From Sandarakinorhabdus sp. (GTDB lineage: Bacteria; Pseudomonadota; Alphaproteobacteria; Sphingomonadales; Sphingomonadaceae): a stretch of 35,141 bases of DNA. Both the position numbers and the translations under genes were made by a program. The stretch lies in the NCBI GenBank assembly GCA_020693225.1, contig JAIMJL010000024.1, positions 1-35,141 on the forward strand. The letters run 5' to 3'. Shown one piece after another: positions 1-35,141 of this stretch. Numbering within the stretch: the stretch's first letter is position 1; each line of letters opens with the position of its first letter. The notes below the pieces were generated by a model. The model made no database searches and was not told the DNA's origin. It worked only from the letters and a program-made list of their open reading frames with translations.

Positions 1-10
1 GAAACATGCT

Positions 11-2365
11 CTAGAAACCGGCGCGCAGCGTTACCCCGATCTGGCGGCGGTCTGCCCCTTGCACCAGCGGCGCCGGCACGAAGAAATTGACCTGATCGAA
101 GAAGCGGACGCCGGCGACCGGGGTGTCATCGTCAAACAGATTGTTGACGAAGAATTGCAGGGCATAGCGATCGGAGGCGAAGCCGGCGCGCAAATCAACC
201 GTGGTCTTGGCGGCGAAATACTGCAGATTGTCGGCGCGCAGATAGGTTTTCGACTGGTACACGAAATCCACCCGGCCCTCGAATTCATAATTTTCGCTGA
301 CCGGCAGATTCACGCGCGGTGACAGCACGATCTTGTGCTGCGGCACATAGGGCAGCCGCTTGCCATCGAAATCGATCGGCGGGAGCCCGGCCACAATCAG
401 GTTTGCCGCCAGCGAATCGTCCACAAACTGCTTATATTTGGCATCGGTGAAGGTGTAGTTGCCGGTCAGGCTGAAGACATCGCTGAAGCGGGCGGTGAAG
501 TCTGTTTCCACCCCGAAGATGCGCGCCTGGCCCACATTGCAGACATAGGTGCGCTGGGTGGACGAGCCACCAAACGAGGCCGGGTTCTGGCAGGCCACCT
601 GCTGGTCCTGCCAATCGGTATAGTATGCGGCGATGTTGAAGCGCAGGCGATTGTCCAGCCAGTCGGTCTTGGCGCCGACTTCATAGTTCCAGCTGGTTTC
701 CGGATCATAGCTGCGCTGTTCGTCGGTGATGTTCAGGTTGGTATTGAAACCGCCGGTCTTCACACCGCGGGCAACCGAGGCGTAGAGCAGCTTGCCCTCT
801 GCCGCCTTCCAGTCGAGGATCAGGCGCGGCGTCACGAATTCGAACGACTGCTCCAGGTTGAAGATGCAGTAACTTGTATCGGTGGCACAGGGCCGATCCT
901 TGCGAAAATTGGTCGGCGCCTGCCGGAACGTCTGGTCTTCATGCTCGTAGCGCAGTTCGCCGGTGATGTTGAACACGTCGGACGGCCGGAAGGTGACCGA
1001 TCCGAAGGCGGACAGGCTTTCGGTGGTGTTGATCTGGTTCGGGAAACCGAAGGTGTCGCGGCGCGCCGCGGTAATCGGGCTGAGGCTGCGGTCCACGAAG
1101 TTGGAATTGTTGTTGTAGTAGAAGCCGCCGATCAGCCAGTCGAACGTCTGTCCGCCGGGCGAGGCAATCCGCAATTCCTGCGCCACATCGCGCGAGCGGC
1201 CGGTGGACGAGGAGGTGTTGAAGTTGGACTGGCCTTCGGGGAACGGGCGCACGAAGGGGAAGCCGAAGGTGCGGCAGCCGCCTGCCGTTTCGCAGATCGT
1301 GTTGTCACCGTCGAAGGTGTATTCCGTGTTGCGCTGATCGAAGGATGTCAGCGAGGTAATGGTGGCGCCGGCAAGCTCCCATTCGAGTTTCAGATTGCCG
1401 CGGAAGGTATCCCCGCGCTGGCCATAGGGGCCTGCCACCGGATCGGTCAGCGTGTTGACCGTGACCCCGTCACGCGGGATCGACGGCAGTTCACCAGTGT
1501 AGAGGATGTTGGTTGAGGTGCCCGCCGGTGAACCGGCCGGACGGCCCGGATAACTGTTGGTGCGGATCACGCTGGACGGCGGCTGGCCGAGGTCTTCGTT
1601 GCTGTAGGAGGCGCGGACGGTGGCGATGAAATTGTCGCTGGGCTGCACCTCCATGGTGAAGATGCCGCCATAGGTTTTGGCGAAATCCACCCGGCCACCA
1701 TCGATGCCGCTGCGGTAGAAGCCGTCATGCTCGCGATAGAAGCCGCCAACGCGGACGCGAACGATATCGGCCACCGGGCCGCTGACGCTGCCGGCAATCT
1801 TGATGAGGCCGCGATCGCCCACCGTCACTTCGCCGGTGCCGGTCCATTCGTCGGACGGGCGCTTGGTGATGTAGTTGATGGCGCCGGCGAAGGTGTTGCG
1901 GCCATATAGCGCCGACTGCGGCCCTTTCACCACTTCGATCCGCTCAAGATCGTTGAGCTCCAGATCAACGCCTGCCTTGCCGGACAGATAAACGCCATCG
2001 AGGAACACGCCGACGTTCAAGGCACCGAAGGTCTGCGCTGCGCCGCGGATGATCGGCAGCTGGTTCTGCGCGCCGAACAGCGGAGTGTAATTCAAGCCCG
2101 GGGTCAGCTTGGCGAGATCGGCCAGGCGCTCGATCCGGGCCGACTTGATTTCCCGCGACCCGAAGGCGGTGATCGCCAGTGGCACATCCTGCAGCGATTC
2201 ATCGCGCTTGCGCGCGGTCACGATGATGTCTTCGGCGATGAAATCCACCTTGGCAGCTGACGCTTGCGCTGCCCCGGGCGCTGTTTGCGCAGCGGCCCCC
2301 GCCGAGATGACGCCCACCGAGCTGAAAAGCGCCGTTGCCGCCAGAAACAGGAATTTGCTTTGCAT
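11..2365 (-). CDS. TonB-dependent receptor (outer membrane, signal peptide present)
   Basis: 784 aa; signal peptide then DIIVTARKRDESLQDVPLAITAF TonB box/plug, ERIEVVKGPQSALYGRNTFAGAINYITKRP plug motif, C-terminal FNNLFDDDTPV...VTLRAGF beta-barrel end. Confidence 0.96.
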   Translation of the reverse strand: MQSKFLFLAATALFSSVGVISAGAAAQTAPGAAQASAAKVDFIAEDIIVTARKRDESLQDVPLAITAFGSREIKSARIERLADLAKLTPGLNYTPLFGAQNQLPIIRGAAQTFGALNVGVFLDGVYLSGKAGVDLELNDLERIEVVKGPQSALYGRNTFAGAINYITKRPSDEWTGTGEVTVGDRGLIKIAGSVSGPVADIVRVRVGGFYREHDGFYRSGIDGGRVDFAKTYGGIFTMEVQPSDNFIATVRASYSNEDLGQPPSSVIRTNSYPGRPAGSPAGTSTNILYTGELPSIPRDGVTVNTLTDPVAGPYGQRGDTFRGNLKLEWELAGATITSLTSFDQRNTEYTFDGDNTICETAGGCRTFGFPFVRPFPEGQSNFNTSSSTGRSRDVAQELRIASPGGQTFDWLIGGFYYNNNSNFVDRSLSPITAARRDTFGFPNQINTTESLSAFGSVTFRPSDVFNITGELRYEHEDQTFRQAPTNFRKDRPCATDTSYCIFNLEQSFEFVTPRLILDWKAAEGKLLYASVARGVKTGGFNTNLNITDEQRSYDPETSWNYEVGAKTDWLDNRLRFNIAAYYTDWQDQQVACQNPASFGGSSTQRTYVCNVGQARIFGVETDFTARFSDVFSLTGNYTFTDAKYKQFVDDSLAANLIVAGLPPIDFDGKRLPYVPQHKIVLSPRVNLPVSENYEFEGRVDFVYQSKTYLRADNLQYFAAKTTVDLRAGFASDRYALQFFVNNLFDDDTPVAGVRFFDQVNFFVPAPLVQGADRRQIGVTLRAGF

Positions 2366-2411
2366 GATAGTTCCCCGATGATTTTCCCATTTGTGCGGGC
2401 AGGGGAATAAT

Positions 2412-2423
2412 TTGTCCAGACAA
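2412..2423. promoter_or_regulatory. Candidate operator: inverted repeat TTGTC-CA-GACAA upstream of TonB receptor
   Basis: Perfect 5-bp arms, about 47 bp upstream of the ATG at 2365, in the 150-bp gap between acyl-CoA dehydrogenase stop and TonB receptor start. Confidence 0.4.
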
Positions 2424-2515
2424 CTTGCTCCAAATTGGCAGCAAAATGAGAAAGCCTGTTGCTAAAATGCCGCAGGAGCCGGCTCTGCCGGGTATTTGCG
2501 CCAATCTGCCGAGGT

Positions 2516-3730
2516 TCAAAGCCCGAGGACGGTCTTGGCGATGATGGTTTTCTGCACTTCGTTGGTGCCGCCGAAAATCGTCCAGGCACGGCCGTTCAGA
2601 TAGGTGGGCGTTGCAAGCTGCGCCTCCCGGCTGCCCACGGGCTCCGGCGCGCTGTTGCCATAAAGCGGGCGCTCCAGTGGCAATTGCAGGCCATACACGC
2701 CGAATACGTCGACAAAGGCCTCATCGATCTTCTGCCGCAGGCTGGAGGCCACCAGCTTCACCAGCGAGGTCTGTGAACCGGGCCGACGCCCGGCTTTCAG
2801 ATCGGCCAGGATGCGCAATTCCGTTGTCTCCAGCGCCAGCGCCTCCAGCTCCAGCGCGGTGATGCGCGCCTGCACGGCATCCAGATGGCCATAAGCGCCG
2901 TTGCTGCCCGATGGCGCACTGCCCGCCGCCTGCCGCAGCTTGGCGATATCCGCCAGCAGGCGCGGCGCGGCACAACTGCCGCCGCGCTCGTTTTCCAGCA
3001 GGAACTTCGCGATCTCCCAGCCCTGCCCTTCTTCGCCGATGCGATATCGGGCGTGGGTTTCGGCATCGTCCAGAAAAACCTGATTCACTTCATGATCATG
3101 GGCCAGTGTGATGATCGGCCGGATGGTGATTCCGGGCTGGTGCATCGGCACCAGAAGAAAGCTGATCCCGGCCTGCTTTTTCACATCCGGATTGGTGCGC
3201 GCCAGACAGAACATCCAGTCGGCATAATGCGCGTGCGTTGTCCACAGCTTCGAGCCGTTGATGCGATAGGTCTGGGTATCCGGATCCAGCTCGGCGCGGG
3301 TTTTCAGGGACGCCAGATCGGATCCGGAGCCAGGCTCGGAATAGCCCTGGCACCATTTTTCGCTGCCATCCAGGATACGCGGCAGGAAGCGCGCCTTCTG
3401 CTCCGCCGTGCCGTAGGCGGCAATCACCGGCGCCACCAGTTTCAGCCCCAGCACGCTGAGCGAGGGCGCGTCTGCCAGTGCGCATTCCTTTTCAAAAATG
3501 TAGCGTTGCACCGGATCCCAGCCGGTGCCGCCCACCTCCTTGGGCCAGTGATAGCCGAGCCAGCCCTTTTCAAACAGGATGCGCTGCCATTCATCGCCGA
3601 TATCTGGCTCCACAAACACTGACGGCGTGTTGCGGGCACCTTCGCGCACATGTTCGGGCAGATTTTCGGCCAGGAACGCCCGCACTTCGTCGCGGAAGGC
3701 GCTTTCTTCGGCGGTGAATCCCATGTGCAT
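2516..3730 (-). CDS. Acyl-CoA dehydrogenase family protein
   Basis: 404 aa; GYSEPGSGSDLASLKTRAE, INGSKLWTTHAHYADWMFCLART, IFGGTNEVQKTIIAKTVLGL motifs. Confidence 0.95.
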   Translation of the reverse strand: MHMGFTAEESAFRDEVRAFLAENLPEHVREGARNTPSVFVEPDIGDEWQRILFEKGWLGYHWPKEVGGTGWDPVQRYIFEKECALADAPSLSVLGLKLVAPVIAAYGTAEQKARFLPRILDGSEKWCQGYSEPGSGSDLASLKTRAELDPDTQTYRINGSKLWTTHAHYADWMFCLARTNPDVKKQAGISFLLVPMHQPGITIRPIITLAHDHEVNQVFLDDAETHARYRIGEEGQGWEIAKFLLENERGGSCAAPRLLADIAKLRQAAGSAPSGSNGAYGHLDAVQARITALELEALALETTELRILADLKAGRRPGSQTSLVKLVASSLRQKIDEAFVDVFGVYGLQLPLERPLYGNSAPEPVGSREAQLATPTYLNGRAWTIFGGTNEVQKTIIAKTVLGL

Positions 3731-3731
3731 C

Positions 3732-4490
3732 TCAGGCAGGCTCCCCTTCGTTCAGGCCCCAAAGCAGGCAGCGGCGCAGGATGCGCGTGTAGACCGGATA
3801 ATTCCAGGCGCAGCGTTCGGGGTGCGGCCAGAAGGGCGTGAACACCGCCACATCATAATGTCCGCGACAGTGGCCCAGGGTGAAATACAGCAGGCTGCCC
3901 TTGCCGTGCGACCGTTCATACAGGATCGGCACCTCGGTTTCGGGCCAATCCGATTGGGTGAAGCCGGTTGCCTCGCCTTCGAAGCGGGTGGAGAGGATGA
4001 TATCGATATCGGCGGTCGTGCGGGTGAGATAAAGCTCGTCCACCACTTCGAAGTCGCGCTCGCCGCGCACCAGAGGATGCTGCGGCTGCTTCACTTGCAC
4101 CTTGAACGGGCCGATCGGCGGGTGTGCCACGAACTGCGTGCCCAGCATCGCCATCACATCCGGCCGCTCGTCGGGCGTGTCCACCAGGCCGGATTCCAGA
4201 AAGCGCAGGATGGAATTGGTGCCGTGCAGCGCCAGCCAGCGCCCGCCGGCATCCAGCCAGGCCTTGATGGCGGCCGCCTCCGCTTCCGTTGGCAGCACAT
4301 CGCAGGTGTAGGTCACCAGCAGCGAGCAGGCTTGCAGCCGATCGATATTGGCGAAATCCATGGCGACTGTGGCGCGGATGCGCGGCTCGTCGGCAAACAG
4401 CTTGAGGATTTCCAGCCGGGCAAAATCGATGTCATGATATTTGCCGGCGGCGACGAAATGCACCTGAACGGGGCCTGCCATGGCGATCAA
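3732..4490 (-). CDS. ThuA-like (trehalose-utilization/glutamine-amidotransferase-fold) domain protein
   Basis: 252 aa; WLDAGGRWLALHGTNS, HPLVRGERDFEVVDELYLT, GKGSLLYFTLGH typical of ThuA-like proteins. Confidence 0.85.
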   Translation of the reverse strand: MIAMAGPVQVHFVAAGKYHDIDFARLEILKLFADEPRIRATVAMDFANIDRLQACSLLVTYTCDVLPTEAEAAAIKAWLDAGGRWLALHGTNSILRFLESGLVDTPDERPDVMAMLGTQFVAHPPIGPFKVQVKQPQHPLVRGERDFEVVDELYLTRTTADIDIILSTRFEGEATGFTQSDWPETEVPILYERSHGKGSLLYFTLGHCRGHYDVAVFTPFWPHPERCAWNYPVYTRILRRCLLWGLNEGEPA

Positions 4491-5254
4491 TCCCGAATAT
4501 GGCCGGCGCCATCGACTGGCAGCTCGGCACCGGTGGTGAAGCTGGAGCGTGGCGAGGCGAGGAAGAGGATGGCCTGCGCCACTTCCTCCGGCTCGCCGAT
4601 GCGGCCCATCGGATGCGTGGCCGCAAAGGCGGCCTCGGTCGCCTCGCGATCCTCGCCCATCGCGATATAGCGTTCATACATCGGCGTGCGGATGGCGCCG
4701 GGATGCACCGTGTTCACCCGGATCGGAATGCGGTTGCTGGCGAAATGCAGCGCGGCGGATTTGGACGCAGCCACCATGCCGGATTTGGACGCGCAATAGG
4801 CGATGAAGGGCGCCCCCGGACGCATCGACAGCATCGAGGCGATGTTGACGATGGCACAGGGCTTGCCGCTCGCCTTCATCGCCGGGGTGGCCGCCTGCAT
4901 GCCATAGATCACCGCCGAAAGATTGATGGCGAGGTGCCGATCCCAGGCATCGTCTCCCAGCGTTTCGATATCGGCCGGCTCGGAAATCCCGGCGCTGTTC
5001 ACCAGGATGGTCAGCCCGCCAAAGCGCGCCAGCGTGGTTTCCACCGCGCCCTGCCAGCTGGCCCGCGATGTTGCATCCAGCCGCGTTGCAGCGCAGCCTT
5101 CGCCGATGGAGGCAGCGGCCTCGGCCAGCCGCGCTTCATCGATGTCGGCCAGCATCACGCGGGCCCCGTCGGCGTGCAGCGCGCGGGCGGCGGCAAGGCC
5201 GATTCCGCCGGCCGCTCCGGTCAGCAAGGCCACATGGCCATCGAGCATTCCCAT
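4487..5254 (-). CDS. SDR family NAD(P)-dependent oxidoreductase
   Basis: 255 aa; TGAAGGIGLA cofactor motif, NSAGISE, YCASKSGM catalytic YxxxK; 4-nt overlap with ThuA gene. Confidence 0.95.
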   Translation of the reverse strand: MGMLDGHVALLTGAAGGIGLAAARALHADGARVMLADIDEARLAEAAASIGEGCAATRLDATSRASWQGAVETTLARFGGLTILVNSAGISEPADIETLGDDAWDRHLAINLSAVIYGMQAATPAMKASGKPCAIVNIASMLSMRPGAPFIAYCASKSGMVAASKSAALHFASNRIPIRVNTVHPGAIRTPMYERYIAMGEDREATEAAFAATHPMGRIGEPEEVAQAILFLASPRSSFTTGAELPVDGAGHIRD

Positions 5255-5263
5255 ATTCGCTCC

Positions 5264-6406
5264 CTATCGTTGCAGGATGGTGATCGCGGAGACGCCCGGT
5301 GCGCCATAGACATGGCTGTAGGCGGTGCGCGCGCCCGCCACCTGCCGTGCCCCTGCCGTGCCGCGCAGCTGGATCACATTTTCATACACCTGCCGCAGGC
5401 CCGATGCGCCGATCGGCTCGCCGCAGGCCAGGCAGCCGCCATCGGTGTTCACCGGCAAGCTTCCGCCGATCTTCGTGCGGCCTTCGGCGATCCACTGCTC
5501 CTGATCGCCATCGGCGCAGAAGCCGTTTTCCGCCATGTGCATGATTTCCGCGCCGGATTCGGTATCCTGCAATTGCGCCACATCGATATCGCCCGGCCCT
5601 ACGCCTGCCGCCTCGAACGCCGCTTTTGACGCAATCACCGTGGGCGAAGGGCCGCGTTCGATATCCAGCGATGGCGAGAAGACCTCGAAGCTGCCCGGCG
5701 GACGGGTGCGCATGGTGGCGGTTTTCAGCTTTACCGGAACCGCCCCCAACGCCCGCGCCTTTTTCTCCGACGCCAGCACCAGCGCAACGCCACCTTCGGC
5801 CGGCGAGCAGAACATGAATTTCGTCAGCGGATCATTGACCATCTGGCTGTTCAGGATGGTATCCAGATCCACCGGCGTCTTGCGCCAGCTGTGTGGTGCC
5901 AGCGCGCCGTTTTCAAAGGCCTTTTCCGCCACCCGCCCCAGCGTCTGCACGCTGATGCCGTGCTGCTCCATATAACGCCGCAGCTTCAGCGCGAAGAATT
6001 GCGTGGTCAGCATCAGGCCCACTTCGCCCACCCAATCGGGCAGGCCCCAATCTGCCGGTTTGGGATCGAAGCTGCCGCGCGGATGCTTGTCAAACCCCAC
6101 CGCCAGCGCCAGATCTGCCTGCCCCGCCTTGATCGCGGCATAGGCACCATACAGCGCCGAGCCGCCGGTTGCGCAGCCATTGGCCACGTTGATGAACGGC
6201 ACCCCGGTCAGGCCAAGCTCGCTCACCATCGTATCGGCGTTGCCGGCGGCCGAGGAGCCGCCGAAGGCAATCTCGATCTCCGGCCAATCCACCCCGGCGT
6301 CACCCATCGCCTGCCGGGCGGCAAACACGCCCTGCTGCAGGCCGGACATCCCGTCGGTGCGGCCAAACGGGTGAATCCCGGCGCCAATGATGCACACGTC
6401 GCTCAT
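5264..6406 (-). CDS. Thiolase-fold lipid-transfer protein/SCP2-type thiolase or retro-aldolase subunit
   Basis: Start set at MSDVCIIGAGIHPFGR (the ORF extends to 6628); NVANGCATGGSALYGAY and NTDGGCLACGEPIGASGLRQVYE motifs. Confidence 0.9.
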   Translation of the reverse strand: MSDVCIIGAGIHPFGRTDGMSGLQQGVFAARQAMGDAGVDWPEIEIAFGGSSAAGNADTMVSELGLTGVPFINVANGCATGGSALYGAYAAIKAGQADLALAVGFDKHPRGSFDPKPADWGLPDWVGEVGLMLTTQFFALKLRRYMEQHGISVQTLGRVAEKAFENGALAPHSWRKTPVDLDTILNSQMVNDPLTKFMFCSPAEGGVALVLASEKKARALGAVPVKLKTATMRTRPPGSFEVFSPSLDIERGPSPTVIASKAAFEAAGVGPGDIDVAQLQDTESGAEIMHMAENGFCADGDQEQWIAEGRTKIGGSLPVNTDGGCLACGEPIGASGLRQVYENVIQLRGTAGARQVAGARTAYSHVYGAPGVSAITILQR

Positions 6407-6786
6407 GAAGCCTCCATCGGCGCAAAGGCAAAGGATTGGCGCCCGCCCAGGTCTTCGAGCACCAGCCGGCAGGGCAGCCCCACTTTCAGCGCATCGAAGG
6501 CAAAGCCGCTCAGCCGCGTTTCCACGATCACCTGATCGCCCAGCTGCACATAGGCGATGCCGAAGGGTTCGAACGCCTCCGGCCCGGCATAGGGCGGCGA
6601 TTTCGGCCGGAAACGCTGCACGCTCCACGACCAGATCGTGCCTTCATTCGGCAGCGCAATCGCTTCAAATCGGTCGGCATCGGCCGGCATCGGAAACACC
6701 ACCCGGCCCGTTTCCCGGTCGCGCCCGCCGATCAATTGCGGCTGCGGGCCTGCGGTGAACAGATTTTCGGCAATCTTCGCCATCAT
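6403..6786 (-). CDS. OB-fold/DUF35-type acyl-CoA-associated protein, partner of the thiolase
   Basis: Starts at MMAKIAENLF; IWSWSVQRFRPKSPPYAGPEAFEPFGIAYVQL typical of the OB-fold DUF35 family; 4-nt overlap with thiolase gene. Confidence 0.85.
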   Translation of the reverse strand: MMAKIAENLFTAGPQPQLIGGRDRETGRVVFPMPADADRFEAIALPNEGTIWSWSVQRFRPKSPPYAGPEAFEPFGIAYVQLGDQVIVETRLSGFAFDALKVGLPCRLVLEDLGGRQSFAFAPMEAS

Positions 6787-7907
6787 GCCGCCTTTGCCCA
6801 GAGGGCTGCCGCGCAATCGGGATCGCCCCACAGCCGCGACAGGAACTGGATTCGCTTCAGGCCATGGCCCACCAGCAGCTCGTCGGTCACGCCCATGCCG
6901 CCATGGAATTGCACCGCTTCATGCGCCACCTGTCGCGCCGCGTCGCTGATGAAAAGCTTGCTGCCGGCGATCGCCCTTGCGCGATCCGCATCCGCTGCAA
7001 GCGCCGCGCGATACAGCATCGATCGCGCCTGCTCCAGCGCGACATAGCAATCGGTCAGCCGGTGCTGCACCACCTGGAAGCTGCCCAGCGTCTTGCCGAA
7101 CTGGCTGCGTGTTTTGACATAGGCGAGCGTAGCATCGAACAGCAGGTTGGCGATGCCCAGCATCTCGGCTGCCGCCGCCAGCCAGGCCTGCTGCACCGCG
7201 GTTTCGAGGCAGCGCAAGGCCCCTGCGGCGCCAAGCCGGGCGCTTTCGGGCACCAGCACATCGCGCAACGAAAGCTCGATTGCCACCTGGCCATCCACCG
7301 CCCGCCAGGGCCGCCGATCCAGCTGTGCGGCGTCAGCCAGAACCGCGAACAGCGCAATGCCCATGGCATCGCGCATATCCCCCTCCACCCGCGCAGACAC
7401 CAGCAGCAGATCGGCCGCCAAGCCCTGCCAGACCGCCGCCTTGCTGCCGCTCAGCACCCAGCCGTCGGCGGTGCGCCGGGCGCGCGTTTCCACATGTGCC
7501 AGATTATAGCGCCCCGCTGCCTCGGTGATGGCGAGCGCCGGCAGGCAATCGCCCGCAATGATGGCGGGCAGCAAGGCCTCGCGCTGCGCGACCGTGCCGG
7601 CCATTGCCACCAGCGCGCCGCCCGGCACCAGACATTCGGCAAAGGGTTCCACCGCCAGCGCCTGGCCCAGCGGCTCGGCGACTGCGATCAACTCCACCGG
7701 CCCGCCGCCGAGACCGCCATCGGCTTCGCCAAAGGGCAAGGCGGTAAGGCCCAGATCGGCCAGCGCGGACCAGCCGGCGCGATCGAAGCCGGCAGGGTGC
7801 GCGCGATAGCTGCGCCGCTTCTCCAGATCGCCACCATAGCGGGCGGCGCAGAACCGCTCCACCGATGCTTTCAGCAGCGCCTGCTCTTCGGTCAGATCGA
7901 AGTTCAT
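6783..7907 (-). CDS. Acyl-CoA dehydrogenase family protein (second subunit type)
   Basis: Start at MNFDLTEEQALLKASVERF; YVKTRSQFGKTLGSFQVVQHRLTD, AVQFHGGMGVTDELLVGHGLKRI. Confidence 0.94.
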   Translation of the reverse strand: MNFDLTEEQALLKASVERFCAARYGGDLEKRRSYRAHPAGFDRAGWSALADLGLTALPFGEADGGLGGGPVELIAVAEPLGQALAVEPFAECLVPGGALVAMAGTVAQREALLPAIIAGDCLPALAITEAAGRYNLAHVETRARRTADGWVLSGSKAAVWQGLAADLLLVSARVEGDMRDAMGIALFAVLADAAQLDRRPWRAVDGQVAIELSLRDVLVPESARLGAAGALRCLETAVQQAWLAAAAEMLGIANLLFDATLAYVKTRSQFGKTLGSFQVVQHRLTDCYVALEQARSMLYRAALAADADRARAIAGSKLFISDAARQVAHEAVQFHGGMGVTDELLVGHGLKRIQFLSRLWGDPDCAAALWAKAA

Positions 7908-9145
7908 GCGCGCGCCCGGAAGCGGATCGGCAGGGTTACAAGCCCGCGCAGCAGCATGTTCGGCGGCCAGACCAGCTTCGCATCCGGTTGCAGGGTCACG
8001 CCCTCCATCCGATCGAGGATTTCCTGAAACGCCACCGCCAGCTCCTTGCGCGACAGCATATTGCCCACGCACATATGGATGCCCTTGCCGAACGCCAGAT
8101 GGGTGCGGGCGTTCTTGCGATCGGGCTGGAAGTGATCAGGCTCGGGAAAGCGCGCCGGGTCACGGTTGGCGGCAGCATAGCGCAGCATCAGCATGGTGCC
8201 CGCCTTCACCGGCACACCGGCCACTTCGCTGTCGCGCTTCACCACCCGCCACAGGCCGGAAGTGGGGCTTTCCATCCGCAGCATTTCCTCCACCATATTG
8301 GGGATCAACGTGCGGTCGGCCTCCACCGCGGCCCAGGCTTGCGGCTGCTCGATCAGCCGCAGCAATCCACCGGCAAGCGTGGAGGTGGTGGTTTCGTTCC
8401 CCGCCACCATCAGCTGCTGCAGGATCGACATGATTTCCGCATCGCTCAGCGGTTCTTCGCCTGCCACGCGCGCGTTGACCAGATCCGAGAGCAGATCGTC
8501 GGTCGGCTGCGCCCGGCGGGCATCGATCAACGTCTTGGCGTGGCGCTGGAATGCCACCACTTCGTGCGCGCACTCCATTTCGCGCGGCTTGTCGATCATC
8601 TGCCCCAGCCGATCGGCAAAGGCATCCGACCAGCGCTTCACGGTTGCCAGATCGGTGGTCGCATCCATGCCGATTTCCGATGTGATCACCGCCACCGGCA
8701 GCGGGATGGCGAAATCGGTGACGAAATCCGCCTCGCCCTTGGCCAGCATCGCTTCGATCAGGCGCACTGCGATGGCGCGGATCTTGCCCTCGATGGCGTT
8801 CACCCGCTGCATCGAAAAGGCCAGGTTCACCAGCTTGCGAAACCGCGTGTGGCGGGGCGGATCGGCGGTCAGCAAGGTGTCCACCGCTGGCCAGCCGGTA
8901 TCGAGAATGGCGGTCACCTCCGGATCGGCCGACCGGGCTCCGGCGAGGATGGCACCGAAATCGTTGGAGAAATCCTCCACCCGGCCCAGCGCATCGGACA
9001 CCGCATCATAGCCGGCCACATAGGTGATCGGCGTTCCCGGAATGGCAAAGACCGGCGCGCGCGCGTGCACGCTGGCATAGAAATCCCAAGGGTCTGACAG
9101 CACCTCCGGGGCGAAGGGATTTTGCGATACGGCAGCGGAGGCCAT
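7904..9145 (-). CDS. Cytochrome P450
   Basis: Start at MASAAVSQNPFAPEVLSDPWDFYA; I-helix AGNETTTSTLAGG, ExxR in EEMLRMES, heme loop FGKGIHMCVGNMLSRKE. Confidence 0.97.
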   Translation of the reverse strand: MASAAVSQNPFAPEVLSDPWDFYASVHARAPVFAIPGTPITYVAGYDAVSDALGRVEDFSNDFGAILAGARSADPEVTAILDTGWPAVDTLLTADPPRHTRFRKLVNLAFSMQRVNAIEGKIRAIAVRLIEAMLAKGEADFVTDFAIPLPVAVITSEIGMDATTDLATVKRWSDAFADRLGQMIDKPREMECAHEVVAFQRHAKTLIDARRAQPTDDLLSDLVNARVAGEEPLSDAEIMSILQQLMVAGNETTTSTLAGGLLRLIEQPQAWAAVEADRTLIPNMVEEMLRMESPTSGLWRVVKRDSEVAGVPVKAGTMLMLRYAAANRDPARFPEPDHFQPDRKNARTHLAFGKGIHMCVGNMLSRKELAVAFQEILDRMEGVTLQPDAKLVWPPNMLLRGLVTLPIRFRARA

Positions 9146-9236
9146 GCGCGAACGACTCCATAGTGTAACAGACATGCCAAAATAGGCGCAGCGCGCCAGC
9201 TTCCGGAGTGATGAAAGTGACAGGCTGGAAGGTTGG

Positions 9237-9779
9237 CTAGGGTCGCAGGGAGGGTTCGAGCGTCTGCCAGTCCTGATCGGTGATTGCGAACACATGCGTG
9301 TCGCGGATGAAGCCGGTGTGGGTCTGCTTGTGCCGCCGCAGGATCCCGTCGCGCTGCGCCCCAAGCTTCAGCACGGCGGCCTGGCTGCGGCTGTTGCGGC
9401 CATCCACCCGGAACTCCACCCGGTGCGCGCCAGCGGAAAAGGCGTGCGCCAGCATCAGCCATTTTGCCATGCGATTTGTGGCTGTCCCGCGCATCGCCGG
9501 CGCGAGATAGGTGCCGCCGATTTCCACCACACCCGGTGTGCGCGGCTCGGGGAAAATGCCGGAACAGCCCACTACCTGGCCGCCCGCGCAGATGGCCCAG
9601 AAAACATCCTCGGCAATCGCCTTCGCCCACCAGCGATCGAACGCTTCGCCCAGCATGGAATAGCTGTAGACATCCCAGATATCCGGGTCTTGCGCGCACG
9701 CCGCCTGCAATGCCGCGCGATGCACCTGGGCCAGCGGCTCCAGCCGGATATCGCCATGCCCCAGCGAGGGCCGGGTCAT
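9237..9779 (-). CDS. GNAT family N-acetyltransferase (RimJ/RimL-like)
   Basis: 180 aa; IGGTYLAPAMRGTATNRMAKWLMLAHAF...VEFRVDGRNSRSQAAVLKLGAQRDGILRRH. Confidence 0.9.
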   Translation of the reverse strand: MTRPSLGHGDIRLEPLAQVHRAALQAACAQDPDIWDVYSYSMLGEAFDRWWAKAIAEDVFWAICAGGQVVGCSGIFPEPRTPGVVEIGGTYLAPAMRGTATNRMAKWLMLAHAFSAGAHRVEFRVDGRNSRSQAAVLKLGAQRDGILRRHKQTHTGFIRDTHVFAITDQDWQTLEPSLRP

Positions 9780-10141
9780 GCCGCTGGCATCTGCGCCATG
9801 AACTGGCCCAGATCAAAATAGTCACGCCAGTGGGTGATCTGTCCATCCGCCACTTCAAACGCACCCATAACCCGGATTTCCAGCCATTTGCCGCCAAGAT
9901 GAAAGCGATCGGTGCGCTCGGTCAACACCGTCGCACCATTGGCGGCGATCGCGTGCACGATCCATTCGGCGGCATCATAAGGCAGCTGCGCCAGAAACGC
10001 CGCGGCGGCTTCGCGGCCATGCACGGTAGGCATCGGCACATTGTCATACACCACATCTTCGGCGAGCAGCGCCAGCGCGCTCGCCGTTTCCATGGCATTG
10101 ATGTGGGCGATGAAACGTTCCACGGTCTGCAGCGGGGTCAT
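9776..10141 (-). CDS. Limonene-1,2-epoxide hydrolase-like (NTF2-fold) protein
   Basis: Start at MTPLQTVERFIAHINAME; ERTDRFHLGGKWLEIRVMGAFEVADGQITHWRDYFDL matches the LEH R-x-D ... D catalytic layout. Confidence 0.85.
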   Translation of the reverse strand: MTPLQTVERFIAHINAMETASALALLAEDVVYDNVPMPTVHGREAAAAFLAQLPYDAAEWIVHAIAANGATVLTERTDRFHLGGKWLEIRVMGAFEVADGQITHWRDYFDLGQFMAQMPAA

Positions 10142-10151
10142 GCGCGTCTCC

Positions 10152-10874
10152 TCAGGGGTGAACGGTGGCACCGGCATCCACCACCAGCGCCGCGCCGGTC
10201 ATGAAACGGCTGTCGTCAGAGGCCAGAAAGGCCGCGACATCGGCGATATCCTCCGGCGTGCCCAGCCGTTTCAACGCCGACTTCTGCACCCAATAATCTG
10301 CGAAGGCGGGATTTTCGGCGAATGCGGGCTTGGTGATGCCGGTCAGGATGGCACCCGGCTGGATGCAGTTCACCGTGATGCCGAGCGGCCCCAGCTCGAT
10401 TGCCAGCGCGCGGGTCAGCCCCAGAACGCCGTGCTTGGCGGCGGCATAGGCGGCCATGCCGGCCTCGCCGTGGCTGGACATCACCGAGCCGATGGTGATG
10501 ATCCGCGCGGCGGCCGATTGCGCCGCTTGCCCGGCCTTCATCATCGGAACCGCTGCCCGGATCAGCCGGAACACGGCTTCCAGATTGATGCCGATGGTGT
10601 TTGTCCAAACCGCATCGCTGTGCCCGTCCAGCATCTCGAACGCCGAAACACCGGCCGCAGGCACGAGAATATCCAGCCCGCCCAGCCGCTCCTGCACGGC
10701 CGCCACCATGGCCGCCGCGGACGCTGCTGCCGCCACATCCAGCGCCAGATCGCATCCCGGCGACCGGTCAACGGTCAGCACCTTCGCGCCATCCCGCAGC
10801 AGCCGCGCCGCGATCGCTGCACCGATGCCGGATGCGGCCCCGGTGACCAGCGCGCGACGACCCGCAAGTCTCAC
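10152..10874 (-). CDS. SDR family oxidoreductase
   Basis: 240 aa; TGAASGIGAAI, VPAAGVS, YAAAKHGVLGLTRAL. Confidence 0.94.
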   Translation of the reverse strand: MRLAGRRALVTGAASGIGAAIAARLLRDGAKVLTVDRSPGCDLALDVAAAASAAAMVAAVQERLGGLDILVPAAGVSAFEMLDGHSDAVWTNTIGINLEAVFRLIRAAVPMMKAGQAAQSAAARIITIGSVMSSHGEAGMAAYAAAKHGVLGLTRALAIELGPLGITVNCIQPGAILTGITKPAFAENPAFADYWVQKSALKRLGTPEDIADVAAFLASDDSRFMTGAALVVDAGATVHP

Positions 10875-11890
10875 AGCTGCAGGATCATCTTGCCATCGTT
10901 GCTGCCTTCAAACAGCCGCATGAAGGCGGCAAAGGCATTGTCGATCCCCACATCGACATGCTCATCAAACACCAGCCCGCCGGCGCTCAAAAGCTTTGCC
11001 ATTTCGCCCGCCCCCTCGGCAAAGCGTGGCAGATAATCCCGCACTAGAAGCCCCTGGATCCGCGCCGAATGCACGATCAGCTGCCACAGATTGCGCGCCC
11101 CCAGCTTTTCGACGCTGTTATACTCGCTGATCAGGCCACACAGCGCGACCCGGCTGCCGTGGCGCAGATTCATCAGCGCCGCATCCAGGCAAGCGCCGCC
11201 GACATTTTCAAACACCACATCCACGCCGCCTGGCGCCGCAGCCCGGATATCCGCCTCCAGTTGCTGAACCGATTTGCCGCGATAGTCGATCGCCGCATCG
11301 AAGCGATAGCGTTCGATCAGCCGCCGGCATTTCTCCGGCCCACCGGCGATGCCGATGGTTTTCAACCCCATGCTGCGGCCGATCTGGCCCACAAGGCTGC
11401 CAACCGCGCCGGCCGCACCGGAAACCAGGAGCGTTTCCCCTGCCTTCGGCTGCCCCACCTCCGTCAACCCGAACCATGCGGTCATCCCGACCGCGCCAAG
11501 CACCGAAAGAAAATGCGTGGGCGATGGCACCAGCGACAGATCGATCGGCCCGGTGAAGCCGCCGGCCACGCCCAGGCTGTGGGTTTCGATCGCGTTCAGC
11601 CCCAGCACCCATTGGCCCACGGCAAAATCCGGATTGCGGCTATCGCACACCACCCCCACGGTGGTTGCCCGCACCGCTTCCCCCAGCGGCACCGGCGGCA
11701 TGTAGGACGGCGCATCATCCAGCCAGCCGCGGATCGCCGGATCCAGCGAGGCAAAGCGATTCTCGATCAGAAACTGCCCGTCCTGAAGCACCGGCAGTGC
11801 CTCCTCCACCAGCGCGAAATCGCGCTGCTGCGGCACCCCCTGTGGTCGCGCGGCCAAGGTGAACCGCTTGCGCTTTGTCGTATCAGTCAC
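10871..11890 (-). CDS. NADP-dependent MDR oxidoreductase (zinc-independent, CurA/prostaglandin-reductase-like)
   Basis: LLVSGAAGAVGSLVGQIGRSMGLKTIGIAGGPEKCRRL; a GTG start at 11890 (VTDTTKRKRF) is likely; the ORF extends to 11914. Confidence 0.9.
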   Translation of the reverse strand: MTDTTKRKRFTLAARPQGVPQQRDFALVEEALPVLQDGQFLIENRFASLDPAIRGWLDDAPSYMPPVPLGEAVRATTVGVVCDSRNPDFAVGQWVLGLNAIETHSLGVAGGFTGPIDLSLVPSPTHFLSVLGAVGMTAWFGLTEVGQPKAGETLLVSGAAGAVGSLVGQIGRSMGLKTIGIAGGPEKCRRLIERYRFDAAIDYRGKSVQQLEADIRAAAPGGVDVVFENVGGACLDAALMNLRHGSRVALCGLISEYNSVEKLGARNLWQLIVHSARIQGLLVRDYLPRFAEGAGEMAKLLSAGGLVFDEHVDVGIDNAFAAFMRLFEGSNDGKMILQL

Positions 11891-12635
11891 TGCCGCGTCC
11901 CCCATCCACCACATGCGCCGTGCCGGTTATCATCCGGCTTTTCGGCCCCGCCAGCCAGGCAATGGCGGCAGCGATGTGGCGCGCCTCGCCAACCATATCG
12001 AGCGCATTGCCATCCTTCACAAAGCCACGCACCGCGTCGCTGTCGCCGTAAGCTCCGGTGATCATTTCGGTCAGGATCACGCCCGGATTCAAGCTGTTCA
12101 CCCGGATCGGCGGGTTGAAACCGCCGCCTTCGACCGCTGCTATTCTGGAAAAATGCGTGACCGCCGCCTTGGCCGCGCAATAGGCCGAGCAATCCTCCAG
12201 CCCGATGAGCCCGGCCAGCGAGGAAATATTGATGATCGAACCCGCCGATTGCGTATCCCGCATGGCGCGCAGCGCATATTTGGTGCCCAGCACCACCGAT
12301 TCCACATCGGTTTCCCAAAGCCCGCGAAACTCTGCCAGCGAAGTGTCCGGAAGCGGCTTGGAAAAAAAGGCTCCGCCGCTGTTCACCACCGCATCCAGCC
12401 GCGCGAAGCGGGCCACGGCATCGGCAGTAATGCGCGCCCAATCGGCCTCGCTCGTGATATCAAATGCCACGAACTCGGCCGTTCCGCCTTCGGCAGCGAT
12501 GGCCGCCACGGTGGCCACCCCGCGCCCGGCATTGCGACCGCAGGCGATCACATGGAAGCCGTCGCGCGCCAGCCAGAGCGCGCCTTCGCGGCCAATGCCC
12601 GACGTGGCGCCGGTGACGAGGGCAACCGGCTTCAT
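11883..12635 (-). CDS. SDR family oxidoreductase
   Basis: 250 aa; TGATSGIGRE, NSGGAFF, YCAAKAAVTHFSR. Confidence 0.94.
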   Translation of the reverse strand: MKPVALVTGATSGIGREGALWLARDGFHVIACGRNAGRGVATVAAIAAEGGTAEFVAFDITSEADWARITADAVARFARLDAVVNSGGAFFSKPLPDTSLAEFRGLWETDVESVVLGTKYALRAMRDTQSAGSIINISSLAGLIGLEDCSAYCAAKAAVTHFSRIAAVEGGGFNPPIRVNSLNPGVILTEMITGAYGDSDAVRGFVKDGNALDMVGEARHIAAAIAWLAGPKSRMITGTAHVVDGGRGSD

Positions 12636-13399
12636 ATCCGCGAACTCAGCATCCAGCCGCCGTCCACCACCAGATTGCTGGCGGTGATGAACTCGGCATC
12701 GTCAGACGCCAGGTAGAGGCAGGCATCGGCAATATCTTCGGCCCGGCAATAATCCTTCATCAGCACATCGGCAAAATTGCCGGGGTCGGCCCAATAGTCG
12801 GCATCGAACAGCGCCTCGGTCATCGGGGTTCGGGTGCCGCCAGGGCTGATGCTGTTGACCCGGATGCGATCCCCCTTCCGGCCCAGTTCCACCCCGGCCG
12901 ACCGCGCCAGATTAATCATCGCTGCCTTCGCCGTGCCATAGCCGCTGGTCTGCATGATGGGCTTCATCCCCGCCACCGAGGCTATCACGATGATGCTGCC
13001 GCTTGCCGGCGAGGCTTGCACCCGCATCTGCGCCGCCGCTGCCCGGATGCCGAGAAAGGCGCCCTCCACATGCACCCGCGATTGCGCGCGAAAGGCCTCC
13101 ATATCCAGATCGACAATGGGGCCGGAATCGGCGGTGCCGGCGTTGGACACCAGAATGTCCAGCCGCCCGAAGCGCGCGACACAGGCGGCAATGGCCGCGT
13201 CCCACTGGGATTCATCGGTCACATCCTGTTGCAGCAGGTCTCCCGCTGCGCGCACATCGGTGCCCAGCACCTGCGCGCCTTGCTGCGCGAACAACGCCTT
13301 GACGGCGGCGCCGATCCCCGAAGCGGCGCCTGTTATCAGCGCCACCTTGCCGGCCAACTTGCTGCCAGCCGCGGGCGCAGCTGTTGCTAAAGCGGCCAC
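12632..13399 (-). CDS. SDR family oxidoreductase
   Basis: GTG start at 13399 (VAALATAAPAAGSKLAGKVALITGAASGIGAAV) inferred; the ORF track extends to 13570 inside the Rieske gene; YGTAKAAMINLARSAG active site. Confidence 0.9.
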   Translation of the reverse strand: MAALATAAPAAGSKLAGKVALITGAASGIGAAVKALFAQQGAQVLGTDVRAAGDLLQQDVTDESQWDAAIAACVARFGRLDILVSNAGTADSGPIVDLDMEAFRAQSRVHVEGAFLGIRAAAAQMRVQASPASGSIIVIASVAGMKPIMQTSGYGTAKAAMINLARSAGVELGRKGDRIRVNSISPGGTRTPMTEALFDADYWADPGNFADVLMKDYCRAEDIADACLYLASDDAEFITASNLVVDGGWMLSSRI

Positions 13400-13716
13400 A
13401 GCATCACCTCGCCGTCTTCCACGCGTGTTGGATAGGCCAATATTCCCTCGTGCGCCGGCGGCCCCAGCACGCCCCCGGTCTTCAGGCAGAAGCGCGCGCC
13501 ATGGTGCGGGCAAACGATCGAGGCTCCGCGCACCCGCCCGCCTGCCAGCGAAAGCTGCGCGTGGCTGCACAGGCTGGCCACAGCATGATAGGCCCCGTCC
13601 TGCGCGCGGGCGACGATCACCTCCCGCCCGCCCACGATGCGCGTCTCCGATGTTCCCGGCGCCAGGCTGGCCGGGCCGGCGGACACGAATCCGCGTTCGG
13701 TGCCGCTATCGGTCAT
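13387..13716 (-). CDS. Rieske 2Fe-2S ferredoxin
   Basis: Start at MTDSGTERGFVSAG; CSHAQ and CPHHGARF cluster-binding motifs. Confidence 0.93.
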   Translation of the reverse strand: MTDSGTERGFVSAGPASLAPGTSETRIVGGREVIVARAQDGAYHAVASLCSHAQLSLAGGRVRGASIVCPHHGARFCLKTGGVLGPPAHEGILAYPTRVEDGEVMLWPL

Positions 13717-15031
13717 CAGCACAATCTGCCCCCACATAATCCATCAGCGTCTTGTGAAAGTGCCGGATGCGCAGCTCCTGCGTGCCGAGGATCAGCCCGT
13801 CATAGGCGCGGCTGTTCATGCCCTCCTGCACGCGCGGCAGATTGTGCGCATCCTGATCCAGCACCAGCCCCAAAGACAATTGCCCGTGCGCGTAAGTCTG
13901 GTGATCCGGCAATTGCCAGGGCTGGTCTTCCGGCAGGTGCGCAAAGTTCATCAGATCATAGAGCATCTTGTTCGGATCGGTCGGGTGCGGCCGGCTGACA
14001 AACAGCAGCATCGTCTCGCCATAGATGTTCATCGTGAAATTCGGGAAGATCATATAGTGATAGTCGTCGCTCAGCTGGTCGTCCGACAGGTCCTTGTACG
14101 GATAAATGCTATCCGCCTCCTTCGCGCGTTTCGCCTTCTGGATTGCCAGCCGCAGGTCGCGCGGGCGGCCTTCAAACGCGGCCGGATCCAGCCCGTTCAG
14201 CTGCGCCAGCCCCACCATCATCTCCGAAAGGCTGCGCTGGTCGGCATAGCGCGGGCTGGGCGTCTGGAAGGGCACGAGATAGCGGTTGTGCTTGCCGAGG
14301 CAATCAATCTGCACATTCCAGTCGTCCAGCCAGCTCAGCAGTTCGGGGTGAATGCCCTGCACATGATAGGTCTCGTTGAAGGCATCGACGCTCGCCTTCC
14401 AGTTGCAGTCCCATTCAATCGTTTTCCAGTCGATCAGCTTCATCCGCTCGAAGGCATAGGGGTCCAGATGTTCCGGGATCACCCCCAGATAGTCGCGCAA
14501 CGGCTCGGCGTCGGGATTCATGGAAAACCAGAAGAAGCCGCCCCAGCTGTCCACTTTGACCTGTTTCAGATGCAGCATGCAGCCCGGCAGCTGTGGAAAG
14601 GTCTCAAGATCTGGAATATTGACCTGCGTGCCATCGGTTGCCCATTCCCAATGGTGATAATTGCATTTGAAGCTGGGCGAAGACCCCACCGAATCCTTCG
14701 GCATGATGCGGTTTCCGCGGTGCGGGCAGACATTGTAAAAGCCCTTCACGCTGCCGTCCGGCTGGCGCGCAAAGATGAAGCTTTCGCTGCCCATCTCGTG
14801 GGTCATCCAGTCACCGGGTTCCGGAATCACCTCGTCGCGGCCGCCCACCAGCCAGACCTTCGTCCACATCCGCTCCCATTCGGCGCGCATGAAATCGGGT
14901 GACGTGTAGCGGCTGGCCGGAATGCGATCGAAACCCAAATCGGGATCGGGCGCCTTGGTGGCCGCCTTGCTGGTCCGCCCCTCGTTCACCCGTTGCAACG
15001 GAACCTGCTTGATGTCGGCCAGCGTCGCCAT
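13706..15031 (-). CDS. Rieske non-heme iron oxygenase alpha subunit
   Basis: Start at MATLADIKQVPLQRVNEG; CPHRGN...CNYHHWEW Rieske motif, DAFNETYHVQGIHPEL mononuclear iron His pair, QDAHNLPRVQEGM distal Asp region. Confidence 0.97.
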   Translation of the reverse strand: MATLADIKQVPLQRVNEGRTSKAATKAPDPDLGFDRIPASRYTSPDFMRAEWERMWTKVWLVGGRDEVIPEPGDWMTHEMGSESFIFARQPDGSVKGFYNVCPHRGNRIMPKDSVGSSPSFKCNYHHWEWATDGTQVNIPDLETFPQLPGCMLHLKQVKVDSWGGFFWFSMNPDAEPLRDYLGVIPEHLDPYAFERMKLIDWKTIEWDCNWKASVDAFNETYHVQGIHPELLSWLDDWNVQIDCLGKHNRYLVPFQTPSPRYADQRSLSEMMVGLAQLNGLDPAAFEGRPRDLRLAIQKAKRAKEADSIYPYKDLSDDQLSDDYHYMIFPNFTMNIYGETMLLFVSRPHPTDPNKMLYDLMNFAHLPEDQPWQLPDHQTYAHGQLSLGLVLDQDAHNLPRVQEGMNSRAYDGLILGTQELRIRHFHKTLMDYVGADCADDR

Positions 15032-15032
15032 C

Positions 15033-15284
15033 TCAATTCTCCCGGATCTTGTCACCGCGCACGCGCACCGTCTGGCTGATCTTGCGCGGCTCCCACTCAC
15101 CGCAGAACTCGCCCGCCGCTGTCAGCGGCCAGAGCACATGCGCGTGTCCCGTGCCCACGCTGGGATGCGGGGCATAGCGTTTGCAGGTGCCCTGCGCCGG
15201 CGATCCGGCGATGCCCGGAACGCCTGGCCCCTCCACGCGAACCTGGGTCCAGAAGCGACAGGTAATGCACAGTGTTTCGGCCAT
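15033..15284 (-). CDS. Small four-cysteine protein (putative metal-binding), first gene of the oxygenase operon
   Basis: 83 aa; CITCRFW...GTCKRYAP...GEFCGEW; 1-nt gap to Rieske oxygenase start. Confidence 0.85.
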   Translation of the reverse strand: MAETLCITCRFWTQVRVEGPGVPGIAGSPAQGTCKRYAPHPSVGTGHAHVLWPLTAAGEFCGEWEPRKISQTVRVRGDKIREN

Positions 15285-15307
15285 CGGCTATCCTCCACAC
15301 CTGCCTT

Positions 15308-15343
15308 CGGATGGCCACCGCCCTCTTGCTTTTCGGCCATCCG
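15308..15343. promoter_or_regulatory. Inverted repeat CGGATGGCC-N18-GGCCATCCG in the divergent intergenic region
   Basis: Perfect 9-bp arms (15308-15316 and 15335-15343), 24 bp upstream of the small Cys protein start. Confidence 0.45.
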
Positions 15344-15485
15344 GGCGTAAGCAGGCCCTCAATCGGCATCCTAGGCCGCAGCATCGGCAATGCCACCGCT
15401 CAACTGCGCTAGGTCTGCCGAAGGGAAGTGGTTTGCGGCCCGGTCGGGGGGCCGGATACACTTTCCGCATGGGAGAGGAGACGGG

Positions 15486-16256
15486 ATGAGCCTTCGCGAC
15501 GACATCGCCCGCTGCAGCATCACCACGGTGAAGGATATCCGCGGTGCCGCCGAAGCCCTGCGCGATATCGCCATGGAGCGGGCCGGGCTGCGCGTGGCAG
15601 TGGCCGACAATATCGCCTCCAAAACCCCGCTGATGGATGAAGAAGGCGCCATCCTCGCCTCCGAAGTGTTCGGCTGGAATGGCCCCACCGAACGTTGGTG
15701 GGCCGACACCCGGCTCGCCCTTTCGTCGCCGCTTCCGCGCGCCTGCCGCTATGAAGCCGAAACCTTCTGGGTCAACGCCGACGGCTTCCGCACCCGCCAG
15801 GCCAATCGCTATCTGGAAGCCATCGATCTCAGCAATTTCGAAAAGCGCGCACTCACCAAGGCCGCCATCGTCGTCCCCATTCATCTGCCGTTCGGCCAGA
15901 TCGGCGCCACCAGCTTCTGCTCGCCCGATACCAACCGCACCGACCTGTCGGCCGAATTCGACCAATATGCCGATGATCTCGGCCTGCTGGCCTACCGCTT
16001 CGTCGCTGGCTGCGTGAAGGCGCTGCGCACCCGCCACTGGCTGCCCACCGACTGCCAGCTCACCAAGCGCGAAGTCGAATGCCTGCGCTGGGCGAGCATC
16101 GGCAAGACGGACAAGGAAATCTCCATGATCCTCGGCCGCAGCCACGCCACCGTGCGATTCCATATCCAGAACGCCGGCGAGAAGCTGGACGCCGTGAACC
16201 GCAGCCAGACGATCTTCAAGGCGGCACAGCTGGGGTATCTAGGGTACGCTGCCTAG
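15486..16256 (+). CDS. LuxR-family transcriptional regulator (N-terminal autoinducer-binding-like region plus C-terminal HTH)
   Basis: ATG at 15486 after GGGAGAGGAGACGGG; C-terminal QLTKREVECLRWASIGKTDKEISMILGRSHATVRFHIQNAGEKLDAVNRSQTIFKAAQLGYL. Confidence 0.93.
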   Translation: MSLRDDIARCSITTVKDIRGAAEALRDIAMERAGLRVAVADNIASKTPLMDEEGAILASEVFGWNGPTERWWADTRLALSSPLPRACRYEAETFWVNADGFRTRQANRYLEAIDLSNFEKRALTKAAIVVPIHLPFGQIGATSFCSPDTNRTDLSAEFDQYADDLGLLAYRFVAGCVKALRTRHWLPTDCQLTKREVECLRWASIGKTDKEISMILGRSHATVRFHIQNAGEKLDAVNRSQTIFKAAQLGYLGYAA

Positions 16257-16274
16257 GGAATCCGGGGCTTTTCT

Positions 16275-16318
16275 GCCTCCGCCGGGAAGGGGACTCGTCC
16301 CCTTCACCCCATTTTTTG
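16275..16318. repeat. REP-like hairpin element A: GCCTCCGCCGG + GAAGGGGAC-TC-GTCCCCTTC + ACCCCATTTTTTG
   Basis: Perfect 9-bp stem (16286-16305) followed by a T-run, immediately downstream of the LuxR gene. Confidence 0.65.
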
Positions 16319-16410
16319 ATGCAGTGGCTGACCGGCGACGAAGCACAGTAGCTCCGCAGGCATTCATCCCCTGCCGCAGTCCACCCCGCTCGGTCCAGAA
16401 AACCAGCGCA

Positions 16411-16452
16411 AACAAAATGGGGTCTGGGGCCAAGGCCCCAGCCGCCGGAGGC
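16411..16452. repeat. REP-like hairpin element B (inverted relative to A): AACAAAATGGGGT + CTGGGGCC-AA-GGCCCCAG + CCGCCGGAGGC
   Basis: Perfect 8-bp stem (16424-16441); flanks are the near reverse complement of element A flanks. Confidence 0.65.
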
Positions 16453-16500
16453 AAAAAGCCAGCCGCCGGAGGCAAAAAGCCAGCCGCCGGAGGCAAAAAC
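16438..16500. repeat. Tandem repeat, 3 copies of 21 bp (CCAGCCGCCGGAGGCAAAAAG)
   Basis: Copies at 16438-16458, 16459-16479, 16480-16500 (last base differs). Confidence 0.97.
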
Positions 16501-16520
16501 GTCTTTGCCAACAAGGCGCC

Positions 16521-16910
16521 TTAGGCGCCGCCGCTGTAGCTTGCCAGTCGCGCACCCATCTCGGCGTTCAGCGCCTGCAGGGCGGTGAGCGGGCGGATCA
16601 TCACGCGGAAGTCATCGATCAGTCCGGCGTCGTCGAAGTGCAGGCTGTCGATGCCTTCGGCCTGTTTGCCGGCAATGATGCAAGTGAAATAGAGCGTGGC
16701 GTTTGCGCCGCCCGATTCCACGCGCACGAAGGCAAAATCCTCCAGCACCTGCAGCAGCTGGCCAAACAGGAAGCGCACGATGTCCTTGCCCTCAAAGGGC
16801 TTCAGCTTGGTCGGGCTGTGCATGCGGATATTGTCTGCCATCAGGGCGAGGATGGCATCGGCATCCTTGGCTTCGGCGGCGGTTCGGTAGGCGGCGACGG
16901 ATGGGTGCAT
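16521..16910 (-). CDS. SnoaL/NTF2-like domain protein
   Basis: MHPSVAAYRTAAEAKDADAILALMADNIRMHSPTKLKPFEGKD...; start at 16910 or 16934. Confidence 0.8.
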   Translation of the reverse strand: MHPSVAAYRTAAEAKDADAILALMADNIRMHSPTKLKPFEGKDIVRFLFGQLLQVLEDFAFVRVESGGANATLYFTCIIAGKQAEGIDSLHFDDAGLIDDFRVMIRPLTALQALNAEMGARLASYSGGA

Positions 16911-16923
16911 CGATAAGACCTCG

Positions 16924-17925
16924 CTAGGCGGCAACCTTCAGCACCTGCTTGCCGCGATTTGCGCCGGTGAACAAGCGCATCAGCGTTTGCGGGGCATTTT
17001 CAAAGCCCTGCTGTTCGTCCACCCGGAACACCAGTTTGCCGTCGTTCACGAGGCCGGCGAGGCGTTTGCGCAGCGCCGGGAACTCATTGGCCCAATCCAG
17101 CACGATGAAGCCGCGCATCGTGGCGCGGCGGAACACCAGGTTGAAATAATTTTCCGGCCCCGCCGGCATGGTGCCGGTTTCATAGCGGCTGATGCCGCCG
17201 CAAATCACGATGCGCGCGCCGGTTGCAATGTGCGCCAGCATGTCGTTCAGGATCTTGCCGCCGACATTGTCGAAGATCACATCGACCCCGTTCGGAGCGA
17301 GCGCCTTCAGCCGCTCGCGCAGATTTTCGCTCTTATAGTCGATCGCCGCGTCATAGCCGGCTTCCTCCACCAGCCAGCGGCATTTGTCGGCACCTCCTGC
17401 TATCCCGATAGCCCGGCATCCGGCCACCTTTGCCAGCTGCCCCACGGTGGAGCCGGTGGCGCCTGCCGCACCCGATACCAGCACGACATCGCCCGGCTTC
17501 GGCTCGCCAAGCTTGAACAGCCCGCACCAGGCGGTCAGCCCCGTTGTGCCGAGGACGGAGAGCATCGCTGTCGGTGGCAAGTCCGGATGCACCGCCTCGA
17601 AGCCCTGGCCGTCAGAGAGCAGATGCTCGGTCCAGCAGGTCATGCCGGCATACAGCCCGCCTTCTTTCAGCCGCGGGGTGTTGGATTTCAGCACCCGGGC
17701 GATGCCCGATCCGCGCATCACATCGCCGATCGCCATCGGCGCCACATAATCCGCCACATTCTCGGCCCAGCCCTTCTGCGCCGGGTCAAAGCCCAGCCAC
17801 AGGGTTTGCAGCAAGGCCTCTCCCGGGCCCGGCTCCGCAACATCGGCTTCCACCAGCCGGAAATCGCCATCTCGCAGCGGTCGGCCCCGCGGGTGATCGT
17901 TCAACAGCCATTGCCGGGTTTTCAT
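16924..17925 (-). CDS. NADP-dependent MDR oxidoreductase (CurA/YncB-like), paralog of 10871-11890
   Basis: Start at MKTRQWLLNDHPRGRP; LVSGAAGATGSTVGQLAKVAGCRAIGIAGGADKCRWL. Confidence 0.93.
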   Translation of the reverse strand: MKTRQWLLNDHPRGRPLRDGDFRLVEADVAEPGPGEALLQTLWLGFDPAQKGWAENVADYVAPMAIGDVMRGSGIARVLKSNTPRLKEGGLYAGMTCWTEHLLSDGQGFEAVHPDLPPTAMLSVLGTTGLTAWCGLFKLGEPKPGDVVLVSGAAGATGSTVGQLAKVAGCRAIGIAGGADKCRWLVEEAGYDAAIDYKSENLRERLKALAPNGVDVIFDNVGGKILNDMLAHIATGARIVICGGISRYETGTMPAGPENYFNLVFRRATMRGFIVLDWANEFPALRKRLAGLVNDGKLVFRVDEQQGFENAPQTLMRLFTGANRGKQVLKVAA

Positions 17926-18016
17926 GCGGTCGCCTTTCAAGGTTTCCCGCTGTCATGGCGATGGCGGCGCGTTGGCGGGACTGGCGTTGTCGGTAGGGCT
18001 GCTGCTTTGGGCAGGG

Positions 18017-18787
18017 TCAGATGCGGGCGATCGCCTGCGAGTGCACGGCGCGATCACCGGCGGCCAGCACGCGGCCCTCGCTTTTCAGGCCCAGCGGTTT
18101 GCCGCGCCAATCGGTGATGATGCCGCCGGCGCCTTCCACCACCGGCACCAGCGCCGCCCAGTCGTACACCTTCAGGCCTTCTTCCATCACCAGATCGAGG
18201 CAGCCGGCGGCCAGCAGGCCATAGTTGTGGCAATCGCCGCCCAGCAGCATGTCGCCCACCGAGCGCCCGATGCGCTGGAATGCGGCGTGACCGCTGGCGC
18301 TGAAGAGGTGCGGCGCGGTGGTCGCGGCATGCGCCTGTTGCAGGCTGCCGCAGGTGCGCACCTTCACCGGCTTGCCGTTCAGGGTGGTTCCTGTCTGCCC
18401 CGAAGCATGGCCGATCCAGCGGTCCCCGGCGGCGCCCGAATCGATGATGCCAAGGATCGGCTTATCATTTTCCAGCAGGGCAATCAGCGTGCCATAGAGC
18501 GGCCGCCCGGCGATGAAGCCGCGCGTGCCATCGATCGGGTCCAGCACCCAGAGCCGGCCGCTGCGCGAGGGCTTTATGCCATATTCCTCGCCGATGATGC
18601 CGTCGCTCGGCCGGTCGCGCTCGATGATCCGGCGCATCGCCATCTCGGCGGCGCGATCGGCGATGGTGACGGGGGAAAAATCCTGTTTCCGCTCTACGCG
18701 CGCATTGCTGCGGAAATAGGGGCGAATGGCGTCTGCGGCGGCATCGGCCAGCCGCAGCGCCAGGATGGTATCGGCGGTCAGGCTCAT
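18017..18787 (-). CDS. hisN: Inositol-monophosphatase-family phosphatase, probable histidinol-phosphatase
   Basis: 256 aa; IIGEEYG, WVLDPIDGTRGFIAGRPLYGTLIAL, VYDWAALVPVVEGAGG motifs. Confidence 0.88.
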   Translation of the reverse strand: MSLTADTILALRLADAAADAIRPYFRSNARVERKQDFSPVTIADRAAEMAMRRIIERDRPSDGIIGEEYGIKPSRSGRLWVLDPIDGTRGFIAGRPLYGTLIALLENDKPILGIIDSGAAGDRWIGHASGQTGTTLNGKPVKVRTCGSLQQAHAATTAPHLFSASGHAAFQRIGRSVGDMLLGGDCHNYGLLAAGCLDLVMEEGLKVYDWAALVPVVEGAGGIITDWRGKPLGLKSEGRVLAAGDRAVHSQAIARI

Positions 18788-19983
18788 GCCAGCCCCAGTT
18801 CTGCGAGCAGCTGCGCGCGTGCCGAATCCAGCGCCGGGGCCGCTGGCCGTGTGGCCGGATCGGGGTGCGCGGACAGCTTGATGGGATTGCCCGCCACCTT
18901 CAACGGGGTGCCATCCGGCATGGCCGTTTGCACCAGCATGTTGCGCGCGGCCACCTGCGGATTGGCCAGCGCCTCGCCCACGCTGTTGAGCGGCCCGCAG
19001 GGAACGCCCACCGCCGCCAACCGGTCCAGCCAGTGCGCCGCGGGGGCGGTCTTCAACTGCGCCTCCAGCAGCGCCGAAAGCTCTGCCACATGCGCGCTGC
19101 GATCGGCATTGCTGGCAAAGCGCGCATCACCCGCCAGGGCGCCAAGCGCCAGGCCCTCGATGCAGGCCGCCCATAGCGCATCATTCCCGGCGGCAATCAC
19201 GATTGGCCGGTCGGCGCACTGGAATGCCTGAAACGGGGTGATCGAAGGGTGGCGGTTGCCCAGCGGCCCGGGGCTTTGCCCGCTCACCTGCAATCGCGCG
19301 ATGGCGTTTTCCAGAATGGCAATCTGGCAATCCAGCATGGCGACATCCAGATGCTGGCCAAGCCCGCTTTTTTCGCGCGCGATCAGCGCCGCCTGGATGC
19401 CGATCACCGTGAACAGTGCCGCCGTGATATCGCCCAGCGACGTGCCGACGCGGGTGGGCGGTGTGCCTTCGTGGCCGGTGATGCTCATGATGCCGCCCAT
19501 CGCCTGCACGATTATATCGTAGGCCGGGCGCAGCGCATCGGGGCCGGTCTGCCCGAAGCCGCTGGCCGAGGCGAGGATCAGCCGCGGATGCAGCGCGTGC
19601 AGGTCGGCAAAGCCATAGCCCAGCCGGGCCAGCGCCCCGGGGCGGAAATTTTCCACCAGCACATCGGCCCGCGCCAGCAGCGCCTCGAACACCACCCGGT
19701 CTGCCGCTTCCCGCAAATCCAGCGCCAGCGATTCCTTGCCCCGGTTCACGCTGGTGAAATAGGCGCTTTCGCCGTGCAGGAACGGCCCGATGGCGCGGCT
19801 GTCATCGCCGCTGCCCGGCGCCTCCACCTTGATCACCCGCGCGCCCAGATCGGCCAGCAGCATGGTGGCAAAAGGGCCGGCCAGCACGCGGGTGAGATCC
19901 ACCACGAATAGCCCGGCAAGCGGGCCGGTTGCAGACGTTGCAGACATTGCAGACAAAGAGGAAGGCGCGAAGGGTGCGGGCAT
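18784..19983 (-). CDS. CaiB/BaiF family CoA-transferase
   Basis: 399 aa; VVDLTRVLAGPFATMLLADLGARVIKVEAPGSGDDSR, SVNRGKESLALDLR, VLVENFRPGAL. Confidence 0.96.
   Translation of the reverse strand: MPAPFAPSSLSAMSATSATGPLAGLFVVDLTRVLAGPFATMLLADLGARVIKVEAPGSGDDSRAIGPFLHGESAYFTSVNRGKESLALDLREAADRVVFEALLARADVLVENFRPGALARLGYGFADLHALHPRLILASASGFGQTGPDALRPAYDIIVQAMGGIMSITGHEGTPPTRVGTSLGDITAALFTVIGIQAALIAREKSGLGQHLDVAMLDCQIAILENAIARLQVSGQSPGPLGNRHPSITPFQAFQCADRPIVIAAGNDALWAACIEGLALGALAGDARFASNADRSAHVAELSALLEAQLKTAPAAHWLDRLAAVGVPCGPLNSVGEALANPQVAARNMLVQTAMPDGTPLKVAGNPIKLSAHPDPATRPAAPALDSARAQLLAELGLA
19929..19955. repeat. Three 9-bp tandem repeats TTGCAGAC(G/A) in the 5' end of the CoA-transferase gene
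   Basis: ttgcagacg ttgcagaca ttgcagaca; encodes SAM-SAT-SAT on the minus strand. Confidence 0.9.
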
Positions 19984-20029
19984 AGCCCCGCTGCTAGCCG
20001 GTCAGCCCGGTTGCCGGAAGGCCCATATT

Positions 20030-20066
20030 GCACCGCCATCCGCTGCAGGCCAGCAGATGGCGGTGC
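20030..20066. terminator. Strong intergenic hairpin between TonB receptor 2 and CoA-transferase
   Basis: GCACCGCCATC ... GATGGCGGTGC, perfect 11-bp arms (20030-20040/20056-20066) with an additional 4-bp inner stem; no U-tract. Confidence 0.5.
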
Positions 20067-20078
20067 GCATGTTGGAAA

Positions 20079-22418
20079 TCAGAAGCGGAATGTCGCCTCC
20101 AGCCCGAACAGGCGGGGATTGCCGCGGATGAAGGTCGGGATGCCGAACGCCCCGCCGGTGTTGCCCGCGTCGATCACATAGTCCTTGTCGAACAGGTTGC
20201 TGGCAAAGCCGGTCAGCGCCCAGCGCCCGTCTTGCGCTGCGATCCCCCCGCGCAAATTGACCAGCGTAACGGGCCCCTGCGCGATCGCGGGATTGTTTGG
20301 CAGCTCGAAGAAGATGCGGCTGCGATAGGTGATCGTGGGGGTGGCGAAAAGTTCGAGATTATCGGCAATGGGCAGGCGCGCATCGATCCCGCCGGCGGCC
20401 TGCCAGTCAGGCTGCAAGCGGAAGCGGTTGCCGGCAAAAACGCCGTTTTCGGGTTCGTCGCGGATCTTGGCATCGATCCAGCCGGCATTGGCAAACAGCA
20501 GCAGTTCGCGGCTTGGCCGCCAGCTGGCCTCCGCCTCGATGCCCACATTGCGGGCAGAGCCGGCATTGCGGGTTACGATCTGGCCATTCTCGTTCACGCT
20601 GACCTGGAAATTGTCGTAGGTCTGGTAATAGACGCCAAGGCTGCCCTGAACCGCGCCGCTGCCACCCTTCATGCCCACTTCATAGTTCCAGACGGTTTCT
20701 GCCGGCACATCCACAGCGTTGGGGACCGGCCCCGCGGGGGTGTTGCGGGCATTCAGCTGCACGATCGGGCTGCGCCGCCCTTTCGAGACGGTGGCATAGG
20801 CATTCAGCTGGTCGGATATGCGATACAGGGCATTGAAGCGGGGCAGGAAAGCGTTGTTGGTGCCGCGCGCCGAAAAGGTCTGCCCGCCGGTGCCGGCAAA
20901 GGGCAGCAGCGGCGCGGGCGCGCCCAACAGGGTGAGCAACACCGACGCAGGCTGATCGGAAAAGTAGCGCGAGGAACGTGTTTCCCAAAGCATGCGCGCC
21001 CCGGCCGTCAGCTCCAGCCTCTCGGTCGCATCGAAGGTCATGTCACCGAACAGGCTGATGGTGGTGATGGTGGCACCATTTTCGAAGCGGGCACGATAAG
21101 GAAGCTGGGTGAAGCGGCCGCGGGTCAGCAGCGCGGTTGCTTGCGAAGCTGTCACCACGCCTTGTGCATCCACACAAGGCAGGCCGGGCACGAGCCGGGC
21201 GGCGCATTGAAGATAGGTGCCTTCTTCCGACGAAAAGGGCACATTCTGGGTGCCCGATTCGGTAAAGACATTGAAGCCGCCAAATGCCTTCAGCCGATCG
21301 CCATCATAGTTCACCCGGCTTTCGTGGCTGAACTGCTTGCCTTTCGCATCCTCGGCAAATTCGAGGAACCAGGCCGCCGAACCATCGGCATCGAACACCT
21401 CCAGGCTGTTGAACTCGCGATAGCCGAAGATATGCGTGCTGGACCAGCGACTGTCAGCGGGGGTGAAGCGGGCGGTGAAATTCACATCATGCACATCGCG
21501 CCACAGGCCCAGCTCGTCGCGCCCCAGCACCGCCTGGCTTTGCGGCGATCCTCCAAGCTCGGCAAAGGAGAAGGGCGAGGTATCGCCGCCAAACGGCCGC
21601 AGAACACTGGATTTGAACGCGGTACCGGGGCTGCGCTGGCCATCATAGGTGTAAACGAGATCGAGCTGCAGCGCCTCAACCGGCCGCAGCATGAGCGAGA
21701 CGCGGGCGCCAAACTGGTTCTGGCCGTTCAAATCGCGCTGCAAGCGGGCCGGATTGGGGCTGCCGTTGCGTCCGGCAATATTCTCCACCACGCCATCGCG
21801 CTCCTTATAAGCCATAGCGAGGCGGATGCCGTAATTTTCGGTCCCGGCGTTGAGCACAGCGGATGCCTGCCGCTGGTCAAAATTGCCGAACGCTCCCCGG
21901 ACTTCGCCAGACACACCCTCGCGCACGCGGTTGGGAATCACACTGATCGCGCCGATCGCAGCGGCCGTTCCGAACAGGGTCGCCTGCGGGCCCTTCACCA
22001 CTTCCACTCGCTCGATATCGAATAAATCGAAATAGGATCCGCGCGAGCGCGAAACATCGACGCCCTGATAGAAGATGGAGACCCGCGGCGCGATTTGGGC
22101 GTCGCCTGAATCCGAGGTGATGCCACGGATCACGAAGCCGGGATTGTTGGCCGACTGTTCCTGGATGTTCAGGCCCGGAACGAAGGCAGACAGTTCGTTG
22201 AATTGCGACACCCCGATCCGCTGCAAGGTCTCGCCGGTCCAGGCGGTCACCGTCACCGGAACATCGGAAATCCTTTGGTCGCGCTTCTGGGCGGTGACGA
22301 TGATTTCCGAAAAGCTGTCATCGGCTGCGGCCACCTGCTGGGCGAATGCCGGGGCCATGAGGTTTGCCGCCAGGGCGATGGCAGATACGGTACGCAACAC
22401 AGGACGATCGAACAGCAT
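20079..22418 (-). CDS. TonB-dependent receptor
   Basis: Start at MLFDRPVLRTVSAIALAANLMAPAFAQQ (signal peptide); SEIIVTAQKRDQRISDVPVTVTAW, ERVEVVKGPQATLFGTAAAIGAISVIPN, C-terminal GLEATFRF. Confidence 0.96.
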   Translation of the reverse strand: MLFDRPVLRTVSAIALAANLMAPAFAQQVAAADDSFSEIIVTAQKRDQRISDVPVTVTAWTGETLQRIGVSQFNELSAFVPGLNIQEQSANNPGFVIRGITSDSGDAQIAPRVSIFYQGVDVSRSRGSYFDLFDIERVEVVKGPQATLFGTAAAIGAISVIPNRVREGVSGEVRGAFGNFDQRQASAVLNAGTENYGIRLAMAYKERDGVVENIAGRNGSPNPARLQRDLNGQNQFGARVSLMLRPVEALQLDLVYTYDGQRSPGTAFKSSVLRPFGGDTSPFSFAELGGSPQSQAVLGRDELGLWRDVHDVNFTARFTPADSRWSSTHIFGYREFNSLEVFDADGSAAWFLEFAEDAKGKQFSHESRVNYDGDRLKAFGGFNVFTESGTQNVPFSSEEGTYLQCAARLVPGLPCVDAQGVVTASQATALLTRGRFTQLPYRARFENGATITTISLFGDMTFDATERLELTAGARMLWETRSSRYFSDQPASVLLTLLGAPAPLLPFAGTGGQTFSARGTNNAFLPRFNALYRISDQLNAYATVSKGRRSPIVQLNARNTPAGPVPNAVDVPAETVWNYEVGMKGGSGAVQGSLGVYYQTYDNFQVSVNENGQIVTRNAGSARNVGIEAEASWRPSRELLLFANAGWIDAKIRDEPENGVFAGNRFRLQPDWQAAGGIDARLPIADNLELFATPTITYRSRIFFELPNNPAIAQGPVTLVNLRGGIAAQDGRWALTGFASNLFDKDYVIDAGNTGGAFGIPTFIRGNPRLFGLEATFRF

Positions 22419-22465
22419 GAAAACTCCATTCCGAAAAAGTGGTCCGCGAGTGCCGGATGATTGTT

Positions 22466-22480
22466 GCATTGCAGCAATGC
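22466..22480. promoter_or_regulatory. Perfect palindrome GCATTGC-A-GCAATGC upstream of TonB receptor 2
   Basis: 7+1+7 bp perfect inverted repeat, 48 bp upstream of the ATG at 22418. Confidence 0.45.
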
Positions 22481-22612
22481 TTGTATGACAGTTTGATGAT
22501 GCCACAAGAACCGGCGAGACCGTGTTGCAGGCCGTCGCCACTCTGTCAGACACGGGTTCAGGGCAAGAAGCGCAGCCTTTTCCTCCTTCCGCCAAGCCGC
22601 TAGAAGCGCGGG

Positions 22613-22801
22613 ATGAGAAATGTTCCGCCGCCGCCCGAGATTCGCACCGTGTCCAGCCGCCGGGTGGCCTGCGACGGTGACGAAGGGGCGCTGGGCCATC
22701 CCCGCATCTGGCTGGAAATCGATGCGCGCGGCTTCGTCGATTGCCCCTATTGCGACCGTCGCTTCATCCTCGCCGAGGGCGCTGTGAGCGATGCGCACTG
22801 A
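22613..22801 (+). CDS. CHCC-type zinc-finger domain protein (NDUFS6-like)
   Basis: 62 aa; VACDG...GHPRIWLEID..GFVDCPYCDRRFIL. Confidence 0.88.
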   Translation: MRNVPPPPEIRTVSSRRVACDGDEGALGHPRIWLEIDARGFVDCPYCDRRFILAEGAVSDAH

Positions 22802-22853
22802 CGCAGACTGAAGCGCGCGTGGCTTTTCGCGCAAAGCGCCCTATGTTCGGGCG

Positions 22854-24263
22854 ATGGACCATCTTCTCTACGCTGATCTCGATCCCGAAACCGCCGTCCG
22901 GCTGACCCGCGAGGCGCTGGTCGGTTGCGAGGATGGCGAGCTGTTCCTGCAGGTCGCGGCCTCCGAAAGCTTCGCCTTCGATGATGGCCGGCTGAAGGTC
23001 GCCACCTTCGATACCAGCCGCGGCTTCGGCTTGCGCGGCGTGATGGGCGAAACCAGCGCCTATGCCCACGCCAACGAATTGAGCGAGCAGGCCATCCGCC
23101 GGGCCGGCGAAACCATCGCCGTGGTGCGCAGCGGCCACGGCGGCACCGCCGCCTTGCAGCCGCCGCGCCGCACCAACCAGGCCCTGTATACCGATGCCGA
23201 TCCGCTGTCGGCCGTGCCGTTTGCTGCCAAGGTGACACTGTTGCAACGGATCGATGCGGCCGCACGGGCGCGCGATTCCCGGGTGGTGCAGGTCAGCGCC
23301 AGCCTCGCGGGAAGCTGGAGCCTGGTGAATATCATCCGCGCCGATGGCAGCCGGGCCCGCGATGTGCGCCCGCTCGTGCGGCTCAGCATTTCCATCGTGT
23401 GTGAACGCAATGGCCGCCGCGAATCCGGCAGCTGGGGCATCGGCGGACGAACCCTCTATGATCGGATGTTCGACGAGACGGAATGGAATCGCGCCATTGA
23501 TGGCGCCTTGCAGCAGGCCCTCACCAATCTGGAGTCCGTGCCGGCACCGGCCGGGGAAATGACGGTGGTGCTGGGCCCCGGCTGGCCCGGAATCCTGTTT
23601 CACGAGGCGGTCGGGCACGGCCTGGAAGGCGATTTCAACCGCAAGGGCACCAGCACCTTCTCCGGCCGGGTTGGCGAGCAGGTCGCCGCCAAGGGTGTAA
23701 CCGTCGTGGATGATGGCAGCCTGCCCGATCGGCGCGGCTCGCTCAGCATCGACGACGAGGGCACGCCAACGGAGCGCACCGTGCTGATCGAGGACGGCAT
23801 CCTGAAGGGCTATATGCAGGACCGGATGAATGCCCGGCTGATGGGCGTGCCCGCCACCGGCAATGGCCGCCGCGAAAGCTTCCAGCATCCCCCCATGCCG
23901 CGGATGACCAACAGCTTCCTGCAGGGCGGCAGCGACGATCCGGGCGAAATCCTGGCGCGGGCGAAGTCCGGCATCTATGCCAAAAGCTTCGGCGGCGGCC
24001 AGGTGGATATTGTTTCCGGCAAGTTCGTGTTCAGCTGCACCGAGGCCTATAAAATCGAAAACGGACGCCTCGGCGCGCCGATCAAGGGCGCCACGCTGAT
24101 CGGCAACGGCCCCGAGGTGATGCAGCGGATCGTTGCCATCGGCAACGACATGGCGCTCGACGAAGGGATCGGCACCTGCGGCAAGGGCGGACAATCCGTG
24201 CCGGTGGGCGTGGGCCAGCCAACCCTGATGATCGAGGGCCTGACCGTGGGTGGCACAGCATGA
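22854..24263 (+). CDS. tldD: Metalloprotease TldD
   Basis: 469 aa; GPGWPGILFHEAVGHGLEGDFNRKGTS, VVDDGSLPDRRGSLSIDDEGTPTERTVLIEDGIL. Confidence 0.97.
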   Translation: MDHLLYADLDPETAVRLTREALVGCEDGELFLQVAASESFAFDDGRLKVATFDTSRGFGLRGVMGETSAYAHANELSEQAIRRAGETIAVVRSGHGGTAALQPPRRTNQALYTDADPLSAVPFAAKVTLLQRIDAAARARDSRVVQVSASLAGSWSLVNIIRADGSRARDVRPLVRLSISIVCERNGRRESGSWGIGGRTLYDRMFDETEWNRAIDGALQQALTNLESVPAPAGEMTVVLGPGWPGILFHEAVGHGLEGDFNRKGTSTFSGRVGEQVAAKGVTVVDDGSLPDRRGSLSIDDEGTPTERTVLIEDGILKGYMQDRMNARLMGVPATGNGRRESFQHPPMPRMTNSFLQGGSDDPGEILARAKSGIYAKSFGGGQVDIVSGKFVFSCTEAYKIENGRLGAPIKGATLIGNGPEVMQRIVAIGNDMALDEGIGTCGKGGQSVPVGVGQPTLMIEGLTVGGTA

Positions 24264-24472
24264 GCCTCACCGAGCTGGTAACGGTGAACGATGTATCTCT
24301 GGCGGAAATCATGCGCGGCCGGCTGGCCGCGGATGGGATCGAGGCGGTGCTGTTCGATGCCGGCTTTTCCGGCCTGCTGGGTGGCGGCTATCCGGGCATC
24401 CGCCTGATGGTGACCGCAGACGATGCACAGGCCGCACGGCGGGTGCTCGATTTGCCTGAAAATGAGGCATAG
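24260..24472 (+). CDS. DUF2007 domain protein
   Basis: 70 aa; SLAEIMRGRLAADGIEAVLFDAGFS...RLMVTADDAQAARRVL; 4-nt overlap with tldD. Confidence 0.85.
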   Translation: MSLTELVTVNDVSLAEIMRGRLAADGIEAVLFDAGFSGLLGGGYPGIRLMVTADDAQAARRVLDLPENEA

Positions 24473-24492
24473 CTTTAGCCTGACGCACCCCG

Positions 24493-24509
24493 TGCCAAGA
24501 AAATGGGCA
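24493..24509. promoter_or_regulatory. Putative NtrC-type site TGCCAAGAAAATGGGCA (GC-N11-GC)
   Basis: Dyad with the GC-N11-GC layout of the NtrC consensus, upstream of the sigma54-like promoter of the PII gene. Confidence 0.5.
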
Positions 24510-24551
24510 CAGTTTCCCCTTGCGATTGCTGCACTGCAATAGCGGAACAAC

Positions 24552-24568
24552 TTGGCACGATATCTGCA
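24552..24568 (+). promoter_or_regulatory. Putative sigma54 (-24/-12) promoter TTGGCAC-GATAT-CTGCA
   Basis: TGGCAC-N5-(T/C)TGCA match, 56 bp upstream of the PII gene start. Confidence 0.75.
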
Positions 24569-24623
24569 GGGCCAACCTGTCTGACAGTGCATGGGCGCTG
24601 TTTTTGCCAGGGGGTGTTGGCCA

Positions 24624-24962
24624 GTGAAGTTCATTGTTGCAGTCATCAAACCTTTCAAGCTCGATGCCGTGCGTGATGCGCTGACCGGCCTTGGTGTGCA
24701 GGGTATGACCGTGACCGAAGTGAAGGGCTTCGGCCGCCAGAAGGGTCAGACCGAAATCTACCGCGGCGCCGAATACACCACCAACATGGTGCCCAAGGTG
24801 AAGATCGAAGTCGCGGTAAGCGATGACCTTGCCGGACGCGCTGTGGAGGCGATCCAGCAGGCTGCTCACACTGGCGCCATCGGCGACGGCAAGATTTTCG
24901 TGCTCGACATGGCCGGCGTGGTGCGCATCCGCACCGGCGAAACCAACGAAACGGCGCTGTAG
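24624..24962 (+). CDS. glnK: PII family nitrogen regulatory protein
   Basis: GTG start at 24624; MKFIVAVIKPFKLDAVRDALTGLGVQGMTVTEVKGFGRQKGQTEIYRGAEY (Y51 conserved), GKIFVLDMAGVVRIRTGE. Confidence 0.97.
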   Translation: MKFIVAVIKPFKLDAVRDALTGLGVQGMTVTEVKGFGRQKGQTEIYRGAEYTTNMVPKVKIEVAVSDDLAGRAVEAIQQAAHTGAIGDGKIFVLDMAGVVRIRTGETNETAL

Positions 24963-24994
24963 CAATGGCGCGGGATGAAAAGGAGGGGTTGCGA

Positions 24995-26419
24995 ATGAAC
25001 TTCAAGCATCTGGCGATGGTCGCCGGCAGCGTAGGCGCGGGCGTAGGCGTGGGCGGCTTGCTGCTGGCGGCCCCGGCGTTTGCGCAAGAGGCCGCGGCAG
25101 CGGTGCAGGCAACGACTGCGGTAACAACTGCGGCAACAACTGCCGTTGCCGAAACCGCAGCCGCTGATCCCGTTCCCAACAAGGGCGATACCGCCTGGAT
25201 GATGGTTTCAACCGTGCTGGTCATGCTGATGATCGTGCCCGGCCTCGCGCTTTTTTACGGCGGGCTGGTGCGCAGCAAGAACATGCTTTCGGTGCTCACC
25301 CAGATCATCGCGGTCGCCAGTCTCGCGATGGTGATGTGGGTGATGTTCGGCTATTCGCTGGCCTTCGGTGGCGATTTCAACCAGTTCATTTCCTCCGGCA
25401 AGCTGTTCCTCGCCGGCGTGACGGCCGATTCCAATGTCGCCACCTTCACCGATGGTGTCGTCATCCCCGAATTCGTCTTCATCGCGTTCCAGATGACCTT
25501 CTCCGCCATCACCGTCGCTCTCGTGGTCGGCGGACTTGTCGAGCGGATGAAATTTTCCGCGATCATGGTGTTTGCCATCGTCTGGCTCACGATCAGCTAT
25601 TATCCGATCGCTCACATGGTCTGGTATCTGGGCGGCGATGAGGCCTCCACCGGCCTGATCTTCGGCTGGGGCGCGCTCGATTTCGCCGGCGGCACCGTGG
25701 TGCACATCAATGCGGGCGTCACCGCACTGGTGGGTGCCATCATGCTGGGCAAGCGGATCGGCTATCAGAAGGAATTGATGGCGCCGCACTCGCTCACCAT
25801 GACGCTGATCGGCACGGGCCTGCTGTGGGTCGGCTGGTTCGGTTTCAACGCCGGCTCCGCGCTGGAAGCCAACGGCTCGGCCGGTCTCGCCCTCATCAAC
25901 ACCTTTACCGCCACGGCTGCCGGGGTGCTGTTCTGGATGCTGACGGAAAAGCTGCTGGGCCACGCCGGCTCGCTGCTCGGCGCCTGCTCCGGCGCCATTG
26001 CCGGGCTGGTTGCGGTAACGCCTGCAGCGGGCAATTCCGGGCCTTTCGGCGCTATCCTGCTGGGAGCGGTGGCCGGCATCCTGTGCTGCCTGTTTGTGAT
26101 GAAGGCCAAGCCCAAGCTGGGCTTTGACGATTCGCTCGATGTGTTCGGCATTCACGGCATCGGCGGCATCGTCGGCTCGATCGGCACCGCCGTCACCATG
26201 CTGGCCGTGCTGGGTGGCCCGGCGGGCGACGACTATGAACTGGGGTCACAGCTGTGGATTCAGGTCAAGTCGGTCGCCGTCGCCATCGCGTGGTCGGCCG
26301 TGGGTGCGGCAATCGCCTTCACCATTGCCAAGCTGGTCACCGGCCTTCGGGTCACCGAAGAGGTGGAGCGCGAAGGCCTCGATCTCGGCGAGCATGGGGA
26401 GCGCGCCTACAATTATTGA
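24995..26419 (+). CDS. amtB: Ammonium transporter
   Basis: Start at MNFKHLAMVAGS after AAAAGGAGGGG; NKGDTAWMMVSTVLVMLMIVPGLALFYGGLVRSKNML, FGIHGIGGIVGS. Confidence 0.98.
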   Translation: MNFKHLAMVAGSVGAGVGVGGLLLAAPAFAQEAAAAVQATTAVTTAATTAVAETAAADPVPNKGDTAWMMVSTVLVMLMIVPGLALFYGGLVRSKNMLSVLTQIIAVASLAMVMWVMFGYSLAFGGDFNQFISSGKLFLAGVTADSNVATFTDGVVIPEFVFIAFQMTFSAITVALVVGGLVERMKFSAIMVFAIVWLTISYYPIAHMVWYLGGDEASTGLIFGWGALDFAGGTVVHINAGVTALVGAIMLGKRIGYQKELMAPHSLTMTLIGTGLLWVGWFGFNAGSALEANGSAGLALINTFTATAAGVLFWMLTEKLLGHAGSLLGACSGAIAGLVAVTPAAGNSGPFGAILLGAVAGILCCLFVMKAKPKLGFDDSLDVFGIHGIGGIVGSIGTAVTMLAVLGGPAGDDYELGSQLWIQVKSVAVAIAWSAVGAAIAFTIAKLVTGLRVTEEVEREGLDLGEHGERAYNY

Positions 26420-26461
26420 AGCCCAACGAGCTTCTACAACTTCCTCCCCAAGGAACCAACC

Positions 26462-26495
26462 TCCCCCGGCAGGGCAACTTGCCGGGGGATTTTTT
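26462..26495 (+). terminator. Rho-independent terminator after the ammonium transporter
   Basis: TCCCCCGGCA-gggcaact-TGCCGGGGGA followed by TTTTTT. Confidence 0.93.
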
Positions 26496-26535
26496 GGTCT
26501 GCCGGGTGCCAAAGCATGGCGCATGGCCGAACTTG

Positions 26536-26958
26536 TCAGTTGCTGGCGGCGGGTGGCTCAGCGGCGGGCTCTGCGGCGGGCGCCGGTTTCATCGGCTGAA
26601 ACCGTCCCAGGCTGCATCGTGCGCCGGTCGCACGGCCGCCGTTAACCACGGTGATGCTGTCCATGCTGCACAGTTGGCCGGTGCGGCTGTTGTGCTTGAA
26701 GGCGCGGCTGAACCCGAGTCCGGAGCAGGCGAAAGGCAGCTCGTTGCGAAACATCCGGTTGCTTCCCATCACGAAATTGATCGTGCGATCGTCCACCACA
26801 TGCGTGCTGCGGATCTGCCGCAGGGTGATGCAGGTCACCGGCTCGCCATCCGGCACCCAGACCTGCTGCGAACGCGGCGTGCTGTTGCCGCCATCGGCGC
26901 AGCTGGCAAGCAGCAATGCGACAGCCAGGCCGGCACCCAACAGAAAAGTCTTGCGCAT
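26536..26958 (-). CDS. Small lipoprotein, unknown function, Ala/Pro/Glu-rich C-terminus
   Basis: MRKTFLLGAGLAVALLLASCADGG lipobox; conserved-looking cysteines; alternative start at 26973. Confidence 0.8.
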   Translation of the reverse strand: MRKTFLLGAGLAVALLLASCADGGNSTPRSQQVWVPDGEPVTCITLRQIRSTHVVDDRTINFVMGSNRMFRNELPFACSGLGFSRAFKHNSRTGQLCSMDSITVVNGGRATGARCSLGRFQPMKPAPAAEPAAEPPAASN

Positions 26959-27001
26959 AAAATCCTCATCCATCGCTTTCGCCCGGAAGCTGCATCCGGT
27001 T

Positions 27002-27868
27002 TCATTCTGCTGCAAGCAAATCCTGCGGTCTCCCAAGCAGCGCGGGTGCCAGCGCGGGCAGCTCTGCCATCAACTGCGAAAAACAGGCCGATATGGTCGC
27101 CGCCAGCGTCGCCAGCCCGGCGTGCGGTGCCAGCGTTCCGGGGTGCATGTACAGCGCGCGATCAAACTCCAGCTGGATGGCGTGCCGGCCGATTGCCGGG
27201 CAGCCATGGCGCTCGGTGGTATGGCCGCCGGCATAGGGCATATTGCGCACCACCCTTAGCCCGGCATCGGCGAACAACCGCTCCAGCGTCGCCACAAGCG
27301 GAGCCGCCGCACTGCTGCCATGGCGATCGCCGATCACCAGATCCGGCGGCTTCGGGCCATCGGGCGTGGGCATCGAATGGCAATCCAGCAGGATCGCATA
27401 GCCGTACGCGCGGTGCGCCGCTGCAAGCCTGTCAGCAATCGCCGCGTGCCAGGGCCGATGCAGGGCATCCAGCCGCGCCGGGATGTCTGTCGCCGGGATG
27501 CGATCGGGATAGATCGCCTGATCGGCGGCCGCCATGCGCGGGATCAGGCCATAGCCTCGCCGCACCCGCTCGCTGATCCGTGCCGCCATGGCAGGACGCT
27601 CGCTGAACATCGCCGGATCAAACTCGTCTTCGGCGCGATTGAGGTCGAGATAGGCCCGGCTATGCGTTGCCGCGAGCAAGGGAAGTCCTTTGGCGGCGCT
27701 TGGCGCAAGCAATGCATCCACATGGCAATCCTCGATCCGCCGCAGCGCCGCAGCGGGAAGCCGGGTCTGGCGCATGAAGGCCGGCGGCAGATGGGTGCCA
27801 CTGTGCGGGGAAGTCAGCAGGATCGGCGTGCTGCCGGGGTTGGGCCCGGACCAGACGAACGGGCTCAT
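27002..27868 (-). CDS. N-formylglutamate amidohydrolase (FGase)-like protein
   Basis: Start at MSPFVWSGPNPGSTPILLTSPHSG; LLDCHSMPTP, LVIGDRHGSS, NMPYAGGHTTERHG, QLEFDRALYM motifs. Confidence 0.92.
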   Translation of the reverse strand: MSPFVWSGPNPGSTPILLTSPHSGTHLPPAFMRQTRLPAAALRRIEDCHVDALLAPSAAKGLPLLAATHSRAYLDLNRAEDEFDPAMFSERPAMAARISERVRRGYGLIPRMAAADQAIYPDRIPATDIPARLDALHRPWHAAIADRLAAAHRAYGYAILLDCHSMPTPDGPKPPDLVIGDRHGSSAAAPLVATLERLFADAGLRVVRNMPYAGGHTTERHGCPAIGRHAIQLEFDRALYMHPGTLAPHAGLATLAATISACFSQLMAELPALAPALLGRPQDLLAAE

Positions 27869-29067
27869 CCGAACAATCCGGGGTTCACCAGATCGGGGAT
27901 GTGGCCCTTGAACTGAAAAAAGCCCCGCGCCGCATGCGGCCAGGCGCGACTGTCCCACGGGCGGCGGATTTCCACCAGTGCGATGCCATGCGCTGCAAGC
28001 GCGTTGCGGGTAGCGGCGATGCGGTCTGCCACCGGGCCGGTTGCAGCATAGGGCGTGAGAATCTGGGTCAGCCCGGCGTCGGTGGCCCAGGCGGCCAAGC
28101 CGTCTTCCATCGCTGCTTCGGGCAAGCGCACACACGGCGCATCGAAGTGCTGCTCTGCCCGCTGCACCGCGTCTGCCAGCGCGGCATTGGCATGATCCGC
28201 CTTCGGGCCCGCCGGATCGCCGCCGATGGCGTCAACGGCGGCAATGGCGCGCACTGGCACGGGCCAGGAGCTGGTTTCGGGCGACAGGTCTTCGGTGTGC
28301 AGCCAAAGGCCAGAAGGAGCGCTCGGGTTTGCTGGCGGCAACGCCCGCAGCGGCACCGGCGAGACAACAGGCTCTGGCGGCACAGGCTCGGCAAACTCCG
28401 CCAGCGGGTGGCGCACCGCAAAGCGCCCGCCGGAAACGCTGCGAATCCGCTCGGCGCTTGCCAGATAGGTTTTCCCCACCGTTTGCAGGCCGGCCACCCA
28501 GCGCCAGCTCAAGCTGTTGGAGGCCGGGCAGGCATCCAGCAGATGGCGATAAAAGAAGGCCGCGCCCAGTTGCCACGGCAGCTTCAGCGTGAATATCCAG
28601 ATGCTGGCAAAGTTCATCCGGGCGTGGTTGTGCAGATAGCCGGTGGATTTCAGCTCCTCGACCCAGAAATCGAAGCAATCGATGTCGGTGTTGGCAGAAA
28701 GCGCCTGCGCGTGCCCGGTGGCGAGGCCGCGATCATTGGCCAGCCGGCTTTCCAGCCGCTCCACGTCGGCCAGATAGCGGCGCCAGAGGCCGGGTCGCAG
28801 CTCCAGATGCCCGCGCCAGTAGCTGCGCCAGCACACTTCCTGAATGTATTTTTCCGCCGCATCCATCCCGTGCGCGCGAAACGCCGCCTGCGCCACTTCC
28901 TCCTCGCTGATCAGGCGACGGCGGATTGCGGGAGACAGGGCAGACACGTTGGTTCGTGGCCCCGGCCCGGTATCGCGGTTGCGGGTGGCGGCGTAGGCGC
29001 GGCCGGCACTGGGCAGGAATTGCGCCAAGCGGGCAAGCGCATCGGCGCGGGTGTTGGCAAAGGGCAT
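27865..29067 (-). CDS. Photolyase/cryptochrome-like FAD-binding protein with the FAD domain at the N-terminus (apparent circular permutation)
   Basis: Start at MPFANTRADALARLAQFLPSAG; GPGPRTNVSALSPAIRRRLISEEEV, YIQEVCWRSYW, GYLHNHARMNFASIWIF, DACPASNSLSWRWVAGLQTVGKTYLASAERI; C-terminal alpha/beta part GLWLHTEDLSPE...RIAATRNALAAHGIALVEI. Confidence 0.88.
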   Translation of the reverse strand: MPFANTRADALARLAQFLPSAGRAYAATRNRDTGPGPRTNVSALSPAIRRRLISEEEVAQAAFRAHGMDAAEKYIQEVCWRSYWRGHLELRPGLWRRYLADVERLESRLANDRGLATGHAQALSANTDIDCFDFWVEELKSTGYLHNHARMNFASIWIFTLKLPWQLGAAFFYRHLLDACPASNSLSWRWVAGLQTVGKTYLASAERIRSVSGGRFAVRHPLAEFAEPVPPEPVVSPVPLRALPPANPSAPSGLWLHTEDLSPETSSWPVPVRAIAAVDAIGGDPAGPKADHANAALADAVQRAEQHFDAPCVRLPEAAMEDGLAAWATDAGLTQILTPYAATGPVADRIAATRNALAAHGIALVEIRRPWDSRAWPHAARGFFQFKGHIPDLVNPGLFG

Positions 29068-29114
29068 TGCCACACAGTGCCTTGGCCTCAGCGAAAGCGC
29101 CAGTGCGGCAAGGT

Positions 29115-29149
29115 GCAGCCGGGCGGCGAAAACGCGGCCACCCGGCTGC
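29115..29149. terminator. Hairpin between the photolyase-like gene and the PEP-CTERM gene
   Basis: GCAGCCGGG ... CCCGGCTGC perfect 9-bp arms with an inner GCG-AAAA-CGC; no obvious U-tract. Confidence 0.5.
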
Positions 29150-29159
29150 GGGGGAGGAC

Positions 29160-30356
29160 TCAGGCGGTAATGGCGCGGATGGGCCGCCGCCGGTGAACTA
29201 CCCCGACGAGGCCGAAGCCCTGGATCATCATCGCCCATGTCGCCGGCTCCGGAACGGCGTTGAAGGCGTTCTGGGACAAGGTGAAGGCAGCGACCTGGTA
29301 GCCGACGTCGAGGCCCACGTCATTGTCGAAGCGCCAGTGGATTCCGCCCCACAGGCGCGATTCCTTGGCATCGATAACGGCATCGGCCCAATCATCCCAG
29401 CAGCGGCTGTTGCCGGCCCAGGTCAGACAGAAACTGCCCCCCGATCCGAAGGCGTCGGTGAGAATCCCTTGTGCCGCCCCGGAGACGCCGGCATGCGCCG
29501 AAACATAGCTGGGGTGTGGTGGCGTGTTGATAAACGGAGTCCAGTCGGCAACGGCGTCGGTATTCGGATTGCCATCGGTGTCGGCCGCGCGGATCGCCGT
29601 GACGGGTCGCCAATAGTCCTCGTGATATTTGCTGTCCCAAACGGCAATGGTAACGTCGGCGATGGCGACGGTAAGCTTTGCCAGCGTTGCGGCATTGGTC
29701 AGCGTATCGTGCCCGGCACTTTCGGCCGCATCGATGGCAGCACGCACCCAGGGGCCGGTGCCGGCAGCACCTGCCCAGAAGATGACAGCGTTCGACTGAT
29801 CCGCATCGCGCAGCAAGCTTCCCACACTGCCGATGTCCCGCACTTCCTTGAAGGCGGCTGTGTAGGCGTCGCTGGTGATCGCCGGTGGTGGCGCGGGTCG
29901 CAAAGCATCTGGCGACACCATCAGCCACGGATCAACCGCCGCCCAATGCGGCACTGCAGGCGGCGCAAAGCCCGGCGGCGTCGGTGCCCAACGGCCGGGC
30001 AAACCAGACGGGACATAGGCAACAGACGCGCCAGAGCCATCCCCGGTGCGATTGGCAATCACCGCGGCTGCATAGGCCGCCCCGGTCGCGATGCCGTCGG
30101 TCTTGGACTGTCCGTCTGCCACCAGTGCGAGACTGGCAGCGAGTGCGGCGTCGAGATCGGCGGCGCGCGCCGGGAAAGCGTGCAGCAGCACGGCGTGGGC
30201 GGCTGTTGCAGTTGCCGCACGGCTATCCCCGCCAGGTGATACGACGCCGTTCAGAAAGGCGTAGTTTGGTTGGCCCAAGGTGGCGTTGACAGCATCGTGC
30301 ATGGCAACGCTGGCCATCGCCCATGGTCTGCTGGTGGTGGTTGTGCGGATCGACAT
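29160..30356 (-). CDS. Vanadium-dependent haloperoxidase/PAP2-like protein with PEP-CTERM sorting motif; N-terminus possibly truncated
   Basis: KYHEDYWRPVTAIR, HPSYVSAHAGVSGAAQGIL, SRLWGGIHWRFDNDVG catalytic motifs; C-terminal VPEPATWAMMIQGFGLVGVVHRRRP; the open frame extends upstream to 30722 but the residues are not convincing. Confidence 0.85.
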   Translation of the reverse strand: MSIRTTTTSRPWAMASVAMHDAVNATLGQPNYAFLNGVVSPGGDSRAATATAAHAVLLHAFPARAADLDAALAASLALVADGQSKTDGIATGAAYAAAVIANRTGDGSGASVAYVPSGLPGRWAPTPPGFAPPAVPHWAAVDPWLMVSPDALRPAPPPAITSDAYTAAFKEVRDIGSVGSLLRDADQSNAVIFWAGAAGTGPWVRAAIDAAESAGHDTLTNAATLAKLTVAIADVTIAVWDSKYHEDYWRPVTAIRAADTDGNPNTDAVADWTPFINTPPHPSYVSAHAGVSGAAQGILTDAFGSGGSFCLTWAGNSRCWDDWADAVIDAKESRLWGGIHWRFDNDVGLDVGYQVAAFTLSQNAFNAVPEPATWAMMIQGFGLVGVVHRRRPIRAITA

Positions 30357-30493
30357 GGAGGTTGCTCCCTCACGCAATGGCAGGCCCCCAATGGCTGGGC
30401 CTTGCGTGCGCGAGAGGAGCGCGAAAAGGCTGTGATTGAACACTCGCGCTGCTGATTTTTTGCTGATGGACAGATGATTTTCTCGGCTTTGGC

Positions 30494-31297
30494 CTACAGG
30501 CGATAGTCTGGCTGGGTTCCACTTGCCTTCCAATAGCTGTCCAGTCCCAGGCGGCGGGTCAGCGCGGGAAAGCCGGGATGGCGGCGCAGCGGGTCTGCCC
30601 AGGCGGAAAACAGCAGCCCGGTGTAGCGGCGGCTGAACGGGCTCGGCAGCGGCGTGCCGTCGCCGCCGTAGTAGCGCTGCTCGAGCAACGAGAACGCTGC
30701 GTCCGCTTGGCCCAGCGCACACAGCAGGGCCGCGACCGACGGCGGGCCGAAGCTGGCTTGTGCTGCAAGGAGTTCCGCAGCTGCCGCCGTCATTGCCTCG
30801 CTATTTTGCGACTGCAGCGCCAATATGATGCGGTCCAGCACCGAATAGGGTGGTGCAGGCTGGCTTGCGGCGATCGTCGGTCGCGATCCTTGCTGCTGAA
30901 CAAGCGCGCGGGCCGCCTCGAACTGCCCGGTTGCCACCAGAAACTTGTAGCGATGCTGCCAGAAACCGCGATGGCGTGGCCAAAGGCGATGCGCCTCGTC
31001 ATACAGCCTGTCGGCCTCCGCCAGATCGCCCAGGCTCCACAGGGCCCAGGCCAGCTTGAACCGGCTCTTGGCATCATAGGGATCGAGCAAGCTGGCCTGA
31101 CGAAAATGCCCGGCAGCTTCCCGCAAACGCCCGCTATCCCCGAACAATTGCCCGATAGCCTCCTCCAACGGCGCAAAGGGCGGCTGGCCACCTGCCAGCA
31201 AAAGCAGCGCACGATCCTTCTGGATGAGGTTGCCACAATTCGGCACCACCCCTGCCAACGCAAATTGCGCGTCGCGATTGTCGACATCCAACTGCAA
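30494..31297 (-). CDS. TPR-repeat protein (resembles the C-terminal half of TPR-containing regulators)
   Basis: 267 aa; FRQASLLDPYDAKSRFKLAWALWSLGDLAEADRLYDEAHRLWP repeats; C-term FSAWADPLRRHPGFPALTRRLGLDSYWKASGTQPDY. Confidence 0.75.
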   Translation of the reverse strand: MQLDVDNRDAQFALAGVVPNCGNLIQKDRALLLLAGGQPPFAPLEEAIGQLFGDSGRLREAAGHFRQASLLDPYDAKSRFKLAWALWSLGDLAEADRLYDEAHRLWPRHRGFWQHRYKFLVATGQFEAARALVQQQGSRPTIAASQPAPPYSVLDRIILALQSQNSEAMTAAAAELLAAQASFGPPSVAALLCALGQADAAFSLLEQRYYGGDGTPLPSPFSRRYTGLLFSAWADPLRRHPGFPALTRRLGLDSYWKASGTQPDYRL

Positions 31298-31323
31298 ACA
31301 GGCGTGGCAGAAAGCATCGATTG

Positions 31324-31680
31324 TCAGACGGTGAAGGATTCCCCGCAGCCGCAGGCGCCCTTGGCATTCGGGTTGGCAAACACGAAGCCGGCGGTGAAAT
31401 CATCTTCCACCCAATCCATCGTGGATCCGATGAGATAAAGCAGTGAGCCGCCGTCAACATAGAGGGTGCCGGCGGGCGTCGGCACGGCTTCGTCGCCCGG
31501 GTTGGGCATTTCCACATAATCAATGGAATAGGCGAGGCCCGAGCAGCCGCGTTTGGGGGTGCTGAGCCGGACTCCGGCGACCGGGCCGGGGGCCTTGGCC
31601 AGCAACGCGGCGATGCGCCGAACAGCTGCTTCGGTCAGCGTGATGGGTGCCGGGCGCGTGCGGGCGAGCGTGGTGGTCAT
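31324..31680 (-). CDS. sufA: Iron-sulfur cluster assembly scaffold/carrier, HesB/IscA family
   Basis: 118 aa; RGCSGLAYSIDYV, C-terminal GACGCGESF cysteine motif. Confidence 0.95.
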   Translation of the reverse strand: MTTTLARTRPAPITLTEAAVRRIAALLAKAPGPVAGVRLSTPKRGCSGLAYSIDYVEMPNPGDEAVPTPAGTLYVDGGSLLYLIGSTMDWVEDDFTAGFVFANPNAKGACGCGESFTV

Positions 31681-32147
31681 AGCATTCCCAGTTCGAGCTT
31701 GGCTTCATCCGACATCTTGCCCGGATCCCACGCCGGCTCCCACACGATGTTGACCTCGGCGGTGGCAACGCCGGGGACGGACATAATGCGCAGCTCCACT
31801 TCGGCGGGCATGGATTCGGCCACCGGGCAGTGCGGCGTGGTCAGCGTCATGGTGACAACGATGTGGCCGTCGTCATTCTCCACATTGTAGATGAGGCCCA
31901 GGTCATAGATGTTGACCGGGATTTCCGGATCGAAAATGTCGCGCAGCGCGGCAATCACCGCATCGGTCAGAGTGTCACCCTCCAGCGGGTCTGCGGATGG
32001 CTGCGCGGCGAGGAAGCCCTCCAGATAGTCACGCTGGCGCGGCACATCACCGGCCAGCGGCGCACCCTTCGGCGGCTTCTCCACCTCGTCGACAATCTCC
32101 ACATCGAAGCGGCGGGGTGCGAATTGCGGGGATGCGGTTTCGCTCAT
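31677..32147 (-). CDS. sufT: SUF system-associated DUF59/MIP18-family protein
   Basis: Start at MSETASPQFAPRRFDVEI; LRDIFDPEIPVNIYDLGLIYNVE, MTLTTPHCPVAESMP, VNIVWEPAWDPGKMSDEAKLELGM. Confidence 0.95.
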   Translation of the reverse strand: MSETASPQFAPRRFDVEIVDEVEKPPKGAPLAGDVPRQRDYLEGFLAAQPSADPLEGDTLTDAVIAALRDIFDPEIPVNIYDLGLIYNVENDDGHIVVTMTLTTPHCPVAESMPAEVELRIMSVPGVATAEVNIVWEPAWDPGKMSDEAKLELGML

Positions 32148-33370
32148 CCAAAAATCCTCTGGGTGCGTTGGATGCCGGCAACCAGCCGGTCGATATCGGC
32201 CTCGTTTGCATGGGCCGAAAAGCTGGCGCGGGCGGTGGCGGGGACGCCGAGCCACTGCATCAGCGGCTGCGCGCAATGGTGGCCGGCGCGGATGGCGACG
32301 CCGCCTTCGTCAAGGATGGTCGCGACATCATGCGGATGCACGTCCCCCACGGCAAAGCTGACAATGCCGGCGGACTCGTCGGGGCCGAACAGGCGCACGC
32401 CCTTCAGTCGCGCAATTTCGGCGCGGGCCATCGCGGTCAGTGCGCGCTCGTGCGCATCGATGGCCTCGATACCGACGCTGTTTACCCAGTCGATCGCGGC
32501 GTGCAGGCCAACGGCACCCACGATGTGCGGCGTGCCGGCCTCGAACCTCTGCGGCGGGGAGGCATAGGTCACGCGCTCGAAACTGACCTCGTCGATCATG
32601 GCGCCGCCACCCTGCCAAGGCGGCATGCCTTCGAGAATGGCACCGCGCGCCCAAAGCACGCCGATGCCGGTCGGGCCATAGAGCTTGTGCGCCGAGAAGG
32701 TGTAGAAATCACACCCCAGCGCCTGCACATCCACCCGCAGGCGCGGCGCTGCCTGGCAGCCATCCGCCAGCAGCTTGGCACCCGCCGCATGCGCGGCCGC
32801 GGCGATTTTCGCTATGTCGGCAACGCTGCCCGTTACGTTGGACACATGCGCGATCGCCACCAGCTTCGTGCGCGGGCCGATCAGCGCGATCAGCGCGGCT
32901 TCATCGATGCAACCATCCGGCGTGAGCGGGGCGACATCGATATGCGCCCCGACCCGGTCCGCCAGCATGCGCCAGGGCACGATATTGCTGTGATGTTCAA
33001 GGCGGGACAAAAGGATGCGATCGCCCGCGCCGATATTCGCATCGCCCCAGCTTTGCGCGACAAGATTGATCGCCTCGGTCGCGCCACGCACGAAGATCGT
33101 CTCCGGAGGCTTGCCGCCGATGAAGCGGGCCACCGCATCGCGCGCGGCTTCATAGGCCTCGGTCATCCTGGCCGAGCGGGCGTAGACGCCGCGATGCACG
33201 CTGGCATAATCCTGCGAATAGGCGCGGGCTATAGCCTCGATCACCGCGCGCGGCTTCTGGGCGGTTGCAGCGGCATCGAGATAGGCCCAATCCGCGGGAA
33301 CGCCGGGAAATTCCCCGCGCAAATCCAGCAGCCGCGGCGGCGCGATATGGTGGGCGGCGAGCGGCATCAT
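32144..33370 (-). CDS. sufS: Cysteine desulfurase SufS
   Basis: Start at MMPLAAHHIAPPRLLDLRGEFPG; YLDAAATAQKP, HHSNIVPW, FYTFSAHKLYGPTGIGVLW, IRAGHHCAQPLM. Confidence 0.97.
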   Translation of the reverse strand: MMPLAAHHIAPPRLLDLRGEFPGVPADWAYLDAAATAQKPRAVIEAIARAYSQDYASVHRGVYARSARMTEAYEAARDAVARFIGGKPPETIFVRGATEAINLVAQSWGDANIGAGDRILLSRLEHHSNIVPWRMLADRVGAHIDVAPLTPDGCIDEAALIALIGPRTKLVAIAHVSNVTGSVADIAKIAAAAHAAGAKLLADGCQAAPRLRVDVQALGCDFYTFSAHKLYGPTGIGVLWARGAILEGMPPWQGGGAMIDEVSFERVTYASPPQRFEAGTPHIVGAVGLHAAIDWVNSVGIEAIDAHERALTAMARAEIARLKGVRLFGPDESAGIVSFAVGDVHPHDVATILDEGGVAIRAGHHCAQPLMQWLGVPATARASFSAHANEADIDRLVAGIQRTQRIFG

Positions 33371-34491
33371 GTGCGGGCCTCCAGCCAGGCGCGGGCTTCC
33401 CGATCGAGCGCGGCCCGCAGCGGCTCGTCGGCGATGGCGGCCAGCGCGTCGGCCACGAAAGCCTGGGTTAGCAGCGCCTGCGCCTGCAAAGGTGGCAGGC
33501 CGCGGGATTGCAGGTAAAACAGCGCATTCCGGTCCAGCTCGCCCACCGTGCAGCCATGGGCGCACTTCACATCATCGGCATAAATCTCCAGCTCCGGCTT
33601 CAGATTGGCAGCGGCCGTACGCTTCAGCACCAGGGCTTTCAGTGATTGCTCGGCATCGGTTTTCTGCGCGTGACGGGCAACGGAGATTCCACCAGCAATC
33701 GAAACCTGCGACTGCCCGGCGGCGACCAGCCGGAAGATCTGGCTAGAGCTTGTCTCCGGTACACGGTGTTCCACCCGGGTGAGCGCATCGAGTGCGGCGT
33801 GGCCATCACCGAGGAAGATACCGCTCACGTCCGCATGGGCACCCGGCCCATCCAGCATGACGTGCGCCTCGGACCGCATCGCGCTGCCGGCACTGGCCAG
33901 GGTGAGGCTGACGAAGCCGGCCTTCGGGCCAAGGGAAACCGCACCGCGTTCGGACACAAGGCCATGCGCGGTGCGCACCCGGACGATGCGGATAAGCTGT
34001 GCGCCTTCGGCCAGGAAGGCATCGAAGCGGTGGTTCAGCCAGTGATCCTGCCGCTCGTCGGCAAAGGTTTCGATGATGGTGAGGCGCGCGCCGGCCGAAA
34101 GCTCCACGCGGGTGACGCTGTGCGCCGCACCCGCTGTGCCGATGTGCAGCAGCTGAATGGTGCCGCCGTCTTCGTCTGCGGCCAGATGGATGGTGGCGCC
34201 GACTTTGGCAGACGCGGCAGCGAGATCGGCGAGCGGATGGCGCGGCAGGCTGCGGTCTGGCGAGGCGGTGGTGTCGAGAGTGGTGTCGCCGACTGGATGC
34301 CCTGCCACCGTCAGATGGCGCGTGCCCGGGATATCGAGCCAGTGCTGATCGATTTCGGGAAGCGCATCATTGGCAGGCGGCGGCGTATCGGCAGGATCAT
34401 GCGCGTCCGGGTTTGCGCCTAGCATCCGCTCGGCGATGCGCAGGTCTGCCCAGCGCCAGGCCTCGTCATGCCGGGTTGGCAATTCGGTCAC
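33367..34491 (-). CDS. sufD: Fe-S cluster assembly protein SufD
   Basis: 374 aa; LKPELEIYADDVKCAHGCTVGELDRNALFYLQSRGLPPLQAQALLTQAF. Confidence 0.96.
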   Translation of the reverse strand: MTELPTRHDEAWRWADLRIAERMLGANPDAHDPADTPPPANDALPEIDQHWLDIPGTRHLTVAGHPVGDTTLDTTASPDRSLPRHPLADLAAASAKVGATIHLAADEDGGTIQLLHIGTAGAAHSVTRVELSAGARLTIIETFADERQDHWLNHRFDAFLAEGAQLIRIVRVRTAHGLVSERGAVSLGPKAGFVSLTLASAGSAMRSEAHVMLDGPGAHADVSGIFLGDGHAALDALTRVEHRVPETSSSQIFRLVAAGQSQVSIAGGISVARHAQKTDAEQSLKALVLKRTAAANLKPELEIYADDVKCAHGCTVGELDRNALFYLQSRGLPPLQAQALLTQAFVADALAAIADEPLRAALDREARAWLEART

Positions 34492-35141
34492 GCCGCATGC
34501 CGTTCATAGCCGTCGCGCTCCAGCCGCAGCGCGAGGTCCGGCCCACCGGATTCAACGATGCGCCCCCCCGCCAGAACATGCACGAAATCCGGGCGGACAT
34601 GATCGAGCAGCCGCTGATAATGGGTGATCAGCAGCACGGCGCGATCCGGTGATCGGAAGCGGTTGATGCCTTCGGACACCACTTTCAGCGCATCGATATC
34701 CAGGCCGGAATCGGTTTCATCGAGGATGGCGAGCTTGGTGCCCAGCATGGCAAGCTGCACCGCCTCGTTGCGCTTCTTCTCGCCACCGGAAAAGCCGACA
34801 TTCACCGGGCGCTTCAGCATCTCCATGGAAAGCCCGAGCGCTTCGGATTCGGTGCGAATCGTCTTCATGAACTCCGCGCCCGACACTTCCGGCTGTCCGC
34901 GCAATTTCTTCTGCGCATTCAGCGCGGTGCGCAGGAACAAGAGGTTGGAAACACCTGGGATCTCCACCGGATACTGAAAGCCGAGGAACAGCCCCTTCGC
35001 GGCGCGCTCGTGCGGGGCGAGCGCCAGCAGGTCTTCGCCCTCAAAACTGACCGAGCCTTCGGTGACGTCATAGCCTTCGCGCCCGGCGAGCACATAGGCC
35101 AGCGTCGATTTCCCGGCGCCGTTGGGGCCCATGATGGCGTG
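34488..35141 (-). CDS. sufC: Fe-S cluster assembly ATPase SufC (5' end beyond window)
   Basis: GPNGAGKSTLAYVLAGREGYDVTEG, FSGGEKKRNEAVQLAMLGTKLAILDETDSGLDIDALK; frame stays open to the window edge. Confidence 0.95.
   Translation of the reverse strand, partial: HAIMGPNGAGKSTLAYVLAGREGYDVTEGSVSFEGEDLLALAPHERAAKGLFLGFQYPVEIPGVSNLLFLRTALNAQKKLRGQPEVSGAEFMKTIRTESEALGLSMEMLKRPVNVGFSGGEKKRNEAVQLAMLGTKLAILDETDSGLDIDALKVVSEGINRFRSPDRAVLLITHYQRLLDHVRPDFVHVLAGGRIVESGGPDLALRLERDGYERHAA

Follow-up and report, generated by a model that had tools for sequence, protein, structure and literature searches.

A FAD-domain-first gene of Sandarakinorhabdus sp. very probably encodes an ordinary photolyase of the NewPHL/SPL class

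Introduction

A minus-strand gene in the window (the whole stretch of DNA analysed, 35,141 nucleotides from Sandarakinorhabdus sp.) had been described, in a sequence-only reading, as coding for a photolyase-like protein with apparently circularly permuted domains, the FAD domain preceding an alpha/beta domain. The locus thus raises the questions of whether the domain order is reversed with respect to canonical photolyases, what the C-terminal domain is, and whether such a protein is new. Nothing on point was found in the literature under the wording of circularly permuted photolyases; the literature on NewPHLs does match. NewPHLs, or SPLs, are short photolyase-like proteins with an inverted domain topology that repair CPDs in single-stranded DNA (PMC13274461). 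The members named in that article (2026) are from Dinoroseobacter shibae, Methylobacterium mesophilicum, Erythrobacter litoralis and Rhodospirillum centenum, and it cites Emmerich (2020, NAR 48:12845) and Xu (2021, MBE 38:4505) as sources for the class. Phr7 of Prochlorococcus likewise consists of an N-terminal FAD domain and a C-terminal Z-domain, termed 'an atypical, short photolyase domain' (PMC9426592).

Results

Reading frame and start of the gene

The ORF was translated from the window and comprises 400 codons followed by TGA (Table 1). Every motif quoted in the sequence-only reading was recovered in the order given there: NVSALSPAIRRRLISEEEV at residue 40, YIQEVCWRSYW at 74, LHNHARMNFAS at 145, PASNSLSWRWVAG at 181, GLWLHTEDLSP at 253, RAIAAVDAI at 274 and LTQILTPYAATG at 335. 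The ATG at 29067 is the likely start, since the homologues aligned there begin MPFPTTRADAL; several homologues have just 2-25 open codons upstream of the match. The ORF as listed extends to an upstream ATG at 29238, and the 57 codons gained in this way are too short for an antenna domain. No antenna domain was found in frame upstream, up to 29238, in keeping with the order that had been proposed.

Table 1. Features of the photolyase locus (window positions; residues numbered from the ATG at 29067)
Feature	Position	Strand	Basis
Photolyase gene, very probably of the NewPHL/SPL class, 400 aa; TGA at 27865-27867	27865..29067	-	ORF and homologue alignment; PF03441 E=1.8e-16
All-helical FAD/catalytic domain, residues 1-211	28435..29067	-	AlphaFold2 helices; Foldseek to photolyases; invariant columns
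FAD-domain residues: CPD/flavin site E77, W80, N147, M151, D178, N184, W190; Trp pair W188/W165			
C180, at a flavin-site position where Asp is usual (E. coli D374)	28528..28530	-	Column count, 36 members
Pro-rich variable linker, residues 212-248	28324..28434	-	No regular secondary structure in AlphaFold2; gapped in alignment
C-terminal alpha/beta antenna-like 'Z-domain', residues 249-400	27868..28323	-	AlphaFold2; Foldseek; profile bridge
N-formylglutamate amidohydrolase gene, downstream	27002..27868	-	PF05013 E=4.1e-67

The N-terminal FAD domain

The FAD domain of a photolyase was identified at the N-terminus, where it had been placed on the strength of the motifs. With Pfam, PF03441 (FAD_binding_7) matched residues 75-201 (E=1.8e-16, profile positions 2-126 of 203), and with phmmer against the PDB residues 8-193 aligned with class I photolyases (E=1.6e-12); by sequence similarity, the match is far above chance. 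The full protein was modelled with AlphaFold2 from an alignment of 8 sequences, and the model was confident (pLDDT 84.5, pTM 0.84). The N-terminal half was predicted as a helical domain of the FAD_binding_7 type, its helices running from H7-20 to H205-211, and the C-terminal half as an alpha/beta domain.

In the family alignment (36 members, the window protein included), E77, W80, N147, R150, M151, W165, D178, N184, W188 and W190 were invariant (36/36); the columns thus kept comprise the flavin N5-proximal Asn (N184) and the CPD-site residues E77, W80, M151 and W190 of NewPHLs/SPLs. The FAD-switch Asn is conserved in NewPHL (PMC12083526), and the NewPHL of D. shibae has a Trp dyad (PMC8948257). 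In the window protein W188 and W165 are present and W95 occupies the column of the third Trp in one alignment; a dyad instead of a triad is an uncertain reading here. No Cys cluster for an Fe-S centre follows WRWVAG in this protein.

Cysteine at position 180

Position 180 is Asp in 31/36 members and Cys in the other five, namely the window protein and four further family members; the Cys is common only to close relatives of the window protein. The equivalent Asp of Synechococcus PCC 6301, D382, is listed as FAD-binding (PMC9426592), and Cys at this position in the window subclade could alter the flavin chemistry. That C180 changes the flavin redox chemistry and sets the NewPHLs of the Sandarakinorhabdus subclade apart as a subtype with a function of its own (another route of photoreduction or a sensor role, for instance) is considered decidedly unlikely. 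A still lower probability is given to the reading in which the protein has the NewPHL architecture and, owing to the change from Asp to Cys, is a cryptochrome-like blue-light sensor or an altered flavoprotein devoid of repair. Apart from the count at position 180, this reading could draw on two further proteins of the same genome that could cover repair, one a canonical photolyase (C103) and the other of the PhrB type (C71); it is opposed by the retention of all other CPD/flavin-site residues checked, including E77, W80, M151, N184 and W190, by Pfam, with which no sensor output domain was seen in the window protein, and by the NewPHLs characterised elsewhere, which are repair enzymes (PMC13274461).

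The C-terminal alpha/beta domain

When the whole model was searched with Foldseek, photolyases were matched via the FAD half only. Since the search depends on chain order, it had re-found just this domain, and the C-terminal domain was therefore modelled alone (pLDDT 87). AlphaFold2 predicted five strands (E252-257, E274-278, E312-315, E335-339 and E363-367) with helices between them, in the strand order of the photolyase antenna domain. Against the PDB, the C-terminal domain alone gave no Foldseek match below E=1e-3, and the best E-value (4e-3) was to a USP domain. Among the 50 matches listed, the highest query-normalised TM-scores were those of photolyases and cryptochromes (0.49-0.58), and no USP or other Rossmannoid domain exceeded 0.48; the matches include the antenna domains of PhrB, a class II CPD photolyase and CRY.

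The HMM search with Pfam bore out the assignment of the N-terminal half (PF03441) and left the C-terminal half unassigned, PF00875 (DNA_photolyase) being unmatched in all 36 members. BLH_phosphatase was rejected as a candidate (E=0.04 in the window protein, best 0.011 in three members, below the cut-off). The profile of the C-terminal domain matched the canonical antenna profile directly and colinearly, and the match was weak (probability 11.6%, P=0.0026); its score of 24.0 compares with a maximum of 18.1 in 60 shuffles and 14.2 for the reversed profile. A bridge was provided by FAD-first proteins encoded on plasmids of Deinococcus. With their C-terminal profile, colinear matches were obtained both to the canonical antenna (P=1.6e-9) and to the C-terminal domain of the family (P=1e-4), and in a pairwise BLAST between a Deinococcus protein and a family member the alignment spanned both domains. 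Sub-threshold matches to PF00875 were obtained at the C-terminus in two of the three Deinococcus proteins scanned (L074 and L100, E about 1e-3); a fourth locus, which is split and comes from Deinococcus sp. QL22, gave such a match in its second ORF (E=2e-4).

The failure of PF00875 in all members, the USP domain as best Foldseek match and the weakness of the direct profile match would suit a C-terminal domain unrelated to the antenna, such as a USP-like or nucleotidyltransferase-like Rossmannoid, and hence a domain gain with no swap of order. This is unlikely in view of the TM-score ranking among the listed matches, the shuffled and reversed controls, the colinear Deinococcus bridge, the traces of PF00875 in the Deinococcus relatives and the description of the Z-domain as a short photolyase domain (PMC9426592). 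Because of the fold scores, the shuffle test and the bridge, the domain is probably a diverged antenna-type domain. The reversal of domain order relative to canonical photolyases is supported. The permutation proposed with it stands as far as the FAD-first order goes; the rearrangement is a domain-order inversion in which the last third of PF03441 was lost or diverged, rather than a clean circular permutation.

The family and its phylogeny

Full-length relatives of similar size were found in about 30 related genomes, nearly all from the same bacterial class as the window organism. Further members were found in a species collection (Methylobacterium platani and MAGs labelled Ectothiorhodospiraceae, Opitutaceae and Pseudobdellovibrionaceae) and in plasmid records (Ruegeria, Novosphingobium and Asticcacaulis); in the phage collection FAD-domain matches were weak only. 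The members are mostly alphaproteobacterial, are 35-68% identical to the window protein and are named 'FAD-binding domain-containing protein' in RefSeq. PF03441 is present in 36/36, and so are the domain order and a similar length. A chance fusion between a truncated canonical photolyase and a frame downstream of it, to which the end of the FAD profile match at position 126 of 203 might point, has a vanishingly small probability: order and length are kept at such identities, and the artefact was rejected on the conservation of the whole reading frame across the 36 members.

In a tree of the FAD domain, all inverted-order proteins were separated from the canonical-order ones (support 0.996-0.998). 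The family of the window protein formed one group (support 0.706), with members from Methylobacterium (M. platani), Ruegeria and Novosphingobium, in a tree that lacks the characterised A8LJA9 (D. shibae) and M7YZC8 (M. mesophilicum). The tree was midpoint-rooted and so is silent on which order came first; its topology would fit a single change of domain order.

Other FAD-first genes were noted in passing. A CxxC...C cluster of the kind described for Phr4/Phr6 proteins with an Fe-S centre follows the FAD motif in L072 and L074 (Deinococcus) and in L055 (G076). In Deinococcus sp. QL22 (L099, 1336-2627) a FAD-first photolyase is split into a FAD ORF and an overlapping antenna-like ORF. A gene of G076 (L078, minus strand) is apparently split likewise, as are picocyanobacterial phr4/phr5; its second ORF (about 1073-1600) is missed by Pfam and looks antenna-like by eye only. 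On a plasmid of Chondrinema litorale (L073), a FAD-first photolyase-like gene of 362 aa (1501-2589) is directly followed, from 2605 onward, by a gene for a 'cryptochrome/photolyase family protein'.

Gene neighbourhood and other photolyases of the genome

The two genes in Table 1 are likely cotranscribed, because the ATG of the amidohydrolase overlaps the stop of the photolyase by 4 bases (ATGA). An FGase gene lies directly downstream in L062 and L006 as well, and not in L066. The flanking minus-strand ORFs are one at 29160-30722, upstream, which has a PEP-CTERM motif and matches PAP2 weakly and below threshold, and one at 26536-27036 matching DUF6491 (PF20101, E=2.7e-6). The search of the assembly (98% complete) gave no third PF03441 match, and hence no sign of a separate protein of the DASH type.

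Discussion

The window protein is very probably an ordinary member of the NewPHL (= SPL/Phr7) class, and would thus carry out light-dependent repair of CPDs in single-stranded DNA. The assignment is based on the architecture and on M. platani, congener of a Methylobacterium from which a member is known. The novelty that the sequence-only reading implied is unsupported, because the class is already known: the reversed order is real and the protein is new, but the class was described in 2020.

The N-terminal helical domain would bind FAD, photoreduced via the Trp pair W188-W165. Under blue or near-UV light, the reduced FADH- would give an electron to a CPD flipped into the pocket, which would then be split. 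The diverged and relocated antenna-type domain may close the FAD site, probably without a light-harvesting pigment; Emmerich is said to have found, in 2020, that the C-terminal domain seals this site. By analogy with the characterised members, the preferred substrate would be a CPD in single-stranded DNA.

The RefSeq name of the relatives accordingly stands for a photolyase with reversed domains. The Deinococcus bridge suggests that the Z-domain arose by reduction and relocation of an antenna domain and is not a new domain. This bears on the published idea that short photolyases are near the ancestor of the family, since the two-domain plan would already exist in them. If the Z-domain is a moved antenna, a single change of order would lie between the inverted members as a whole and the canonical ones.

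Comparison with known systems

The FAD/CPD site is homologous to that of class I CPD photolyases (E. coli 1dnp; Synechococcus 1owl/1tez). In contrast to these, with their N-terminal PF00875 and full PF03441, the window protein has the opposite order, no PF00875 match and an unrecognisable last third of the FAD domain, and only the fold and the bridging profiles allow its antenna-type domain to be recognised. The FAD domain comes first and the photolyase domain second also in Phr4/Phr5/Phr6, the inverted photolyases of marine picocyanobacteria (PMC9426592), and in the similar Deinococcus proteins L072, L074 and L100; in the FAD-domain tree, the Deinococcus type shares the inverted-order group with the window protein. 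Unlike the latter, proteins of this kind have a cysteine cluster (L072, L074 and L055 among ours), some are split into two ORFs, and the C-terminal domain of L074 and L100 is still visible to Pfam. The closest counterpart is NewPHL/SPL/Phr7, with members known from Methylobacterium and Erythrobacter. As in the window protein, an N-terminal FAD domain is followed by a short, photolyase-like alpha/beta Z-domain, there is neither an N-terminal antenna nor an Fe-S cysteine cluster, and the flavin Asn is conserved; the window subclade differs in having C180 in place of the flavin-site Asp.
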